NCBI GenBank assembly: GCA_902802815.1
Contig: CADCNQ010000001.1
Location: 1 to 64,000, forward strand
Length of the DNA: 64,000 nucleotides
Source of the DNA: an uncultured Bacteroidales bacterium
GTDB lineage: Bacteria; Bacteroidota; Bacteroidia; Bacteroidales; Bacteroidaceae
Direction of reading: 5' to 3'
Part shown: positions 1 to 64,000 of the stretch, piece after piece
Layout of the letters: the number at the start of each line of letters is the position of its first letter
How positions within the stretch are numbered: the first letter of the stretch is position 1
Notes under the pieces: model-generated
What the model saw: only the letters and a program-made list of their open reading frames with translations
The model's database searches: none
Told to the model about the DNA's origin: nothing
Translations under genes and position numbers: made by a program

Positions 1-52
1 CTCCTGGCTACACCACATATATCTATAAGAAAGACATATCATCTGAGAGCAA

Positions 53-175
53 ATGAAAGAATGGCTGTTTCTGATAGGTGCCATTGTCTTAGAGACATTT
101 GCTACCACGATGCTGAATTATTCGGAGCAGTTTACAAAACTTTTGCCAACAATCGGAATGTTAGCCGGTAAGTAA
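53..175 (+). pseudogene. Truncated SMR-family transporter (N-terminal fragment)
   Basis: This 40-codon frame encodes the first membrane helix of a small multidrug resistance (SMR) protein, beginning MKEWLFLIGAIVLE and continuing with the loop residues typical of EmrE/QacC-type proteins (SEQFTKLLP). It then stops at a TAA where the family has three more helices, so it cannot be a working four-helix exporter. A complete SMR gene lies downstream at 1810-2133. SMR genes often occur in pairs whose products form heterodimers, so this is probably the broken partner, though an unrelated second copy is also possible. The truncation is seen directly. The identity rests on about 35 residues. Confidence 0.6.
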
Positions 176-202
176 ATTCCAATTTAGCGAACTGATACAA
201 AT

Positions 203-577
203 ATGGATTTCAAGGATAAAGTAGTCGTCATAACAGGCAAGGAGCGTGTATGGGCAGAATCATTTACCGATGGTGCATGGAATAAGGTGGCACAAGACGA
301 CTGGAGCTTCGACAAACTGAAGCCCATTGCAGACCAATACTTTCATGCCGAAGTTAATGCCATCATCTTACACATTATGATTTCGCAGCCAGGCGACCCG
401 AGCCAGCCTGCTGTCAGGCCCTGGTTTGGTACCTTCTTCGACCGCCGTAGCCAACATGCAGCCGACTTTTGGAAGAAGGTTTGGTGGAAGAAAGGTGAAG
501 GTTTGATTGTAATAGACCTTCTTCCTTCATCCATTTACCCTTCACCCTTTTCAGAGCGAAGCGAATTTAATGTTTAA
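203..577 (+). pseudogene. Chimeric ORF: SDR start fused to unrelated sequence, repeat-derived tail
   Basis: The first 12 residues (MDFKDKVVVITG) are the classic beginning of a short-chain dehydrogenase/reductase, but the Rossmann glycine motif that should follow is absent. From residue 13 the protein has a different character. It contains HAEVNAI, which resembles the zinc-binding HAE of cytidine/dCMP deaminases, but I see no matching PCxxC. The last 25 or so residues are encoded by low-complexity pyrimidine-rich sequence running into a 7-bp tandem repeat, so the C-terminus is probably not a real protein end. The best reading is a deletion junction joining two gene remnants, next to the truncated SMR gene. 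A genuine small hypothetical gene cannot be excluded. Confidence 0.4.
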
Positions 578-593
578 TGTTTAATGTTTAATG
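566..593 (+). repeat. Four perfect 7-bp tandem units (TTTAATG)
   Basis: Four exact copies of TTTAATG occupy the space immediately before the ATG of the MFS gene at 597, so the translation initiation region is made of repeat sequence. A change in copy number would change the spacing upstream of the start codon but not the reading frame of the exporter. Confidence 0.85.
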
Positions 594-596
594 TAA

Positions 597-1802
597 ATGA
601 TACGTCTCACTCCTGACAACGGCATTCCCCGCCATATACTGCTGATGATGGCTATAATGGCTGGTTTTACAGTGGCTAACCTATATTACAACCAGCCTCT
701 GCTGGACTTGATATGCAAAGATATAGGCATCAGTCATGTGGAAGTCAACTTCATCACCGTAATCACACAGATAGGCTATGCCCTGGGATTGCTGTTCATC
801 GTCCCCCTTGCCGATATGGTTTCTTTGCGTCACATTGCGATTGTCTGTATGTCTGCGGCAGCCGTTTCTGCCACAGCCATAGGCTTTGCCGAGAATGTCT
901 GGATGCTGTGGGTAGCATCACTGACGCTGGGTTTCTCGTCTATTATGCCGCAGCTGTTCATCCCAATGTCAGCACTCTATTCTCGTCCGGAAAACAAGTC
1001 GCGAAACATGGGTTATGTAGCATCGGGACTCGTTACGGGCATCGTCTCAGCACGCGCTGTCAGCGGCTATATAGGCGAGTGGTTTGGATGGCGTGAGATG
1101 TTCTTCTTTGCGGCAGCACTGATGCTGGCATGCCTTATCGTAACCCTGTGCATGATGCCACAGGTGACGCTATCATTCAGTGGCACCTACCGCCAGCTGA
1201 TGCATACCGTTGTCAGCATCTTCGTCTTGCATCCGCGCATCCGTCTCTATTCACTTCGTCCTGCCATGAGTTTTGCCAGCATGATGTGTATATGGTCGTG
1301 TATGGCTTTCCATCTGGCTGGCGAACCCTTCCACGCCAGGAGCGATATGGTCGGAGCCTTGGCATTCTTTGGCATCATAGGAGCCATTGCAGCCAGTGGC
1401 GTAGGAAAATTCGTTCCCAAGGTAGGCATCCTGCGTATGTCAGTAATCGGCGGTTGTCTCCAGTTATTAGCATGGGCATCAGCATGGCTGTTGGGGTCAA
1501 CCTATATAGGACTCATCATGGGCATCATTCTTGCTGACATCGGAGCGCAATGTCTGCAAGTCAGCAATCAAAGCGGTTCACTGCAGCAACTGCCTCAGGC
1601 CACCAACCGCGTGAACACCATCTTCATGACTACCTTATTCATTGGGGGCAGCCTCGGAACTTTCTGTTCCGGTCTCGGCTGGAGCATGTTAGGATGGGAC
1701 GGCGTATGCCTCGTCGGAGTTCTTTTCGCCATTGCACCGCTTTTGCTTTCTGCCTGCGAGAAAAACGATAACGTTAACGATAACTTGAAACCTGAATCTT
1801 GA
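597..1802 (+). CDS. MFS transporter (drug/metabolite exporter type)
   Basis: This is a 401-residue integral membrane protein with about 12 hydrophobic segments, the usual size for a major facilitator superfamily permease. The N-terminal NLYYNQPLL after the first helix is typical of the YgaY-like MFS subgroup of bacterial exporters. The glycine-rich helix around residues 140-155 (SGLVTGIVSARAVSG) matches motif C of drug:H+ antiporters. It probably exports a small molecule across the inner membrane; the substrate cannot be read from the sequence. The SMR gene starts 7 bases downstream, so the two are likely cotranscribed. The last dozen codons (ending NVNDNLKPES) come from degenerate repeat DNA, so the natural C-terminus may have been replaced. 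Confidence 0.85.
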   Translation: MIRLTPDNGIPRHILLMMAIMAGFTVANLYYNQPLLDLICKDIGISHVEVNFITVITQIGYALGLLFIVPLADMVSLRHIAIVCMSAAAVSATAIGFAENVWMLWVASLTLGFSSIMPQLFIPMSALYSRPENKSRNMGYVASGLVTGIVSARAVSGYIGEWFGWREMFFFAAALMLACLIVTLCMMPQVTLSFSGTYRQLMHTVVSIFVLHPRIRLYSLRPAMSFASMMCIWSCMAFHLAGEPFHARSDMVGALAFFGIIGAIAASGVGKFVPKVGILRMSVIGGCLQLLAWASAWLLGSTYIGLIMGIILADIGAQCLQVSNQSGSLQQLPQATNRVNTIFMTTLFIGGSLGTFCSGLGWSMLGWDGVCLVGVLFAIAPLLLSACEKNDNVNDNLKPES

Positions 1803-1806
1803 AACG
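1760..1806 (+). repeat. Degenerate short repeat covering MFS 3' end
   Basis: The 3' end of the MFS gene and the 7-base gap to the SMR gene are built from repeated AACGATAAC/TTAACGATAAC and TTGAAAC/CTGAATC/TTGAAAC words. These resemble the degenerate heptamer-like repeats found elsewhere in this window. Confidence 0.5.
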
Positions 1807-1809
1807 AAT

Positions 1810-2133
1810 ATGAATTGGATTATATTGATTGTTGCAGGACTGTGTGAAGTGGGCTTCACATACAGTCTGGGGCGCGCAAAGGGAGTCACAGGCACGGAAT
1901 GGTGGATCTGGATTTCAGCTTTTGCCGCCCTCTACGTGCTCAGTGCCGTATTCCTTGCCAAAGCCACGCAGACGATACCGTTAGGTACGGCCTATCCCGT
2001 ATGGACCGGAATCGGTGCCGTCGGTGCAGTACTCGTCGGGATATTCATATTCCGCGAACCTGCAACCTTCTGGAGATTATTCTTCCTCACCACCCTCATC
2101 GGGTCGATTATCGGATTAAAAGCATTATCATGA
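1810..2133 (+). CDS. SMR-family exporter, Gdx/SugE-like
   Basis: The 107 residues form four hydrophobic helices, the standard length for a small multidrug resistance protein. The conserved membrane glutamate of helix 1 is present (GLCEVGF, E13). Helix 3 contains GTAYPVWTGIGAVG, close to the GTAYAVWTGIGAVG signature of the SugE/Gdx branch, whose characterised members export guanidinium or quaternary ammonium compounds by proton antiport. It would act in the inner membrane as a dimer. A broken SMR fragment lies upstream at 53-175, and the MFS gene ends 7 bases before it. The stop overlaps the convergent gene at 2128-2445 by 6 bases. I see no guanidine riboswitch upstream. The exact substrate is inferred. 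Confidence 0.88.
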   Translation: MNWIILIVAGLCEVGFTYSLGRAKGVTGTEWWIWISAFAALYVLSAVFLAKATQTIPLGTAYPVWTGIGAVGAVLVGIFIFREPATFWRLFFLTTLIGSIIGLKALS

Positions 2134-2445
2134 TATGCAGTCGTAATACTCAACCTTTAATTCTTCGCTGACATTGAAGTCATCGTGAAAGCCGTCATCG
2201 TACTTATAGACGATACGCAAGCCGCGATAAGTTGAGGGGACTTTCAACACTTCGAGCAGATGCCATTTGGGATAGCCAAAGTCGTAGGACTTCCTGTCAA
2301 GGATGATGCGATTGGAAACAAAGTCAAAATGGTAATAGCCTCCACCGACACATTGGTCTCCCGGCTTCAGCAGATGCCTGTGCTGGTCCACCATACCAAG
2401 GCGAAAGTAGCCTTCCATCGTGATTATGAATTTGGGTTGTAGCAT
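2128..2445 (-). CDS. Conserved hypothetical protein
   Basis: This 105-residue soluble protein has no signal peptide or membrane segment. It is rich in aromatic residues and looks like a small beta-rich fold (for example MEGYFRLGMVDQHRHLL and GGGYYHFDF). I recognise the general type as a conserved Bacteroidales hypothetical but cannot assign a function. It starts 4 bases after the stop of the HxlR regulator on the same strand, so it is probably the second gene of that operon and its level would follow the regulator's promoter at 2812-2819. Its stop overlaps the convergent SMR gene. Confidence 0.7.
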   Translation of the reverse strand: MLQPKFIITMEGYFRLGMVDQHRHLLKPGDQCVGGGYYHFDFVSNRIILDRKSYDFGYPKWHLLEVLKVPSTYRGLRIVYKYDDGFHDDFNVSEELKVEYYDCIS

Positions 2446-2449
2446 GCTG

Positions 2450-2800
2450 TTAATCTGTCACCACCTCTTTAAAATGCTCCTTGCCCCAGGTTATCAGGGC
2501 CTCTATCGCCGGCATCAGTGACTTGCCGGTATCCGTCAGCGAATACTCCACCCGTGGAGGAACCTCCGGATAGACTTCACGATGAACCAGGTGGCTCTGC
2601 TCCAGATTCTTCAGAGTCTGCGAAAGCATCTTCTGGGAGCAGTCTGTCATTAGACGGCGTATTTCATTAAAGCGCAAGATACCCGTATCGCTGGTGTGAA
2701 GCATATAGAGCACCAACATTGACCACTTGTCACCGAAACGACTCACTACTTGCCTGATAGGACAGGCAAAATACTGTGCCTTAATATCTGCCATAACCAT
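2450..2800 (-). CDS. HxlR-family transcriptional regulator
   Basis: This 116-residue winged-helix protein has the HxlR hallmarks: an N-terminal CPIRQVVSRFGDKWSMLVLY segment, a recognition helix near SQKMLSQTLKNLE, and a wing with VEYSLTDTGKSL. The cysteine of the CPI motif is the residue that senses oxidants or electrophiles in several relatives (YodB/HypR types), but sensing is inferred here. It is transcribed divergently from the cupin and flavin-binding genes at 3011-3926, which are its likely targets, and an inverted repeat lies in between. Two in-frame ATGs (2800 and 2794) fit the promoter at 2812-2819; either gives a very short leader. Confidence 0.9.
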   Translation of the reverse strand: MVMADIKAQYFACPIRQVVSRFGDKWSMLVLYMLHTSDTGILRFNEIRRLMTDCSQKMLSQTLKNLEQSHLVHREVYPEVPPRVEYSLTDTGKSLMPAIEALITWGKEHFKEVVTD

Positions 2801-2811
2801 TGATTTTTTCG

Positions 2812-2819
2812 CAAAGGTA
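2812..2819 (-). promoter_or_regulatory. Bacteroidota -7 element for HxlR operon
   Basis: TACCTTTG on the minus strand matches the -7 consensus TAnnTTTG. It lies 12-18 bases before the two possible start codons. Confidence 0.7.
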
Positions 2820-2905
2820 ACAAAAAGATACCAAGTTACAATATTACACTATGTTAATATAAGTTAAAGTAGTTTTTCCTGAAGTCCGAATTTATCACAA
2901 TTCCT

Positions 2906-2934
2906 ACTTTTTGGTAACTATACCACTAAAAAGT
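2906..2934. promoter_or_regulatory. Candidate HxlR operator (inverted repeat)
   Basis: A 29-base inverted repeat has perfect 7-base outer arms (ACTTTTT/AAAAAGT) extended by GT/AC after one mismatch. It ends next to the presumed -33 region of the cupin promoter at 2964. Regulators of the HxlR family commonly bind such symmetric sites in divergent regions. A related CTTTTTG-containing word lies near 2820-2845, close to the regulator's own promoter. Confidence 0.4.
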
Positions 2935-2963
2935 GCCTTCTTGCGGGAGTTTTTTTTTCGCCG

Positions 2964-2971
2964 TACCTTTG
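2964..2971 (+). promoter_or_regulatory. Bacteroidota -7 element for cupin operon
   Basis: TACCTTTG, with a TTCTTG-like -33 element at 2938-2943, gives the expected spacing of about 20 bases. The ATG at 3011 follows after a leader of about 35 bases. Confidence 0.75.
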
Positions 2972-3010
2972 CAGCGTCAAAACAAAAAACAATATAAAGC
3001 TTAGAAAAAA

Positions 3011-3466
3011 ATGAAACAGATTGAGACTATTAAGGAAGGTAAGAACTTCAAGGCCGTGAGTGTTGGTAAGGTTAATGAGATCATTGAGCACGAGTTGCCC
3101 CTGGGCCCAGATGTCATCATCAAGGGTAAGGTGTTCGCTGGGCAGGCTGCAGGTGCAACCGGCAGTGAACTGAGTTTTCAGACGCTCGTTCCCGGTCAGG
3201 ACAGCGGTTTCCTGCACACTCACAAGACACACGAGGAACTATATATTATCCTGAAGGGTGAAGGCCGGTATCAGGTGGACGGTGAGATTTTTCCCGTCAG
3301 CGAAGGCACCGTCATCCGCGTCGCTCCCGACGGCAAGCGTGCGCTGAAGAACACAGGCTGCGAGAACCTGACGATGCTCTGCATCCAGTACAAAGCCAAT
3401 GCCTTCACTGAGGCTGACAGCCCCATGACTGACGGTGTAATACTGCAGGAAGAACTTAAATGGTGA
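3011..3466 (+). CDS. Cupin-domain protein
   Basis: This 151-residue cytoplasmic protein carries one cupin beta-barrel at residues 50-130. Cupin motif 1 is visible as HTHKTHEELYIILKGEG, with two histidines and a glutamate as metal ligands, and motif 2 follows in the PVSEGTVIRVAPDGKRALKN region, where the usual second histidine is replaced (R/A at that place). It may bind a metal and a small ligand; the reaction is unknown. The PNPOx-like gene starts 7 bases downstream, so they form an operon opposite the HxlR regulator. Such HxlR-controlled pairs are often induced by quinones or reactive electrophiles, which is inference here. Confidence 0.85.
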   Translation: MKQIETIKEGKNFKAVSVGKVNEIIEHELPLGPDVIIKGKVFAGQAAGATGSELSFQTLVPGQDSGFLHTHKTHEELYIILKGEGRYQVDGEIFPVSEGTVIRVAPDGKRALKNTGCENLTMLCIQYKANAFTEADSPMTDGVILQEELKW

Positions 3467-3473
3467 AAACGAA

Positions 3474-3926
3474 ATGTTTGACAAAGCAATTCAGTTTCTG
3501 AAAGACAACAAAGAGATTGCCCTTGCAACGTGCGAGGGCAATCTTCCTAAATTGCGCATTTTCCAGATTATGAAACAGGAAGGCCATGTGCTCTACTTTG
3601 CCACTTCTGCCCAGAAGGCTGTCTATAAGGAGTTACGCCAGAATCCCAATGTTGAGATACTGGCGTATGCTGATAATATTTCCGTCAGATGTTCAGGTAT
3701 GGTGAACTTCAATGTGGAGGACGATGTGAAGCGATGGATTTATGACAACAATGCGGTGCTGCCTCGTCTTTATATGAGCTATGACCAGATGGAATACTTC
3801 TGCCTGCCGATAGCCGAAATGGACTATTACAACCTCTCACCCACTCCACCCGTTTTTCAACATTTCGACCTCATTGCAGGCGAGACAGGCAACGGTTTCG
3901 TCGGTGAAAGATTTAAGAACAATTGA
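3474..3926 (+). CDS. Pyridoxamine 5'-phosphate oxidase-family flavin-binding protein
   Basis: The 150 residues fit the split-barrel PNPOx-like family of FMN- or F420-binding oxidoreductases. The N-terminal pattern FLKDNKEIALATCEGNLPKLR followed by VLYFATSAQKAVYKELRQNPNVEI is the typical beta-barrel core with the flavin-phosphate binding segment. Small members like this are generally not true pyridoxamine oxidases but general flavin reductases or sensors. It is cotranscribed with the cupin gene and probably controlled by the HxlR regulator, which suggests a role in handling redox-active compounds. The substrate is unknown. Confidence 0.85.
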   Translation: MFDKAIQFLKDNKEIALATCEGNLPKLRIFQIMKQEGHVLYFATSAQKAVYKELRQNPNVEILAYADNISVRCSGMVNFNVEDDVKRWIYDNNAVLPRLYMSYDQMEYFCLPIAEMDYYNLSPTPPVFQHFDLIAGETGNGFVGERFKNN

Positions 3927-3969
3927 TTATTAAAAAAACTTTTAATCCGTCAGATAAAGAAGTACTCAC

Positions 3970-5130
3970 CTACTCCTTGAAAAGCATCTGGGCGAACATG
4001 GTGAGATAGATGCGCCAATTGCGCCAGATGTGACCTCCGTCGTTCTCAAAATACTCGTACCTGTACTTGTGATTGTCGAGATATCGGCGCAACTCTTTAT
4101 TCATATTCATCAGAAAGTCGTCCTTGCCGATAGCAATCCAGAAGACACGGGGGCTGGAGGCAAACAGACGTGCCATACTCTCGTCAAACTTCATATCATT
4201 ATTCTTTATACGCGCAGCCGCTGACAGCAAACCATAGTAGTCGAACACACCGGGATAAAGACGCGATATACCGAATGTGTGACCTCCACCCATCGACAGT
4301 CCCGTCACAGCACGGGCTGAACGCTTGCGAATGGTCTTGTAGTTGTTGTCCACGAAGTTGACGATATCCATGAAACTTTCCTCCATCGAGGCCTTAGCTC
4401 CACGCCGGTTAAAGGCATTGCCGTCGGGAGTGTACATCCCCTCATGCCACCAACCGGGAGCCGCATTGCAGGTGGGATTACCATTGGGCATCACCACTAT
4501 CATCGGTACAGCCTTGCCCCCGGCAATGAGATTGTCCATAATCTGCGAGGCACGTCCAAGATCGCCCCACGATGTCTCGTCACCGCCATGCCCGTGCAGA
4601 AGATACATCACTGGGAAATTTTTCTTACCGTCGTAGGCGGCAGGCAAATACACCGTCATGCGACGCTGCTGACCAAGCGTTGGACTGTCATACCACACAC
4701 GGGCCAATGTACCATGCGGCACATCATTCACAGAGTAGAGATGACCCTTGTCATCATTCGACATTGAGACGATAAATATGTTGCTCAGTGTTGAAATATC
4801 ACGATTCACATAACTGTTGGCAGGATCCACAAAGCGCTGTCCGTCCACGGAGAAACTGTAAGAATACAGTTCCGGATTCAGCGTCTGTGTCGTCACCGTC
4901 CATACACCGTTCTCCAGCTTTGTCATGGGCAGTGTCTGCCTGCTTATCTCTTCAAAATCACCCGTCACACTCACATTCCTGGCTGCCGGATCGAACAGAT
5001 TGAACGTCACCGTACCGTCGGGATTCACCACGGGCGACTTCACACGCGGCCGGTTTCCAAGTGTCTGTTGCCCCTGTACGCTCGCGCTCATCAGAGCACT
5101 TAAGATAAATGACAAGATGTGAGTTTTCAT
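3970..5130 (-). CDS. Secreted CE1-type esterase with N-terminal E-set domain (feruloyl/acetyl xylan esterase)
   Basis: This 386-residue protein has a signal peptide (about 20 residues, ending SVQGQ), an N-terminal immunoglobulin-like E-set/CBM48 domain (about 30-120), and an alpha/beta hydrolase of the carbohydrate esterase family 1 type (140-385). The catalytic triad can be placed: Ser279 in GLSMGG, an Asp at 337-338 (GKDDF) and His367 (GGHIW). HGHGG at 180 forms the oxyanion region. Proteins of this architecture release ferulate or acetyl groups from arabinoxylan in the periplasm or outside the cell. The gene follows a 62-codon gene by 1 base and shares its promoter at 5347-5354. It lies beside the xylanase-esterase gene. 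Feruloyl versus acetyl specificity cannot be told. Confidence 0.88.
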   Translation of the reverse strand: MKTHILSFILSALMSASVQGQQTLGNRPRVKSPVVNPDGTVTFNLFDPAARNVSVTGDFEEISRQTLPMTKLENGVWTVTTQTLNPELYSYSFSVDGQRFVDPANSYVNRDISTLSNIFIVSMSNDDKGHLYSVNDVPHGTLARVWYDSPTLGQQRRMTVYLPAAYDGKKNFPVMYLLHGHGGDETSWGDLGRASQIMDNLIAGGKAVPMIVVMPNGNPTCNAAPGWWHEGMYTPDGNAFNRRGAKASMEESFMDIVNFVDNNYKTIRKRSARAVTGLSMGGGHTFGISRLYPGVFDYYGLLSAAARIKNNDMKFDESMARLFASSPRVFWIAIGKDDFLMNMNKELRRYLDNHKYRYEYFENDGGHIWRNWRIYLTMFAQMLFKE

Positions 5131-5131
5131 T

Positions 5132-5320
5132 TTAGTATTTCCAAAAATCGTATTTCTTACGCAGTTCCTGCTGCTTGTCGGGCGGCAACGACATAAAATA
5201 GCCGCGCCAACTGGGGCAGAAATTTATCTGCCAGCGCCAGAAACGTCCTATGAGCGACTTGGGATTCTTTTCGTACTGGGCACGCAGCACACACTTTTCA
5301 CATGGATATTTCATCTTCAT
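5132..5320 (-). CDS. Small conserved protein with N-terminal CxxC
   Basis: This 62-residue basic, tryptophan-rich protein starts MKMKYPCEKCVLRA. The CxxC, with one further cysteine later (NFCPSW), could bind a metal ion. It has no signal peptide. I recognise the pattern as a small Bacteroidales hypothetical but know no function. It is the first gene after the promoter at 5347-5354 and ends 1 base before the start of the CE1 esterase. The two are therefore transcribed together, although one is cytoplasmic and the other secreted. An alternative ATG lies two codons downstream. Confidence 0.7.
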   Translation of the reverse strand: MKMKYPCEKCVLRAQYEKNPKSLIGRFWRWQINFCPSWRGYFMSLPPDKQQELRKKYDFWKY

Positions 5321-5346
5321 TTGTTATTTATATGTAAAACCAAGCG

Positions 5347-5354
5347 CAAAGATA
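5347..5354 (-). promoter_or_regulatory. Bacteroidota -7 element for small gene-CE1 operon
   Basis: TATCTTTG on the minus strand, 27 bases before the start of the 62-codon gene. It begins 1 base after the U-tract of the upstream terminator. Confidence 0.75.
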
Positions 5355-5355
5355 T

Positions 5356-5387
5356 AAAAAAACCTCCATATCATAACGATACGGAGG
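5356..5387 (-). terminator. Rho-independent terminator of the GH10-CE1 gene
   Basis: On the minus strand a hairpin (CCTCC/GGAGG, then TATC/GATA after one mismatch, 5-base loop, 5363-5387) is followed by seven T residues. It lies about 100 bases after the stop of the xylanase-esterase gene. Confidence 0.8.
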
Positions 5388-5485
5388 AATTGTTTTAAAT
5401 CTATATACAGATTTTTTTTACGGAAAAAGACTCGGAACAGCCATTTTAAAGCGTTCTTTGACTTATTGCCACAAAACAGATATTG

Positions 5486-7723
<2,238 letters not shown>

Positions 7724-7736
7724 CTAAAAACTGTTG

Positions 7737-7744
7737 CAAAGTTA
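7737..7744 (-). promoter_or_regulatory. Bacteroidota -7 element for GH10-CE1 gene
   Basis: TAACTTTG on the minus strand, about 100 bases before the start codon at 7639. It is divergent from the promoter at 7788-7795, so the two -7 elements are only about 45 bases apart and could share regulator sites. Confidence 0.7.
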
Positions 7745-7787
7745 ATCATTTCCTGCAACATTAGGGAACTGTTTATGGATTTATTAA

Positions 7788-7795
7788 TATATTTG
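7788..7795 (+). promoter_or_regulatory. Bacteroidota -7 element for DUF2271/GH43 operon
   Basis: TATATTTG, 36 bases before the ATG at 7832. Its position shows that a longer upstream reading frame beginning at 7652 is not translated from this promoter. Confidence 0.7.
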
Positions 7796-7831
7796 CAAAC
7801 AAAACAACATTATTTAACTATTGTACACGCC

Positions 7832-8431
7832 ATGAAACAGAAAAAGACATTCTGTGCGATTCTTCTTGCGGCCATGCTGACGATGCCCGTCTTTGCACAG
7901 ACAAAAAAAGGAAAGGCCGCTAAGAGCACAAGCCTTGAAGTGTCGTTCAACTACCAGAAGCAGGCAGGGCCCGGCTCCAACCAGTATGCCGTGTGGATAG
8001 AGAACGAAAAGGGCGAAGTGGTGAAGACACTCTTCGTCACATCATACACAACGAAGGGACGCGCACGCGGCGGCCAAAAAGCCACGAGAGGCTACATTGT
8101 GCGCCCGGCATGCGTGCCGACATGGGTAAAGACCGTGAATGCCGACAAGCAGAGCGACGAACAGCTGGACGCGGTCACCGGTGCCACGCCTCAGGACAGC
8201 GGCAAGCAGACATTCTCATGGGACTTCACAGACCAGCAGGGAAAGACCGTGCCGCAGGGCAAATACAAGGTGATGGTGGAAGCCACACTATTCTCCGCCA
8301 GCGACATAGTGTATTCCGGCACCTTCTCCACCAAGGATAAAGCCGGCGAAATAACCCTCACCTCAATGCTCACCGAACCCGACGAGAGACACAAGGACAT
8401 GATTACGGAGGTGAAGGCCGTACTGAAGTAG
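7832..8431 (+). CDS. Secreted DUF2271-family protein
   Basis: The 199 residues begin with a signal peptide (MKQKKTFCAILLAAMLTMP, cleavage after VFAQ), followed by a DUF2271 domain. That family is recognised by NQYAVWIENEKGEVVKTL, the VPTWVK segment, DAVTGATP, and the FlgD-like ending WDFTDQQGKTVPQGKYKVMVEA. DUF2271 proteins are periplasmic and often sit near PepSY or flavin-transfer proteins; no enzymatic activity is established. Here the gene lies directly upstream (39 bases) of a GH43 lipoprotein and divergent from the xylanase-esterase, so it belongs to the xylan locus. The start at 7832 was chosen for its signal peptide and promoter position. Confidence 0.85.
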   Translation: MKQKKTFCAILLAAMLTMPVFAQTKKGKAAKSTSLEVSFNYQKQAGPGSNQYAVWIENEKGEVVKTLFVTSYTTKGRARGGQKATRGYIVRPACVPTWVKTVNADKQSDEQLDAVTGATPQDSGKQTFSWDFTDQQGKTVPQGKYKVMVEATLFSASDIVYSGTFSTKDKAGEITLTSMLTEPDERHKDMITEVKAVLK

Positions 8432-8470
8432 TATCCTGAAATAAATACAGAAAAATATTGTAGTTAAAAA

Positions 8471-10138
8471 ATGGTTTCAATCGCTGTATTGATAATGCTC
8501 TGCTGTATCATGCTGAATACTTCGTGCTCCCGGGAAGCTGTGGTCGCAAAAGCTGAGGAACTTACTACACCCGGCAACCCCTATCTCCCCCTATGGGAAT
8601 ATATCCCCGACGGAGAGCCCTACGTATTCGAAGACCCCGACCAACCCGGCAAGCAGCGCGTATATATCTACGGTTCGCACGACACAAGAAAGACCGAATA
8701 CTGCGGCCACGACCTGGTGGTGTGGTCGGCATCAGTGGATACACTCTACCGCTGGCGCTACGACGGTGTGATACTCGCCGTGGACAGAAACGGGAAGGGA
8801 GAACCCCTTGACGACAAGGGAAGCGCAGATGTACTGTTCGCCCCCGACGTGACACTCGTGACCGACAGCAACGGTGTGAAGACCTACTATCTTTTCCCCA
8901 ACGATCAGGCATGGGGACGCAACTCGCTCATCGCAAAGAGCAACCGCCCCGACGGGCCCTTTGAGGTGTGTAACTGGAACGAGGAGAATCCCAACTGGGC
9001 TAACGGCATCTTCAGCTTCGACCCCGCCGTGTTTGTCGACGACGACGGACACGTGTACGGTTACTGGGGATTCGAGCATTCGTTTGCTGCAGAGATTGAC
9101 CCGGCCACGATGTGCACCGTGCGCCCCGGCACGGAGATAGTGGACGGAATGATATCCGGCTTGAGAGAGCCCGGAGTGTTCCGTTTCTTCGAGGCATCAT
9201 CAATACGTAAGATAAAGGATAAGTATGTGTTTATTTACAGCCGTTTCACCGAGGACGGCGAGTTTGGCCTGCCCACCAGCAACTATACTTTAGCCTACTG
9301 CTACAGCGACCGTCCCCTGGGTCCCTGGACCTATGGCGGCACCATCATCGACGGCCGCGGCCGCGAAATAAACGAGAAGGGCGACACGATAGCATCAGGA
9401 GTGGTCTCCGGCAACACTCACGGCAGCATCTGCGAGATAAACGGACAATGGTATGTTTTCTACCATCGTCAGGCCGGTCTCAATGAGTACGCCCGTCAGG
9501 CTATGGTGGCCCCCATAGAAGTGAACGTAGAGGAAGGCCCCGGCGGCAAGGTGGAGATATCCGAAGGAGAATACAACTCCGAAGGTTTCGCACTCAACGG
9601 ACTCAATCCTCTGGAGCGTCACTCCGCAGGCATCGCCTGTTGGATTACCGGTCCGAAAACGGCAGAACACAACTGGCCCAACAACACCTACTACGGCTCA
9701 TATATAGAGACGACATACGGCACCAGCACCAATTTCGAGGCGCCCTACGACTTGAAGAACAATACCAACCGCGTGGTGAACAACACCGACGGCTCCATCG
9801 TTGGCTACAAGTACTTCAACTTCAGCAACACCGAAGGCTACACCAAAGGCAACAGTCTATTCCAAGGCAATGATGCAAAACTGCGGCTGAAGCTCATACC
9901 ACTCGGTGTGGACGGCACCATTGAAATCTGGGCTGACCGACCCTGGGCTTCGCAGGGCGGTAAGATGCTGGGCACCATCGACCTGAAAGCCGACATGCCA
10001 CAGAAGTCCACCGAACTGTGCGTCACTCTGCCCGACCTCAGTACGCTGGAGTACAAACGCGCTATTTTCTTTGTATTCAAGTCGGACACCAAGGAGAAAT
10101 CCCTCTGCACACTGGAGGATTTCGTCTTTGAACACTAG
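8471..10138 (+). CDS. GH43 lipoprotein with C-terminal beta-sandwich domain (arabinofuranosidase/xylosidase)
   Basis: This 555-residue protein has a lipoprotein signal (Cys19 in LNTSCS), so it is membrane-anchored and periplasmic or surface-exposed. The five-bladed GH43 propeller spans about 35-345. The catalytic residues appear to be Asp55 (FEDPDQ, base), Asp184 (SFDPAVF, pKa modulator) and Glu241 (FFEASS, acid). Residues 365-555 form a CBM6-like beta-sandwich rich in Asn, Tyr and Gly. It would remove arabinose or xylose from arabinoxylan fragments; exact specificity is not decidable from sequence alone. It is probably cotranscribed with the DUF2271 gene. A hairpin at 10159-10185, inside the convergent esterase gene, may end its transcript. 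Confidence 0.88.
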   Translation: MVSIAVLIMLCCIMLNTSCSREAVVAKAEELTTPGNPYLPLWEYIPDGEPYVFEDPDQPGKQRVYIYGSHDTRKTEYCGHDLVVWSASVDTLYRWRYDGVILAVDRNGKGEPLDDKGSADVLFAPDVTLVTDSNGVKTYYLFPNDQAWGRNSLIAKSNRPDGPFEVCNWNEENPNWANGIFSFDPAVFVDDDGHVYGYWGFEHSFAAEIDPATMCTVRPGTEIVDGMISGLREPGVFRFFEASSIRKIKDKYVFIYSRFTEDGEFGLPTSNYTLAYCYSDRPLGPWTYGGTIIDGRGREINEKGDTIASGVVSGNTHGSICEINGQWYVFYHRQAGLNEYARQAMVAPIEVNVEEGPGGKVEISEGEYNSEGFALNGLNPLERHSAGIACWITGPKTAEHNWPNNTYYGSYIETTYGTSTNFEAPYDLKNNTNRVVNNTDGSIVGYKYFNFSNTEGYTKGNSLFQGNDAKLRLKLIPLGVDGTIEIWADRPWASQGGKMLGTIDLKADMPQKSTELCVTLPDLSTLEYKRAIFFVFKSDTKEKSLCTLEDFVFEH

Positions 10139-10144
10139 ACCATC

Positions 10145-12085
10145 CTACAGATTCCTCTGGAACGGGCTCATGGGGAGCCCGTTCCTTCCATATACGTTGG
10201 CACGGATGGGATTGTTTTTCCAGGCGTACCGTATGGAGACGGGACTCGCGACGGGCGAGGTAATCACAATGCGGCTGCCGCAGCCCTCCGCCTTGGCATT
10301 GACATAGAGGCCGTCGCTGCCAGCCACCTCAAACTCATAAAGCTCACCGTCGTGAAGCAGCGGCTGAGACAGCGTGCACACCACCGTCCCATTCTCAAGC
10401 GAAGCCGACACCACTTCCGGTGACAACAGTGTGCGCGGATTCCACAGCAGACGCTCAAGAGCCAAAGCAACGCGTCCCGCCACTTCTTTTTTACGCAGAG
10501 GATGAATATCCACAGTTTCACCGAGGTCTATGGTCACAGTCAGTTCCGCCCGGGCGTCCCCGGCAGCCACTTCACGCTGCGCCTCGCGCACCACAGACCA
10601 ACCCGTGTGCTGGGGTTTGTCGGAGGGCTCCATATAGTTGGCAAGCTGAATGATGACAAACGGAAGCTGCGGACGCCCGAAAGCCTGGCGCCAGTTGGAC
10701 ATGAGCAGGCGCAGCATAGCAGCATATTCGCGAGCCTGCGTCATATCACCGGCGTTGGACTCGCCCTGATACCACAACACACCGGCCAGCGCGTAGGGAG
10801 CCATCGGACTTATCATGCCGTTGAAGAGTACGGAAGGCAGATTCTGCAAAGTGATGCCACCGCCCGGACAGCGAGGCATCTCCATTCCCGTGCACAGTTT
10901 CCAGCGCTGCCCGAGAGGCTGGACATCGTCCTTGCCGAACACCAGACGGTAGGGCTTCTCTTTCACAAAATAAGGTATGCCGCTCTTATTGACAAAACGC
11001 ACGGCTATGACGTTGTCTCCTTCGCGCAACACACCCTCCGGCACCTGATAGCGGCGCGGGGGATACTGATAGCCCGTTGTGCCCACCTGGACACCGTTAA
11101 TGTAGGTAATGTCACTGTCGTAAAGCGTACCGAGAAGCAACTGTGCCGCCTTGCCCGCGTGCTCCTTGCTGATGCTGATGTGCTGACGCAGCCACAAACT
11201 GCCTATCCACTCGCGACGACCGGACAGCGGCGAGGGCGAGGCTGTAAGATTATATTGATCCACTTCCGTCCATCGGGAATCGTCGAAATCCGGACGGGTG
11301 TACTCCCCCACTCCGGGATCACCGGCATCGAGCATCCCGCGCCAGCTCTGCTCGGAAAGCGAGGCGGCACGCTGCCGGGCCTGCACCATTCCGTCGTCCT
11401 GACAGAGCTGCGTCTGACGATAGAGCACGGGATAGTGCCTGGCTATGGTGTCGGAGGCTATCCACGCCTCAACGGGCGTACCGCCCCATGCGCTCTCTAT
11501 GATGCCCTGGGCCACACCCGTCCTGCGCTGCAACAGTTTGCCCAGAAAATAACCGATAGCGGAGAAACGCCAGGCATTTCCACGGTTGAGACGCTGCCAT
11601 GCAGCGGGGCGCAAGTCGGAGGAAGGCCCGTGGGTGTCAGTCTGATACTGCACATGAAACAGGCGCACCATATCGTTGCTGTCGTTGAGTTCGTCAGGAT
11701 ATTGCGGCGACACGCGTTCGAGGGTGGTCTCCATGTTCGACTGTCCGGAACAGAGCCACACGTCTCCTATCCACACATCATCCAGTGTCAGTTGAGAACC
11801 GGGAGTTGAGAGTTGAGAGTTTACCGTAAGGACATACGGCCCTCCGGCCTTCATGGCAGGAATGTCCACACGCCAATGTCCGCCGGCATCGGCTGTCGCG
11901 GTGCACTTTTTCCTGTTCAGGCTCACTGTAACTGTTTCCCCCGGAGCGGCCTGTCCCCAAACAGGGATGTCGGTGCCTCTCTGCAGCACCATGCCGGACT
12001 GGAATATCTGCGGAAGACGAATTTCGGCGCTGCACACGGCCACACCGAGCGTCAACGTCCATAGTATTGTAATCATTTTTCTCAT
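10145..12085 (-). CDS. Sialate O-acetylesterase-like SGNH esterase (CE20-type acetylesterase)
   Basis: This secreted protein of about 646 residues has a signal peptide from the ATG at 12085 (MRKMITILW to CSAE), a beta-sandwich region, and an SGNH-type esterase whose nucleophile is the serine of CSGQSNM. The Asp-His partner lies in DIHPLRKKE near residue 535. Family members remove acetyl groups from sialic acid or from xylan and xyloglucan; the xylan context favours hemicellulose deacetylation. The central region (about 205-385) contains an inserted jelly-roll, as in CE20 proteins. An upstream ATG at 12124 lies before the promoter (12093-12100) and cannot be used. In-frame repeat DNA at 11786-11821 adds NSQLSTPGSQLT just before the catalytic domain. 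Confidence 0.87.
   Translation of the reverse strand: MRKMITILWTLTLGVAVCSAEIRLPQIFQSGMVLQRGTDIPVWGQAAPGETVTVSLNRKKCTATADAGGHWRVDIPAMKAGGPYVLTVNSQLSTPGSQLTLDDVWIGDVWLCSGQSNMETTLERVSPQYPDELNDSNDMVRLFHVQYQTDTHGPSSDLRPAAWQRLNRGNAWRFSAIGYFLGKLLQRRTGVAQGIIESAWGGTPVEAWIASDTIARHYPVLYRQTQLCQDDGMVQARQRAASLSEQSWRGMLDAGDPGVGEYTRPDFDDSRWTEVDQYNLTASPSPLSGRREWIGSLWLRQHISISKEHAGKAAQLLLGTLYDSDITYINGVQVGTTGYQYPPRRYQVPEGVLREGDNVIAVRFVNKSGIPYFVKEKPYRLVFGKDDVQPLGQRWKLCTGMEMPRCPGGGITLQNLPSVLFNGMISPMAPYALAGVLWYQGESNAGDMTQAREYAAMLRLLMSNWRQAFGRPQLPFVIIQLANYMEPSDKPQHTGWSVVREAQREVAAGDARAELTVTIDLGETVDIHPLRKKEVAGRVALALERLLWNPRTLLSPEVVSASLENGTVVCTLSQPLLHDGELYEFEVAGSDGLYVNAKAEGCGSRIVITSPVASPVSIRYAWKNNPIRANVYGRNGLPMSPFQRNL
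10159..10185 (+). terminator. Perfect 11-bp hairpin inside the 3' end of the esterase gene
   Basis: GGAACGGGCTC and its exact complement are separated by a 5-base loop, 20 bases after the GH43 stop. The hairpin overlaps the last codons of the convergent esterase. Only a weak pyrimidine run (TTCCTTCC) follows, so termination is plausible but not certain. Confidence 0.5.
11786..11821. repeat. Degenerate GTTGAGA repeat inserted in frame in esterase gene
   Basis: The plus strand shows CAGTTGAGA, GGGAGTTGAGA and GTTGAGAGTT in close succession. On the coding strand this reads in frame as NSQLSTPGSQLT, between the beta-sandwich (GPYVLTV) and the catalytic block (LDDVWIGD). Confidence 0.65.
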
Positions 12086-12092
12086 GGCACCG

Positions 12093-12100
12093 CAAAAATA
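12093..12100 (-). promoter_or_regulatory. Bacteroidota -7 element for the esterase gene
   Basis: TATTTTTG on the minus strand, only 8 bases before the ATG at 12085. The transcript would be almost leaderless, or would use the ATG at 12076. Confidence 0.6.
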
Positions 12101-12155
12101 CACATTTTTCTTTTCATAAAGCATAAGACAAGAGATAAAAGTCGAAAAAAATTAT

Positions 12156-12163
12156 TAACTTTG
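12156..12163 (+). promoter_or_regulatory. Bacteroidota -7 element for the GPH symporter operon
   Basis: TAACTTTG, 27 bases before the ATG at 12190. It is divergent from the esterase promoter, with 55 bases between the two -7 elements. Confidence 0.7.
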
Positions 12164-12189
12164 CGAGGAATTTAATACCATAAACAGTT

Positions 12190-13590
12190 ATGTCAACAGT
12201 TTCTACAGACCAAAACTCAAAAGGATTCTATAAACTATCGTGGCTCCAGCGTATCGGTTTCGGCTCAGGCGACCTGGCACAGAATCTTATCTTCCAGACA
12301 ACATGTATGTACCTGCTGTTTTTCTACACCGACATCTACGGCCTCGACGCAGTGGACGTATCGGTGATGTTTACAGTGGGCAATGTGGCCAACGTCATCT
12401 GGGACCCCATCGTGGGCGCCCTGATTGACAAGCATTCGCCGCGTCTGGGCAAGTATCGCAGCTATCTTGTGTTTGTGGGCATACCGCTCACCGGCTTTGC
12501 CATTCTGTGTTTTTGGAACGGTTTTGCCCCGTCGCTGCTCTACGCCTACGTCACCTACATAGCGATGACGCTGCTCTACACCTTTATTAACGTGCCTTAC
12601 GGAGCGCTGAACTCGTCGCTCACCCGCGACACCGACGAGATAACCATCCTTACCTCCGTGCGTATGTTCATGGCCAACTGCGGCGGTCTGGCCGTAGGTT
12701 CGGGCCTGCCCCTGCTTATCGCCCACTTCACCAACGAGCAGCACGAGGGTCTGCCCAAGGACCCCACGGCATGGTTCACCACAATGAGCATCTACGCACT
12801 GGTGGGGCTGGCCCTGCTCTTCTTCTGCTTCACCCAGTGCAAGGAGCGTGTGGTGATGGACGAGAGCGAGGCTGCCAACGTGAAGATAAGCGACCTGTGG
12901 ATGGAGTTTTTCCACAACCGTCCCCTGCGCGTCATCGCCTTCTTCTTCATCACAGCCTTCGCCATGATGTCTATCGGCAACGCCGCCGGTGCCTATTTCA
13001 TCAACAGCAATATGCACGGTTCGCCCGACCAACTCTCCATATTCATGGGACTGGGTTCGGCTCCCTCGTTCATCTTCATGCCTCTGGTGCCGATGATTAA
13101 AAGGATGGTGGGCAAGAAGAACATGTTCTACATCTTCCTGAGCATTGCCATTCTGGGTATGGCCTTCCTCTACTGCGTGGCCAAGATGGACAACCCCAGC
13201 ATGAATCTCGTCTATATCGCTCAGTTTGTCAAATCGACGGGTGTCATCGTGTCCACGGGATACATGTGGGCTCTGGTGCCCGAGGTTATCTCTTACGGAG
13301 AATACGTCAGCGGCAAGCGCATCGCTGGCATTGTGAACGCCCTCACCGGTATCTTCTTCAAGGCCGGCATGACACTGGGCAGCGTGGTGGCTCCTGCCAT
13401 CCTGGCCTATGTAGCCTACAACCCCAAGAGCGTCACTCAGACCCCTCTGGCCCAGGAAGGCATCCTGTGGCTTGTCTGCGTCATCCCCGCCGCCCTTCTG
13501 CTCCTGGCCATGTTCACCATCTCGAAGTATGAACTGACCGACGAGAAAATCGACCGGATAAACAAGGAAATCGAAGAAAGAATGAAATAA
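12190..13590 (+). CDS. GPH-family sugar symporter (xyloside/oligosaccharide cation symporter)
   Basis: This 466-residue inner-membrane protein has about 12 helices and the glycoside-pentoside-hexuronide:cation symporter pattern. The N-terminal segment GFGSGDLAQNLIFQT, the motif DPIVGALIDKHSPRLGKYRSYL between helices 2 and 3, and YGEYVSGKRIAGIVNAL near helix 10 are all typical of MelB/XynP-like proteins. It probably imports xylo- or aldouronic oligosaccharides from the periplasm with Na+ or H+. It lies upstream of the cytoplasmic GH43 and the GH67 alpha-glucuronidase on the same strand. The stop is followed by about 130 bases of repeat-rich DNA before the GH43 start. The substrate is inferred from context. 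Confidence 0.93.
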   Translation: MSTVSTDQNSKGFYKLSWLQRIGFGSGDLAQNLIFQTTCMYLLFFYTDIYGLDAVDVSVMFTVGNVANVIWDPIVGALIDKHSPRLGKYRSYLVFVGIPLTGFAILCFWNGFAPSLLYAYVTYIAMTLLYTFINVPYGALNSSLTRDTDEITILTSVRMFMANCGGLAVGSGLPLLIAHFTNEQHEGLPKDPTAWFTTMSIYALVGLALLFFCFTQCKERVVMDESEAANVKISDLWMEFFHNRPLRVIAFFFITAFAMMSIGNAAGAYFINSNMHGSPDQLSIFMGLGSAPSFIFMPLVPMIKRMVGKKNMFYIFLSIAILGMAFLYCVAKMDNPSMNLVYIAQFVKSTGVIVSTGYMWALVPEVISYGEYVSGKRIAGIVNALTGIFFKAGMTLGSVVAPAILAYVAYNPKSVTQTPLAQEGILWLVCVIPAALLLLAMFTISKYELTDEKIDRINKEIEERMK

Positions 13591-13724
13591 CCAATAACCA
13601 TTCGAACAAGCCGAACGCAGAAAAGCTTGCTTATTATGCTGAGGCGCGGAGAATGTCTGCGGCGAACAGCCGCGAACCAATAACCATTAACCATTAACCA
13701 ATAACCAATAACCCTTAACCAAAA
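13591..13724 (+). repeat. Intergenic TAACCATTAACCA-type tandem repeats
   Basis: CAATAACCATT occurs near 13591 and again near 13676. The stretch 13675-13720 is a run of AATAACC/ATTAACC words ending 5 bases before the GH43 ATG. The segment between holds CGAAC/GCCG-rich words. No promoter is seen, so the downstream genes probably depend on the symporter promoter. Confidence 0.7.
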
Positions 13725-14756
13725 ATGAAGCCCCGCTATCTATTCCCCAATGACTATATGGCAGATCCCGCTGCCCACGTGTTCAACGGCAAACTGTATA
13801 TCTACCCATCCCACGACCGCGAGTGTGACAACGTGTTCGACGACGACGGCGGACACTTCCAGATGCGCGACTACCACGTGCTGTCGTTTGACGACATCGA
13901 GAACGGTGCCGTGACCGACCACGGTGTGATTCTCGACCAGGACCAGGTGGCATGGGTGGAGAGCCAGCTGTGGGACAGCGATGTGGTGGAGAAGGACGGC
14001 AGATACTACCTCGTGTTCTCCGCCAAGGACTACAACGGCGAGTTCCACCTCGGCGTGGCGGTTGCCGAGCGTCCCGAGGGACCGTTCAGGGCCCAGGAGC
14101 ACCCGATTCGCGGTGCATACAGCATCGACCCCTGCGTGTTCAAGGACGACGACGGTGAGATATACTGCTACTACGGCGGACTGTGGGGCGGACAGTTGCA
14201 GTGGCACGTGCCTCTGAGTGTGCAGCCTCTCAAGCAGAGCGACAAGGATGCGGCTCCTGCGGGCCACGTCGATATAGGCCACGCCCCCGACAAGAAGACC
14301 GAGCTGTGGGCTCCCTGCGACGCTCCGGCGCTGACGAGCTATGTGGCCAGGATGTCGGGCGACGTGATGCAGTTTACCGAGGCTCCGCGTCCGGTGGTCA
14401 TCCTTGACGGGAACGGACGACCCCTGCGCGCCGACGACCCCCACCGCTTCTTCGAGGCCAGCTGGATGCACAAGCGCGGCGGAAAGTACTACTTCTCCTA
14501 CTCCACCGGCGACAGCCATCTCCTGTGCTATGCCACGGGCGACAACCCCTACGGCCCCTTCACGTATCAGGGCGTGGTGCTCGAACCCGTCGTGGGCTGG
14601 ACCACCCACCACTGCATCGTCGAGTTCAAGGGCCAGTGGTATCTGCTGTATCACGACTGCGTGCCTTCCGGCGGTGTCACCCACCTCCGCTCGCTGAAGG
14701 TGCAGCAACTCTTCTACAACGAGGACGGAACCATCAAGACTGTCGTCAATGAATAG
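13725..14756 (+). CDS. Cytoplasmic GH43 beta-xylosidase/arabinofuranosidase
   Basis: This 343-residue protein has no signal peptide, so it should act in the cytoplasm on imported oligosaccharides. It is a single GH43 propeller with catalytic Asp14 (YMADPAAHV), Asp135 (YSIDPCVF) and Glu244 (RFFEASW). The length and the opening MKPRYLFPNDYMADP match short GH43 xylosidase/exo-xylanase proteins from Prevotella xylan clusters. Its stop overlaps the GH67 start by 8 bases, which indicates translational coupling, and the symporter lies just upstream. Together they would import and hydrolyse xylo-oligomers. Xylosidase versus arabinofuranosidase activity is not certain. Confidence 0.9.
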   Translation: MKPRYLFPNDYMADPAAHVFNGKLYIYPSHDRECDNVFDDDGGHFQMRDYHVLSFDDIENGAVTDHGVILDQDQVAWVESQLWDSDVVEKDGRYYLVFSAKDYNGEFHLGVAVAERPEGPFRAQEHPIRGAYSIDPCVFKDDDGEIYCYYGGLWGGQLQWHVPLSVQPLKQSDKDAAPAGHVDIGHAPDKKTELWAPCDAPALTSYVARMSGDVMQFTEAPRPVVILDGNGRPLRADDPHRFFEASWMHKRGGKYYFSYSTGDSHLLCYATGDNPYGPFTYQGVVLEPVVGWTTHHCIVEFKGQWYLLYHDCVPSGGVTHLRSLKVQQLFYNEDGTIKTVVNE

Positions 14757-16536
14757 CCTGAAGACAGCCGTCACAGTGATGCTCCTCTGCCTGTGCTCTG
14801 CGGCCCGGCCCGAGGACGGCAGCCGTCTGTGGCTGCGCGGCGAGATGCCCGCTGACATCATTCTGCGCATCGACTCCACGATGCCCGACGACGACGGTTA
14901 CCGCATCAGCGGCCGCACCGTCACGGCCCGCACCGAGAGGGGTCTGCTCTACGGACGCTACGCCCTGCTGCGCGGCGAACAGGGAGAGTCGCACCCCTTC
15001 TACCGTCTGCGCATCCTCAACCACTGGGACAACCTCGACGGCAGCATCGAGCGCGGATATGCCGGGGCCAGCATCTTCTGGGAGAAATCGTCCGTCGACA
15101 CCCAGCTCATCCGGCGCTACGGCGAGGCCTGTGCCTCCGTCGGCATCAACGGCACGGTGCTCAACAACGTGAACGCCTCGCCGAAGATGCTTACGCGTAA
15201 ATATATCAAGAAGGTGAAGGACATCGCCGACATCCTGCGTCCGTGGGGCATCAGGGTGTATCTCTCCGTGAATTTCGGTACGCCGAAAGCTTTGGGCGAA
15301 CTACGGACGGCCGACCCGCTCGACCCGCAGGTGCGCCTCTGGTGGCAGAAGAAGGCTGAGGAGATATACGCCGCCATCCCCGACTTCGGCGGTTTTCTCG
15401 TGAAGGCCAACAGCGAGGGACAGCCCGGCCCGTTCGACTACGGACGCACACACGCCGACGGCGCCAACATGCTGGCCGATGCGCTGAAACCCTACGGCGG
15501 CATCGTGATGTGGCGCTCGTTTGTCTATGGAGCCAAGCATCAGGGAGAGGACCGCGTGAAGCAGGCCGTGTCGGAGTTTGCCGAACTCGACGGGCAGTTT
15601 CGCGACAACGTGATACTGCAGTCGAAAAACGGCCCCCTGGACTTCCAGCCGCGCGAACCCTACGCCCCCGTCTTCGACCACATGAACCGGACGGCGCAGA
15701 TGGCCGAACTGCAAATCACGCAGGAATATCTTGGGCAGAGCCGGCATCTGGTGTATCTGGCCCCCATGTGGAAGGAGTTCTTCTCCTTTGTCAGTCCCGG
15801 GCGCCTGGTGGGCATCGCCGGTGTGGCGAACATCGGTATGGACACCAACTGGTGCGGCCACCATTTCTCACAGGCCAACTGGTACGCTTTCGGCCGCCTG
15901 GCATGGAATCCGGAGCTCTCGTCGGAGCAGATAGCCAAGGAATGGCTCACGCAGACCTTCGGGAACGACAGTAATTCTCAACTGTCAATTATCAATTCTC
16001 AATTATTGGACGTGATGCTGCGCAGCCGTGAAGCCTGTGTGGACTATATGATGCCTCTCGGACTGCACCACATCTTCAAGTTCGACCACCACATGGGTCC
16101 CGACCCCGGCGGCTACAAGGCCAGCTACCCCATCGAGTGGTGCCCCGTGTACTACCACCGCGCCAACAGGGACAGCATCGGCGTGGACCGCAGCAGCACG
16201 GGTACGGGTGCCACCCTGCAGTATCGCGAGCCCTACCGCTCACTCTACGACAACATCGGGACCTGCCCCGAGAGGTATCTCCTGTGGTTCCACCGCGTGC
16301 CCTGGACGCGCCGTCTCAGCAGCGGGCGCACCGTGTGGGAGGAACTGCAATACCTCTACAACCGCGGTGTCGGGGAGGTGGATTCCTTCGCCGCCGTCTG
16401 GCAGCAGGCAAAGCCCTACATCGACGCCCGGCGCTGGCAGGAGGTGGAGGAGCGCCTAGAGTTCCAGCAAAAGGACGCCCGTCTGTGGCGCGACGTGTGC
16501 CTCGACTATTTCGGTCGCTTCGCCACCCGGGAATAG
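14749..16536 (+). CDS. GH67 alpha-glucuronidase
   Basis: This 595-residue protein matches the GH67 family. The N-terminal non-catalytic domain is short (the family is usually 650-700 residues) and is followed by the TIM barrel with NHWDNLDGSIERGYAG, GINGTVLNNVNA, SVNFGTPKALGEL, GGFLVKANSEGQPGP and NWCGHHFSQANWYAFGRLAW. GH67 enzymes remove 4-O-methyl-glucuronic acid from the non-reducing end of aldouronic acids. The first 20 residues (MNSLKTAVTVMLLCLCSAA) form a signal peptide, so it probably works in the periplasm. It is coupled to the GH43 by an 8-base overlap. Degenerate repeat DNA at 15970-16007 inserts SNSQLSIINSQL in frame near residues 408-420. Confidence 0.93.
   Translation: MNSLKTAVTVMLLCLCSAARPEDGSRLWLRGEMPADIILRIDSTMPDDDGYRISGRTVTARTERGLLYGRYALLRGEQGESHPFYRLRILNHWDNLDGSIERGYAGASIFWEKSSVDTQLIRRYGEACASVGINGTVLNNVNASPKMLTRKYIKKVKDIADILRPWGIRVYLSVNFGTPKALGELRTADPLDPQVRLWWQKKAEEIYAAIPDFGGFLVKANSEGQPGPFDYGRTHADGANMLADALKPYGGIVMWRSFVYGAKHQGEDRVKQAVSEFAELDGQFRDNVILQSKNGPLDFQPREPYAPVFDHMNRTAQMAELQITQEYLGQSRHLVYLAPMWKEFFSFVSPGRLVGIAGVANIGMDTNWCGHHFSQANWYAFGRLAWNPELSSEQIAKEWLTQTFGNDSNSQLSIINSQLLDVMLRSREACVDYMMPLGLHHIFKFDHHMGPDPGGYKASYPIEWCPVYYHRANRDSIGVDRSSTGTGATLQYREPYRSLYDNIGTCPERYLLWFHRVPWTRRLSSGRTVWEELQYLYNRGVGEVDSFAAVWQQAKPYIDARRWQEVEERLEFQQKDARLWRDVCLDYFGRFATRE
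15970..16007. repeat. Degenerate AATTCTCAA/TCAATTATCAA repeat in frame inside GH67
   Basis: The words AATTCTCAA, CTGTCAATTATCAA and TTCTCAATTATT follow each other within the gene and translate as SNSQLSIINSQL. The same words form intergenic repeats at the end of the window (63960-63992), which marks this as repeat DNA rather than ordinary coding sequence. Confidence 0.75.
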
Positions 16537-16579
16537 GGCTTATAACATACGTCACACTTGACGTCGTGGACTTCATGTA

Positions 16580-16703
16580 GTGGGGATGATGGAGTGTTTT
16601 CTATAGAAATATATAAATAAATCCCTTTATCTTTTGCTTTTTATATAGGGCATACAGGGATTTAATTATGTAATAAGTAAGAAAATCACTCCACCATCTC
16701 CAC
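16580..16703. repeat. Nested inverted-repeat element, MITE-like
   Basis: Outer arms at 16580-16601 and 16681-16703 are inverted repeats matching at 20 of 23 aligned positions (core GGAGTG/CACTCC). Inside them, TAAATCCCT (16618-16626) pairs perfectly with AGGGATTTA (16656-16664). The interior is AT-rich and encodes nothing. The size (about 124 bp) and structure fit a miniature inverted-repeat element or a large RNA hairpin. No clear target-site duplication is visible. Confidence 0.5.
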
Positions 16704-16712
16704 CTTTTTCAC

Positions 16713-16800
16713 CACCCTACAGCACGGTCGTTGCGGACTGCGAGTTAGGTCGTTTCTAACTGGCAGTTAGGTCGTTTCGGACTGCGAGTAAAGCGGTGAG
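16713..16800. repeat. 22-bp tandem repeat array, four degenerate units
   Basis: Units run 16713-16734, 16735-16756, 16757-16778 and 16779-16800. AGTTAGGTCGTTTC is perfect in units 2 and 3, and GGACTGCGAG opens units 2 and 4. The first unit matches at 10 of 14 core positions. The units are directly adjacent, with no spacers. Confidence 0.7.
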
Positions 16801-16823
16801 TACGAAAACCCGTACCGATAGGC

Positions 16824-16865
16824 ACAACAGGCACGATACATGCCTTTCGTCCGTCGTGCCTTTGT
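16824..16865 (-). terminator. Hairpin downstream of CE1 esterase
   Basis: ACAACAGGCACGA pairs with TCGTGCCTTTGT (12 bp with one bulged base, loop of about 17 bases), 45-85 bases after the CE1 stop on the minus strand. No U-tract follows, so it may be an RNA end-stabilising structure rather than a true terminator. Confidence 0.35.
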
Positions 16866-16909
16866 AGCGTCATTGGGCATGCACGCAGCTATGAAACTAT
16901 TCCCGGGCA

Positions 16910-17782
16910 TCAGCGTCTAAAGTGGCTGTCGGCGCGACGGATAGCGTCCTCGAGGCGTGGCAGCAGCCACTTGCCGTCGTGCTCGCCGCTGTCGATGAAG
17001 AGGGAGTAAGGTATGCCGCGCTTGCGGAAGGCCTTCACCAGGTCCATATTGCCCTCGATGGTGAAGTCGTGGTCGCCGACGGCCACCCGCCAGTCCACCG
17101 TCCGCCAGGCATTGACCTGCTCCTGCGTGCCGTTCTCGATGCTCAGGATGGGATTGTTCTGGTCTATCACCCGCTGGCGCCAGTTGGCCGACGTGTCGTT
17201 CTTCAGGAAATCGAGACGCTGGCTGCGCAGGTAGCCGCTGATGTCGTACACCATGGAGAAGAGTTCGGGGCGGTGCACACCATACACCGTCGCTGCTCCG
17301 CCTCCCATGGAGAAACCGGCGATGGCCCGGCCGCCCTTATCGGTGCGGACGGCGTAGGTTGCCTCGATGTAGGGTATCAGTTCCCCGAAGAAATAGTCCT
17401 CGTATCGCCAGTCGGGGGTGCCGCTGTCGTCGCGCTCGGCATTGAAATACATCATATTCTGCTGGTTGCCCTCCGGACACACGACAATCATATCCCCGAT
17501 GGCCTTGTCGGAGAGGAGGCGGTCCACCAGTTGCGCGAGATGGAAATGGTGCTCGTAGTCGGTGTGTGAACCGCCGCCGCCGTGCATCAGATAGAGCACG
17601 GGATAGCGCCTCTGGGCGTCACGGCCGTAGCTGCCCGGCAGATAGATGGAGTAGTCGCGCTGAGTGATGCCGGTGAGGAGCCTGCACGGCATCTTCAGAG
17701 ACAGCGTCCGGCCCTTGCGCACCCTGGCACCGGCCGGGAGGCACAACAGGCACAGAAGGAGAGCGAAAAGGATTTTTTTCAT
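16910..17782 (-). CDS. Secreted CE1-type esterase, short form
   Basis: This 290-residue protein has a signal peptide (1-19, ending PAGA) and a single alpha/beta hydrolase domain of the esterase D/CE1 type. The nucleophile is Ser158 in GFSMGGG, HGGGG at 67-71 supports the oxyanion hole, and SGEHDGKW near the C-terminus supplies the histidine. It lacks the E-set domain of the 386-residue esterase at 3970. It probably deacylates xylan side chains (ferulate or acetate) outside the cytoplasm. It is transcribed from its own promoter at 17807-17814, divergent from the beta-helix operon. The substrate is inferred from location. Confidence 0.85.
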   Translation of the reverse strand: MKKILFALLLCLLCLPAGARVRKGRTLSLKMPCRLLTGITQRDYSIYLPGSYGRDAQRRYPVLYLMHGGGGSHTDYEHHFHLAQLVDRLLSDKAIGDMIVVCPEGNQQNMMYFNAERDDSGTPDWRYEDYFFGELIPYIEATYAVRTDKGGRAIAGFSMGGGAATVYGVHRPELFSMVYDISGYLRSQRLDFLKNDTSANWRQRVIDQNNPILSIENGTQEQVNAWRTVDWRVAVGDHDFTIEGNMDLVKAFRKRGIPYSLFIDSGEHDGKWLLPRLEDAIRRADSHFRR

Positions 17783-17806
17783 ATTGCATGAGTATTAAAT
17801 TCAGGG

Positions 17807-17814
17807 CAAAGTTA
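17807..17814 (-). promoter_or_regulatory. Bacteroidota -7 element for short CE1 esterase
   Basis: TAACTTTG on the minus strand, 25 bases before the start codon at 17782. Confidence 0.7.
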
Positions 17815-17894
17815 TCGTTTTTCTTTATCTTATGCAATATTTCGCCGAAAAAACTGCGCGTTCGCTGAAGAAAAAGTGCCGTTCGCTGAATATT

Positions 17895-17926
17895 TTTGCG
17901 CAGACAGCGGCAATGCCCTACCTTTG
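17895..17926 (+). promoter_or_regulatory. Complete Bacteroidota promoter of the beta-helix/LytSR operon
   Basis: A -33 TTTG at 17895-17898 and a -7 TACCTTTG at 17919-17926 are separated by 20 bases, the expected spacing. The ATG at 17967 follows after a leader of about 35 bases. This is the only promoter seen for the five genes to 23849. Confidence 0.8.
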
Positions 17927-17966
17927 CAACGAAAAAAAAACGTACATATACACTTAAAAGACTACT

Positions 17967-19700
17967 ATGAACAACGTAAGACTTCTCGCAATGATAGCAT
18001 CACTGGCCGCGATGGCCGCCTGCACCTCGGACGACGACATACTGAACACCTACACAGACAGCTTCACGTCGTATGGCTCGTCGGCAGTCACGGGCAAACT
18101 GAGCACCTTTGATGTGGCCGTGGACAAAACCACCTCAGAACCCGCATCCGCCGCTGAAGAATACTTTCCCGAGGAGGAGGACGCACTGGAGAACAACGAG
18201 TTCACCACCGAGGTGAGCATCGACATGTCGGCCCCCGCAGACAAGACGGAGAACGGCGTGCAGATATCCGTCACCGACGGCCACGTCGTCGCCGACCACG
18301 GGACAACAAAGAAGGTGTGCTACGTGGTGAGCGGAACCACTACCAACGGTTCGCTGACCATCCTGGGCGAAAAGAAATATGCCGTGAAGCTCAACGGCGT
18401 GAACATCACCAACCCCGACTCCGCCGCGCTCAACCTCCTCAGCAGCAAACGCGCATTCGTCATCCTGGCCGACGGCACGGCAAACACCCTGACTGACGGC
18501 ACCTCCTCGCAGAACGACCACAAGGGAGCACTATACTGCAAGGGCAAACTGCTCTTCAACGGCAGCGGCGCACTGGCCGTGTACGGCAACTACAACAACG
18601 GCATACACTCGGCCGACTACATCGTGTTGCGCAACGGTAACAACATCTACGTGAAATCCACCGCCAACCACGGCGTGAAAGCCAACGACGGCGTGTTTAT
18701 CAACGGCGGCATACTCAACGTCGAGGTGTCCGCGGCTGCTGCCAAGGGTATCAACTGCGAGAGCGACATCATCGTGAACGGAGGACGCACCACGGTGCTG
18801 ACCACCGGCGGCGGGGCCTACGACACGGAAGAATATGAGGCGAAGGGCTCTGCCGGCATCAAGAGCGACGGCGCACTGACGGTAAACGGCGGAGAACTGT
18901 GGCTGAAGAGCACCGGCAGCGGCGGCAAGGGTATCAGCGTCGACACAGAGGCGTGCTTCAACGGAGGCAGCGTCTATATCGTCACCACCGGCGGACAGTA
19001 CCGCAGCAACAACGACACCGCATCGCCCAAGGGCGTCAAGGCCGACGGCAACATCACTGTCACAGGAGGCAGAATATGGGTGCGCACCGGCGGCACCAAC
19101 GGAGAGGGCATCGAGACGAAAGCCGAACTCAGCATCACGGGCGGCGAAGTGGCCTCGTATGCCTACGACGACGCAATCAATTCGAAGGGCAACACAACCG
19201 TCAGCGGCGGCAGCATCTATGCACACGGACGAAACAACGACGGCATGGACGCCAACGGCAACTGCTACATCAAGGGCGGCATCGTCTATGCCGTATGCTC
19301 CGGACAGCCGGAAGTGGCCATCGATGCCAACACCGAGGGCGGATACAGACTGTACGTCACGGGCGGCACACTTGTTGCCGTGGGAGGACTGGAGAGCGGT
19401 TCACAGCTCACACAGGCTTGCTATCAGGCCTCATCGTGGTCGCCGAACACATGGTACGGAATGACCGACGGAGCCACCGTCTTCTCATTCCAGACACCGT
19501 CGGGAGGCGGCAGCGGACTCGTCGTGTCATGCGCCTCGCAGCCCACACTGCAGTCGGGCATAAGCTACAGCGGCGGCACATCACTCTTCGGAGGAATAGG
19601 CATCACGGACGGAAGTTTCAGCGGCGGCACTGCAGTATCGCTTTCCAGCTACACAGGCGGCAACAACAATATGGGTCATAATCAAATGCACAGACCATGA
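17967..19700 (+). CDS. Lipoprotein with Cthe_2159-type beta-helix carbohydrate-binding domain (DUF4353)
   Basis: This 577-residue protein has a lipoprotein signal (Cys19 in MAACTSDDD), then an acidic linker to about residue 85. A long parallel beta-helix follows, made of repeated units such as VNGGELWLKSTGSGG, ITGGEVASYAYDDAINSKG and VSGGSIYAHGRNNDGMDANG. These Gly-Gly turns with regularly spaced Asp and Asn are the signature of the domain first seen in Clostridium thermocellum Cthe_2159, which binds cellulose and polygalacturonate with calcium. No catalytic residues are evident. It is probably surface-anchored and binds acidic polysaccharide or forms matrix. It is the first gene of a five-gene operon with a LytS/LytTR pair. 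Confidence 0.85.
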   Translation: MNNVRLLAMIASLAAMAACTSDDDILNTYTDSFTSYGSSAVTGKLSTFDVAVDKTTSEPASAAEEYFPEEEDALENNEFTTEVSIDMSAPADKTENGVQISVTDGHVVADHGTTKKVCYVVSGTTTNGSLTILGEKKYAVKLNGVNITNPDSAALNLLSSKRAFVILADGTANTLTDGTSSQNDHKGALYCKGKLLFNGSGALAVYGNYNNGIHSADYIVLRNGNNIYVKSTANHGVKANDGVFINGGILNVEVSAAAAKGINCESDIIVNGGRTTVLTTGGGAYDTEEYEAKGSAGIKSDGALTVNGGELWLKSTGSGGKGISVDTEACFNGGSVYIVTTGGQYRSNNDTASPKGVKADGNITVTGGRIWVRTGGTNGEGIETKAELSITGGEVASYAYDDAINSKGNTTVSGGSIYAHGRNNDGMDANGNCYIKGGIVYAVCSGQPEVAIDANTEGGYRLYVTGGTLVAVGGLESGSQLTQACYQASSWSPNTWYGMTDGATVFSFQTPSGGGSGLVVSCASQPTLQSGISYSGGTSLFGGIGITDGSFSGGTAVSLSSYTGGNNNMGHNQMHRP

Positions 19701-20089
19701 GAAGAACAATCATCATAACCATGTTCGGCATCCTCGCCACGGGAATGCGGGCCGCGCAGTACGACTATCTCGTATTCACACTCACCGACGGCACAAAGAC
19801 GGCCGTCACGGCATCAAACCTCACCATCACCTTCAGCGGAGACAATCTCATCGCGGGAAACGGCAGCGGGACGCTTGCCACCATGCCTCTCGCGCAGCTG
19901 ACGCAGATGGAGTTCTCCGACGACGACCCGACCGGCATCACCGCCATCAGCGCCGACATGCTGACCACGGACGGGACCGCAGCCGTCTACGACATAAACG
20001 GACGCCGCATGCCCAATGGGACGCAGCTGCCGGCAGGGATGTATATAGTGAAGACACAGAACAGAACCATTAAAGTGTATATAAGATGA
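19697..20089 (+). CDS. Small secreted protein with C-terminal sorting-like tail
   Basis: This 130-residue protein has a signal peptide (MRRTIIITMFGILATGMRA), a short beta-rich segment (YDYLVFTLTDGTKTAV), and a tail VYDINGRRMPNG...GMYIVKTQNRTIKVYIR. The tail resembles the C-terminal secretion/sorting domain of Bacteroidota type IX-secreted proteins and the Prevotella variant of it. Its start overlaps the stop of the upstream beta-helix gene by 4 bases (ATGA), and its stop overlaps the next gene in the same way, so the three are translationally coupled. In other proteins such a segment ends a larger adhesin; here it stands alone. The function is unknown. Confidence 0.75.
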   Translation: MRRTIIITMFGILATGMRAAQYDYLVFTLTDGTKTAVTASNLTITFSGDNLIAGNGSGTLATMPLAQLTQMEFSDDDPTGITAISADMLTTDGTAAVYDINGRRMPNGTQLPAGMYIVKTQNRTIKVYIR

Positions 20090-21954
20090 AGAAGACACTC
20101 ACGATAATAGCCGCCATGCTCGCCACGATGGCAGTTGCGGCACAGACACTCAACGTAAGGCAGGGCAGCGTCACATACCGCTTTCCCTCTGCACAGACGG
20201 GTGTGATGAACTTCGAGGGCGGCACAGTAACCGTCATGGGCAGGACATTCACTCCGGGCGACGTCACTGCAATGTGGACGGACGACACCGAGGTGACCGA
20301 CAATCTCGTGGCTGTGGCCTATGAGGGCACGTCGGCCACAGTCACCGTCGCTGGCAACGTGGCACAGTATGTCGAGGCCACAGTGAGCGGGGCGCACGTC
20401 ACCATAGCCCAGACAAACACCGATGCCGTTGACGGCAGCGAGATAACATACCAGCTCTCCGGCACCACAGCCGACGGCGAGTTCGCTCTCTCGGGAGCAT
20501 ACAAATGCACAGTGTCACTGGCCGGAGTCAACCTGACTAATCCCGCCGGTGCTGCCGTCAGCATCGACAACAAGAAGCGCATACAGCTCAGCGTGAAGAA
20601 AAACACCGAAAACACGCTGACCGACTGCACGGACGGCCAGCAGAAGGCATGTCTCTACAGCAAGGGACAGCTGCAGATGCAGGGCAACGGTACACTCAAC
20701 GTCTGCGGCAACACCGCACACGCCGTCAAGAGCGGAGACTATATCACCGTGAAAAATCTCACGCTCAACATCACCTCGGCCGTGGGCGACGGTATCAACT
20801 GCAACGGCTACTTCCAGATGAAGAGCGGCACGGTGACTGTCAGCGGTGTGGGAGACGACGGCATACAGTGCGACCTGGACGGCACAGCATCAACGGGCGA
20901 AACCGCCGACCATGAGGACGAGGACAGCGGTAATATATATATGGAAGACGGCACACTGACGGTGAGCACCACAGCTGCTGCCACCAAAGGCGTCAAGGCT
21001 GCCGGCGACATGATAATCAGCGGAGGCACCATAAATGTCACCACCACGGGCACCGGTGCCTACGACAGCGACGAAAGGGATGCCAAGGGATGCGCTGCAC
21101 TGAAGGCAGACGGCAACATGAGCATCAGCGGAGGCACCCTGACGCTGAAGTCCACCGGCAACGGAGGAAAATGTATCAAGAGCGACGGCACACTCACCGT
21201 CAGCGACAACGCAGACATCACAGCCACAACGACAGGCGGCACATACAGCTACAGCAGCAGCACTGCACAGCCCAAAGCCATCAAGAGCGACGGAGCCATG
21301 ACCGTCTCGGGCGGAACGGTGAAGGCCACGTCAAGCGGTCACGAAGCCGTTGAGACCAAGAGTACGCTGACGGTCAGCGGCGGCACGCTCTATGCGTTCA
21401 GTTCATCGGACGATGCCATCAACTCGGCCAGCCACATGTATCTGAAGGGCGGCGCTGTGACCGGTGTCAGCAACGGCAACGACGGCATCGACAGCAACGG
21501 CAATATGTATATCTCCGGCGGCACGGTCATCGCCTGCGGAGCCGGTGAACCGGAATGCGGTCTCGACGCTGCCGAGCGCTGCTATCTCTACATCACCGGC
21601 GGCACGGTGCTCGCTATCGGCGGCGGCAACAACAGCGTCACGGCGACCACAGGCTCACAGTGTGTGCTCAGCACCTCGGGCAGCACCACAGCAGGCACGG
21701 CAGTCAGCATGAAGAGCGGTGGCACGACACTTGCATCGTTCACCATACCCACGGGCTACTCTCCGACAAGCGGAGGCGGAGGAGGGGGCTTCGGTCCCGG
21801 CGGAGGAGGATTCCGTCCCGGTGGCGGTGGCGGCAGCAGCAGTTTCAAATACCTGCTGAGCCACTCTGCACTCGTGTCCGGCACCAGCTACACCGTGACC
21901 ATCGGTTCCACGTCCACCTCGTGCAAAGCTGCAACCAGCTATACGGGAAGATAA
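20086..21954 (+). CDS. Secreted beta-helix carbohydrate-binding protein (DUF4353), second copy
   Basis: This 622-residue protein has a signal peptide (1-19, AVAAQ) rather than a lipobox. The N-terminal 100 residues are beta-rich. Residues 110-560 repeat the beta-helix units of the upstream paralogue (for example ISGGTLTLKSTGNGGKCIKSDG and VSGGTLYAFSSSDDAINSAS). Near the C-terminus a glycine-rich linker of about 25 residues (580-605, with FGPGGGGFRPGGG) precedes a short terminal domain. The linker suggests flexible attachment or self-assembly. It probably cooperates with the lipoprotein paralogue, one anchored and one released. It is followed after 36 bases by a LytS-type kinase. Ligand and calcium dependence are inferred from the family. 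Confidence 0.85.
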   Translation: MKKTLTIIAAMLATMAVAAQTLNVRQGSVTYRFPSAQTGVMNFEGGTVTVMGRTFTPGDVTAMWTDDTEVTDNLVAVAYEGTSATVTVAGNVAQYVEATVSGAHVTIAQTNTDAVDGSEITYQLSGTTADGEFALSGAYKCTVSLAGVNLTNPAGAAVSIDNKKRIQLSVKKNTENTLTDCTDGQQKACLYSKGQLQMQGNGTLNVCGNTAHAVKSGDYITVKNLTLNITSAVGDGINCNGYFQMKSGTVTVSGVGDDGIQCDLDGTASTGETADHEDEDSGNIYMEDGTLTVSTTAAATKGVKAAGDMIISGGTINVTTTGTGAYDSDERDAKGCAALKADGNMSISGGTLTLKSTGNGGKCIKSDGTLTVSDNADITATTTGGTYSYSSSTAQPKAIKSDGAMTVSGGTVKATSSGHEAVETKSTLTVSGGTLYAFSSSDDAINSASHMYLKGGAVTGVSNGNDGIDSNGNMYISGGTVIACGAGEPECGLDAAERCYLYITGGTVLAIGGGNNSVTATTGSQCVLSTSGSTTAGTAVSMKSGGTTLASFTIPTGYSPTSGGGGGGFGPGGGGFRPGGGGGSSSFKYLLSHSALVSGTSYTVTIGSTSTSCKAATSYTGR

Positions 21955-21990
21955 CAGTTATTCGGCCACAGACAATAAAAACGGCAGGAT

Positions 21991-23130
21991 ATGCGTTTCA
22001 TATATTGGATGAAACAGTCGTCACGACAGGAAAACGTCACTTACCTGGCGATGTGGGTCATGCTGTTTGTGACCCCCGTCCTGAGTATGTATGTCAACAC
22101 TTCCGCCGGGCACGACAGTTTCGAATGGAATGAACTGTGGCATATATGGCAGAAGTTCGCCGTCTTTCTCGCTCTCTTTCTCGTTCACAATTTCCTGCTA
22201 GCCCCTCTCCTGATTCAAGGACAGAAGAGATTGCAGTATTTCACGCTGACGCTCTCCATTGTGACGTGTTTCATCATCTATCAGTGCAACACACGGCCCG
22301 ATTTCCCGGACAGGAAACATCCTCCTATGGAACAGGGGATGCATCACCACAGTTTCCCCGACGCACCCTCCGCAGAACGTCCCGGAAACGTTCCTCCGCA
22401 CAAGCCGGAACGTGAACACGTGGGACCGCCGCGCTTCATCGGCGAGCATGACATCGTGGCGTCTGTCATCCTCATCCTGATGTTCGGTATGAATCTCGGT
22501 GTGAAGGGCTACTTCAAGAGCCGCAACGACCGCAGGAAAATGCAGCAACTGGAGAAGCAGAATCTGGAGCAGCAACTGGAATATCTGAAATACCAGATCA
22601 ATCCGCACTTCTTCATGAACACGCTGAACAATATCCATGCTCTGGTGGACATTGAGCCCGCAAAAGCGCAGCAGACCATCCTGGAACTCTCGAAGATGAT
22701 GCGGTTTATCCTCTACGAAGGCGACAAGAACGGAGTGCCCCTCTCACGGGAGATAGAATTCATCGGGACATACGTCAGGCTGATGAGTCTGAGATACACC
22801 GACAAGGTGACTATCCGTATGGAACTGCCGTCCGGAGTGCCCGAGAAGACCATTCCGCCGCTTATTCTCATTCCGTTTGTCGAGAACGCTTTCAAGCACG
22901 GCATCAGTTATCAGAAGCCCTCATTCATCGACATAAAGGTGACGGTCGGACAACAGCTGACATTCACCTGCCGCAACTCGAAAGCCGAAACGCCCAATCA
23001 GGAAAAGGGCGGCGTGGGACTCAACAATGTCAGACGCAGGCTACGTCTCCTCTACGGCGAGAACTTCACACTTAATATAAAGGATAATCCCGAAGACTAT
23101 CACGTCGAACTAATCATTCCGCTCTCATGA
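21991..23130 (+). CDS. LytS/YehU-type sensor histidine kinase with His-rich loop
   Basis: This 379-residue kinase has four predicted membrane helices (about 16-35, 52-74, 81-99 and 152-173), a coiled coil (176-200), and a His_kinase domain with the phospho-acceptor His206 in QINPHFFMNTLN. A HATPase domain follows, with the N-box VENAFKHG and GGVGLNNVRRRL. Between helices 3 and 4 lies a loop of about 50 residues unusually rich in His, Pro and Glu (RKHPPMEQGMHHH and more), probably in the periplasm and able to bind metal. It overlaps the response regulator gene by 4 bases. The likely output is control of its own operon of polysaccharide-binding proteins. The signal is unknown; a metal or cell-envelope ligand is possible. 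Confidence 0.92.
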   Translation: MRFIYWMKQSSRQENVTYLAMWVMLFVTPVLSMYVNTSAGHDSFEWNELWHIWQKFAVFLALFLVHNFLLAPLLIQGQKRLQYFTLTLSIVTCFIIYQCNTRPDFPDRKHPPMEQGMHHHSFPDAPSAERPGNVPPHKPEREHVGPPRFIGEHDIVASVILILMFGMNLGVKGYFKSRNDRRKMQQLEKQNLEQQLEYLKYQINPHFFMNTLNNIHALVDIEPAKAQQTILELSKMMRFILYEGDKNGVPLSREIEFIGTYVRLMSLRYTDKVTIRMELPSGVPEKTIPPLILIPFVENAFKHGISYQKPSFIDIKVTVGQQLTFTCRNSKAETPNQEKGGVGLNNVRRRLRLLYGENFTLNIKDNPEDYHVELIIPLS

Positions 23131-23849
23131 TAAGATGCATGGCCATAGACGACGAACCCCTGGCTCTCCAGCAGATAGCGTCCTACATCAGCAAGGTGCC
23201 CTTTCTCGAACTGACCGCCAGGTGTCAGAGTGCCGTAGAGGCCCGTCAGTTTTTGGAGAGGGAAAGCGTTGACGCCGTCTTCTGTGACATCAACATGCCC
23301 GACCTCAACGGTATGGACTTCATTAAATCGCTCACGATGCCGCCACTCGTCGTATTCACCACAGCCTATGCGGAATATGCCGTAGAGGGCTTCAAGGTGA
23401 ATGCCGTAGATTACCTGCTCAAGCCCTTCGGTCTGCAGGATTTCCAGAGAGCTGCCCAGCGACTGAAGGAACGTATGGAACCCGCGCGCAGCAACGGGAC
23501 AGCTGCCTCAGCAGCTGATTCCGACATCATTTTCCTCAAAACCGAATACCGCATCGTGAAGGTGACTGTTGCCGACATACGCTACGTTGAGGCTATGAGC
23601 GAATACCTCAAAGTCTATCTGCGCAACGAGGCGAGACCCATCGTCACGCTTTTGTCGATGAAGAAGATGGAGGAGCGTCTGCCCGCCAACTTCATGCGCA
23701 TCCATCGCTCATATATCATCAATCTCAACGACATTCAGGAGGTGAACAAGAACCGCATCATAATGGATGCCGACACTTATCTGCCCATCGGTGACATGTA
23801 TCGGGATGCCTTCCAGAGCTACCTCGACACGAAGTTCCTCGGGAAGTAG
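23127..23849 (+). CDS. LytTR-family response regulator
   Basis: The 240 residues comprise a receiver domain (1-120) with phospho-acceptor Asp54 (VFCDINMPDLNG) and conserved Lys near 103 (YLLKPF), and a LytTR DNA-binding domain (about 133-238) with FMRIHRSYIINL. LytTR proteins bind direct repeats upstream of genes for surface polysaccharide, adhesion or export. The start codon overlaps the stop of the kinase gene (ATGA), so the pair is made together. The stop is 3 bases from the convergent hydrolase gene, with no terminator visible between. Targets probably include the promoter at 17895-17926. Confidence 0.94.
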   Translation: MIRCMAIDDEPLALQQIASYISKVPFLELTARCQSAVEARQFLERESVDAVFCDINMPDLNGMDFIKSLTMPPLVVFTTAYAEYAVEGFKVNAVDYLLKPFGLQDFQRAAQRLKERMEPARSNGTAASAADSDIIFLKTEYRIVKVTVADIRYVEAMSEYLKVYLRNEARPIVTLLSMKKMEERLPANFMRIHRSYIINLNDIQEVNKNRIIMDADTYLPIGDMYRDAFQSYLDTKFLGK

Positions 23850-23852
23850 CCC

Positions 23853-24659
23853 TCACTCCGCCGTTTCCGTAAATCTTGCAAAACGCCGTCCTTCGCGCTC
23901 TATTGTCTCGAAGAACATCTTCTCCGGCCGCACCCAGTAGCGTCCCTCACCGTAGAGCGCCTGATACACCACCATACGCTCCTGCGTCTCAGAGTCGAAG
24001 GCTGCGTGCACATATCGGTAGCGTCCGCCCTTGAAATGACGGAAATAGCGCGCTCCGTCCTGCGCCAAAGGATATCTCTCCAGCATCTGCTCAACCAGTG
24101 GGACATACCACCTTACCACCTCGTCTGCTGTAGGTGTGTGTACTCCCGGGAAATGAAACGAATGCGTATAGTGCTCCAGAAAGAGCGGTTCGAAATGCGC
24201 CAGCGTGTCCTGCTCGCCGAAGATGCCCCAGACGCGGTCTTCATAATAAGGATTACAGCAATCGAACTGCTGTGCTTCTGTCTCAGCAAACTCCTCAATG
24301 AGAGCATCGTCTATCACAAACGTTTGCCTGCCGTCAGCGCGCGGCGACTTGTACTCATGTTCCCCCACTCTCTGTTTCAAGAACTCCGTCATCCTGAAAT
24401 GCGGATTGCCCAGCAGAGCCGGCACGCCCACTATCGGTGCCAGCATCTGGGCGTAAAACGAACCGCAACTGTTGCCTACCAGCAAATCCGGTTTTTCCCT
24501 TTCTATGATTGTCCTTATCTGCTCCAACGCCTCCCGGGGATGCGTCGGAAGATCCGGAGAGAGCACCGTCGCCCTACCCTCCAACGCCTGTCGCAAAGCA
24601 CGTGCCGGCACACACTGTCCGCTGGCAAAGAATCCGTGAAGAAACAGTATCTTACTCAT
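23853..24659 (-). CDS. YqiA-like alpha/beta hydrolase fused to DUF1653
   Basis: In this 268-residue cytoplasmic protein residues 1-195 match the YqiA/UPF0227 esterase family: KILFLHGFFASGQ at the start, nucleophile Ser64 in GNSCGSFYA, Asp151 (FGEQDTL) and His174 (GVHTPT). Residues 203-263 match DUF1653, a small domain normally found alone, with RYFRHFKGGRYRYVHAAFDSET and VVYQALYGEGRYWVRPEKMFF. The fusion is read directly from one uninterrupted frame. The start codon overlaps the stop of the upstream GH2 gene (ATGAGTAA), so it is translationally coupled to it. The hydrolase substrate is unknown; YqiA relatives hydrolyse short acyl or CoA esters. Confidence 0.88.
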   Translation of the reverse strand: MSKILFLHGFFASGQCVPARALRQALEGRATVLSPDLPTHPREALEQIRTIIEREKPDLLVGNSCGSFYAQMLAPIVGVPALLGNPHFRMTEFLKQRVGEHEYKSPRADGRQTFVIDDALIEEFAETEAQQFDCCNPYYEDRVWGIFGEQDTLAHFEPLFLEHYTHSFHFPGVHTPTADEVVRWYVPLVEQMLERYPLAQDGARYFRHFKGGRYRYVHAAFDSETQERMVVYQALYGEGRYWVRPEKMFFETIEREGRRFARFTETAE

Positions 24660-27075
24660 TATCGATATTAACGGTCCGAACTGTTTGAGTTCCTGAGGCT
24701 ATACCGTCAGCCCTGACATTAAGGCGGATGATGCCGGGGGTGTCGCTGCTGCGCAGTATGGCGAGTGCACGGCCACGGAAGAGACTGGGATTGGTGCTGC
24801 GGAAGCTCGCCATATCATTGGGCGAGGCATTACCGGATGCGAGAAGACAGCCCCCTTCCCCTTCAACAGAGAGTTGTACATGCAGGTCGCTGTTGGACGT
24901 ACAGACACGTCCTTCGGCATCAACAAGTTCGATGGTCACATAGCAAAGGTCGGAGCGGTTCGCCTTTATGGTGTCACGGTCTGCGTTGAGACGCAAAGCT
25001 GCAGGCTTACCTGTGGTCTGAAGCACAAACTCCTCGCCGGGCATTTCCTCGCCCTGAGCGTTCAGGTTCACCACACGCAGCGTACCGGGACGATAGACTG
25101 CCTGATAGGCTGTCCAATAGGTTTCACCAGGTTGCTTGTCACCCAAGGACTCACCGTTGAGGTAGAGACGCACTTTCGGCGCACGGCTGTAGACATTAAT
25201 GCTCATTGTCTGCCCTTCCATGTCAGGAAAAGTCCAGCACTGTTCCTCAAGTTGCCATCCCCAGGCGCTGATACTTTGGCGGGTACCGGCAGGGGCAGGA
25301 CGTTCCACTGCCATGGTGACAGGCGAACGCCGCCATACTACATCACGATAGTATGACTGCGGCTTCTTCTGTCCAATAATATCAATGTCGCCACACCAGC
25401 CGTTATACCATGGCCACCCCTGGAACATACTCTGGTTTCCTTCTTTACGATAAGATGCTGAACCGATGCCTGCCTCACCGAGGTAATCCATTGCTGTCCA
25501 CACAAAGTCACCAATGACATATGGGTATTTTTCCACAAGATCCCAGTTCTGGGACAATTGCTTGGGGAAACTCTCCAAACCGCAGATAACACGGTCGGGG
25601 TGCGTGCCGTGATCGTGCTCATAACGGAAATAGAGATAATTATAGCCGCCTACATCAAGACTTTGGAAAGCTTTTGCATCCTGCTGATCCCAGTTTTGAC
25701 CGCCGGCATTCCAGGCATCACCGGCATCCCATCCGCAGATAGCGGCAGTGACCGGGCGCGTGGTATCAAGGTCGCAAATGGTTTGACGCAAACGTTCTGC
25801 TGTTGCCATACCTGCGGGTTCGATGCGTCCCGGAATCTCATTGCCGATACCCCACATTATCACGCTGGGATGATTACGGTCGCGCCGTATCATGGTCTGA
25901 AGATCATGCGTGCTATGTTCAACAAAGAAGCGGTGATAGTCCTCATGATTCTTTTCTATAAGCCACTGATCAAAGGTCTCGTCAACAACCATCAGGCCCA
26001 ATGAGTCGCATACGTCAAGAAAATGTTCTGAAGGCAATCCGTGACTTGTACGTACGGCATTGAAACCTTGTGCTTTCAATAATTCCAGTTTACGTTCTTC
26101 TGCCCTGTCGTAGGCTGCAGCACCAAGTAAACCGTGGTCGTGATGCACACAACCGCCACGCAGCAATACGGACTGGCCGTTCAGCTTAAAACCGTCAGTT
26201 GCAGAAAAGGAGAGTGAACGGAAGCCGACGTGAGTGGACAAGTTGTCTTTTGCCTCGCCCTTTACCAACAACCGGGTCTCCAAGCGGTAAAGGCAGGGGC
26301 GGTCTGGCGACCATGTCACGGGATGTTTAACTTTGACAGTCTGTCTTGCCTGCGAACCTTTCACAGCAACCACCTTCTTTCCGGTGCTGTCATACAGAGT
26401 GTGTTGCAGGACAGCCTTGTTTGACGTCTTGAAAGGGGCGTCAATGGTGAGCAACCACGTGCCATCATTATTGTCTTCGGTTGTAACATGATAATCCCAC
26501 TCGTCAAAGTATGCATTTTTCGATGTCTGTATGAGCCACACATGGCGGTAGATGCCACTGCCTGCATACCAGCGACTGTTGTTGCCTTCATTCATCACAC
26601 GTACCAACAGACTGTTATCACCTTCATGAAGCACATTGGTCAAATCAACACGGAAACCGATATAGCCGTAAGGGTTAAAATAAAGCTTCTGACCATTCAG
26701 ATAGACCTCGGTTTGATTATATGCGCCTTCGAAGTAGAGGCTGTAGGACGAATCCTTGAACTTTAAACTGTCAACCTTTAACAGTTTATAGTACCAGCCT
26801 TCTCCACCTACAGTAAAACCTGTCTGATATCCGCCTACACTATTTGTAGAGAACGGACCGATGACCTTGCCTCCGGCCCGCTTTGCGGCTTCTGTCTCCA
26901 CGCTCCAGTCGTGAGGCAAATCGAGCGTGCGCCAACTATGGGTAACCTCTGGATTATTAAGAGCTGTGTTGCCGTCACCCAGAAAGAACTTCCAATCCCG
27001 GTCCAGATTGGTCTTCCGCTGCGCCATTAATAAAAGCGGAAACAGTAATATAACAGGAAAAAAACTGTATTTCAT
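24652..27075 (-). CDS. GH2 beta-galactosidase-like glycosidase
   Basis: This 807-residue secreted protein has a signal peptide (MKYSFFPVILLFPLLLMAQ). The GH2 order is visible: sugar-binding jelly-roll (20-190), Ig-like domain (195-285), TIM barrel (290-590) and C-terminal Ig-like domains. The acid/base is Glu413 (MWGIGNEIPG) and the nucleophile Glu501 (CGLESFP). HGLPSEHFLDVCDSLGLMVVDE is typical of family 2 beta-galactosidases from Bacteroidota. It may also act on galacturonides or related sugars, since GH2 specificity is hard to predict. It lies 38 bases after the outer-membrane efflux gene with no promoter of its own seen, so it may be the tail of that operon. Confidence 0.9.
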   Translation of the reverse strand: MKYSFFPVILLFPLLLMAQRKTNLDRDWKFFLGDGNTALNNPEVTHSWRTLDLPHDWSVETEAAKRAGGKVIGPFSTNSVGGYQTGFTVGGEGWYYKLLKVDSLKFKDSSYSLYFEGAYNQTEVYLNGQKLYFNPYGYIGFRVDLTNVLHEGDNSLLVRVMNEGNNSRWYAGSGIYRHVWLIQTSKNAYFDEWDYHVTTEDNNDGTWLLTIDAPFKTSNKAVLQHTLYDSTGKKVVAVKGSQARQTVKVKHPVTWSPDRPCLYRLETRLLVKGEAKDNLSTHVGFRSLSFSATDGFKLNGQSVLLRGGCVHHDHGLLGAAAYDRAEERKLELLKAQGFNAVRTSHGLPSEHFLDVCDSLGLMVVDETFDQWLIEKNHEDYHRFFVEHSTHDLQTMIRRDRNHPSVIMWGIGNEIPGRIEPAGMATAERLRQTICDLDTTRPVTAAICGWDAGDAWNAGGQNWDQQDAKAFQSLDVGGYNYLYFRYEHDHGTHPDRVICGLESFPKQLSQNWDLVEKYPYVIGDFVWTAMDYLGEAGIGSASYRKEGNQSMFQGWPWYNGWCGDIDIIGQKKPQSYYRDVVWRRSPVTMAVERPAPAGTRQSISAWGWQLEEQCWTFPDMEGQTMSINVYSRAPKVRLYLNGESLGDKQPGETYWTAYQAVYRPGTLRVVNLNAQGEEMPGEEFVLQTTGKPAALRLNADRDTIKANRSDLCYVTIELVDAEGRVCTSNSDLHVQLSVEGEGGCLLASGNASPNDMASFRSTNPSLFRGRALAILRSSDTPGIIRLNVRADGIASGTQTVRTVNIDNE

Positions 27076-27113
27076 TCTATTTGCTGTATTTTGGAATTTT
27101 CATTCATATCGGT

Positions 27114-28466
27114 TTAGAATCCTCCCAGCGCATTGTACAGATTGATGAGAGCCTGAATACCCTCATAGCGGTTCTCCACCTCCGTAATCTGGGCCGAGAG
27201 CAGATCCTCCTGGGCTTTCAGCACCTCGACATAGGTATTCGTTCCGTTGTTCATCAGTTCGCGTGTCCCGACATAGGCCTCGTGCAGCGACCGTACGGTA
27301 GAAGCGAGATAGCCGGATTTCTCCTCCGTCTTCTTGCAAATATGCAAATGCTTGTACACCTCGTTGCCTGCATTCAACAGCACCTGTGCAAACTGCAGAC
27401 TCGCCCTCTCCTGCTCCAACCTTGCATTCCTGTAGCGGGCTTTCAGACGACCCTGCGTGAATATCGGCTGAACGAGCGACCCGGCCAGCTTTGCCAGCAA
27501 CTGCGCGGGATTCACCGTCCCTTCCCCGTTGCTCCATCCCAGCGTCGCGTCCAGAGTGATGTCGGGGAAGAACGACTGACGGGCCTGCTGAGTATCGTAG
27601 TATGCCACCTCTATAGCGCGCGCCGCCTGGCGTACATCGGGGCGTGCCTGCAGAAGACGTACCGGCAGACCCACGTGTATCCTCTCGGGCATAACAAAGT
27701 CCCCGTAGGCTGCACGTTCTATATGGTGGGGAGGTTCCGACAAGAGCAGACACAGGGCACTCTCCGCTATGACGCGCGATGAGCGCACTTCAACAATTCC
27801 CGACCGCACTGTAGACAGCGAGGCTTCCATCTGATACACAGCGGGACTCTGATACAGACCGGCCTCGTAGAGCACCCGCATCGATTCGAGCGACTTCTCC
27901 CACACCACCTGTGTCTCCTCGAGTATCTGCAGTTCGCGATCGAGCATCACCAGATGATAGTATGACGCCGCCACGTTGGCTGCCAGTTCGGCCTGCACCG
28001 CCTGTTTATAGTCTGCCTGCATCTCCCGGCGTGCTCTTGCCTGCCGTTTTCGGCTTGTCACCTGTCCGAAAATATTCATCTGCCAGGAGGCTCTCAGCGG
28101 CACGATATACGCTCCGTCGGATATTCCGTTGAAACGCATCAGTGCACCTTCCGGTTCGAACGAGAGCGTCGGAACATAACCCAGACGCGCCGACCTGAGG
28201 TCATTCTGCGCCTGCTCCACCGAGATCTGAGCCCGTCTCACGTCAGTATTGTTCTCCAGCGCACGTTCGATTAACTGCTGCAGCAAAGGGTCGGTGAACA
28301 GTTCCCGCCAACCCACGGCACCCATACTGAGTGTATCACCTTGCTGCACCACATCGCCCATGATGTCATCCGGCACAGTCTCCTTCGGTTCGTATTTCCT
28401 GTAGAGGGAACAACCGGACAGGAGCATCGCTGCGGTCAGTATCAATATGTTTATCCTATTCGTCAT
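27114..28466 (-). CDS. Outer-membrane efflux lipoprotein (NodT/OprM type)
   Basis: From the ATG at 28466 the protein has about 450 residues and a lipoprotein signal (Cys19 in LLSGCSLYRKY). Two outer-membrane efflux protein repeats follow, with TolC-like helices such as DVRRAQISVEQAQNDLRSARLGYVP and RPDVRQAARAIEVAYYDTQQARQSFFPDITL. It forms the trimeric exit duct of a tripartite pump. It is the third gene of the triad, after the periplasmic adaptor at 31581 and the RND pump at 28456, whose stop it overlaps by 11 bases. A longer frame starts at 28529 inside the RND gene, but the lipobox fixes the start at 28466. Confidence 0.92.
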   Translation of the reverse strand: MTNRINILILTAAMLLSGCSLYRKYEPKETVPDDIMGDVVQQGDTLSMGAVGWRELFTDPLLQQLIERALENNTDVRRAQISVEQAQNDLRSARLGYVPTLSFEPEGALMRFNGISDGAYIVPLRASWQMNIFGQVTSRKRQARARREMQADYKQAVQAELAANVAASYYHLVMLDRELQILEETQVVWEKSLESMRVLYEAGLYQSPAVYQMEASLSTVRSGIVEVRSSRVIAESALCLLLSEPPHHIERAAYGDFVMPERIHVGLPVRLLQARPDVRQAARAIEVAYYDTQQARQSFFPDITLDATLGWSNGEGTVNPAQLLAKLAGSLVQPIFTQGRLKARYRNARLEQERASLQFAQVLLNAGNEVYKHLHICKKTEEKSGYLASTVRSLHEAYVGTRELMNNGTNTYVEVLKAQEDLLSAQITEVENRYEGIQALINLYNALGGF

Positions 28467-31400
28467 CTTTCTCCGGAGTAAGTTTCTCATGCACTTTCTG
28501 GAACACCATATAGAATGCCGGCGTGACAAACAGCAGAGCCACTGTGCCCACCGTCATACCTCCTATTACGGCCAGCGCCAGCGAGCGGTTGCCCACAGCT
28601 CCTGCACCGCTGCTTACGGCCAGGGGCACCATACCCAGTATCATGGTGAACACCGTCATCAGTATAGGACGCAGACGGTCCTGACAGGCTCCCACGGCAG
28701 CATCGCGTATGCTCATACCCTCACGCCGCTTCTGCACGGCAAACTCAGTGATAAGTATGGCTGTCTTGGCCACCAGACCTATCATCATGATGAGACCCGT
28801 CTGCACATAGACATTGGCCCCCACACCCATTGATTCCATGGGAATGATGAAGAGATAGGCGCCCGCCAGCGCAAAGGGAATCGACAGCATCACGGCCAGC
28901 GGGATGAACAGCGAGTCGTAGAGACAGGCCATGATGAGATAGATGAGCAGCAGACAGATGGCATAGATGAGCATCGTCTCATTGGAGCCGGCATTCTCGG
29001 CCTCCTCACGTGCCATACCAGAATATTCGTAACCGAAGGTTTCGGGGAACACCTCGCGCTTCACCTCGTCCACAGCTTTGCGCACATCATCGCTGCTGTA
29101 GCCGGGCGCGGGATAGGTGCTGACCGGATACGAGGGGAAGAGATTGAAATGCAAATCCATAGCCGAACCCGTGTCGAGCGTCATCGTGACAAACTCCGTC
29201 ACAGGCACCATGTGACCCCCGACGGGCACGAAGATGCTGTTGAGCACCGTCTCCGACATGCGGTATTCCTTTCCGGCCTGCACCATCACACGATACACAT
29301 TGTTGTACTGCACATACGACCCGATATAGTTTCCGGCCAGATACGTGCCAATGGTCTCCAGCACCGTCCTGGGCGATATACCCATACGCTTGCACGCTAT
29401 CTCGTCCACGTCGAGCCTGTATTTCGGATAGTCCGTGGAGTATGTCGAGGAGGCGAACTCCGTCTCGGGTCTCTCTGCCAGTTTTTTCACAAACTGCTCT
29501 CCCATCGCCACGAATTCCTTCTTGTTGGCGCTGCGCGTGAGATCCTGCAGATTCAGACTTATGTCCGAACCATTACCGTAGCCCGGTATCTGTGGCATCT
29601 GAAATGCCGTCACATCGGCCTGCGGAAGGTTTATCGTGGCCCAGTCGGTGATATTCTTCTGTATGTCTGCTATGCTGAAGAAGGCGCGTTCGCTCCAGTT
29701 CTTCAACCGCACCATCAGCGTGGCATAGTTCGGACTGGTGACATCCTCCATCATCGAGTAGCCCGTCAGGGCTCCCACCGTCTCCACCTCGTCCAGCGAC
29801 TTGATATAGTCCTCCAGCTCCACCGTCGTGGCTTCCGTCTCGTTGAGATAGGTACCCGGAGCCAGCATCACGTTGACCAGCAGGAATCCCTGGTCCTCCT
29901 GGGGCACGAGTTCACTCTTTGAGCGCGCCACCAGCACTACGGCCAACACACAGAAGGCCGCCGTCAACAGCCACGCATACACAGGGCGCCCGACAAAGCG
30001 CGTGACAAGACCCATATATCGGCCCAGCAAGGCGTTGTAGGATGTCGTGTAGGCCAGTTTCATATAGTGACCGATGCCTCTGTTCCCAGTGTCTCCGCCG
30101 GGCTTCATCAGCAGCACGCAGAGCGCCGGACAGAGTGTCAGCGCCGACACAGTGGAAAGCCCCACCGCCGATGCCATCGTGACACCAAACTCCTTGAAGA
30201 ACGTTCCCGATGTGCCGGACATGAATGTCACAGGAATGAACACCGCCATAAACACCAGCGTGGTGGATATACATGCCGCCGTCACCTCTCCGAGAGCGTC
30301 GGTCACAGCGCGGCGCACACTGGCGGCTCCCTGCTCCAGTTTCGTCATCACAGCCTCCACCACGACGATGGCGTTGTCCACCACCGTACCGATGGCCAGC
30401 ACCAGTGCAAAGAGCGTCAGCAGGTTGAGCGAAAATCCGGCCACCTTAACGATGGCAAAGGTGCCTATCAGCGATATAACGATTGTGATTGAGGGAATAA
30501 ACGTGGCCCTGATGTCCTGCAGGAAGAAATACACCACCAGCACCACGAGTATGATGGCCACGACGAGCGTCTCCACCACGTTCTCCATCGATGCGTAGAG
30601 GAAGTCGTCGCTGGTCTCCAGCAGTTTGAATTTCAGTCCTGCGGGCAGTCGCTGCTCCACTCCGGCCAACACCTTCTTTATCTCGGCGTTCACCTTGGTG
30701 GCATTGGCTCCCGGAGCCTGCTTCACATAGAACATCACACCCGGATTCCCGCTGATATTCGTGCGGAAATCATAGGCTTTGGCTCCCAGTTCCACTTCCG
30801 CCAGATCGCTCAGGCGGAGCACTTCGCCCTTCTCCGAGGCGCGCACGATGATACTCTCAAACTGGCTCATATCGTCCAGCAGTCCGTTGAACTCGATGTC
30901 TATCTTGTCCGTAGCGCTTTCCAGACGACCTATGGGCACCACCAGATTCTGTTCATTGATGGCGGCTATTATCTCGTCGGGCGTCACTCCGTAGATACCC
31001 ATCATATCCGGTTTCAGCCATATACGCACGCCGTACTGCTCTCCCATCACCATCGTCCTTCCCACACCGGCGATACGGCTGATAGCGGGCATCACGTTGA
31101 TGTCGAGGTAGTTGGAGATGAACGACTGATCAAACTTCCCGTCTGTGCTCTCCAGACTCATTATCATCAGCGTGGCATTGACGTTCTTCTGCACGGTGAC
31201 ACCGGCCTTGATGACCTCCTCGGGCAGCACTCCCGAGGCCTGACTCACGCGGTTCTGCACGTTCACTGTGGCCTGGTCGGCATCGGTGCCCTGCTTGAAA
31301 TATATGTCTATCTCACCCTCTCCGTTGGATGTGGCCGTAGCATCCATGTATATCATGTTCTCCACACCGTTCACCACCTCCTCCAGCGGCATCACCACCG

Positions 31401-31584
31401 ATTCCATCACGGCGTGTGCGTCGGCACCGCTGTAAGTAGCCTGTATCGTCACCATCGGAGGCGCGATATCGGGATACTGCTCCACAGGCAGCGACACCAG
31501 GCTCACAGCTCCGATGACCACCGTCATCACAGCGATGGCAAACGCCGCCACCCAGTGCCTCACAAAGAAATGCGTCTTTTTCAT
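28456..31584 (-). CDS. RND efflux pump, HAE1/AcrB family
   Basis: This inner-membrane pump of 1042 residues is of normal length for the family, with 12 helices and two large periplasmic loops. The opening MKKTHFFVRHWVAAFAIAVMT and VEQYPDIAPPMVTIQATYSGADA are typical. The proton relay aspartate of helix 4 is in VVDNAIVVVEAV, and FIPVTFMSGTSGTFFKEFGVT is the conserved signature after it. It exports hydrophobic compounds through the adaptor and outer-membrane duct encoded next to it. The start overlaps the adaptor stop by 4 bases. The substrate range is not predictable. Confidence 0.95.
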   Translation of the reverse strand: MKKTHFFVRHWVAAFAIAVMTVVIGAVSLVSLPVEQYPDIAPPMVTIQATYSGADAHAVMESVVMPLEEVVNGVENMIYMDATATSNGEGEIDIYFKQGTDADQATVNVQNRVSQASGVLPEEVIKAGVTVQKNVNATLMIMSLESTDGKFDQSFISNYLDINVMPAISRIAGVGRTMVMGEQYGVRIWLKPDMMGIYGVTPDEIIAAINEQNLVVPIGRLESATDKIDIEFNGLLDDMSQFESIIVRASEKGEVLRLSDLAEVELGAKAYDFRTNISGNPGVMFYVKQAPGANATKVNAEIKKVLAGVEQRLPAGLKFKLLETSDDFLYASMENVVETLVVAIILVVLVVYFFLQDIRATFIPSITIVISLIGTFAIVKVAGFSLNLLTLFALVLAIGTVVDNAIVVVEAVMTKLEQGAASVRRAVTDALGEVTAACISTTLVFMAVFIPVTFMSGTSGTFFKEFGVTMASAVGLSTVSALTLCPALCVLLMKPGGDTGNRGIGHYMKLAYTTSYNALLGRYMGLVTRFVGRPVYAWLLTAAFCVLAVVLVARSKSELVPQEDQGFLLVNVMLAPGTYLNETEATTVELEDYIKSLDEVETVGALTGYSMMEDVTSPNYATLMVRLKNWSERAFFSIADIQKNITDWATINLPQADVTAFQMPQIPGYGNGSDISLNLQDLTRSANKKEFVAMGEQFVKKLAERPETEFASSTYSTDYPKYRLDVDEIACKRMGISPRTVLETIGTYLAGNYIGSYVQYNNVYRVMVQAGKEYRMSETVLNSIFVPVGGHMVPVTEFVTMTLDTGSAMDLHFNLFPSYPVSTYPAPGYSSDDVRKAVDEVKREVFPETFGYEYSGMAREEAENAGSNETMLIYAICLLLIYLIMACLYDSLFIPLAVMLSIPFALAGAYLFIIPMESMGVGANVYVQTGLIMMIGLVAKTAILITEFAVQKRREGMSIRDAAVGACQDRLRPILMTVFTMILGMVPLAVSSGAGAVGNRSLALAVIGGMTVGTVALLFVTPAFYMVFQKVHEKLTPEKDDE

Positions 31585-32717
31585 TTCACCTTCATTCCGT
31601 TCGACAGGTTCTGCACACCCTTGATCACCACCTCGTCTCCGCTGCGCAGGCCGCTCTTCACGTAGTAGTTCTTACCGCTGTTGGACGGTATTGCCTCGCA
31701 GATAACGCCCTCCACCGTGCTGTCCCGGCGCACCCGGTAGAACAGCAGCTGGTTCTGCAGATGCACCGCCGCCGTCTTGGGCACGCGGAACACGCCGTGC
31801 ATCGTCGTGGGGAACACCAGCGTTGCCGAGAGTCCGGAACGCAGTTCGTCGTTGGGATTGGGGAATGTGGCCTTGCAGAGCACCGTTCCTGTCTTGCTGT
31901 CCACTATGCCGCCTATCTCCGTCACCACACCCTCGTAGCCGTACTCCTGTCCGTTCTTCAGCTGCAGTTTCAAGTGCGGCAGTCGCGCTCCGGCCGTCTT
32001 ACCGTCGATGTCCTTCAGTCCTTCCGACGATGGTTTCAGGTCGTAGCGGTCGAGCAGGTCGAGCAGCTGGCTCTCTGTGTAGGAGAACCATGCCTGTATC
32101 TCAGTATTGTCGCTGATGGTGCACAGCAGGTCGGTCAGCTCCGCCACCTCTCCTATCTTGAATCCGTTCTCCTTGATGATACCGTTGATGGGCGAGGTCA
32201 CGGTGCAGTATCCGAGATTTGTCTGCTCCATTGCCAGCTGTGCCTCCGCCTGCTGGACGGAAGCCTGCGCCACGTGATAGGCGTTTCTGCTGGTGGATAT
32301 CACGTATTCGCTCACGACGTTCTTCTCGGCCAGTTTTCTGTTGGTCTCATACCGCAGCCTTGTGGTCTCCATCTGTGCCTTTGCGGCTGAGAGGTTGGCC
32401 TGTGCATTCTGCACCTTGAGCCTGTGTTCCGTCTGGTCGATGACAAAAAGCGTCTGTCCCTTTGTCACCTTGATGCCGTCCTTGAAGTTCACTTCGCGTA
32501 TGATGCCCGACACTCTCGGATGCACTTCCACCTCGGTCACTCCGTGCAGCGAAGCCGGTATGTAGAGGTTATACACACGTGCCTCCGGTCTCATCACCTG
32601 TGTTTCGTATTTCACCTGTGCCTTTTCGCTGTTGTCGCTGCTGCCTCCGCATGCCGTCAGCATCACAGCGAGTGTCATTGCACTCAGCAAACGTACTTTC
32701 ACGCCCATGTTGTTCAT
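31581..32717 (-). CDS. RND periplasmic adaptor lipoprotein (MFP/AcrA type)
   Basis: From the ATG at 32717 the protein has 378 residues. The lipobox MLTACGGSS gives Cys23. It then shows the barrel-sandwich and hairpin order of membrane fusion proteins: VEVHPRVSGIIREVNFKDGIKVTKGQTLFVID, a coiled-coil hairpin, then TVTSPINGIIKENGFKIGEVAEL. It links the RND pump at 28456 to the duct at 27114 and leads their operon. A possible upstream TTG start at 32741 overlaps the -7 promoter element and is unlikely; an ATG at 32708 is an alternative. Confidence 0.92.
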   Translation of the reverse strand: MNNMGVKVRLLSAMTLAVMLTACGGSSDNSEKAQVKYETQVMRPEARVYNLYIPASLHGVTEVEVHPRVSGIIREVNFKDGIKVTKGQTLFVIDQTEHRLKVQNAQANLSAAKAQMETTRLRYETNRKLAEKNVVSEYVISTSRNAYHVAQASVQQAEAQLAMEQTNLGYCTVTSPINGIIKENGFKIGEVAELTDLLCTISDNTEIQAWFSYTESQLLDLLDRYDLKPSSEGLKDIDGKTAGARLPHLKLQLKNGQEYGYEGVVTEIGGIVDSKTGTVLCKATFPNPNDELRSGLSATLVFPTTMHGVFRVPKTAAVHLQNQLLFYRVRRDSTVEGVICEAIPSNSGKNYYVKSGLRSGDEVVIKGVQNLSNGMKVK

Positions 32718-32738
32718 GATATTCTTCGTATTACGGCG

Positions 32739-32746
32739 CAAAAATA
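32739..32746 (-). promoter_or_regulatory. Bacteroidota -7 element for first RND triad
   Basis: TATTTTTG on the minus strand, 22 bases before the ATG at 32717. It is the only promoter seen for the adaptor-pump-duct series. Confidence 0.7.
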
Positions 32747-33149
32747 CGAAAAAAGTTTCACTTTCAACGCATAATCAATCATTATTTCAACATAAAAGAC
32801 AAAAAAACAGCAGAGTGTCGCGCCAACCTGTCAACTGCTCTGTCTCAACTTATATCAAGAAATCAAGCATTCTGACCTGAGGTCGCGATTTGCTACTCCA
32901 GACTATCTGATTTTCCCCACATTTCCATCATTCATCTATCGGGCATCTATCGGGCATCTATCGAGAATCTATCGGAAAAACCCGACTGATGGTCGGAGGA
33001 AGATGCATCTTTGTCAATTCTCTGCACGGACAAAAAACGGAAACGGGCACCTTAACGTAAACAGACGATTTGTCCGCTAAAAAAATCAAAATATCAGACT
33101 TTTTTCATCGCCGCTGAACTCCAGACACCGAACTCTGAACTTTTTTCAC
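32747..33149. other. Gene-free region between RND triad and GH115
   Basis: These roughly 400 bases contain no credible gene. They hold a tandem repeat (32933-32976) and, near 33105-33140, GAACTC/GAACTCTGAAC words resembling the short degenerate repeats seen elsewhere. Promoters mark both ends. Confidence 0.6.
32933..32976. repeat. 11-bp tandem repeat (CATCTATCGGG), four units
   Basis: Units at 32933-32943 and 32944-32954 are perfect; 32955-32965 and 32966-32976 carry one and two to three changes. The 11-base period places each unit on the same helix face. It lies about 175 bases upstream of the GH115 promoter. Confidence 0.8.
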
Positions 33150-33157
33150 TATCTTTG
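33150..33157 (+). promoter_or_regulatory. Bacteroidota -7 element for GH115 gene
   Basis: TATCTTTG, 11 bases before the ATG at 33168 and 29 before that at 33186. The second start is therefore more comfortable. Confidence 0.7.
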
Positions 33158-33167
33158 CGGACGTAAA

Positions 33168-35609
33168 ATGCAAAAAACAAAAGAAATGAGCACCATGAAG
33201 AATATCATAGCCATAGTTTTGACACTCATCATCACAACGGCCGCCGGGGCGGTGGACCTGAAGCACTGCCGCATCATCGTGGGCGCACAGGACGCTGCGC
33301 TGGTGAAGAAGATGGCAACGCTGCTCAGCGAGGACATCGAACGGGTAACCGGCGAGAAGCCCTCCATCGGTATGCAGACCACGGGAGAAGGACCCGAGGT
33401 GGTGCTGGCTACAGCGGAACACGCAGCGGAGATGTGTCCCGAGGCAAAGGCCGGAGAACTGCTGGGCAGCTGGGAACGATACAAGATAACGACACGCGGA
33501 AAGAGGCTCTGCATCGTGGGCAGCGACCCGAGAGGACTGGCATACGGAGTGATGCACGTGAGCCGGAAAATCGGCGTGAACCCGTGGTACTGGTGGGCTG
33601 ACGTGCCAGTGGAGCACAAGGAGAAACTCGACTACAAGGAGAACTACACATCGGCATCGCCCAGCGTGAAATACCGAGGCATATTCATCAACGACGAGGA
33701 CTGGGGACTCAAGACATGGGCGGCGAGAAACTTCGAGAAGGAACTGAACGACATCGGACCGAAGACCTACGACAAGGTGTGCGAACTGCTGCTGCGTCTG
33801 AGGGCCAACATGCTGGCACCGGCAATGCACTCGTGCACGGGAGCCTTCTACAGTCACCCCGAGAGTCAGCGCGTGGCCGGAGAATGGGGCATCATGATAA
33901 CCACAAGCCACTGCGAACCGATGCTGGTGAACAACGCAGCGCAATCCGAGTGGGACAGCAAGGTGGACGGCGAATGGAACTACCAGACGAACCGCGACAA
34001 CATCTACCGCAAATTTGACAAGCGGCTGAGCGAGACGGCGCAGTATGACAACATCTACACCACCGGTATGCGAGGCCTGCACGACGCAGCGATGATAGGT
34101 CCGAAAGACCCGAAGCAGAGGGCTGTGACGCTGGAGAAGGTCATCAGCGACCAACGCGAGATACTGGAGCGCCGCAAAGGGAAACCCGCCGCAGAGATAC
34201 CGCAGATATTCGTGCCCTACAAGGAGGCGCTCGACGTATACGACGCAGGACTGAAGGTGCCGGAGGATATCACCCTCGTATGGCCCGACGACAACTACGG
34301 ATACATGAAGCGAGTGAGCAACGAACAGGAGCGCAGGAGAAGCGGACACAGCGGCATATACTACCATATCAGCTATCTGGGAGCCCCGCACGACAACCTG
34401 TGGATAGCCACTACGGCACCCGTGCTGATGTATGAGGAACTGAAGAAGGCCTACGACTCGGGAGCCGACCGCTACTGGCTGCTCAACGTGGGAGACATCA
34501 AACCCATGGAACTGGAGATGCAGCAGTTCTTCGACATGGCGTGGGAACTCGGAGCGTTCGACTACGAGAAGGCAAGGCTCTATCAGGCAAACTGGCTGGA
34601 GGAGTCGAAGTTCAGAGTTAAAGGTTCAACGTTTCAGGAGATACTTGACAAATACTATCAGCTGGCATGGCAGAGGAAACCGGAATTCATGGGCTACGAA
34701 TGGGAATGGGACACGCCGGAAAACTCACGTCTGCACGACAGCGGTTTCTCATTCACCGACGGCACGGCACAGCAGCGACTGGCCGACTACAAGCGCATCA
34801 GCGACCAGGTGGACTCCATAGAAAAAGCTCTGCCGGAAGCATACCGGCCCGCATTCTTCGAGATGCTGGGCTACAGCGTGAAGGGCGCATACCAGATGAA
34901 CCGTAAGTTCCTGATGGCGCAGCTCAACCACGAGACCGGCAGCGCAGAGGCTGCACGAGAGGCGAAGGAGGCCTACGACAGCATACAGGCGCTGACTGTG
35001 CGCTACAACACGCAGCTGGACGGCAAATGGAATCAGATGATGTCACAGATACCTCCCGGCTTGCGGGCGAAATACCAGTTGATGCCCGAACTGACAGATG
35101 TTGCCACCGATGCCTATCGTCTGCCCGACTACCAGAGGTACACCACACTGCCCCGCCGCGTGGATATCAGCACCATGAAGGCAGAAGCTCCCTTCCGCAT
35201 CGTGAGGGGTATCGGCACCGACTGGGTGGCCCTGCAGATGGGCGAACCGATGGACGACGTGCAGGAGCCCGGAAGCCTCTCCTCCGCGCATCACGACATA
35301 CCTCTCACACTGGATGCCGTCAAGGGAGACAGCGTGCAGCTCTGCATATCGGTGGTGCCGTTCTGGCCCGTAAGCAAGGAGCGCAGCAACCGTCTGGGAG
35401 TGAGCCTCGACGGCTGCGAACCCGTGGTGTGCGAGAACCGCTTCAAGGAATGGGGATTCTCGTGGAAACTGCAGGTGCTGGAAAACCGCCACGAGTTCCT
35501 CGTGACGCTGCCGGTGAAGAGCGCACAGAAAGCACACACGCTGACGCTCGTCATGGGCGACCCGGGACAGATGATTCAGGGCATCAGTTATAAGACAGTA
35601 AACAGATAA
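33168..35609 (+). CDS. GH115 xylan alpha-1,2-glucuronidase
   Basis: This 813-residue protein has a signal peptide that works best from the internal ATG at 33186 or 33195 (MKNIIAIVLTLIITTAAGA). GH115 features are clear: GLAYGVMHVSRKIGVNPWYWWADVPV, the signature KYRGIFINDEDWG, LRANMLAPAMHSC, the catalytic region DDNYGYMKRVSNEQERRRSGHSGIYYHISYLGAPH, and KYYQLAWQRKPEFMGYE. GH115 enzymes remove methyl-glucuronic acid from internal positions of intact glucuronoxylan, complementing the GH67 at 14749. The frame is unbroken. It is followed after 16 bases by a flavodoxin-like gene. The stretch near 34607-34640 has repeat-like words in frame. Confidence 0.94.
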   Translation: MQKTKEMSTMKNIIAIVLTLIITTAAGAVDLKHCRIIVGAQDAALVKKMATLLSEDIERVTGEKPSIGMQTTGEGPEVVLATAEHAAEMCPEAKAGELLGSWERYKITTRGKRLCIVGSDPRGLAYGVMHVSRKIGVNPWYWWADVPVEHKEKLDYKENYTSASPSVKYRGIFINDEDWGLKTWAARNFEKELNDIGPKTYDKVCELLLRLRANMLAPAMHSCTGAFYSHPESQRVAGEWGIMITTSHCEPMLVNNAAQSEWDSKVDGEWNYQTNRDNIYRKFDKRLSETAQYDNIYTTGMRGLHDAAMIGPKDPKQRAVTLEKVISDQREILERRKGKPAAEIPQIFVPYKEALDVYDAGLKVPEDITLVWPDDNYGYMKRVSNEQERRRSGHSGIYYHISYLGAPHDNLWIATTAPVLMYEELKKAYDSGADRYWLLNVGDIKPMELEMQQFFDMAWELGAFDYEKARLYQANWLEESKFRVKGSTFQEILDKYYQLAWQRKPEFMGYEWEWDTPENSRLHDSGFSFTDGTAQQRLADYKRISDQVDSIEKALPEAYRPAFFEMLGYSVKGAYQMNRKFLMAQLNHETGSAEAAREAKEAYDSIQALTVRYNTQLDGKWNQMMSQIPPGLRAKYQLMPELTDVATDAYRLPDYQRYTTLPRRVDISTMKAEAPFRIVRGIGTDWVALQMGEPMDDVQEPGSLSSAHHDIPLTLDAVKGDSVQLCISVVPFWPVSKERSNRLGVSLDGCEPVVCENRFKEWGFSWKLQVLENRHEFLVTLPVKSAQKAHTLTLVMGDPGQMIQGISYKTVNR

Positions 35610-35625
35610 AAAAAACAGCAGAGAT

Positions 35626-36243
35626 ATGAAAGTACTACTCATCAACGGCAGCCCGAGGGCAAACGGCAACACACAGCTCGCGCTGACAGAAGTGGCAAAG
35701 ATGCTGAATCAGGAAGACATCGAGACCGAAATCATCGGTATTGGCAAAGGACCCGCACAGGGATGCGTGGCGTGCGGCTGGTGCGGCAGAATGGGCAAGT
35801 GCACCTTCAACGACGACATCTACTACAAGATATGGCGCACCGTGAAGGACGGCATCGACGGACTGGTGATTGGCACACCCGTGTATTACGGAGGACCCAA
35901 CGGCTCGCTGTGCGCCCTGCTCGACCGCGTGTTCTACTCGATGGGAAAGGAACTGGAATATCTCCCGGCAGCCAGCATCGCCGTGTGCCGCAGAGGAGGA
36001 GCCGTAGGAGCAACGGAGCGCCTCAACAGGTACTTCGCGCTGATGAAGATGCCGCTGGTGAGCTCGCAATACTGGAACATCGTCTACGGACAGACACCGG
36101 GACAGGCGGCACAGGATGCCGAAGGTATGCAGACGATGAGGACGCTGGGACAGAATATGGCGTGGGTTGTCAAGCGCCTCAACACACGCGAGGAAGGACA
36201 TCCCGCCGCCGAACAGAGAGATTGGACCAACTTCATCAGATAA
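35626..36243 (+). CDS. Flavodoxin-fold NAD(P)H-dependent FMN oxidoreductase
   Basis: This 205-residue cytoplasmic protein has the flavin-binding start KVLLINGSPRANGNTQLAL, the cysteine-rich loop GCVACGWCGRMGKCTFNDD (a CxxC seen in iron-sulfur flavoprotein-like reductases), and VIGTPVYYGGPNGSLCALLDRVFYS. It reduces quinones or other small substrates at the expense of NAD(P)H, or shuttles electrons via FMN. The exact partner is unknown. It lies 16 bases after GH115. Its stop codon (36241-36243) is in the same frame as the 5'-truncated RidA sequence that follows, with only the stop separating them. Confidence 0.9.
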   Translation: MKVLLINGSPRANGNTQLALTEVAKMLNQEDIETEIIGIGKGPAQGCVACGWCGRMGKCTFNDDIYYKIWRTVKDGIDGLVIGTPVYYGGPNGSLCALLDRVFYSMGKELEYLPAASIAVCRRGGAVGATERLNRYFALMKMPLVSSQYWNIVYGQTPGQAAQDAEGMQTMRTLGQNMAWVVKRLNTREEGHPAAEQRDWTNFIR

Positions 36244-36276
36244 AAAAAAACACACACCTACAGTCAGGCCATACAG

Positions 36277-36588
36277 GTGGGCAACCTGCTCTACACCTCC
36301 GGTCAGATACCCATCGACCCCGCCACGGGACAGATTGTGGAGGGCGGCATCGAGGCACAGACACGCCAGTCGCTGCTCAACGTACAGGCAATACTGAAGG
36401 AAGCCGGAGTGACAATGGGCAGCGTGGTGAAGACCACTGTGTTCATGGCCGATATGAACGACTTCCCCGCAATGAACGCCGTCTACGCGGATTTTTTCAC
36501 ACAACCCTTCCCTGCACGCTCTGCCGTAGCGGTGAAGACTCTGCCGAAAGGCGCTCTGATAGAGATAGAGGTAGTGGCCGAAGTCTAA
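36277..36588 (+). pseudogene. RidA/YjgF family protein lacking its N-terminus
   Basis: The sequence is a clear RidA enamine/imine deaminase from residue 12 or so onward: NLLYTSGQIPIDPATG, SLLNVQAILKEAGVTM and FPARSAVAVKTLPKGALIEIE. Homology extends upstream of the GTG at 36277 to 36259 (YSQAIQVGN), but no ATG exists and the usual first 14-17 residues are missing. The frame reaches straight back to the stop of the flavodoxin-like gene. A deletion of about 45 bases, or an assembly error, removed the start. A GTG start would give 103 residues without the first beta-strand and the Tyr that contacts substrate. It is probably inactive or made by rare readthrough. The 3' end overlaps the convergent efflux gene. 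Confidence 0.65.
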
Positions 36589-37928
36589 AGACCCACTGAC
36601 TGGCGATACTCCAGTAGGCGGTTATGGTAGTCGGCAAAAGCATCGGTGTACTTGTCGCGCGACTGCTGATAAAGCATCTGGGCCTCAAGGAGGTCAGTCA
36701 TACGTGAGGTGCCGGCGCGATAGTAGTCGCGATTGAGGCGCAGATTCTCTTCCGCCTGTTCGATGCTACTCGCTGCAATCTGCAGTTGCTGGTATGCCTC
36801 CACCACATTGTTCCAAGCATTCTGCATACCTATCTTCATCATCTCCGCATTGTCGGCAAGTTGCTCCTGAGCCTTCTTCTGTTCCAGTTTACGACGACGG
36901 ATGGCATACGAACCGCCCCACCAGTCGCTGAGAGGCACACTGACGGTGGCATAAATCATGCCGAAACTGTGGTTGGTGTCCAACAGGTCGTGATAGTTGT
37001 AGCCGGCACCGACAGCCACCGTGGGCAGATTCTCTCCTATAGTCATCTTCCTCTGCAGGGAAGCGACTTCCACTTGCTTGTTCATCAGTTTGTACTCCGC
37101 ACGCGAGAGGAGTGCAAGGTCATGGTCCTGCCGGGACATCAGGGGCGAAGATACAGACTCATCATAGACAATGGAGAAGGATGTGTCGCGCAACCCGCAA
37201 TATTGCGAGAGAAGCTGGCGCATGAAAGAGAGATTGTTCTGCAGCGTGAGCTTCTGACTGGCAACTTCGTTCTGTCGCAACTGCACCTGCAGCATATCGT
37301 TGCGCATAGCCACACCGGCACGCACGGCAACGTCCACATCCTTGCGCACATCAGCCAGCATGGCCTCCACGGCAAGCACGGTATTAAGTTTCTCCTGCAT
37401 CGTGGCCACCTGCCAGAAATACGACTCGGCAGTCTTCTCTACATTATTCTCTGAGAGCTGCATCTGCAGACGGCTGACATCCTCCCCAACTCGTGCAAGA
37501 CGGTTGCCGTAGACGATGCGACCGCCAGTGAATACGGGTTGAGTGGCCATCACCGAACCCACCATACCGTTCTTGAGCATCGTCATGGTGATGGGAGTCC
37601 CCATTGCTGCGAGAACACCAGAGGGAAGAATCTGGGCAAGAGTCATACTAATGTCTGCAGGCAGCACCTCAGCAGGATTCACAGAGAGCTTGGCCATACC
37701 GTTGTTAGTATTGAAGATGAAACCTCCGGCGCTGATACCCGGGAAGTATTTGGTGAACGCCTCCTTGCGCTGCTGACGGGCAGCCTCAATGTCGTAGCGG
37801 GCAGAACGCACTGCTATATTGTTGTGCAAAGCCGAATCTAAAATCTGCTCCAGAGAGTAGTGCCGCTGAGCCGTTGCAAACAAACTGCAGCACACAAGGG
37901 AGGCGGTGAGGAATATTGTCTTTTTCAT
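36585..37928 (-). CDS. TolC-family outer-membrane efflux protein
   Basis: This 447-residue protein has a signal peptide (MKKTIFLTASLVCCSLFATAQ) and no lipobox, unlike the duct protein of the other triad. Two outer-membrane efflux repeats are seen, with HYSLEQILDSALHNNIAVRSARYDIEAARQQRKEAFTKYFP at the start and TVSVPLSDWWGGSYAIRRRKLEQKKAQEQL in the second half. It forms the outer-membrane channel for the RND pump encoded 2 bases upstream. The three genes (41127, 37931, 36585) form the second complete tripartite efflux operon. The substrate is unknown. Confidence 0.92.
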   Translation of the reverse strand: MKKTIFLTASLVCCSLFATAQRHYSLEQILDSALHNNIAVRSARYDIEAARQQRKEAFTKYFPGISAGGFIFNTNNGMAKLSVNPAEVLPADISMTLAQILPSGVLAAMGTPITMTMLKNGMVGSVMATQPVFTGGRIVYGNRLARVGEDVSRLQMQLSENNVEKTAESYFWQVATMQEKLNTVLAVEAMLADVRKDVDVAVRAGVAMRNDMLQVQLRQNEVASQKLTLQNNLSFMRQLLSQYCGLRDTSFSIVYDESVSSPLMSRQDHDLALLSRAEYKLMNKQVEVASLQRKMTIGENLPTVAVGAGYNYHDLLDTNHSFGMIYATVSVPLSDWWGGSYAIRRRKLEQKKAQEQLADNAEMMKIGMQNAWNNVVEAYQQLQIAASSIEQAEENLRLNRDYYRAGTSRMTDLLEAQMLYQQSRDKYTDAFADYHNRLLEYRQSVGL

Positions 37929-37930
37929 GA

Positions 37931-40900
37931 CTATTTAGTGCTAACTTTCCAATAAACAACGGGTAGCATTGTAACCACCATGATAAGCGAACCGATACCG
38001 CCGGCAAATATTGTCACGCCCACCGGCATCCAGAACGACGACTGGGCAATAATCATCGGCACCACACCGACAGCCGTAGTGGCTGTGGTGAGGAAAATGG
38101 GCACCATACGACGCTTGCCGGCTTCGTAGGCAGCCTGCTTCACCGCACCGTTGTAGGCCTCCCGGTCCACCGTCCAGTCACCGTGCTTCGAAACATACTT
38201 CTGTATCAGATCGATGGCATGCTCGAAGATGAGAATCTCATTGCGCATGATAATACCCATTAGAGTGATAAGTCCGAAGATGGATGTAAGACCGAGTGCA
38301 CGGTTCATCAGAGCAAGACCGATGAGCGCACCCGGCATCATCAGCGACAACGCTGCCATACACACGGTAGTGATACCATATTTCTTGAAGTTGAACAGCA
38401 GGAAAAAGAAAACGATAATCATTGCAATGGTAATACCGTAAATAATCTGCGGCATAGCCTCGTTGCCGTATTCTATCTCACCACCCACCTCTGTACGCAC
38501 GCCCTGCGGGATGTCTATCTCCTCCTGCATAATACGGGCCAGTTCACGCTCGACGGGAGCCGTATATATCCCCTGCACAAACTCCGCCGTCACTGTGATG
38601 CAGCGCTCGCCGCCGCGATGCACGATACGGCTCTCGCTCCACTGGGGCTGCACCGAAGCTATCTGGCGCAAGGGAACTGTGGTGTTGGTGGAAAGTGGAG
38701 AGTTGAAGGTGGAGAGTTGAGCATTGAGAGTTGAGAGAGAGGACGAGAATGTCGAAGTGGGCGTAGCGACACCCAAATTAGCCACATCGGAGTATGTCAT
38801 GTCGGCATCGTCCTTCACTATAATCGGCACTTCGTAATCGCCCTCCCATATCTGTCCCACACGCAGGTCGGCAGAACCTGCACTGAGAGCCAGCTGTGCA
38901 GTGGCGCGAGTGAGTCCGAGACGGGCCGACTCCACAGGATCCAGCCTAACGTTGATGATGGGATACGGCTGCAAATAATCGGTGTGCACCCACTCCAGTT
39001 GAGGGAACTGACGCATACGTTCCATCATACGCTCCGCCACCACGTGGAGAGAATCCATATTCTCACCATAGAACCGGTATTCCAGTTCAGGCACCTCAAG
39101 ATAGTCGAGCCTCTTGAACTTGACATACGCACCCGGGAACGCCTCGCCAAGTTTGGGCTGATACTCCGAAAGGAGGTCGAGAGTGGTCTGCTGAGAACGG
39201 GTGTTGACAATGAACTGAGCATAGTTGCTACCAGCCATCTGGGGAGCATACACATCCATAAAACGCGGCGAAGAACAACCTATAAAGCCGGTGATATTCG
39301 TTATACGTTTATCGTCCGCCAAAGAATTGTAGACGGAATCCGCTATACGTTCAGTCTCCGCGAGACCTTTGCCTTCGGGCAGGAATATCTCCACAGCAAA
39401 CTGGTCGCGGTCGGCATAGGGAAAGAGACGCACCTTCAGCAGGGGAACTATCAAACACGATGCCAGGATGACACAAAGTCCCAGCACCATCGTTGTCCAT
39501 GGACGCCGGAATGTCCAATCCAGAACATAGTCATAGAGCCGCTGCACTCCTTTGGTGATGGCGTTGCCGTCTGTCCTCACCTTGCCCGGACGTATTATCT
39601 TCACCTCCAGGAACGGAATAACAGATACCGCCAGGAGAAGCGACACCATAAGGTTTATGGTGATGGTCCACGGGAAATCCACGAGCGCATCGAGGAACAT
39701 ACCTTTCATCGTGAAGAGGAAGGGGAAGAATATGGCACATATACACACCGTGGCGAGCATCATAGGCATAAAATACTGCTGCACGGAATCTATCGCCGCA
39801 CGCTTCGGTTCGTAACCCTTATTGAGATACTCCAGATAGCCGTCTATCACCACAATGGAATTGTCAACAATCATTCCGAGGACAACTATCAGGGCTGCCA
39901 GCGTCACGATGTTAAGTTCGATACCCACAATATACATTATGGATACGGAGACAAAGGTGCTCAGAGGTATAGTCACCGCAGCCACGATAGCCGAACGCAG
40001 AGGAAAAAGCACCATCATTACAATGATGATTATCAGCATGGATATGAGCAGGTCGCGCAAAAAATCACTGACACTCATACTCACCACTTTGGGTTTGTCG
40101 GCAATGCGCGTCACTTTCACGTCAGAAGGCAGTTCGTTCTTACGGAATTCGTCCAGCACCCGGTCTACATCCCTACCGTATTGCACCACATTGTTGCCCG
40201 GAGTCATTTCCATAGACAACAGAACACAAGGATGCCCATTCTGTTCGATGCGACTTGCCGTCGGCTCGTATTCCCTAACCACTCTGGCAACATCTCTAAC
40301 ACGCGTCACCTTACCCGTAGCAGCATCGGAGAATATTATCTGATTGGCTATCTCCTCCTCGCAGTCTTCCGTAACCTCCACATGGATGGGTATCTGCTGG
40401 TCGTCGTCGCTGATGGCACCGCTCATCGTAGTGAGGCCTTGAGCCTGCAAGCGGGAGAACAGGAACTGCTGACCGATACCGTAAGCCTGAAGGCGCTGAC
40501 GGTCTACATAGAGGGATATCTGCTCCTTGCGGTCGCCGAACATTTTTACGTTGGCAACAGAGGGGATGCGACGCAGACGGTCGCTCAGTTCATCGCTGTA
40601 GGACTTAAGTTCACGATAACTGCGCTGGTCGCTCTCGATAGCTATCAGCAGAGCTGACGTATTGCCGAACTCATCGTTCACTATGACTGCCAGCACTCCT
40701 GCCGGAAGTTGCATCTTGAAGTCTTTCACACCGTGCTTTATCTTGCTCCACACCTCGTCTTTGTTGTTCACATCATCGTTGAGCTTCATCATCACGATAC
40801 ACACGCCGTTCTGAGATGTCGTGGTGGTCTTGGCACGGTTCACCTCACCGAATGTGAAGAGATAGCGCTCCAGAGGACGGGCCACCTGCTGCTCCACTTC

Positions 40901-41083
40901 CTCCGCTGTGGCACCGGGATAGACAGCCACCACTACTCCCTGACGGATGGTGACGTGAGGAAATTCGTCCTTCGGCATATCCCACATACCGAAGATGCCA
41001 AGCACAAACAGTATGCCGATAATGAGCAGCGATATGGAGTAGTGCTCCAATGGCCACTTGAGCCAATTCATCTTCTCTTTCAT
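37931..41083 (-). CDS. RND efflux pump (AcrB/MdtB superfamily)
   Basis: This 1050-residue inner-membrane pump has 12 helices and two periplasmic domains. DMPKDEFPHVTIRQGVVVAVYPGATAEEVEQQV opens the first loop. The proton relay aspartate is in GMIVDNSIVVIDGYL, and GLITLMGIIMRNEILIFEHAIDL is helix 11. It differs markedly from the pump at 28456 and belongs to another Bacteroidota subgroup. It is third in length order but second in the operon, between adaptor and duct. Repeat DNA at 38684-38746 adds about 20 residues (with LSTLNAQLSTFNSPLS) in the second periplasmic loop near residues 780-800, so the gene remains open but carries an unusual Ser/Thr-rich insertion. Confidence 0.94.
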   Translation of the reverse strand: MKEKMNWLKWPLEHYSISLLIIGILFVLGIFGMWDMPKDEFPHVTIRQGVVVAVYPGATAEEVEQQVARPLERYLFTFGEVNRAKTTTTSQNGVCIVMMKLNDDVNNKDEVWSKIKHGVKDFKMQLPAGVLAVIVNDEFGNTSALLIAIESDQRSYRELKSYSDELSDRLRRIPSVANVKMFGDRKEQISLYVDRQRLQAYGIGQQFLFSRLQAQGLTTMSGAISDDDQQIPIHVEVTEDCEEEIANQIIFSDAATGKVTRVRDVARVVREYEPTASRIEQNGHPCVLLSMEMTPGNNVVQYGRDVDRVLDEFRKNELPSDVKVTRIADKPKVVSMSVSDFLRDLLISMLIIIIVMMVLFPLRSAIVAAVTIPLSTFVSVSIMYIVGIELNIVTLAALIVVLGMIVDNSIVVIDGYLEYLNKGYEPKRAAIDSVQQYFMPMMLATVCICAIFFPFLFTMKGMFLDALVDFPWTITINLMVSLLLAVSVIPFLEVKIIRPGKVRTDGNAITKGVQRLYDYVLDWTFRRPWTTMVLGLCVILASCLIVPLLKVRLFPYADRDQFAVEIFLPEGKGLAETERIADSVYNSLADDKRITNITGFIGCSSPRFMDVYAPQMAGSNYAQFIVNTRSQQTTLDLLSEYQPKLGEAFPGAYVKFKRLDYLEVPELEYRFYGENMDSLHVVAERMMERMRQFPQLEWVHTDYLQPYPIINVRLDPVESARLGLTRATAQLALSAGSADLRVGQIWEGDYEVPIIVKDDADMTYSDVANLGVATPTSTFSSSLSTLNAQLSTFNSPLSTNTTVPLRQIASVQPQWSESRIVHRGGERCITVTAEFVQGIYTAPVERELARIMQEEIDIPQGVRTEVGGEIEYGNEAMPQIIYGITIAMIIVFFFLLFNFKKYGITTVCMAALSLMMPGALIGLALMNRALGLTSIFGLITLMGIIMRNEILIFEHAIDLIQKYVSKHGDWTVDREAYNGAVKQAAYEAGKRRMVPIFLTTATTAVGVVPMIIAQSSFWMPVGVTIFAGGIGSLIMVVTMLPVVYWKVSTK
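38684..38746. repeat. Degenerate GAGAGTTGA repeat inserted in frame in RND gene
   Basis: GGTGTTGGTGG, GTGGAGAGTTGA, GGTGGAGAGTTGA, GCATTGAGAGTTGA and GAGAGAGG occur in succession. On the coding strand they read in frame as a Ser/Thr/Asn/Leu-rich peptide between the strand ending GVATPTSTF and TTVPLRQIASV. Confidence 0.8.
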
Positions 41084-41126
41084 AATTACGAATTTGTATT
41101 ATGAATTATGCATTGCGAATTATACG
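41084..41126. repeat. AATTACGAATTATG-type repeat between adaptor and pump genes
   Basis: This 43-base gap is made almost wholly of AATTACGAA, TATGAATTATG and GCGAATTATAC words. Related words recur just upstream of the adaptor gene (42150-42168). No promoter is seen here, so adaptor and pump are probably on one transcript. Confidence 0.6.
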
Positions 41127-42146
41127 TCAGTAAACCACATTCGTACCCTCGCTCAGCTTCTGATAACCCTCCGTGATGATACGCTGACCAATACCAATTC
41201 CACTTGTCACAGATATATAATTGCCCTGTGTCTTGCCGATGGTGACAGGAGTACGGTGCGCCGTGCTGTCACATGCCACCGTCCACACGAACAACGTGCC
41301 GTCGGAGCGTTTCTGCACAGCTGTCACAGGCACCAGTTTTTCACTTCCGTCCTCACCTTCTCCACTGCCGAAGGATACGCTTGCCACCATACCCGGCAAT
41401 AGCTTGCGATCAGTATTTGCCACATTGATACGTATATCGTAGGTGTGCGTCAGAGCATCTGCCTGCACACCCTTCTCTATACGTCCACCCTGATATGTTT
41501 CGTTGGTGGCTTCCACCTTTATCACCGACGGAGTACCTGCGTGGATATCACTTATTTCCGTCTCAGGCACAGACACCTTCACTTTCACACTGCTGATATC
41601 AAGAATAGTTACCACTGCCTGAGAAGGCATTGCCGTCTCACCGGCACCGGTCTGCTTACGGCCTATCACACCGCTCACTGGAGCCGTCAGACGGCAGTCG
41701 GCTAAATTCTTCTTCGCAACCTCAAGCTGTGCATGAGCCTGAGCCACCTTGCTCTGTATCTCCACCCATTGGGCTTCCGTAAGCGAACCGTTGTCATGCA
41801 GCATACCATAGCGCTGCAATGCATCATTAGCCTGAGTCATCGAAGCCTCCGCGCCAATAAGTACGTTGCGGGCCTGAGTGTCATCCATCTCCGCAAGGAG
41901 TTGACCGCTTGTGACAAACTGTCCCTCGCTCACAAACACACGCTTTACAACCCCCATTCCGGTGAAACTCACCGCCGTAGCTTCGCGTTCCTCCACAATG
42001 CCCACATACGTCTGACTGCGACCCTCCGAACCGCGAATCGCCAACTGTGTCACAACTCTGGTAGGAGCCTTGCTCTGCTGCCCCTTCCGCTCCCCACAAC
42101 TGCTGAAAAGAAATACTGTCAGCAGCAATAAGATACTTCTGTTCAT
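41127..42146 (-). CDS. RND periplasmic adaptor lipoprotein (MFP), second triad
   Basis: From the ATG at 42146 the protein has 339 residues, with a lipobox (FLFSSCGERKG, Cys17). The membrane-fusion order is present: RSQTYVGIVEEREATAVSFTGMGVVKRVFVSEGQFVTSGQLLAEMDD, a short coiled-coil hairpin, then LTAPVSGVIGRKQTGAGETAMPSQAV and a beta-barrel. It couples the pump at 37931 to the TolC-like duct at 36585 and is the first gene of the operon. A frame extension to 42182 would lie across the promoter and is not used. Confidence 0.92.
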   Translation of the reverse strand: MNRSILLLLTVFLFSSCGERKGQQSKAPTRVVTQLAIRGSEGRSQTYVGIVEEREATAVSFTGMGVVKRVFVSEGQFVTSGQLLAEMDDTQARNVLIGAEASMTQANDALQRYGMLHDNGSLTEAQWVEIQSKVAQAHAQLEVAKKNLADCRLTAPVSGVIGRKQTGAGETAMPSQAVVTILDISSVKVKVSVPETEISDIHAGTPSVIKVEATNETYQGGRIEKGVQADALTHTYDIRINVANTDRKLLPGMVASVSFGSGEGEDGSEKLVPVTAVQKRSDGTLFVWTVACDSTAHRTPVTIGKTQGNYISVTSGIGIGQRIITEGYQKLSEGTNVVY

Positions 42147-42171
42147 CACGGTATTATACGAATTACGATGA

Positions 42172-42179
42172 CAAATATA
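42172..42179 (-). promoter_or_regulatory. Bacteroidota -7 element for second RND triad
   Basis: TATATTTG on the minus strand, 26 bases before the adaptor start at 42146. Confidence 0.7.
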
Positions 42180-42284
42180 CAAATTTTAGACATTCGTCCG
42201 TCATTTTTTCTTCTCTTTTTATTTATTTATCCTGTTTTTATAGTCTTCAACAGCACAAACTCCACAAACATAAGAGTTTTTTCG

Positions 42285-42292
42285 TACTTTTG
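42285..42292 (+). promoter_or_regulatory. Bacteroidota -7 element for YbaK-like gene
   Basis: TACTTTTG ends 8 bases before the ATG at 42301, so the transcript should have almost no leader. Confidence 0.7.
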
Positions 42293-42300
42293 CAGCCGAA

Positions 42301-42798
42301 ATGACAAAAGGAAACATTTATAAACTTCTTCAGGAAGAACATATTAAATACGAACTGACGGAACATGAGGCACTGTTCAGCATGGATGTATTGTACGATG
42401 GCGAACTGCCCCACCCCGAATCACTGGCGAAAAACCTTTTTGTGCGCGACAAGAAGAAACGGTGCATCGCACTCATCACGGTAAAAGGTGACAAGAGAGT
42501 GGACCTCAACGCATTCAGCCTCCGACAAGGATTAAAAAGACTGTCGTTCTCAACAGCTGAGATGCTCGACGAAATCATGCATTTAAAACCCGGCTCCGTG
42601 ACTCCGTTCGGACTTCTTAGCGAAGATGCGGAGCGAGTGGATTTCTATATAGACGAAGATTTCATCGGAGGAATCATAGGAATACACCCCTGCGACAATA
42701 CTGCCACTGTATGGATGAATACAGATGACCTCCTGCAACTGTTAGCTGCAAGAGGCCATCACGCCCATATTACGAAGATTGACAGGAAAGAAGACTAG
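42301..42798 (+). CDS. YbaK/ProX-type aminoacyl-tRNA deacylase
   Basis: This 165-residue cytoplasmic protein belongs to the YbaK/prolyl-tRNA editing domain family. Conserved segments are YELTEHEALFSMD, KNLFVRDKKKRCIALITVKGDKRVDLNAF (with the catalytic lysine region), LKPGSVTPFGLL and DEDFIGG. Such free-standing domains, often called PrdX or ProXp, hydrolyse mischarged alanyl- or cysteinyl-tRNA(Pro). The length and the order of motifs fit the PrdX subgroup. It is a single gene between the second RND operon and the convergent cysK, whose stop it overlaps by 4 bases. The preferred misacylated tRNA is not decidable. Confidence 0.9.
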   Translation: MTKGNIYKLLQEEHIKYELTEHEALFSMDVLYDGELPHPESLAKNLFVRDKKKRCIALITVKGDKRVDLNAFSLRQGLKRLSFSTAEMLDEIMHLKPGSVTPFGLLSEDAERVDFYIDEDFIGGIIGIHPCDNTATVWMNTDDLLQLLAARGHHAHITKIDRKED

Positions 42799-43742
42799 AG
42801 AGGATAATCCTCGAAGGCGTAGAGTACAGTGGAAAGATAGCGTTCGCCCGTATCGGGAAGCAATACAACAATCTTCTTGCCCTTATTCTCAGGACGAAGA
42901 GCCACCTGTGATGCTGCATAGAGAGCTGCACCTGCTGAAATTCCGACCAGAACACCCTCCTGCTGAGCAATCTCACGGCTTGTGCGAATAGCGTCGTCGT
43001 TCTCCACATCAAACACCTCGTCAATGAGTGCACCGTCGTAGTTCCTGGGAATGAAACCGGCGCCGATACCCTGAATCTTGTGAGGACCGCTCGGCTGTCC
43101 GTTGAGAACTGCTGAACTCTTCGGTTCCACAGCAATTGCCTGCACTTTGGGATTCTGCTCCTTGAGGTATTTTGCCACACCGGAAACTGTGCCGCCGGTA
43201 CCTACGCCGGCTACGATGATATCCACCTTACCGTCAGTCTGGCTCCAAATTTCAGGACCAGTGGTTGTATAATGCCTCTCGGGGTTTGCGGGATTCTCAA
43301 ACTGCTGGAGAATAACACTTCCTGCAATACTGTCGCGAAGAGATTCTGCCTCGCGGATGGCACCCTTCATGCCGTCCTTACCAGGAGTGAGACGCACCTC
43401 CGCACCATAAGCCTTCACAAGATTACGACGCTCCACACTCATCGTATCGGGCATAGTGAGAATCAGGTGATAGCCTTTCACTGCGGAGACGAGAGCTAAG
43501 CCTACACCGGTGTTACCGCTGGTAGGTTCGATAATCGTGGCTCCGGGTTTGATGACACCGCGCTTCTCCGCATCCTCTACCATCGCGAGAGCAATCCGGT
43601 CTTTCACGCTACCTCCGGGATTAAAATACTCCAACTTGGCAATCAAAGGAGTTTCGATACCCTTGCCCTTTGAAAATTTGTTCAACTCCAAAACAGGTGT
43701 GTTACCAATGAGCTCTGTTAGTTGTTTTGCAATCTTAGCCAT
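42795..43742 (-). CDS. cysK: Cysteine synthase A (O-acetylserine sulfhydrylase)
   Basis: This 315-residue PLP enzyme is of standard length. The PLP lysine is Lys47 (NPGGSVKDR), the substrate loop is TSGNTGVGLA, and the phosphate-binding loop is VGTGGTVSG. C-terminal GISAGAALYAA and LPDTGERYLSTVL are characteristic of CysK. It makes cysteine from O-acetylserine and sulfide. It lies 90 bases downstream of the metY-like gene on the same strand, with its own promoter at 43785-43792, so both sulfur-assimilation genes cluster here with a divergent Lrp regulator. Confidence 0.96.
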   Translation of the reverse strand: MAKIAKQLTELIGNTPVLELNKFSKGKGIETPLIAKLEYFNPGGSVKDRIALAMVEDAEKRGVIKPGATIIEPTSGNTGVGLALVSAVKGYHLILTMPDTMSVERRNLVKAYGAEVRLTPGKDGMKGAIREAESLRDSIAGSVILQQFENPANPERHYTTTGPEIWSQTDGKVDIIVAGVGTGGTVSGVAKYLKEQNPKVQAIAVEPKSSAVLNGQPSGPHKIQGIGAGFIPRNYDGALIDEVFDVENDDAIRTSREIAQQEGVLVGISAGAALYAASQVALRPENKGKKIVVLLPDTGERYLSTVLYAFEDYPL

Positions 43743-43784
43743 AATTTTATTTTTTTTTGGTTTGATATTTTCAGTTTTACACTA

Positions 43785-43792
43785 CAAAAATA
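43785..43792 (-). promoter_or_regulatory. Bacteroidota -7 element for cysK
   Basis: TATTTTTG on the minus strand, 43 bases before the cysK start. Confidence 0.65.
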
Positions 43793-43832
43793 CGAAGATT
43801 TATTGTATCATTAATAAAATTCGCTTTATAAG

Positions 43833-45125
43833 TTAGACTTTATCCAAAGCTTGCGCCAAATCCTCTATGATATCGTCGATATGTTCCGTACCAATACTCA
43901 AGCGCACTGTGGCCGGTGTGATGTGTTGCTCGGCCAGTTCCAGTTCGCTCAGCTGTGAGTGGGTGGTGGTATAGGGATGTATCACAAGGCTCTTCACATC
44001 CGCCACATTCGCCAGCAGGGAGAATATCTGCAGGGAGTCAATAAAACGCCAAGCCTCCTCCTGACCGCCCTTTATTTCGAAAGTGAATATGCTTGCACCG
44101 CCTTTTGGAAAATATTTCTGGTATAGAGCGTGATCGCGATGACTGGGGAGAGAAGGGTGATTCACCCGTGCCACCTTGGGATGTTTCGCCAGGAAATCCA
44201 CCACTTTGAGGGTATTTTCCACGTGACGTTCCACACGCAGACTCAACGTCTCGACGCCTTGCAGGAGTATAAATGCATTGAAGGGCGAAATCGCAGCTCC
44301 TGTGTCGCGTAGAAGAACGGCACGAATACGGGTAACATAGGCAGCAGCACCTACAGCATCGGCAAATACTATGCCGTGATACGAGGGATCGGGCTTTGCC
44401 AAAGTGGGGAACTTTTCTGCACTGGCCTTCCAGTCGAACTTTCCACCATCCACAATGACACCGCCAAGAGATGTACCGTGACCGCCAAGGAATTTCGTAG
44501 CAGAATGCACTACTATATCAGCTCCGTGCTCCAAGGGTCTGATCAAATAAGGTGTGCCGAAAGTGTTATCCACAATGAATGGGATGCCGTGTCTGTGAGC
44601 CACAGCTGCCACACCATCAAGATTGAGGACATCGCTATTGGGATTACCGAAGGTTTCTGCGTATACAACCCTTGTGTTAGGCTGGATAGCAGCTTCCAAA
44701 GCCTCCAGGTCATTCACGTTGACAATAGTGTTGGTGATGTCCTGAGTGGCCAGCGTGTGAGTAATCAGATTATAGGAACCGCCATAAAGATTATCGGCTG
44801 CAACAATGTGATCTCCAGCTTGCACGATATTCTGCAAGGCATAGGTAATAGCAGCGGCACCGGAGGCCACAGCCAATCCGGCCACACCGCCTTCGAGGGC
44901 TGCCACACGGTCCTCGAACACACTCTGAGTGGAGTTCGTCAGGCGACCATAGATGTTACCTGCATCGCGAAGACCGAAACGGTCGGCTGCATGCTGGGAG
45001 TTGTGAAACACATAACTTGTGGTCTGATAAATGGGCACTGCACGGGAATCTGTTGCGGGATCTGCCTGTTCCTGTCCGACATGCAACTGCAGTGTCTCAA
45101 AGCGATAGTTGTTCTTGTTACTCAT
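43833..45125 (-). CDS. metY: O-acetylhomoserine sulfhydrylase / aminocarboxypropyltransferase
   Basis: This 430-residue member of the Cys/Met metabolism PLP family has the PLP lysine at Lys211 (HSATKFLGGHGTSLGG). The N-terminal FETLQLHVGQEQADPATDSRAVPIYQTTSYVF and the length distinguish the MetY-type sulfhydrylase from shorter cystathionine gamma-synthases. It converts O-acetylhomoserine and sulfide to homocysteine for methionine synthesis. Its promoter (45224-45231) faces that of the Lrp-family gene, which may regulate it. Cystathionine synthase activity is a less likely alternative. Confidence 0.92.
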   Translation of the reverse strand: MSNKNNYRFETLQLHVGQEQADPATDSRAVPIYQTTSYVFHNSQHAADRFGLRDAGNIYGRLTNSTQSVFEDRVAALEGGVAGLAVASGAAAITYALQNIVQAGDHIVAADNLYGGSYNLITHTLATQDITNTIVNVNDLEALEAAIQPNTRVVYAETFGNPNSDVLNLDGVAAVAHRHGIPFIVDNTFGTPYLIRPLEHGADIVVHSATKFLGGHGTSLGGVIVDGGKFDWKASAEKFPTLAKPDPSYHGIVFADAVGAAAYVTRIRAVLLRDTGAAISPFNAFILLQGVETLSLRVERHVENTLKVVDFLAKHPKVARVNHPSLPSHRDHALYQKYFPKGGASIFTFEIKGGQEEAWRFIDSLQIFSLLANVADVKSLVIHPYTTTHSQLSELELAEQHITPATVRLSIGTEHIDDIIEDLAQALDKV

Positions 45126-45223
45126 AGTCTTCTATTAATTTAATTGGTTTATATTATCGATTTTTACTTTCCTTTATTTATTATATGCTTTGTCAGAGCC
45201 TCGTTTTAGAACTTTTGACGCTG

Positions 45224-45231
45224 CAAAGGTA
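45224..45231 (-). promoter_or_regulatory. Bacteroidota -7 element for metY
   Basis: TACCTTTG on the minus strand, about 98 bases before the start codon. It is divergent from the lrp-type promoter 52 bases away. Confidence 0.7.
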
Positions 45232-45241
45232 CGGCAGTTTA

Positions 45242-45261
45242 AAATTTCTTCCAAATTTCTT
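45242..45261. repeat. AAATTTCTT direct repeats at 11-bp spacing in the metY/lrp intergenic region
   Basis: Two exact copies (45242-45250 and 45253-45261) lie between the divergent -7 elements, covering the region expected for the -33 element of the lrp-type promoter. One-turn spacing makes them a candidate regulator site. Confidence 0.45.
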
Positions 45262-45282
45262 GTTTATTTAAGATTTATTTTC

Positions 45283-45290
45283 TACTTTTG
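45283..45290 (+). promoter_or_regulatory. Bacteroidota -7 element for Lrp-family gene
   Basis: TACTTTTG, 69 bases before the ATG at 45360. It shows that an apparent reading frame from 45288 is not the true start. Confidence 0.75.
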
Positions 45291-45300
45291 CAGCTCAGAA

Positions 45301-45356
45301 AGAAAATCTTTCCAAGAGAGAACACAAAACCGACGTCCAACAGAAAATCTTTCCAA
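45301..45356 (+). repeat. Two exact 15-bp direct repeats in the lrp-type leader
   Basis: AGAAAATCTTTCCAA occurs at 45301-45315 and 45342-45356, the second ending 3 bases before the ATG. This places it over the ribosome landing site. Confidence 0.85.
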
Positions 45357-45359
45357 AAG

Positions 45360-45824
45360 ATGAACGCAAACCTTGACGAAACCGACCTGCAAATACTGAA
45401 AACACTGCAGAAAAATGCAAAATTAACCACAAAAGAACTGGCAGATGCAGTAAATTTGACCCCTACTCCCGTCTTCGAGCGACAAAAAAGGCTGGAACGG
45501 AAGGGTTATATCAGAAAATACATCGCTGTGCTCGACCCCGAAAAACTGGATTTGGGGCTGTTGGTGTTCTGTAAGGTTAAACTCAAACAGATAAACCACG
45601 AGATCGCAGATGCTTTTACACGACGAATCATGCACCTTCCCGAGGTGACGGAATGCTACAACACATCTGGTGCATACGACTACCTATTAAAAGTGCGCGC
45701 ACGCGATATGAAACAATATCAGGAGTTTGTACTCACAAAACTAGGAGACATCGACTCCGTGGGTTCAATAGAGAGCACCTTCGTCATGAGTGAGATAAAA
45801 AACATACACGGTATAAACATCTAA
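45360..45824 (+). CDS. Lrp/AsnC-family transcriptional regulator
   Basis: The 154 residues start MNANLDETDLQILKTLQKNAKLTTKELADAVNLTPTPVFERQKRLE, the winged HTH of Lrp/AsnC proteins. The ligand-binding RAM domain follows (about 65-150), with VTECYNTSGAYDYLLKVRARDMKQYQEFV. Family members form octamers that wrap DNA and respond to amino acids. The gene is divergent from metY, with cysK beyond, so regulation of sulfur amino-acid synthesis and of itself is a fair inference. The upstream region holds two sets of direct repeats. The VanX-like gene follows after 11 bases and may be cotranscribed. Confidence 0.93.
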   Translation: MNANLDETDLQILKTLQKNAKLTTKELADAVNLTPTPVFERQKRLERKGYIRKYIAVLDPEKLDLGLLVFCKVKLKQINHEIADAFTRRIMHLPEVTECYNTSGAYDYLLKVRARDMKQYQEFVLTKLGDIDSVGSIESTFVMSEIKNIHGINI

Positions 45825-45835
45825 ACATAAAAACT

Positions 45836-46594
45836 ATGAAAAAGACAACACTCTGGATTCTGGCGAGTATCTTCGCAGTGGTATGCGCACTCACCGCATG
45901 TAACGGAAACGCAGATGAACCCAAAGAATCGGACGACAGCAGCGACTTTGTCACGATAACAGACGTAGTTCCCGACGTAATACTGGAAATACGCTACTTC
46001 TCAACCTATAATTTCGTGGGCAAGCGCATCGACGGATATCTTCAACCCACGGCTCTGCTCACCAAAAGAGCTGCCGACAGTCTGAAAGCGGTAAGTGACG
46101 ACCTCGTACGTCATGGTTATCGTCTGAAAATATACGATGCCTACCGTCCTCAGTGCGCTGTAGACCATTTCGTGCGCTGGAGCAAGGATGTGAACGACAC
46201 GCTGATGAAGAAATATTTCTATCCCGACCTTGATAAGAGCGTCCTCTTCCCACAGGAATATATCTGCGAACGCAGCGGACACACACGCGGTTCGACGCTG
46301 GACCTCACCCTCTTCGATATGAACAAAGAGAAGGAAGTGGATATGGGAGGCACCTTCGACTGGTTCGGAGAAGAAAGTCATCCCGACTTCTCAGGCGACC
46401 CGGAGACATTATACTTCGATCCTGAAGGAGGACTGACAAGCGAGCAGTTCTACAACCGTATGATGCTGCGCGCAGCAATGATGCGACATGGCTTCAAACC
46501 ATTCTCCACGGAATGGTGGCACTTCACCCTGGAGGACGAACCCTATCCCAACACCTACTTCACCTTCCCTGTGAAGCAACTGCAGGAAAAGTAA
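45836..46594 (+). CDS. VanX-type D-alanyl-D-alanine dipeptidase lipoprotein
   Basis: This 252-residue lipoprotein (Cys22 in ALTACNGN) has a peptidase M15D domain. Zinc ligands and base match VanX spacing: His149 and Asp156 (SGHTRGSTLDL), then Glu226 and His229 (EWWHF). IYDAYRPQCAVDHF is the conserved Arg segment. Such periplasmic enzymes cleave D-Ala-D-Ala during peptidoglycan recycling; in this family they need not imply vancomycin resistance, and no vanA or vanH is nearby. It follows the Lrp-family gene by 11 bases and ends against the convergent DUF4250 gene. Confidence 0.9.
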   Translation: MKKTTLWILASIFAVVCALTACNGNADEPKESDDSSDFVTITDVVPDVILEIRYFSTYNFVGKRIDGYLQPTALLTKRAADSLKAVSDDLVRHGYRLKIYDAYRPQCAVDHFVRWSKDVNDTLMKKYFYPDLDKSVLFPQEYICERSGHTRGSTLDLTLFDMNKEKEVDMGGTFDWFGEESHPDFSGDPETLYFDPEGGLTSEQFYNRMMLRAAMMRHGFKPFSTEWWHFTLEDEPYPNTYFTFPVKQLQEK

Positions 46595-46795
46595 TCAGGC
46601 ATCGAAATCCACAGGGCGGAACTGCCTCTGCTCCTCGCTGTACACGTAATCGTACTGACGGAGATACTGTTTGATGGAATCTGCGGTCTCATCGAAGTTA
46701 TCGCACAGCGATTCCAAGGAGTCAAACTCCCCGTCACGCAGGAGCATATTGACGCTTGACACGAGTATTGCCGGGTCTTTGGGTAAGTAATCCAT
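46595..46795 (-). CDS. DUF4250-family small protein
   Basis: This 66-residue cytoplasmic protein matches DUF4250: MDYLPKDPAILVSSVNMLLRDGEFDSLESLCDNFDE and a C-terminal Y-Y-EEQRQF segment. The family is common in Bacteroidota and Firmicutes and has no known function. The gene starts 7 bases after the HAD phosphatase stop, so the two probably share a transcript. The compact helical character suggests a protein- or nucleic-acid-binding role, but this is a guess. Confidence 0.88.
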   Translation of the reverse strand: MDYLPKDPAILVSSVNMLLRDGEFDSLESLCDNFDETADSIKQYLRQYDYVYSEEQRQFRPVDFDA

Positions 46796-46802
46796 AATCT
46801 TT

Positions 46803-47471
46803 TTATCCTATACTGGTGACGATATCCCTTAGTTCCGACATATCGTCGATAACATAATCCGCTCCTGCCTCCAGAAGCTGCTCCCGCGAGGAATTGCCGA
46901 AATTCACGCCGCAAGTGTGAGTGCCGGCATTCCTTCCCATAAGAATGTCCACAGGCATATCACCTACGACAAGGGCATTCTCCGCTTCCACTCCCGTTGC
47001 AGAAAGAATACGCATAACAGGTTCTGCATCCGGTTTGTGATTCACCACATCCTCACTGCCCACAATCTGCGAAAAGGGAACCGTCTCCGCCATCTCTGCA
47101 AGCAGGATATGCAGGGAACGCGACGAACGGGAAGTGGCAACAGCAACATCGCATCCTTGCTCTCTAAGCCACGAGAGCGTCTCCCGCACGTGAGGAAACC
47201 ACGACGGCGTCAGTTTCTTGCGATTTATCTCGAAGATACGCCGGTATGTTGCCGCACATTCTTCTGCAAGCCTCTCACCGCCCTCCGGGAATAATGCACG
47301 AAACGCATCTTCCAGCGTGAGTCCAATGACAGACGTGCATTCCGCCTCGTCCTTCACTGGAAGCCTCATCTGACGCATCGTCTCCTGCAAAGTGTTCACA
47401 ATGACGCGACACGTGTCTGCCAACGTGCCGTCGAAATCAAAAATAACAAGCTGAAGGGTTGTAACGCTCAT
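46803..47471 (-). CDS. HAD-family phosphatase (phosphoglycolate phosphatase-like)
   Basis: From the ATG at 47471 the protein has 222 residues. HAD motifs: nucleophile in VIFDFDGTLADT, threonine/serine in VAVATSRSS, lysine in NHKPDAEPV and the acidic pair in VVGDMPVDILMGRNAG. A four-helix cap lies between motifs I and II. It resembles Gph/PgmB-type enzymes acting on small phosphate esters. It leads a two-gene unit with DUF4250 and begins 29 bases from the tRNA-Arg gene on the same strand. A start seven codons upstream is possible but lacks support. Confidence 0.9.
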   Translation of the reverse strand: MSVTTLQLVIFDFDGTLADTCRVIVNTLQETMRQMRLPVKDEAECTSVIGLTLEDAFRALFPEGGERLAEECAATYRRIFEINRKKLTPSWFPHVRETLSWLREQGCDVAVATSRSSRSLHILLAEMAETVPFSQIVGSEDVVNHKPDAEPVMRILSATGVEAENALVVGDMPVDILMGRNAGTHTCGVNFGNSSREQLLEAGADYVIDDMSELRDIVTSIG

Positions 47472-47500
47472 GAATTGCTGTCTGATAATCACTCACGCCT

Positions 47501-47577
47501 TGGTGACCCCGATGGGACTCTAACCCATGACACTCAGAACCGGAATCTGATGCTCTATACAACTGAGCTACGGGGCC
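47501..47577 (-). tRNA. tRNA-Arg (anticodon CCG), CCA encoded
   Basis: Read on the minus strand the sequence folds into a full cloverleaf. The acceptor GGCCCCG pairs with CGGGGTC (one G-U), followed by discriminator A and an encoded CCA. The anticodon stem TCAGA/TCTGA encloses loop TTCCGGT, so the anticodon is CCG and reads CGG codons. The T-arm contains GTTAGAGTC. Mature length without CCA is 74 bases (47504-47577). It lies between the DPP IV gene and the HAD gene, all on the minus strand. Confidence 0.95.
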
Positions 47578-47613
47578 GTGAAGCCGGGAGAACGGGTGTC
47601 TCCCGCTATATTG

Positions 47614-49809
47614 TTACATCTGTTTAAACCAATTAGTAATCTGTCGGAACAGGAAGTTGCGGGTGTTGCCGCCCGAAATTCCGTGATTACGGTTTGTGAA
47701 ATCTATCTGATAGAAATCCTTGTCGGCCTGAACGAGAGCCTCCACATACTCTGCCACATTACGATAATGGACATTGTCGTCGGCAGTGCCCTGACAAATG
47801 AGCAGACGACCGGAAAGCTTAGAGGCACGTGAGATGGGATTATCTCCGTATCCGTCGGGATTTTCCTTGGGAGTGCGCATGAAACGCTCTGTGTATATCG
47901 TATCATAGTAACGATAGCATGTGACCGGAGCCACAGCAACACCGGCTGCGAAGACCGGACGGCCCTCCGACATACTCATCAGAGTGCAATAGCCCCCGTA
48001 ACTCCAACCCCAAATACCTATTCTACTCTTATCTACATACGGCTGCTGTCCCAGCCACAGCGCAGTCTCCACCTGGTCCCTTGCTTCCAGAAGTCCAAGG
48101 TGCTGATAGGTCTGTTTTTCAAACTGAGCTCCGCGACCGCCTGTGCCGCGTCCGTCAACGCAGACGCAAAGGAAACCCTCCTGAGCAAGATACTCCTCGT
48201 AGAGACATCCCCCCATATTGCCGGCGCTCCATGAGTCAACGACCTGCTGGACACCGGGACCAGAATACTGGAACATCACTACGGGATAGCGCTTTGAAGC
48301 AGAGAAATCCGCAGGCTTCACCATCCAACCGTTGAGTGTCACGCCCTCAGATGTCGTGAAGGAGAAGAACTCCTTCTTACCCATACGCTGAGAAGACAAC
48401 TTGCCGACAAGAGCCGCATTGTCCTCCAGCACTTTGTATTCCTTGCCGCTGCCGCCGTCACACAAAGTATAGACGGGAGGCGTGTAGATATTGCTCCACT
48501 TGTTGAGGAAATACTTGTAGTTGGCAGAGAATACAGCCTTGTTGGTGCCTTCCTTCTGACTCAGTTTCTTTGCCCTTCCCTTACCGTCACTTACGAAAAC
48601 AGCTTCGCGCAAAGGGCTTCCGTCCTTGGCAGAATAATAGGTGTTACCTGTCTTGGCATCATAACCGTAAAAATCAACGACAGGCTGGTCTCCGGAAGTC
48701 AGAGCACGGGACGCACCGCCGTTAATGCTGCAATGATAGAGCTGTGCCGTGCCGCTCTTCTCACTTTGGTAGACAAAACCGTCATTCACCACACGGATAC
48801 CCGAATAAGTCATTTCGTTGATATATGGCTTCACCTCATCTGTGAGTATCAGACGGCACTCCGTAGAGCGCGGATTGCAGACATACACGCTGAGCTGGTC
48901 CTGATGACGGTTCTGAGTGAGACATACTATCTTCTCGGGATGCGACGTAGATAGAATACGGGGCACATATCCGTCCTTTTCCACAGGGAGTTGCAACTTA
49001 CGCGTCACACGGCTCTTAATATCAAAAGAATGAACAGACACCCTACTATTGGTCTCTCCAGCCATGGGATACTTGTATTCAAAACGTCCGGGATATGTCA
49101 AATACTCCTTTCGCTCCGGATTCATACCCTTGTACAGAGGAAAACTGTAGAGGGGCACTTCACTCTCGTCGAAACGTATCCAGCAAATCATCGATGCATC
49201 CGCATTGAAGCAGAAAGCACGCGCGAAGACGAACTCCTCCTCATACACCCAGTCGGGCTTGCCGTTGATGACGCTGTTCATCTCGCCATCCTTCGTAATC
49301 TGGCTCTCCGAATTGTTGAAAAGCAGTTTCACAAGGAAAATATTGCCTTCTCTAACAAATGCCACCATATAACCGTCGGGACTCCAAAGAGGCTGTTCCT
49401 GAGGACCTCCGTCGGAAAGAGGTGCAAGAGTCTTGTTCCTTATATTGTAGATATACCATTTTCCCTTACCGGAGCGGCGGTATATCTGCTCATGCTCCGT
49501 CTCAAGGAGTATATTGTCGCCTTTGGGAGAAATGATGTAGCTGTCTATCTTGTCAATGCGTACACGTCCCTTGACTGCATCCACATCGAAAAGAGTCTCC
49601 AGTTCCTTACCGTCCTTGAAACTGCAACACACTATACGCTTGCCGTCCTCAACACGCGCATAGCTCTCACCGTCCGGCAATGGGTTCACCCCCTCTATAT
49701 CCTTGGCGCGATACTTACCGGAAGTCAGGTCCTTCAGATTGAGCTGAGCCATTACGGAAGAGGTCGCAAAAAACGACAGGAACGCAAACAGCAGACTTTT
49801 AAAACGCAT
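47614..49809 (-). CDS. Dipeptidyl peptidase IV-like serine peptidase (S9B)
   Basis: From the ATG at 49809 the protein has 731 residues, with a signal peptide (MRFKSLLFAFLSFFATSSVMA). An N-terminal beta-propeller (30-480) contains the glutamate motif DWVYEEEF that grips the peptide N-terminus in DPP IV. The alpha/beta hydrolase domain has Ser603 (GWSYGGY), Asp677 (GTADDNVH) and His709 (RNHGI). It releases X-Pro or X-Ala dipeptides in the periplasm. It is a single gene with its own promoter (49830-49837). An ATG-less extension to 49830 would begin inside the promoter and is rejected. Confidence 0.94.
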   Translation of the reverse strand: MRFKSLLFAFLSFFATSSVMAQLNLKDLTSGKYRAKDIEGVNPLPDGESYARVEDGKRIVCCSFKDGKELETLFDVDAVKGRVRIDKIDSYIISPKGDNILLETEHEQIYRRSGKGKWYIYNIRNKTLAPLSDGGPQEQPLWSPDGYMVAFVREGNIFLVKLLFNNSESQITKDGEMNSVINGKPDWVYEEEFVFARAFCFNADASMICWIRFDESEVPLYSFPLYKGMNPERKEYLTYPGRFEYKYPMAGETNSRVSVHSFDIKSRVTRKLQLPVEKDGYVPRILSTSHPEKIVCLTQNRHQDQLSVYVCNPRSTECRLILTDEVKPYINEMTYSGIRVVNDGFVYQSEKSGTAQLYHCSINGGASRALTSGDQPVVDFYGYDAKTGNTYYSAKDGSPLREAVFVSDGKGRAKKLSQKEGTNKAVFSANYKYFLNKWSNIYTPPVYTLCDGGSGKEYKVLEDNAALVGKLSSQRMGKKEFFSFTTSEGVTLNGWMVKPADFSASKRYPVVMFQYSGPGVQQVVDSWSAGNMGGCLYEEYLAQEGFLCVCVDGRGTGGRGAQFEKQTYQHLGLLEARDQVETALWLGQQPYVDKSRIGIWGWSYGGYCTLMSMSEGRPVFAAGVAVAPVTCYRYYDTIYTERFMRTPKENPDGYGDNPISRASKLSGRLLICQGTADDNVHYRNVAEYVEALVQADKDFYQIDFTNRNHGISGGNTRNFLFRQITNWFKQM

Positions 49810-49829
49810 ATTTATTCTGATTTTGGGCA

Positions 49830-49837
49830 CAAAGGTA
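49830..49837 (-). promoter_or_regulatory. Bacteroidota -7 element for DPP IV gene
   Basis: TACCTTTG on the minus strand, 21 bases before the ATG at 49809. Confidence 0.75.
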
Positions 49838-49853
49838 CGAAAAATTTTTCAAA

Positions 49854-52172
49854 TTACCTAACACTTACCTTAAGAGGCTCCCTGAGAGCACGCACTTTTG
49901 CATCCAAAACGGCCTTCCACACACTCATTGTGGACACATCATAACCGCTCCAGCCACTGCCGAACCAATAATTGAAGACATTACTCTTCTTTCCGGCATT
50001 CACACCGACAACATGCCCGATTCCTCCGGCAGCCTTTTCCGCGAGGGGAAGGTATTTCATTGTCACCTTGTCGGGATAGAGACATGCCAGATACACCTGA
50101 CCGTTCTGCCCGCGCGGCGTATCCATTGCATCAGAGTAGGCCACATAGCCGTTCTTCCGGTCTATCACATAAGCTTCCGGCTGACTCTCATGCACCACAA
50201 TACCGGAAACTATCTGACTGCCGGCAGGCATACCCTCATAGCGCACCTCGCAATATGCCATGTGGTCGCCCTTGTCCTGACGTATGCCGCGTGTCTCGCG
50301 CACGCCGTTCTGCTCGTACATCTTTTCCTCTACAGCAAAACGCAGAGGACCGTTTTCCAGGATCTGCACTTCCTGCCACACATCGGGCATGATGAGAGAA
50401 CCGTCTTTAGCCATCAGCGCCGGAGCACCGGCACCAAGGGTCTTACCTACTGTGTATGCATCCATACCCTGCCCCTTGTCACGATGATAAGTATAGACAT
50501 CACGGTGTATCTGTGCCCATTCGCCGCCGCGTCCCTGACGCTTCAGTCCCTCGTTCACGCCATAAGAGGTCAGTTCATTCTGATACAGCTGGTCCTGAAT
50601 AGGAGCAGGCTGATTCTTGCAGAACAGGTCAAAGCCCGTCACACCCTTGCCGTGCATCTTCGGTCCGTAAAAACGCCACGCGTTCTTGTCCGTTTCCCAG
50701 GTGAGATCGTCTTCTCTGTTGGGATACACACGACCGTTGGCATCCAGACGGTAGTATTTGGGTTCACCCGTCACGATGCGGAATGTCTGAGTGCTGCGGG
50801 GAGCCACCTTCACATAGACAAGAACCTGATCAAACTGACGCTCGCTGTCATAAGTAATCTGGTAGGACTGCTCCACTCCGTCACCGTCAAGCACGATAAA
50901 TTGACGGCCGCCGCCTATTCCCAGGCGTACAAATACTGTTTCAGCCTCAAGAGCTACCACCTCCTCACGGTTGTCTGCTGTGGTGTTTTCCACAGAGAAG
51001 GACATTTCACGTGGAGAAACTGCCAGACGGGGTGCTCCCGGACGCTTTTCCTGTGATGCCGTACCGTCCACATAGCGCACTCTCTCACATGCTGCCAGGA
51101 GCCATGCACCCGTACCGAACGGAGCTTGGGATTTGGCATCCACGATACGCGTAGGATCGGGTTTTTCGCCTATCGGCTGCACATAGCCAATACTTCCGTC
51201 ATCCTGAAGTGCTGTGTCGCGCAGATATTTCCATGCCTTCTCTATGACATCCGAATACTTTGCCCTGTCGAGATAGCCGTGATTCACGCCCCACTCCAGT
51301 CCGTAGCAGAAGAAAGCCGTGCCGGAAGTCTCCGGACCGGGAGCGTCACCTTCGCACAGCATCGAACGGCTCCAGTAGCCGTCAGGACGCTGGCAACGTG
51401 CCACACCTTCTGCCAGCTGTTGGAAGCGCTTCACGAAGAAATCCTTGTGTTCCCAGTCAGCCGGCACATCGGCCAGCACCTTGGCCAGTCCTGCCAACAC
51501 CCAGCCGTCACCGCGCGCCCAGAAACTCTTTCCGCCGTCGCACGAGGTTTTCACCTTGGGCCATATATACTTGCCGTCTCTGTAATAGAGCTGCGCCTCC
51601 GCATCCCACATCAGGGAGTCGCTCCAGAGGAAATTGGCATAGAGCTTGTCGAGATAGCGCTGCTCACCGGTGAGACGGTACATCTTGGTCATCACGGGCA
51701 TCACCATATAGAGAGCGTCAGCCCACCACCAGAACTTATCATCCTGCGAGTCGCACTCGTAGCCCATCACCTCCTTGGCACGCGCCACCTTATACTCTGC
51801 CGGCACCAGATGATACATATCTACATAGGTCTGGAAACATATCTGCCAGTCGCCGAACAGCACGAAGTCATCGCCTTCGCCATACCACTGATACTTCCAC
51901 TGCGTCTTATCGTCGCTCTTCGCACCCTTCCACTGGTTGTGGCGGCACCATTGGTCCGAATACTGATACCACTCGGCACGCCCGGTCATGCGGTAGGCCT
52001 CCATATTACCCGTAAAATAGGCTGCGTTATCCCAAAATCCGCGGCAATACGGGGTGTTGTGAGACTGCCAGTAGGACTGCACTTTACTGATAAGCGACAA
52101 TACATCGCTGCTCTCGGTTGCCATAGACGAAAGCGCAGTGATGAGAGAGAGTAAGACAAAAATCTTCTTCAT
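49854..52172 (-). CDS. GH105 unsaturated uronyl hydrolase fused to DUF4861
   Basis: From the ATG at 52172 the protein has 772 residues with a signal peptide (MKKIFVLLSLITALSSMA). Residues 25-370 form a GH105 (alpha/alpha)6 barrel: DDKFWWWADALYMVMPVM, KSFWARGDGWVLAGLAKVL, RQPDGYWSRS-like QRPDGYWSR, ETSGTAFFCYGLEWGVNHGYLD and GTGAWLLAACERVRY. Residues 385-772 match DUF4861, a beta-sandwich protein of pectin and arabinogalactan loci, whose function is unclear. GH105 enzymes hydrolyse unsaturated uronic acids left by lyases. The two-domain fusion suggests coupled action on one glycan. It has its own promoter (52202-52209). Confidence 0.9.
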   Translation of the reverse strand: MKKIFVLLSLITALSSMATESSDVLSLISKVQSYWQSHNTPYCRGFWDNAAYFTGNMEAYRMTGRAEWYQYSDQWCRHNQWKGAKSDDKTQWKYQWYGEGDDFVLFGDWQICFQTYVDMYHLVPAEYKVARAKEVMGYECDSQDDKFWWWADALYMVMPVMTKMYRLTGEQRYLDKLYANFLWSDSLMWDAEAQLYYRDGKYIWPKVKTSCDGGKSFWARGDGWVLAGLAKVLADVPADWEHKDFFVKRFQQLAEGVARCQRPDGYWSRSMLCEGDAPGPETSGTAFFCYGLEWGVNHGYLDRAKYSDVIEKAWKYLRDTALQDDGSIGYVQPIGEKPDPTRIVDAKSQAPFGTGAWLLAACERVRYVDGTASQEKRPGAPRLAVSPREMSFSVENTTADNREEVVALEAETVFVRLGIGGGRQFIVLDGDGVEQSYQITYDSERQFDQVLVYVKVAPRSTQTFRIVTGEPKYYRLDANGRVYPNREDDLTWETDKNAWRFYGPKMHGKGVTGFDLFCKNQPAPIQDQLYQNELTSYGVNEGLKRQGRGGEWAQIHRDVYTYHRDKGQGMDAYTVGKTLGAGAPALMAKDGSLIMPDVWQEVQILENGPLRFAVEEKMYEQNGVRETRGIRQDKGDHMAYCEVRYEGMPAGSQIVSGIVVHESQPEAYVIDRKNGYVAYSDAMDTPRGQNGQVYLACLYPDKVTMKYLPLAEKAAGGIGHVVGVNAGKKSNVFNYWFGSGWSGYDVSTMSVWKAVLDAKVRALREPLKVSVR

Positions 52173-52201
52173 GGTATGTGTCATATTATTTATTTTCTTG
52201 G

Positions 52202-52209
52202 CAAATATA
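52202..52209 (-). promoter_or_regulatory. Bacteroidota -7 element for GH105 gene
   Basis: TATATTTG on the minus strand, 30 bases before the start at 52172. It is divergent from the promoter at 52264. Confidence 0.7.
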
Positions 52210-52263
52210 CAAAAAAAGTAAAAAGGGACGAGGGATTTGAGGGATTTTTTAGAGTGTTTTTAC

Positions 52264-52271
52264 TACTTTTG
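52264..52271 (+). promoter_or_regulatory. Bacteroidota -7 element for FecCD permease gene
   Basis: TACTTTTG ends 3 bases before an ATG that opens only a 6-codon frame (52275-52295). The true permease start is the GTG at 52292. Confidence 0.7.
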
Positions 52272-52291
52272 CAGATGAAAACGCTTTGCCG

Positions 52292-53302
52292 GTGAAGACT
52301 AATACATTTTTCCTGATACATTTCGCGTGTTTTGCGCTGTTACTGTTTGCCAACATTTTTTGGGGCTCGCTGTCCATCCCCGCAGATGCCACATGGCGCG
52401 TACTCTGCGGTGAAGTGATAGACGGGCATCCGTCGTGGAGTGCAATCATCTGGGAAGGACGCGTGCCGCAAGTCATAACAGCCGCACTCTGCGGAGCATC
52501 TCTCTCATGCTGCGGTCTTCTGCTGCAGACACTTTTCCGCAACCCGCTGGCAGGCCCCTCCATACTCGGCATCGATTCCGGAGCTAATCTCGGCGTGGCT
52601 CTTGTGATGCTCACCGGCACAGGTATCTTCCTGCACGCCTCGTCGTTTGTGCTTGTTGTCACCGCCGCAATGATGGGAGCCCTCGCTACAATGCTGCTCT
52701 TACTCGTCATGAACCGTTTCCTGCGCAACGACATCATGCTTCTCATCACAGGTGTCATCATCAGCAGCGTGGCAGGAAGTCTGATTCAGCTGCTCAACTT
52801 CAGCGCCACAGAAGAAGGCGTACACAATTTCATCATCTGGGGTATGGGCAACTTTTCTGCGGTCAGCATGGACCGCCTGCCTCTTTTTGTCATATTGTCC
52901 GTCTGCGGACTGCTGGGAGCAACACTTCTGGTGAAACCCCTCGACACGCTGCTGCTCGGGGAGACATACGCCACAAATCTGGGCACCAATGTCAACCGGG
53001 TGCGCACCATGCTGCTCGTCGTTACGGGAATACTCACTGCCACAACGGTGGCATTCTGCGGTCCGATATCGTTTCTCGGACTTGCCGTGCCTCATATCGC
53101 ACGGCTTGCGCTGAGGTCATCCTCCCACCGCATTCTCCTGCCGGCTGCGATGCTTGTGGGGGCATGCCTGACTCTTCTGTGCAACCTGGCATCCACGCTC
53201 CCCACTTCCGGAGGTGTAATTCCCATCAACGTGCTGACACCTATCATCGGTGCGCCCGTCATACTTTATGTCATCTTCCACCACAACAAAATAGCATCCT
53301 GA
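52292..53302 (+). CDS. FecCD-family ABC transporter permease (BtuC/siderophore type)
   Basis: This 336-residue protein has about ten membrane helices and the FecCD signature: GRVPQVITAALCGASLSCCGLLLQTLFRNPLAGPSILGIDSGANLGVAL, then GPISFLGLAVPHIARL and PTSGGVIPINVLTPIIGAPV. It would carry iron-siderophore, haem or cobalamin through the inner membrane. No ATG fits the frame; I chose the GTG at 52292, with the TTG at 52286 as alternative. A 6-codon frame (52275-52295) ends with a TGA overlapping this GTG. No binding protein or ATPase gene adjoins, so it is an orphan unless partners lie elsewhere. VanZ follows after 4 bases. Confidence 0.9.
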   Translation: MKTNTFFLIHFACFALLLFANIFWGSLSIPADATWRVLCGEVIDGHPSWSAIIWEGRVPQVITAALCGASLSCCGLLLQTLFRNPLAGPSILGIDSGANLGVALVMLTGTGIFLHASSFVLVVTAAMMGALATMLLLLVMNRFLRNDIMLLITGVIISSVAGSLIQLLNFSATEEGVHNFIIWGMGNFSAVSMDRLPLFVILSVCGLLGATLLVKPLDTLLLGETYATNLGTNVNRVRTMLLVVTGILTATTVAFCGPISFLGLAVPHIARLALRSSSHRILLPAAMLVGACLTLLCNLASTLPTSGGVIPINVLTPIIGAPVILYVIFHHNKIAS

Positions 53303-53306
53303 CCAC

Positions 53307-53675
53307 ATGAAAAGATATTCCCGTTCCATAACCTTGCTGCTTGTCATCACCGCACTGTCTCTCTACCCCAGCACGGAACTGCCTGAAACGGATATGGCAT
53401 TTGCAGACAAGTGGGCCCACTGGCTGATGTACGGTGCCCTCACCGTTGTGCTGCTTTGGGATTGCGGACGCAACAGGAAGACAAGGGCACTGGCTCAGGA
53501 CATCTGTCTGATGCTCTTCTCCATGATTTGGGGAGGACTGATGGAACTGGCACAAATCCATCTCACCACCACACGCAGCGGCGAATGGATGGACTTTGCA
53601 GCAAACTGCTTCGGAGCTATCTGCGGTTTTCTGCTCTTCTATGTAGCGAGGAAAGCCATGTCTCGCAAAGCGTAG
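53307..53675 (+). CDS. VanZ-like membrane protein
   Basis: This 122-residue protein has four hydrophobic segments and the VanZ-like pattern: a first helix followed by ADKWAHWLMYGALTVVLLW, then a conserved acidic residue in GGLMELAQ and SGEWMDFAANCFGAICG. Family members affect envelope sensitivity to glycopeptides or phage, but the mechanism is unknown. It lies 4 bases after the permease, so it is cotranscribed with it. Its last 59 bases overlap the end of the convergent GH43-esterase gene. Confidence 0.85.
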   Translation: MKRYSRSITLLLVITALSLYPSTELPETDMAFADKWAHWLMYGALTVVLLWDCGRNRKTRALAQDICLMLFSMIWGGLMELAQIHLTTTRSGEWMDFAANCFGAICGFLLFYVARKAMSRKA

Positions 53676-55458
53676 GCCATATCCTTCCTGCTCCGCGACG
53701 CATACCGTACCCGTGACCGCCACGTGGCAGATAATGCAGTTCCACGGGAGCACCGGCCTTCTGCATCGCCGGCACGAATGTCATGCAGGAGGGACCTGAA
53801 TAGAGTTTGTCATCCTCCGTGCCGAAGACAAATACGGGAGGTGTGTCGGCCGTGACACGCAGTTCGGGAGTGAGTGTTCCGCCTTCACCCTCGTCCAGAT
53901 AAGCGGGATAGATGAGGATGCCGAAATCCGGACGGCACGACAGACGGTCGGCATCGTCCACGGGAGCGTAAGTCTGTTCGTCCCATCGTGTGCACGCTCT
54001 TGCCGAAAGCGAGCCGCCTGCAGAGAAACCTATCACACCCACCTCGTCGGCACCCTTCTGACGGGCCAGACGGATGGCGCGCTGCACGTCGCGCAAAGCC
54101 TGCTCTCTGTTGTTGGGCACTGTGTAAGCCAGCACATAGGCGTCATACCCCATACGCTGCAGCCACATTGCCACCTCCTGGCCCTCCTTTTCATAGGCCA
54201 GAATACTGTAAGCTCCGCCCGGGCACACTATCACCGCGCGGCGCACCCTGTTCTGTCCGCCGTTGTTTCTTCCGCCTCTCTCGTTCACGGCAAGGGCTGG
54301 GAATGGTTCAAGTGTAGGTATCTGCACCCTGTTGAAGCGGTTTCCGTCATCCTTGCGCTCCATCCAGTCGACAGCAGCGATGCGGCAGTCCTCCGGAGCC
54401 GAAGGCCACACGGCAAAGGGTTCGTTCATGTATGGAGCCATCCCGCTCTTCATATCTTCCAGGACGGGCCATCCGTCCTCAAACTTCATTTCTTTCATCA
54501 CCAAATAACTCTCTCCTTCAAATTCTTTACTGTATCCGTGACAGATGAATATCTCCCTGCCGTCCGGCATCCTGTATGCTGCAGAATGTCCGCCGGCACT
54601 GTATTTCTCATCACCCTTGTACACCAGTGTGCCGCCTCCCTGCGTCAGAGGTGTTCCGTTCCGGTCCAGGTAAGGACCCTCCACATTCTTCGAGCGTCCC
54701 ACCATCACCTTGTAGTTGCTGCGCAGGCCGCGACAGCAGTAATCCCACGACACAAACAGATAATACCACCCCTCGCGCTTATATATAAAAGGTGCCTCGA
54801 TGGCCTTGCTGCCGGGAGCCACCGGAGCCAGAGTATCACGCGGAGTGTCCTTCGGACGGGATGCTATCGTCTGCTGCCTGAAAGACTTGTCCACCGTAGC
54901 CATGTCGGCCTTGAGACGCACCAGCTGTATGCCGTCCCAGAACGAGCCGAACGACATCCATGCCCTGCCCTCATCGTCAATCACCACTGCCGGATCTATT
55001 GCGTTGAAACGGTCTTTCTTAGTGCTCTCAATCACCATACCGGTATCCTTCCAGTCGCCCTTTTCCAAAGATGTGCACCACGCATGGCCGATAGCGCTGT
55101 TGTTGCTTCCGAACGATGAACAGCTGTAATACATATGCCAGTTGCCGTCCTTTCCCTTTATGATGTCGGGTGCCCAGGTGTGTCCGCGGTATCCTTTGAT
55201 GCTCTTCACAGCCCATTCGGGAGCCTCTTTCAGGGCTGGCGGGCAGTATTTCCACTGGCGCATGTCGGTGGATGTCATCTGCTGTATGTTGTTGCCTGTA
55301 GAATACAGATAGCACACACCGTCCTCCCATGCCATCACGGGATCGTGTGTCAGCACTTCAGATGTGTAACCCTGCCGTCGCGCACGCTGCCATTGCTGCT
55401 GAGCCGTCACCTGCATACCACACAGCAGGAATAAAGAGAAAAGGACTGTCTTCTTCAT
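53617..55458 (-). CDS. Secreted GH43 arabinanase-like enzyme fused to alpha/beta-hydrolase esterase
   Basis: This 613-residue protein has a signal peptide (1-20). Residues 30-345 form a GH43 propeller of the endo-arabinanase type: Asp39 (LTHDPVMAW), RGHTWAPDI, Asp155 (NAIDPAVVIDDEGRAWMSFGSFWDG) and Glu221 (AIEAPF). Residues 405-605 form an esterase/lipase-type alpha/beta hydrolase with PGGAYSILAYEKEG, Ser479 (GFSAGGS) and His in PRGGHGYG. The fusion suggests simultaneous backbone cutting and deacylation of arabinan or pectin side chains. It has its own promoter (55480-55487) directly after a terminator. The 3' end overlaps vanZ by 59 bases. Confidence 0.9.
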   Translation of the reverse strand: MKKTVLFSLFLLCGMQVTAQQQWQRARRQGYTSEVLTHDPVMAWEDGVCYLYSTGNNIQQMTSTDMRQWKYCPPALKEAPEWAVKSIKGYRGHTWAPDIIKGKDGNWHMYYSCSSFGSNNSAIGHAWCTSLEKGDWKDTGMVIESTKKDRFNAIDPAVVIDDEGRAWMSFGSFWDGIQLVRLKADMATVDKSFRQQTIASRPKDTPRDTLAPVAPGSKAIEAPFIYKREGWYYLFVSWDYCCRGLRSNYKVMVGRSKNVEGPYLDRNGTPLTQGGGTLVYKGDEKYSAGGHSAAYRMPDGREIFICHGYSKEFEGESYLVMKEMKFEDGWPVLEDMKSGMAPYMNEPFAVWPSAPEDCRIAAVDWMERKDDGNRFNRVQIPTLEPFPALAVNERGGRNNGGQNRVRRAVIVCPGGAYSILAYEKEGQEVAMWLQRMGYDAYVLAYTVPNNREQALRDVQRAIRLARQKGADEVGVIGFSAGGSLSARACTRWDEQTYAPVDDADRLSCRPDFGILIYPAYLDEGEGGTLTPELRVTADTPPVFVFGTEDDKLYSGPSCMTFVPAMQKAGAPVELHYLPRGGHGYGMRRGAGRIWPTLCETWLSSLHRRAENRR

Positions 55459-55479
55459 AGTGTTAAAGGTTTAACACCG

Positions 55480-55487
55480 CAAAATTA
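55480..55487 (-). promoter_or_regulatory. Bacteroidota -7 element for GH43-esterase gene
   Basis: TAATTTTG on the minus strand, 22 bases before the start at 55458. It abuts the U-tract of the terminator at 55489. Confidence 0.7.
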
Positions 55488-55488
55488 C

Positions 55489-55517
55489 AAAAAAAGGAGA
55501 ACACAGAGTGTCCTCCT
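55489..55517 (-). terminator. Rho-independent terminator of the double-GH43 gene
   Basis: On the minus strand AGGAG-x-ACAC pairs with GTGT-x-CTCCT around a 3-base loop (55495-55517), followed by seven T residues. It lies 57-85 bases after the stop of the gene at 55574. Confidence 0.85.
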
Positions 55518-55573
55518 GCATATTTTTTATTATATTTTAAGGTTTTAGGTATATTCTTCCCGCCTACATGCTC

Positions 55574-57487
55574 TTAGGGTGTCGCGCCCTGAGGAGTGGC
55601 AGGGATGAAGTTTATACGGCCATCCCTGTCATAGTTCATCGGTTCGGCAATGACAGAGCGGCTGTAGCTGCCGCCGTCGGCCAAGCCGCCGTTATGTGAG
55701 AAGAAAAGCCACTGATCTTTGAAGCGGACAACAGCGGGATGGGTGGTATTGGAATTGCCGGCTATCTCGCTGATGACGCCCATGGGTGTGTAGGGACCAA
55801 AGATATTGTCAGAAATGGCATAGGCAATCTTCTCCGGCCACCCGCTGGCGTAGGTGAGGTAATATTTGCCGTTGTACTTATGCATCCAGGGAGCCTCTGT
55901 GAATCGTGGCACGTCAATCCTGCGTATCTCACCGTCTATCTCCGTCATGTTGTCCTTCAGTTTGGCGCAGTAGCACTCGCGGTTGCCCCAGATGATGTAA
56001 GGTGTGCCGTCATCATCAATCAGGATGGCCGGGTCGATGCAGGCCCAACTGTGCTTAGAGGCGAAGCAGTCTTTGTTGGTGAGCAACGGCTTTCCCAGGG
56101 CATCCTTGTATGGACCGGTAATCTTGTCTGCTACTGCCACACCGATGCCACACCAGTTGGTGGAAACATACCAGTAATACCTGCCGTCCTTGCCTTTGGC
56201 TACATGTCCGGCGTATGCCTGTTTGCTGTCAGCCCACCTGAAATCATCGATGTGCAGTGGCGACGGGTATGCCGTCCAGTGCTTCATGTCGGTGGTCGAA
56301 TAGAGCAACCAGTCCTTCATCACATATCCTGTCTGATTGCCGGCGGCATCGTGTCCGGCAAAGAGCCACAGCGTGTCGTTTTCCACGAGTGCGGCCGGAT
56401 CGGCTGTGTGTTTGTCCCGGATGACGGGATTGCCGTCAGATTCGAATTCGTGCTTCAGCACATACCCCCACTTCTGCTGCAATCGCTCCAGTTCTTCGGC
56501 TGTCACCGACATCACCGTGCCGTGACGGGGGAAGAAGTCCTTGCGGAACGACTGCGGTTCGCGGGTGAATGTCTTCAGATCCTTCGATGTCTGGTATTCG
56601 TAGCGACCGGAGCTGTAGAGGTCGTACATAAGGATGTATTCGTCCCTTCCGTTCAACTTAAACACTCCGCTACCCTCCACACTCGTCCTCGTGCCAGCAT
56701 AGGCATCAATATACTTGAAATCCTCCTTATACGGTCCCGTCAGTTTCTTGGATGTCGCCTGTTGGATACCATTGTTGATTTCCCTGCCGTTGGCATCCTT
56801 GGTGTTGCCCTTGTAGAAGAGATGATACACGCCGTCCTTCTCGATGATGTCAGCGTCGATGCTGCCGTATTTGGCAGAGAACAGCACCTTCGGTTCGCTC
56901 TCAAAGGCGGTAAAGTCCTTGTTGGCGTAGGCGTAGTAAGTGATGAGCGTCTTGCGGTCGTTGCGCTGCAGCGTGAAATATATCATGTACTTCCGAGCCT
57001 TGCGGTCGTAGATGGTCTGCGGCGCCCACACCCAGAAGGCATCGCTGAAGTGCTCGCTCCAGTCTTTTGAGAGATTAATTTTAGCGTGCGTCCAGTTCAC
57101 CAGGTCCTGCGACTTCAGCAGCACGATGCCAGGGTTTGCGCCCCAGCCCTGTTTCGGGTCGTAGGTGTGCATATCCGTTGCCACGATGTAGTAGCAGCCG
57201 TCCTCGCCGCGCAGGATGTGCGGGTCGCGTATGCCGCCGCTCTCGCTAATGCTGTCAGAAGCGATTATGGGTCTGTTGCCGTTCAGCGCATACCAGTTCT
57301 GTGCGTCCTCGCTCACGGCGAAGCGCAGTTGCTCCATCAGGTTCTGGTCTCCCCCGCCCTCGAAATAGGCGAAGAGATAACCGGCGGCCTCACCCCCTAC
57401 CCCTCTCCGACTGGCGAGGGGAGTAGTTACTTGTGCCGAAGCCTGTAAGGATATTGCCATCAGGAATAGGATTGTCAGTTTCTTCAT
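55574..57487 (-). CDS. Tandem GH43-GH43 secreted glycosidase
   Basis: The 637 residues comprise a signal peptide (1-19, QASAQ) and two GH43-like propellers. The first (about 35-325) has GGIRDPHILRGEDGCYYIVATDMH, WAPQTIYD and SIDADIIEKDGVYHLF. The second (about 340-625) has HTADPAALVENDTLWLFAGHD, CIDPAILIDDDGTPYIIWGN and FTEAPWMHKYNGKYY, with a complete Asp-Asp-Glu triad. The N-terminal half may act on alpha-arabinosides and the C-terminal half as arabinofuranosidase or xylosidase. Repeat DNA (57386-57430) adds TPLASRRGVGGEA right after the signal cleavage site. It follows the LamG-GH43 gene by 36 bases in one operon. Confidence 0.88.
   Translation of the reverse strand: MKKLTILFLMAISLQASAQVTTPLASRRGVGGEAAGYLFAYFEGGGDQNLMEQLRFAVSEDAQNWYALNGNRPIIASDSISESGGIRDPHILRGEDGCYYIVATDMHTYDPKQGWGANPGIVLLKSQDLVNWTHAKINLSKDWSEHFSDAFWVWAPQTIYDRKARKYMIYFTLQRNDRKTLITYYAYANKDFTAFESEPKVLFSAKYGSIDADIIEKDGVYHLFYKGNTKDANGREINNGIQQATSKKLTGPYKEDFKYIDAYAGTRTSVEGSGVFKLNGRDEYILMYDLYSSGRYEYQTSKDLKTFTREPQSFRKDFFPRHGTVMSVTAEELERLQQKWGYVLKHEFESDGNPVIRDKHTADPAALVENDTLWLFAGHDAAGNQTGYVMKDWLLYSTTDMKHWTAYPSPLHIDDFRWADSKQAYAGHVAKGKDGRYYWYVSTNWCGIGVAVADKITGPYKDALGKPLLTNKDCFASKHSWACIDPAILIDDDGTPYIIWGNRECYCAKLKDNMTEIDGEIRRIDVPRFTEAPWMHKYNGKYYLTYASGWPEKIAYAISDNIFGPYTPMGVISEIAGNSNTTHPAVVRFKDQWLFFSHNGGLADGGSYSRSVIAEPMNYDRDGRINFIPATPQGATP
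57386..57430. repeat. CCTCACCCC/CCCCTCTCC interspersed repeat in frame at mature N-terminus
   Basis: CTCACCCCCTACCCCTC and GCGAGGGGAG form a short GC-rich inverted repeat (CCCCTC/GAGGGG). Translated in frame it gives PLASRRGVGGEA between the signal peptide and the conserved AGYLFAYFEGG. It is of a different sequence class from the GTTGAGA-type insertions. Confidence 0.8.
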
Positions 57488-57523
57488 TGTTCTATAATTT
57501 CGTTGTAATTGTTCCTGTTTATC

Positions 57524-59080
57524 TTACCGTTTCTTGCTCAGTCCCTCCTGCGTTAGCGGTACTGCGCGGATAGTACCGTCGCTGTTGAAGTGAAGGTACT
57601 CGGCACAGACGCTGCGGCGACAGTCACCACCGGGGGCACCGTCGAGGGCGTAACTACCATCGTGATAGATGTAGTACCACTTCTTTTTGAACTGTATGAC
57701 GGATGGATGAATCGTAAAGCCGTGGTTGGCCGAGGTGCTGACGAAGCCGCCGTAGGTCCAGGGGCCTTCGATGGTGGGAGCCGTCGAATAGGCCATCTGC
57801 TCGGACTGCACGCCAGGGGCATCCGAGGCATAGACGTTGTAGTAGAGTTTGCCGCGTTTGAAGAGCCATGGGCCCTCGCTGTAGTTGCGCAACGGCACTT
57901 TTTTTATAGGGCCGTCCAGTTCGCACATATTTTTCTTCAGTTTCACCATATAGCAGTCGCCGTTGCCCCACGCCATCCACGGCGTGCCGTCGTCGTCGAT
58001 GAGCACGGTGGGGTCGATGTCGGTATTGCGGCGGTGCGAGTCGGGTGTCATGTCGTCGGTGATAAGCGGCGTGCCGTCCTTACGGGCTGGACGGAAGGGT
58101 CCGAGGGGTGAGTCACTGACAGCCACATCGATGGCATGGCGACGGTGGTCCTTGTGATCGAGCGTCACGTAGAAGTAGAACTTGCCGTCGTGCTCCACCA
58201 CCTGAGCCGCCCAAGCACCGTTGGGCACGGCATAGCTGAACACATCGGGGCGCAGCACCGTGCCGTGAGCTTGCCAGTGAATCATGTCAGTTGAGGAGTA
58301 GCACAGCCAGCCAGGCATGTTGAACCATCCACCCACATCGGCCTTGTCCTCGCCCACGTAGGCATAGACGGTGTTGTCCACCACGGTGAAGGCTGGATCG
58401 GCAGTAAAGGTGTCGGTGAAGAGCGGGTTCTGACCATCCACACGAGGCAGCGCCTCACCGCTAATCTCTAGGTTGCGGATGACTCCCCCGCGCACTTGCA
58501 GTGCATTGGGGAATCCTCCCGGGAAGCCGTGGCCTATCACCCACAGCGAACAATTGTGGCGCAGTGCCTTGCCTGGATAGGTCAGTGACGACGACGTTCC
58601 ATCTACAGTGAGAGTTACGGTAGATTGGTCGCGCTTGCTGTCGTATTTCGATACCGCATCAACAGCATACCAGCGATCAGCCTGCACCTCAGCACCAGCC
58701 CAAAGGCGATGTGCCTTCTCGTTACAGTCTGTCACTTCCACGAAGAAGCGGTGCTCTGTGTTGTCGTAGCCCAACGAGATGTCACCGTTGAGAGAATTCT
58801 TACCAATCAGATGGCTGGCCTTGCCTTCCTTGCACACGAATACCTGCTCGGTGCCCAGCGTGCCGCATTTCAGTTCGGCCTTCACACGCCACCAGTCCTG
58901 CATGTCTGTATAGGGCAGCGGGTGGTTGAAGTCCAGTTTGTACTCGCTGACATTGAGTGCCAACTCACCCTTCGTGGCATCCCAGTCCTTGAGGTTCCAG
59001 TCAGCCAGCGTATAGATCTTCTGCTGGGCCTGCGCTGTGAGCGCCAGCATCATAAGCAATAGTAAGAATAGTCGTCTCAT
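57524..59080 (-). CDS. Secreted GH43 with N-terminal concanavalin-like domain
   Basis: This 518-residue protein has a signal peptide (MRRLFLLLLMMLALTAQAQ), an N-terminal beta-sandwich (20-215) of the LamG/laminarin-like type that may bind glycan, and a GH43 propeller (225-510). Catalytic residues fall in FTADPAFTVVDNTVYAYVGED, DIDPTVLIDDDGTPWMAWGN and YSEGPWLFKRGKLYYN. The last site has Glu preceding Gly-Pro, the usual acid position. It would act on arabinose- or galactose-containing side chains outside the cell. It lies between the 1432-residue protein and the double GH43, all on one strand, and is probably cotranscribed with both. Confidence 0.88.
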   Translation of the reverse strand: MRRLFLLLLMMLALTAQAQQKIYTLADWNLKDWDATKGELALNVSEYKLDFNHPLPYTDMQDWWRVKAELKCGTLGTEQVFVCKEGKASHLIGKNSLNGDISLGYDNTEHRFFVEVTDCNEKAHRLWAGAEVQADRWYAVDAVSKYDSKRDQSTVTLTVDGTSSSLTYPGKALRHNCSLWVIGHGFPGGFPNALQVRGGVIRNLEISGEALPRVDGQNPLFTDTFTADPAFTVVDNTVYAYVGEDKADVGGWFNMPGWLCYSSTDMIHWQAHGTVLRPDVFSYAVPNGAWAAQVVEHDGKFYFYVTLDHKDHRRHAIDVAVSDSPLGPFRPARKDGTPLITDDMTPDSHRRNTDIDPTVLIDDDGTPWMAWGNGDCYMVKLKKNMCELDGPIKKVPLRNYSEGPWLFKRGKLYYNVYASDAPGVQSEQMAYSTAPTIEGPWTYGGFVSTSANHGFTIHPSVIQFKKKWYYIYHDGSYALDGAPGGDCRRSVCAEYLHFNSDGTIRAVPLTQEGLSKKR

Positions 59081-59140
59081 GTTATTTCTCTACAAATGTG
59101 TTGAATGAATGGGCGGCTACGGCCGATGCGCTCTGCGCCG

Positions 59141-62100
59141 TCATTTGAGAAGCAGTTTTCTGCCTTTCTTGACGACGATGGAACGATAGGATTTATCGAC
59201 GCGTTGTCCGGCAAGATTATACAGAGGTCCTTCTTCAGCATCCCTCTCAAGGGCGACTTTAGTCACGGACGTCGTTTGTTCGATAGGGTAGAAGTCCCGA
59301 GGCGTCGTCTGGCTTTGAGAGACGAAGTAAGCATGGTGCGCGGGATTGACAAAAGTGGCACCGTCTGCCGCGTTCCATTTCCATCCTGTTTTCTGCACGT
59401 CCTCGTACAGCACGTAGTAGAAGTTGCCTCCGTACGTCAGCTGATCCTCGTCGGAACCTCGCAACTGATTGAACATGTCGACCGTCTTCTTCCGCGTCGT
59501 GGGGACCATGACGTATGTACCAGGTTCGGCTTTCAGGAGCACCCCCTGGCCGGCAGTGAGAACCGATCCGGCTTCGTTGAACTCCTGGCTGACGACGATC
59601 GTGCCGTTATACTCTTTTAAGGTGTAAGCCTGCATGCCTTCGGGGAGCAGGAAGCTCTGGTTGCTGTAATAGAAGGTCGTATAGCCGGATGCAGGCACTT
59701 GCACCGTGACAAATGGATTCTTGTAAGTGAGGGAGAAGCCTTGGAAGTTCAGCCACTGGCTGCTGTTGGTGATGTTGGCAGACAAGGTCATCTGATGGTC
59801 AGCGACGATGATGTCGCTGAGTGTCGTCTGCGCCTGGTCGCTTGTCAGCGTCTGTGCAGCACCGGCCATCGTCTCTTCGGTGTTCAGCAAGACTTCATTC
59901 TTCTTAATATCCGGCAAGGCGTTCAGATTCCCCTTGACGGTATTTTCCGCCGCAGCCGTGGCAACAGGCTGCCGCCCTGAGCCGTCGTTTCGGTAGAATG
60001 CGTGGAACACAGCCTCATAGACGCCATTGGGAAGGTCGGTCTGAGTCTGCTGGAGTTTGAAAGTCTGGTGCAGCACTTCGATGTCACCGTCGCCGAGGGT
60101 GGTTGTGACGTCCGTCCAGTCGGCCGTCGTCGCATTGCCCAGCATGTCGGCATTCGTAAACAAAGAAGTCGCGTCGACAGGCACGGTGAGGTCGCCGGCA
60201 GTGGCCAGCAGCAGTTGTCGCGTAGCCGCGCGCAATTCCGTCACTGATGCGCTCGCGTCACTATAGACCGAATACGCTTGCTGTAGCTCCGATGCATAAT
60301 CCGTCTCCTTTCCTGATTCAAGAATGGCTTGCTGCAGCTTGAACAGCTGTTTCCGTTCTTTGTATTTGGCATAATTCCCATTGGTGATGTCACGCGTGGG
60401 AATGAAGGCCCAGTGGACATAGCCACGTCCATGGCTCGTCGTCAGCGGTCCGCCGTAGGCGTAGGCAAGGTCGAGACACGCCTTCTGGCTCTCGGACTTG
60501 AGCGTATAAACGGTGCCCGAGGGAGAGTTCAGAGGTTGATAGACGAATGCGCCTTCGGCCATCGAACGGTCGCTCCAGACATTGCAGGCATCGGCCAGGC
60601 AACCCACATAGACATTCGACTTATCGTACATGGAGACATACAACTTGTTGCCCGCCTGTCGCTGCACCTTGACGCGGTATTTCGAACTGAAAGTCATGTC
60701 GCCTTTGGGCAGACGCTGAGCCAGCGATTGCGCGTTCCACTCCATTCCATAAGTGACAAAAGCGTCGGCATCGACATTGTACAGGAGAATCGACTCGTAC
60801 GAAGTGATTTTTGTCACATCCTTGCCGGGCAAGGCCGGAGGGTTCCATCCGTCGGTCTGTCGCGGCTGAGCGATGGTCTGGCCGATGATGTCGTTGATTT
60901 CATCGGCAGACAGCGCATAGTTGTAGATTCGCAGGTCGTCGATGAAACCATCCATCAGTGGCACGTCTTCCAGTAGGTTGGCACCTACGCTGTTGACCAC
61001 AGGACAGACATCCGACAGACGCACCGCCACAGGAGCGCTGGCCGCTTCCACGCCGTCCACGTAGATGGCCACACTTTCTTCGCCGATGGTCAGCGCCACG
61101 TGGTGCCATCCTTCGGCCATGCTGCCGGCCTGCAACGTTTGCTCCGTCTCGCCGTTCTTCATCTGGAACACGATGCTTCCGCCAGCATTCAAGGACAGAC
61201 TGGCATAGTGGTCGGCATCCGAGACGAAGTCAAACAGACAACTGTTCGTGGCGAACGCACCGGAAGCAGCGCGCACCCATACCGCATACGTAGCATCAGG
61301 AAGGCTGCAGGCCGCAACGGGCAGGCACAGATAGTTCGACACCCCGTCCAGCAGCAGCGCATTCTTGCCGGAACGATACTCCGTGGTCTGGGTGGCCAGG
61401 CTCGACGGGTCGCAGACCACGCCGTGCAGCTGGTTCTCGGTCATGTCACATGCCGACGACTCAAATTCGTAGCGCGCTACCAGTCCTTTCTTGTCGGCAA
61501 GGGAAGCGCTGACGGGAACAGACCGTGCAGAACGGTTCTGCGAATAGTCAACGCTTTGCACAGCATAATAATAAGTATGATGGGGACGCGCCGTGTTGTC
61601 CAGGAAACGGTTGGTCAGAATGCCCCTTCCTATGACGTCATACGCGATTTCCCCCCTCTCGTCCTTCTCGCCGCGAAGCACGATATACCCGTTGAAATCC
61701 TTGTCCTGGACATTGGCATCCCAGGAAAGAAGCACAGAATGGCTGCGCGGTGTGGCGACGAGGTTGACGGGTGTCTGCGGGGCATTCGTCTCGCAGGGGG
61801 CGTCAACGGGCAGGAATTTCCACAACTGATGATCCTCCGTAGCGCCGGCGCACAGCGTCACGGTAGCATTGTTCGCCGTGCTTCCGCCGGTTGCTTCGAG
61901 ATACAAGCCCGACTGGTAGTTCCGGATTCTATAGTACCCGTCCCCTGCATATTCGAACGTCCAGCGCTGGTTCTCTGCTTTCGTCACAGGATAGACGCTG
62001 ACCGTGCCGCCCACCTTGACCTGGAAGCCTCCCGTCTCCATGTTCATTTGGGCATTCCGGACGCTGTGGACATAGTAGCCCGTAAGGTCGCCCGCATTGT

Positions 62101-63439
62101 CCGACAGGTGCTCCAGCGTCCACTGCTGATAGGCATAGTGCCTGTTGTCATACTGCACGACGGCGGCCGAGTTGTTCGTTGATCCGCTTTTTATCGTCAG
62201 CAACTTCTGACTCTTCTTGTTGACGATGATGTAGTTGCCGTTGGTCAGCGGACACAGCGGCACGTCGGCACCCTCGCAGACCTGAACACTCCGCTCAGCG
62301 CTCTTCTGGAACGCATCGCCATACCGATAGCCACCCGGCAACGAAATGGCAAAAGAATATGCGGGGCCGTAACCGTCAAAATAGACAGGTTTGTCTCTGC
62401 ACACATATTCATAACTACAGGGAGAGGCCTGACGCTCGCTGACACCGGCAAAAGCCTTTATTCTGCCGTCTGGCAGACGGTAGACTGCTGCACCCGACCA
62501 GGCTGCGCGGTTCTCGCCATAGCCCAGACGCGCACCACCCTCGCTCGTGGCCAGGCAGAAATCGCCACGGCTCGGGCCTACGGTTCCCCACCAGATACCG
62601 TTCTCCATCCCATAGTTGGCACCGACGATACCCTCCATCACATTGTGCAGCTCATCGTTGGTCGCTATGTTGCCGTCGGCCTTGATGTGCGTGTAGAAGT
62701 CGGCGTAATGGTTGAAGTCGCCCGCCAACTGGTGCGTATTTCCTTCGTCCACGTAAGGCTTCATATAGTCATACCACTCCATCGCCCCGTCGTTGTTACA
62801 GGTATTGCCGGCGCAGATGCGGATCCCCTCAAAGAACGGGTCTTCCTTCAGCAGTTTGGCCACAGCCTTGAAGTCGGCTTTTGTTCCCTGGTTGCTGGCT
62901 GTCACGTCCGGCTCGTTGAAGGGAGCGATGGAGACCACTTTCAGACCATAGTCCTGCACATATTTCAGTGTTGCCTTGATGACCTTGAACCAAGCCTCGG
63001 GGTGATGGGTATAAACATCGGTATTGATGTCAACAGGGTCGGAATTGAGAAGAAGCCCATCGGGATGAGTGAGCGAGATATGGCGCAGGCGTGCGTCCAG
63101 GAAATTCTTCTGCCGGTCGGACAGCGAGCCGTCGTCGTTGACCGCATCCATCACCTGAAACGAGATACGTCCATACGTCAGACGGTCGCGCCCGATGAAG
63201 TTGATGCCGCGCAGCACGTTGCCCTCGTCGTCCCAAGCCGTGTCCATGCCCCAGTGGATAAGGGTGGGCGTACCAGGGTCGGCAGCAGCGAAAGGAACTT
63301 TCACAGCCTGTCTGTTCCACGCATGAAGATACATGGAAGCATGAGGAACATCGGCAGTTCCTGAAGTGTTCTGTGCATAGGCAAATGGGGCACACAAGAA
63401 AGCCCCCACCGTCAGGAGGCAAGTCAGACTTTTTTTCAT
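59141..63439 (-). CDS. Giant secreted multidomain glycosidase (GH30-like, ricin, FN3, LamG, sorting-like tail)
   Basis: The 1432 residues read in this order. Signal peptide (1-22); a TIM-barrel glycosidase of clan GH-A/GH30 character (about 35-395) with acid/base Glu176 (IAPFNEPDV) and nucleophile candidates Glu263 or Glu269 (ATNDELHNVMEG); ricin B-type lectin (405-560, repeated QQWTLE/QRWTFE/HQLWKF); FN3 (563-655); LamG (660-840, YEFESSACDMTENQLHG). Then come an uncharacterised beta domain (870-1010), a helical FIVAR-like stretch (1020-1075), further beta domains, and a C-terminal tail YNLAGQRVDKSYRSIVVKKGRKLLLK that resembles Bacteroidota sorting tails. It is the first gene of the 63.4-55.6 kb operon. 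An endo-acting galactanase or similar is a guess; the family assignment is tentative. Confidence 0.75.
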   Translation of the reverse strand: MKKSLTCLLTVGAFLCAPFAYAQNTSGTADVPHASMYLHAWNRQAVKVPFAAADPGTPTLIHWGMDTAWDDEGNVLRGINFIGRDRLTYGRISFQVMDAVNDDGSLSDRQKNFLDARLRHISLTHPDGLLLNSDPVDINTDVYTHHPEAWFKVIKATLKYVQDYGLKVVSIAPFNEPDVTASNQGTKADFKAVAKLLKEDPFFEGIRICAGNTCNNDGAMEWYDYMKPYVDEGNTHQLAGDFNHYADFYTHIKADGNIATNDELHNVMEGIVGANYGMENGIWWGTVGPSRGDFCLATSEGGARLGYGENRAAWSGAAVYRLPDGRIKAFAGVSERQASPCSYEYVCRDKPVYFDGYGPAYSFAISLPGGYRYGDAFQKSAERSVQVCEGADVPLCPLTNGNYIIVNKKSQKLLTIKSGSTNNSAAVVQYDNRHYAYQQWTLEHLSDNAGDLTGYYVHSVRNAQMNMETGGFQVKVGGTVSVYPVTKAENQRWTFEYAGDGYYRIRNYQSGLYLEATGGSTANNATVTLCAGATEDHQLWKFLPVDAPCETNAPQTPVNLVATPRSHSVLLSWDANVQDKDFNGYIVLRGEKDERGEIAYDVIGRGILTNRFLDNTARPHHTYYYAVQSVDYSQNRSARSVPVSASLADKKGLVARYEFESSACDMTENQLHGVVCDPSSLATQTTEYRSGKNALLLDGVSNYLCLPVAACSLPDATYAVWVRAASGAFATNSCLFDFVSDADHYASLSLNAGGSIVFQMKNGETEQTLQAGSMAEGWHHVALTIGEESVAIYVDGVEAASAPVAVRLSDVCPVVNSVGANLLEDVPLMDGFIDDLRIYNYALSADEINDIIGQTIAQPRQTDGWNPPALPGKDVTKITSYESILLYNVDADAFVTYGMEWNAQSLAQRLPKGDMTFSSKYRVKVQRQAGNKLYVSMYDKSNVYVGCLADACNVWSDRSMAEGAFVYQPLNSPSGTVYTLKSESQKACLDLAYAYGGPLTTSHGRGYVHWAFIPTRDITNGNYAKYKERKQLFKLQQAILESGKETDYASELQQAYSVYSDASASVTELRAATRQLLLATAGDLTVPVDATSLFTNADMLGNATTADWTDVTTTLGDGDIEVLHQTFKLQQTQTDLPNGVYEAVFHAFYRNDGSGRQPVATAAAENTVKGNLNALPDIKKNEVLLNTEETMAGAAQTLTSDQAQTTLSDIIVADHQMTLSANITNSSQWLNFQGFSLTYKNPFVTVQVPASGYTTFYYSNQSFLLPEGMQAYTLKEYNGTIVVSQEFNEAGSVLTAGQGVLLKAEPGTYVMVPTTRKKTVDMFNQLRGSDEDQLTYGGNFYYVLYEDVQKTGWKWNAADGATFVNPAHHAYFVSQSQTTPRDFYPIEQTTSVTKVALERDAEEGPLYNLAGQRVDKSYRSIVVKKGRKLLLK

Positions 63440-63469
63440 CAGTATTCTTTAATTTAAGATAATTCGCTA

Positions 63470-63477
63470 CAAAGTTA
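63470..63477 (-). promoter_or_regulatory. Bacteroidota -7 element for the 1432-residue glycosidase operon
   Basis: TAACTTTG on the minus strand, 31 bases before the ATG at 63439. It may drive the three genes down to the terminator at 55489. Confidence 0.7.
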
Positions 63478-63640
63478 GCACCTTTTTTCGGAAAGTCGCA
63501 AAAAAGCATACGATTTTTAAAGATTTTTAACACTAACACCCCTCGAAATTGTTTTTAACAACGAATTACACAATCGGCTGAGGTGACTCATACGATTTTT
63601 GGGGGTTCTAACTAGGGCGTAAATGTCGCAAAAACAAGAA

Positions 63641-63661
63641 AGCCGCTGATTTTCAGCGGCT
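63641..63661. terminator. Perfect 9-bp hairpin
   Basis: AGCCGCTGA and TCAGCGGCT enclose a 3-base loop. A short TTTCT follows on the plus strand and TTTCTTG on the minus strand. It could end transcription entering from either side. Confidence 0.5.
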
Positions 63662-63667
63662 ATTTCT

Positions 63668-63992
63668 AGTAGACGAGTTGTTAGTTCGCTTCGGCTTCGC
63701 TCACGCTCATTCGGCAAGCCGAAAGTAGACAAGTAGACGAGTTGGTTGTTTTCGTTTTCGTCATTTATCATTTGTCATTTATCATTTATCATTTAGCGAA
63801 TGCGTTACGGAATGAGGGCAGACTCTAAATGATAGCCGCAAAATTTTCGTGTCACATTTGTCACATTTGTCACGAAACAAAAAAAATGCCGTCCGCTTGG
63901 GCGACATTTCTTTTTTAGTTGACAAGTTGTTAGTTTTCGTTTTCGTCTTCGTTATCGTCAATTTTCAATTTTCAATTATCAATTGTCAATTA
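63668..63992. repeat. Cluster of degenerate short repeats at window end
   Basis: AGTAGACGAGTTG-type words occur near 63668, 63731 and 63917. TCATTTATCA/TCATTTGTCA words fill 63759-63797. GTCACATTT is repeated within 63844-63877, where outer TTTCGTG/CACGAAA arms make it palindromic. ATTTTCAATTTTCAATTATCAATTG words fill 63960-63992. They resemble the in-frame insertions found inside genes in this window. Confidence 0.75.
63885..63916 (+). terminator. Hairpin with T-tract (intrinsic terminator)
   Basis: AATG-x-CGTCC pairs with GGGCG-x-CATT (one mismatch and one G-T pair, 4-base loop, 63885-63908), followed by TCTTTTTT. It is preceded by an A-run, so it could also work on the minus strand. Confidence 0.6.
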
Positions 63993-64000
63993 GGGCGTAG

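Follow-up and report, generated by a model that had tools for sequence, protein, structure and literature searches.

A LytTR two-component module and its direct-repeat box associated with Cthe_2159-type beta-helix operons in Prevotella-type bacteria

Here we describe a conserved gene set of a gut (mostly rumen) Prevotella-type bacterium in which a membrane histidine kinase (HK) and a LytTR response regulator (RR) probably switch on a surface beta-helix operon, together with their own genes, through a direct-repeat DNA box, the beta-helices likely binding acidic polymers. Comparison with relatives supports the view that this module represents LytTR two-component control aimed at operons for putative surface beta-helix proteins. 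The genes form five co-directional + strand ORFs at positions 17967-23849 of the 64,000-nt stretch of DNA analysed here (the window). The initial annotation had all five linked by 4-base overlaps; ATGA overlaps of 4 nt are present at three of the four junctions (BH1/SM, SM/BH2 and HK/RR), but BH2 and HK are separated by a 36-nt gap.

The annotation also proposed two large Cthe_2159-type proteins, one a lipoprotein and the other secreted with a Gly-rich part, and this is borne out. BH1 (17967-19700, + strand, 577 aa) and BH2 (20086-21954, + strand, 622 aa) score above the curated PF14262 cut-off of 25.8 bits, with 182.5 bits (E 1.2e-53) and 178 bits (E 2.9e-52), respectively. The N-terminus of BH1 is lipobox-like (MAAC-TSDDD) and its C-TSDDD stretch, read by eye, resembles SDDDD, the surface lipoprotein export signal of B. 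fragilis as described in PMC5080379; BH1 is predicted to be located at the surface. BH2 starts with a sequence like a signal peptide and is Gly-rich around residues 562-585, where the pLDDT of its AF2 model is low. This model is a long beta-helix (pLDDT 86.1, pTM 0.86) whose top Foldseek matches are 4peu and 4phb (4peu E 5.2e-7), in agreement with a parallel beta-helix fold like that of 4PEU, and both by fold and by sequence the only significant PDB matches of BH2 are to Cthe_2159 itself. Compared with the Cthe_2159 family (PF14262; 4PEU/4PHB), which both large proteins match and BH2 also by fold, BH1 and BH2 are longer and have an N-terminal domain or lipoprotein anchor, Gly-rich tails and a dedicated regulator. 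Of 301 genomes sampled from the family, 194 contain PF14262, and the genome under study carries two more Cthe_2159 loci, on contigs C10 and C24. A phage origin was rejected, as tblastn of BH2 against 50,697 phage records gave no match.

SM (19697-20089, + strand, 130 aa) encodes a small secreted beta-domain protein. The sorting-like tail attributed to it is similar to the T9SS type A signal, but its score against TIGR04183 (17.3 bits) is below the curated cut-off of 23. SprA, the T9SS channel protein, is encoded in the same genome, so that export by T9SS is possible. The AF2 model of SM has a pLDDT of 77, a 16-member alignment having been built, and a structure search of the PDB gave no significant match. 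A short domain is common to SM and the N-terminus of BH2, with modest similarity (hhalign probability 94%, signal peptide included).

HK (21991-23130, + strand, 379 aa) contains a PF06580 domain (E 2.5e-24) and a Pro/His-rich loop between hydrophobic segments, and adjoins RR (23127-23849, + strand, 240 aa), which matches Response_reg (PF00072) and LytTR (PF04397); the pair thus shows the LytTR two-component arrangement, and the earlier naming of a LytTR regulator holds. The kinase had been called LytS, of which the PF06580 domain stands, but 5TMR-LYT, the sensor domain of LytS proper, was not among its Pfam matches up to E 1. Searching the genome with RR gave a single match at E up to 1e-10.

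The operon is preceded by a candidate Bacteroidota-type promoter, directly next to which lies a perfect 9-N12-9 direct repeat, TTCGCTGAA. The repeat is perfect over 11 nt (CGTTCGCTGAA), its LytTR-type half-sites being located at 17859-17869 (9-mer core 17861-17869) and 17880-17890 (9-mer core 17882-17890) on the + strand, with starts 21 nt apart; in relatives, too, the second half-site stands conserved before the module. According to PMC4847170, LytTR sites consist of two repeats of 9-11 nt with a spacer of 11-13 nt, and where LytTR operons are autoregulated these sites often lie immediately before the promoter (PMC6193735). The window repeat has this form and lies 5' of its target promoter. 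At up to 3 mismatches in 22 the box pair is unique in its own genome. The candidate promoter (17895-17926, + strand) comprises a -33 TTTG (17895-17898) and a -7 TACCTTTG (17919-17926), and we take TTTG-N20-TACCTTTG to match the Bacteroidota promoter consensus. A general sigma-70 promoter was rejected, since a simple sigma-70 scan found none above BH1. The earlier claim of one promoter for the five-gene operon is plausible for the Bacteroidota-type candidate, whose offset recurs in relatives: among the 71 distinct boxes, out of 74 that lie close to a BH, SM or HK start and have no more than 3 mismatches, TAnnTTTG starts 37 nt after the start of the second half-site in 42, 38 nt after it in 15 and elsewhere in 1, and was not found in 13. 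Covariation of the promoter palindrome was weak in a per-position test and clearer in a per-locus test.

Pairs of TTCGYTGAA-like 9-mers, counted on both strands of 60 fetched regions plus part of the window (921,404 bases), number 33 at a spacing of 21, whereas every other spacing between 12 and 33 gives 1-7. Among 80 named loci retrieved with an HK profile (all ORFs used, 80 of 80 modelled for the box count), the unit follows a degenerate box (no more than 3 mismatches) in 25 of the 27 with an HK identity of at least 50%, and with falling identity in 7 of 15 (43-49%), 4 of 13 (38-42%) and 2 of 25 (lower), the consensus being derived partly from the same loci, which also partly overlap the first set (at least two shared contigs, L210 and L247). 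Eight control gaps (8-11 and 13-16) gave 0-1 boxes each in the same 80 loci. Boxes are weak or missing in L218 (4 mismatches), L265 (10 mismatches, at a contig end) and L088 (none within 3).

A scan of 301 family genomes, allowing 2 mismatches to a longer pattern, gave 33 box sites with 0 or 1 mismatch. Twenty-six of them come from genomes that encode either a close HK (39 genomes, E up to 5e-70) or the fusion regulator described below (three genomes), and 21 of these 26 precede BH, SM or HK genes; the other five precede an AraC gene (G060) or a DUF4890 gene (G233), or have no clear target (G150 twice and the second site of G285). The remaining seven (G003, G027, G036, G041, G141, G242 and G272) lie inside genes, before unrelated genes or, in G141, at a contig end. 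Further boxes of this kind were seen in G281, before a DUF4890 gene and at a site on contig C5 without a clear gene, and Segatella paludivivens DSM 17968 has the box while BH is absent near its HK. Control of unrelated genes by the pair, which would have spoken against the module as first annotated, is thus not what we observe, the box being found mainly before BH, SM or HK genes.

The box is also present where the beta-helix genes are separated from the pair. HK-RR is convergent with SM-BH in L069 and L208, with one box before each; remote boxes lie about 90-95 nt before a BH lipoprotein gene in G233 and G095, and others before SM-BH in G122 and before BH in G034. These separate boxes at detached operons connect the regulator with the BH genes whatever the gene order, which argues for the regulator being one that would control BH, beyond mere co-transmission.

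The core gene order is SM-BH-HK-RR, with a 4-nt SM/BH overlap in many loci, and several loci are BH-HK-RR, with SM not detected. An extra lipoprotein BH takes the first place in the window and in L068, and a second BH follows the first in L077 and L098; extra lipoprotein BH genes sit before, after, or remotely with their own box. The first beta-helix gene is accessory and the core consists of four genes, so that the expected conserved co-occurrence applies to SM-BH-HK-RR or BH-HK-RR, but the five-gene form is found only in the window and a few relatives. Gene maps come from mechanical ORF picking, which missed HK in 6 of the 80 loci (L212, L217, L249, L253, L261 and L274). Named relatives are mostly rumen Prevotellaceae MAGs, together with Xylanibacter ruminicola D31d, Prevotella sp. 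tc2-28 and Segatella paludivivens DSM 17968.

In a midpoint-rooted HK tree made with a quick method (132 proteins kept after dropping duplicates and HKs below 250 bits), the window kinase belongs to a group of 45 members with support 92, within which a 40-member subgroup has support 97; SM and BH are both nearby in 31 of the 45, BH in 12 and neither in 2. In pairwise comparison of 26 of the 80 named loci, hand-chosen for HK identity of at least 43% and long flanks, BH is common to 231 of 325 pairs, and any of three flanking genes per side to 49. The patchy distribution of the module (a close HK in only 8 of 22 sampled genus members, own genome included) could be taken to reflect a chance neighbourhood of unrelated genes, an explanation that we reject as hardly credible: the association is kept while the flanks change, BH accompanies 43 of the 45 HKs, and the box adds to this. 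Random neighbours in relatives, named beforehand as evidence against the module, were accordingly not seen. The conserved gene set with its own box upholds the description of the module as a self-contained unit, and the box makes signal control very probable.

In five of the 301 genomes, all of genus g24 (G147, G297, G104, G217 and G255), the HK sensor region is fused to the LytTR half of RR. These proteins have an N-terminal sensor match and a C-terminal LytTR match, without kinase and without receiver. A sensor profile found four of them at E 3e-17 to 3e-20, and G255 was found by the full HK profile only (E 4e-8); against 2,027 control proteins the sensor profile gave no non-HK match. The fusion gene is divergent from a BH gene in all five genomes, with a box of up to 3 mismatches between the two in four and none in G217. 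In such a fusion the sensor reaches the DNA by a natural shortcut, an arrangement that points to sensor, LytTR domain, box and BH as the working unit.

The HK loop contains 12% His and 24% Pro; the corresponding values for the ORFs of the loci are 2.2% and 3.8%. All 22 aligned members have a Pro-rich loop (11-28%). In the clade of the window it is also rich in His, whereas Bacteroides-type kinases and the fusions show little His richness or none. A PPM(E/D) motif was considered as a sensor signature conserved in the whole family and was dropped, as [RHK]PP[MI] is found in 11 of 35 SM+BH, 3 of 17 BH-only, 0 of 16 VTC-linked and 0 of 64 other HKs. The His/Met/Pro-rich loop of the window kinase and the DUF4890 targets (LTXXQ-like, weak) in G233 and G281 would fit an envelope-stress or metal response, with the kinase sensing metal or envelope damage and the beta-helices shielding the surface. 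We consider this improbable, because DUF4890 targets occur in two genomes only and His is not kept across the HK family or in the fusions, for which reason metal sensing by His was rejected as a general trait.

With regard to the ligand, the neighbours of the module in the window are genes for GH10-esterase, GH43s, GH67, GH115, GH88 and esterases, and Cthe_2159 binds cellulose and polygalacturonic acid (PMC6712302). These xylan surroundings and binding properties point to plant acid sugars as a candidate ligand, and we infer a role in matrix building or attachment to acidic glycans, as initially annotated, from the Cthe_2159 family. Use of plant polysaccharides, in which the beta-helices would serve the enzymes encoded nearby by capturing glucuronoxylan or pectin, also accords with the many relatives that are rumen MAGs; it is nevertheless a doubtful reading, given that the flanks are not conserved and that the best fit to the box pattern near the 38 other window genes has 5 mismatches (0 for the module), leaving none of them with the box.

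A polymer of the cell itself is suggested by a link to VTC genes. Among the 132 HK loci, 16 have a VTC gene within 10 kb, 11 of them also with BH, on several branches that include Prolixibacteraceae; the VTC-linked HKs are more distant members of the family. The typical order, Pfam-confirmed on samples, is VTC-DUF4956-DUF2490-(BH)-HK-RR, with BH in L091 and L101 and without it in L096, L097 and L099. A box precedes the VTC operon in L096, L099 and L221 and BH-VTC in L199, and the genome under study has VTC-DUF4956-DUF2490-BH-SM on contig C24. From a tree that is midpoint-rooted only, the VTC link may be ancestral. Bacterial VTC makes polyphosphate. The beta-helices could hold a polyanion that the cell makes and exports via VTC polymerase, a DUF4956 inner-membrane protein and a DUF2490 outer-membrane barrel, with the kinase sensing the polymer. 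We regard this only as a tentative possibility, considering that the box was not found at the VTC-linked operon on C24 and that none of the 45 HKs of the window's group is labelled with VTC within 10 kb. No VTC or DUF4956 genes were found in window positions 10001-32000, and NCBIfam named none of six VTC-cluster proteins. An extended and rather unlikely proposal sees the window module as a regulatory and surface arm that has become detached from an undescribed Bacteroidota trans-envelope polyanion system, with VTC as the cytoplasmic polymerase, DUF4956 in the inner membrane, the DUF2490 barrel in the outer membrane and Cthe_2159 helices holding the polymer outside, where the kinase, or the kinase-less fusion, would read the polymer by its disordered Pro-rich periplasmic loop and set helix display.

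In the mechanism that we favour, two-component control of the beta-helix operon, the Pro-rich extracytoplasmic loop of HK would be the likely sensor, and HK would signal to RR, which would bind the 9-N12-9 repeat (TTCGYTGAA, two helical turns apart) just 5' of the promoter and cause transcription of the BH operon and of HK/RR themselves. BH1, with its export-signal-like start, would stand outside the cell as a lipoprotein, SM would be exported by its T9SS-like tail, and BH2 would be a secreted helix whose N-terminal beta domain, common with SM, might dock the two. The resulting coat would most likely bind acidic polymers, either plant acid sugars or the cell's own polymer.

Several described systems share parts of this arrangement. 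LytTR two-component systems such as YpdA/YpdB (PMC4847170) have the PF06580 kinase, the LytTR regulator and the repeat length and spacing, whereas the module, relative to the systems described there, has another sensor, surface beta-helix operons as putative targets and the box TTCGYTGAA. LRS, as described in PMC6193735, consist of a LytTR protein and a separate membrane inhibitor, and their autoregulation has been shown; the module, in which autoregulation would be expected, has HK/RR (in the window HK plus receiver-LytTR, which sets it outside LRS) or, in one genus, the sensor-LytTR fusion. In Gram-positive bacteria, pel loci include cotH, poly-phosphate polymerase and DUF4956 among their accessory genes (PMC7112168), similar to the VTC-type and DUF4956 genes flanking distant HK relatives, but the set described in that source is without Cthe_2159 and without LytTR. 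The binding region of the Lactobacillus reuteri SRRP is a beta-solenoid adhesin for which pectic acid binding is reported, and a related cluster is distantly linked to Cthe_2159 (PMC9210967); it is, however, a Gram-positive adhesin, without a LytTR pair as described there. A search of open-licence PMC full texts did not find a module of this composition, and while the parts are known, the wired-together HK/RR-box-beta-helix system seems undescribed.

Cthe_2159 proteins are widespread, but what they do is obscure. The dedicated regulator, the defined box and the naturally occurring sensor-LytTR fusion offer a handle on their biology: reporter fusions to the box would provide a route to the signal, and box searches a list of co-regulated genes. 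In addition, the VTC-DUF4956-DUF2490 link joins orphan envelope families to a testable function.

The module, in which two Cthe_2159-type beta-helix (BH) genes and a small secreted protein (SM) gene are followed by genes for a histidine kinase (HK) and a LytTR response regulator (RR), is housed in a glucuronoxylan gene region (window 5486-63439) that encodes a GH10-esterase, GH43s, a SASA esterase, an MFS protein, GH67, GH115 and GH88, with an RND efflux set interposed. Many BH proteins, across many loci, end in a Gly-rich tail whose last residue is aromatic or basic (GGGRW, GGGWH and GPRW are examples), a possible C-terminal signal.

In many operons, a terminator-like palindrome spans half-site 2 of the LytTR-type box and the -33 box. 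It is weak in the window (17877-17912) and most marked in the relatives' loci L278, L227, L207, L214 and L074. An inverted-repeat score of at least 8 was reached by 21 of the 71 distinct boxes (three mismatches or fewer, near BH, SM or HK starts), against 1.7 with the right arms swapped. Arm sequences differ between loci with complementarity kept, and T runs often follow. The palindrome may insulate the promoter against read-through.

Additional boxes occur at the module upstream of an AraC-type regulator gene (L086 4484-5410, genome G060) and 3' of RR (L105 about 6774, genome G285), the latter with no ORF of at least 70 aa shortly after. Boxes also precede genes for small secreted DUF4890-matching proteins at L189 6317-6745 and L186 6882-7442 (genomes G281 and G233), whose LTXXQ/Spy-like relation is weak and above cut-off in L189 only.

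A different branch of this HK-RR family comprises L100, L106, L109, L111-L115, L118-L122 (genus g20), L262 and L273. Here no BH gene adjoins the HK gene, which overlaps the RR gene, frequently with 23 nt in common, and genes for proteins of about 485, 483, 157 and 283 aa recur as neighbours. This branch is a separate conserved LytTR system.

Follow-up and report, generated by a model that had tools for sequence, protein, structure and literature searches.

Tandem heptanucleotide repeats in protein loops of a rumen Bacteroidales bacterium: an in-frame array in an RND efflux pump and its probable origin by copying within the genome

An array of degenerate seven-base units lies in frame within an RND efflux pump gene of a Bacteroidales bacterium that inhabits the rumen. 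We consider it probable (roughly 60%) that this insert belongs to a family of dispersed heptanucleotide tandem repeats, which is spreading within the genome by repair or template-switch copying. The system is a natural and repeated experiment in which short repeats are turned into protein loops, with transporters and an essential tRNA synthetase among the proteins affected. Because the word of each genome labels the source of an insertion, the spread of dispersed heptamer repeats becomes directly testable. In what follows, the window is the whole stretch of DNA analysed, 64,000 nucleotides long. Its features are listed in Table 1.

Table 1. Positions in the window of the pump gene, its neighbours and the heptanucleotide arrays.
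Feature	Position	Strand	Remarks
RND (AcrB/ACR_tran family) pump gene, host of the array	37931..41083	-	1050 aa ORF; Pfam PF00873, E 3.3e-141
Outer-membrane-factor-like ORF flanking the pump	36585-37928		candidate
Membrane-fusion-protein-like ORF flanking the pump	41127-42182		candidate
Heptanucleotide array in the pump	38686..38734	-	TCAACTC, TCAATGC, TCCACCT type units; the syntenic G031/L075 site lacks it
Variable pump loop, residues 770-802 (LGVATPTSTFSSSLSTLNAQLSTFNSPLSTNTT)	38678..38776	-	33 aa vs 20 aa in most orthologues; orthologue comparison, AlphaFold2
In-frame array, sialic-acid acetylesterase-family gene 10145-12124 (-)	11789..11823	-	GTAAGA-type heptads at the same place in G031
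In-frame array, GH67 gene 14749-16536 (+)	15971..16005	+	identical in G031
Array AACCAAT/AACCATT, intergenic	13675..13722	.	CTTTAAA heptads at the same place in G031
Array of CATAATT type, intergenic, just upstream of the RND start	41084..41123	.	AATTGAT heptads there in G031
Array TCATTTA, intergenic	63761..63795	+	
Array TCAATTN, intergenic	63958..63992	+	

The pump gene and its array

The ACR_tran domain spans residues 18-1047 of the pump, that is, more or less its full length. The protein is homologous to MexK, MtrD and AcrB chains, and a Foldseek search with the AlphaFold2 model matched its fold to MtrD, AdeB, AcrB and their relatives. The two flanking ORFs, named from their sequence alone, would encode the partner proteins. 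On the coding strand, the array reads TCAACTC TCAATGC TCAACTC TCCACCT TCAACTC TCCACTT TCCACC(A), a run of degenerate 7-base tandem units that TRF calls at 38687-38737 with periods 7, 14 and 21. Its translation is STLNAQLSTFNSPLST, the frame is unchanged and the flanking protein is normal, as an earlier note on this DNA had proposed in describing repeat DNA inserted in frame in the pump. The array is far above chance expectation.

The corresponding loop has 20 residues in about 75 orthologues, for example LGIASPASMVSGGLHSTNST. The nearest relative, G031 (= L075), which is 91% identical, has such a plain loop and lacks the array, as do most orthologues, in keeping with the absence from relatives that the earlier note would take as support. 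Compared with the sister species, the array has taken the place of about ten bases of the old loop, and this is why the net gain of 39 nt (13 aa) falls short of the insertion of about 20 residues that had been suggested. Among the orthologues compared, no distant one was found to carry the same loop in non-repeat codons, and several have other heptad arrays there.

These other arrays are in L039, L057, L082 and L165, whose 29-residue loops are also built of heptads, with unit variants of their own in each. When the loop was left out of the tree calculation, the sequences of the window, L039, L057 and L082 fell on separate branches, the window pairing with plain-looped G031 and L082 with plain-looped L107 (100* in both cases). 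It is doubtful that the heptad loop arose only once, because its carriers are thus separated. Since the four 29-residue loops have their length and a short non-repeat flank (SAA[GA]SQLS) in common, ordinary recombination among them is likely, and the loop may therefore also be exchanged among rumen species and not gained each time. The named carriers of the heptad loop are metagenome-assembled genomes, a point to be set against the explanation by copying. In L017, at about 3828-3880, the same loop is occupied in frame by something different from the heptads, a GC-rich palindromic inverted repeat (CTCCCCCCCACGGGGAGAGTCGGTGGGGGG). Heptads also recur in the short interval that separates the fusion-protein gene from the start of the pump, and their words there vary with the species (L041, L048, L060, L082, L092, L105, L110, L114, L115 and others).

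The AlphaFold2 model of the pump is of moderate confidence (mean pLDDT 71). Its least confident stretch is residues 785-800 (pLDDT below 50), between strands 771-773 and 802-804, and the loop is placed in the periplasmic half, after TM7. The loop is predicted to be flexible, and the position of the insert in the lowest-confidence loop of the model supports the reading of the earlier note. It could be imagined that the number of repeats or the word tunes the pump or the docking of a partner, and that the arrays are selected. The location after TM7 in the periplasmic half would suit such a role, as would the greater length of the same RND loop in several lineages, but its sequence is among the least conserved and, in the model, lowest-confidence parts of the protein, and the same filling is found in unrelated enzymes (HisRS and a decarboxylase, below). 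We give scarcely any credence to a functional loop of this kind; the inserted peptide is probably near-neutral filler.

Abundance of heptanucleotide arrays in the genome

TCAAYTN arrays, defined as three tandem copies with at least 15 of 18 positions matching, number 87 in 287 kb of this genome, compared with 0, 0, 1, 1 and 2 in first-order Markov replicates; most of these 287 kb were picked around pattern hits and are enriched in arrays, and the unselected count is the genome-wide one. That count came to 98 hits for the AT-rich form, whereas the reversed pattern had 5. Markov controls were used because the arrays are near mirror-symmetric, which made a reversed-sequence control for the array detector useless, and it was dropped.

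The period of 7 is special. Seven genomes, sampled as contiguous sequence of about 545 kb in total, hold 34 lag-7 arrays, while none of the other lags from 4 to 14 has more than 5. In the genome of the window (G000), dozens of loci have units of exactly 7 bases, as in a dispersed heptanucleotide repeat. The arrays are 21-84 bp of direct heptads (3-12 units), and several words coexist within one genome. Many AT-rich arrays on G000 contigs C3, C4, C12, C18, C19 and C28 lie within about 1 kb of the contig ends, and are thus near repeats that break the assembly.

Arrays in other genes

Besides the pump, nine family-matched genes of G000 hold in-frame arrays of the TCAACTC family, which makes ten in all. 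These are GH95, GH97, GH67 and acetylesterase-family genes, histidyl-tRNA synthetase (HisRS), a PLP-dependent decarboxylase (of a subfamily that we take to be NspC-like), an AMP-binding/reductase multidomain gene with two sites, a phosphopantetheinyl transferase and a pyridine-nucleotide oxidoreductase. Two of them, the acetylesterase-family and GH67 genes, are in the window, where the earlier note had already recognised the same word family.

In the sense direction TCAACTC is free of stops in all frames (STLNSQL), while its complement always contains TGA (ELRVES*). Arrays that run in the stop-bearing direction lie between genes or at the ends of genes, and in the latter position they provide the stop. 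An open frame demands the sense strand, and for this reason the sense-strand bias of gene-borne arrays was excluded as evidence. The suggestion that the repeat enters coding regions while keeping frame can be retained in part: a dispersed repeat does occur in frame, but no special mechanism is needed, because frame-breaking inserts are lost and sense TCAACTC is stop-free.

In L143 (10277-10356), two arrays of inverted orientation are both translated within one oxidoreductase gene, and the stop-bearing one has lost its stop through base changes. Several TCAACTC-type arrays directly adjoin TTTTTCGTAYCTTTGC, which resembles a Bacteroidales promoter, the array being just upstream (L121, L122, L123, L126, L127, L132, L142). 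Many TCAATTA-type arrays directly adjoin hairpins of the GGGCGAAGCCC type (L119, L141, L145, L146).

Same site, different word

The loop of HisRS before ELDLTLARGLNYY is plain in most relatives, but contains TCAACTC-type heptads in G000 and G013, TTCACTC in G008, TTCATTC in G014 and TCAATTG in G001. The decarboxylase loop before EGFHCH has TCAACTC in G000, TCACCTC in G017, AGGCAAA in G001, and TTCACTC together with a palindrome in G014; in about 20 relatives it is plain. In a gene that is presumably an isoleucyl-tRNA synthetase, recognised solely by its PADFIAEGVDQTR motif, in-frame heptads precede that motif and their words are unlike between G001:C13:13243-13282 and G014:C11:4902-4946.

Within the window the comparison can be made with G031, which is syntenic, mostly at 86-88% DNA identity. 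At sites 11789, 13675 and 41084 both have heptads, and the words differ. The exception is the GH67 array (window 15940-16020, G031:C47 about 55560-55640), which is identical over about 80 bases in the two species despite flanks that are 86-91% identical (about 12% different), and this counts against a fast turnover. The loop site persists while the repeat word changes.

The words are specific to genomes. Counted as hits, which overlap inside one array and are therefore more numerous than the arrays, AGGCAAA occurs 20 times in G001, its decarboxylase loop included, and not at all in nine other genomes of the genus; TCACCTC has 92 hits in G017 (again with the decarboxylase loop among them), 19 in G014 and 0-3 in the other eight; and TCAACTC ranges from 0 to 340 hits per genome over 61 genomes. 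In the cases examined, which concern the two words AGGCAAA and TCACCTC, the array in a gene agrees with the word of its own genome and not with that of its orthologue. This concordance, which we take as the chief new finding, argues for copying within the genome, and against purely local slippage.

Under slippage alone, the arrays would have grown in place from a chance seed of 7-14 bases, the polymerase would have a preferred step of 7 bases, and similar words would reflect shared base composition. The dominance of period 7 fits this, CTCCAC in the old RND loop of G031 is a possible seed, and heptanucleotides are described as the commonest long simple repeats in most surveyed genomes, with a 7-nt polymerase footprint as a proposed cause (Mrazek 2007, as cited in PMC4679880). 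What slippage leaves unexplained is that AGGCAAA recurs in one genome but is missing from nine congeners, and that it fills the same decarboxylase loop in which relatives hold TCAACTC or TCACCTC. We thus regard slippage alone as unlikely.

Boundaries of the insertion and proposed mechanism

Neither a target duplication nor a terminal inverted repeat, the marks of MITEs and other transposable elements, was found at the pump array by comparison with the sister-species site, and the flanks of 81 arrays have no sequence in common beyond a partial unit. A transposon was rejected on these grounds and for the lack of conserved ends. A short mobile element similar to the Rickettsia palindromic elements or to MITEs, transposed by an enzyme encoded elsewhere, would explain why copies are dispersed, occupy many genes in frame and are missing from relatives. 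However, besides these missing features, the number of units varies from 3 to 12 and the words depend on the species, so that we consider such an element very unlikely. Of the two terms used in the earlier note, mobile or templated, the second is favoured by the words common to gene and genome, while the first, if taken to mean a transposon, is not upheld.

The absence of a target duplication at the pump site, and of a common sequence in the 81 array flanks, is the reason for favouring template switching or gene conversion. When a donor for the pump array was sought in its own genome, the best partial match was 93% over 28 bases and there was no exact one; the plasmid collection searched gave no match. 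From one genome per species, we infer the following course. In the course of replication or repair, strand invasion or template switching would carry array sequence to a new site. Chance homology of a few bases would prime this copying, and about ten bases would be overwritten. The copied array would then grow, shrink and be homogenised through 7-base slippage and gene conversion from existing arrays. Copies that disrupt the frame or introduce a stop would be purged by selection. Those that remain in genes would therefore be confined to flexible loops and to the stop-free strand, and copies on the stop strand would persist between genes or as new gene ends.

A bolder and distinctly tentative version of copying within the genome is that each species has seven-base words of its own, which a word-specific process writes repeatedly into the chromosome, and that when the word changes the same permissive sites are overwritten, including in-frame loops of essential enzymes. 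Genome-specific words would be expected if the writer were, for example, a telomerase-like reverse transcriptase that is specific to a word. In a further alternative, a dedicated enzyme of this kind, with a species-specific RNA template as in DRT10, synthesises heptad DNA that is captured at breaks. It would account for the fixed unit length, the genome-specific words and the replacement of one word by another, and DRT10 is described as making tandem-repeat cDNA from a non-coding RNA, variable in motif and length (PMC12632851). On the other hand, several words coexist in one genome, and the available text on DRT10 presents its products as protein-primed and does not describe their entry into the chromosome (PMC12632851). 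We consider a dedicated enzyme very improbable, and retain repair or template-switch copying of existing arrays as the preferred explanation.

Comparison with known systems

The closest parallel is with the TAACTGA heptamer direct repeats of Beggiatoaceae, cyanobacteria and five Bacteroidetes (MacGregor 2015, PMC4679880). Like the arrays described here, they are dispersed 7-base tandem arrays, mostly intergenic with some in ORFs, whose mechanism is not known, and in both one strand always stops while the other is open (LSVISYQ there, STLNSQL here). The dominant words here, TCAACTC and TCAATTA, differ from TAACTGA/TCAGTTA by one or more bases. Moreover, TAACTGA is a single word common to phyla, and its ORF copies are mostly at protein ends (PMC4679880), whereas here the words depend on the species, copies occupy the interior of conserved enzymes, and the word in a homologous loop changes from one species to another.

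Long simple heptanucleotide repeats, including GGGNATC in Xanthomonas and Nostoc (Mrazek 2007, as cited in PMC4679880; Rehm 2015, PMC4692102), are described in the available text as sharing with ours the unit of 7, genome-wide dispersal, degenerate units and enrichment outside genes and near gene ends. GGGNATC has G-runs and forms G-quadruplexes, unlike the words here, and the in-frame invasion of orthologous loops seen here is not described in the accessible part of that account (PMC4692102).

The Rickettsia palindromic elements are a dispersed repeat that is read in frame as part of numerous unrelated metabolic genes and tolerated by the folded protein (Ogata 2000; reviewed in PMC10969869). 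In so far as the available accounts describe them, the likeness is in the occupation of many unrelated genes, and the difference is that they are palindromic, about 150 bp long and grouped in families, while the arrays here are short direct heptads with no palindrome and a species-variable word. The telomerase-like DRT10 reverse transcriptase, which is antiviral and makes 9-nt repeats in the described case, can be set beside the arrays here because it is described as producing DNA of short tandem repeats, the sequence of which is dictated by a variable template (PMC12632851).

In the literature searched, mostly outside subscription journals, no report of heptanucleotide repeats in Prevotella was found. 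Heptamer repeats and in-frame repeat inserts are each known already, but their combination appears to be new, and what we consider novel is that the words are specific to a genome and that they have entered the same protein loops repeatedly.
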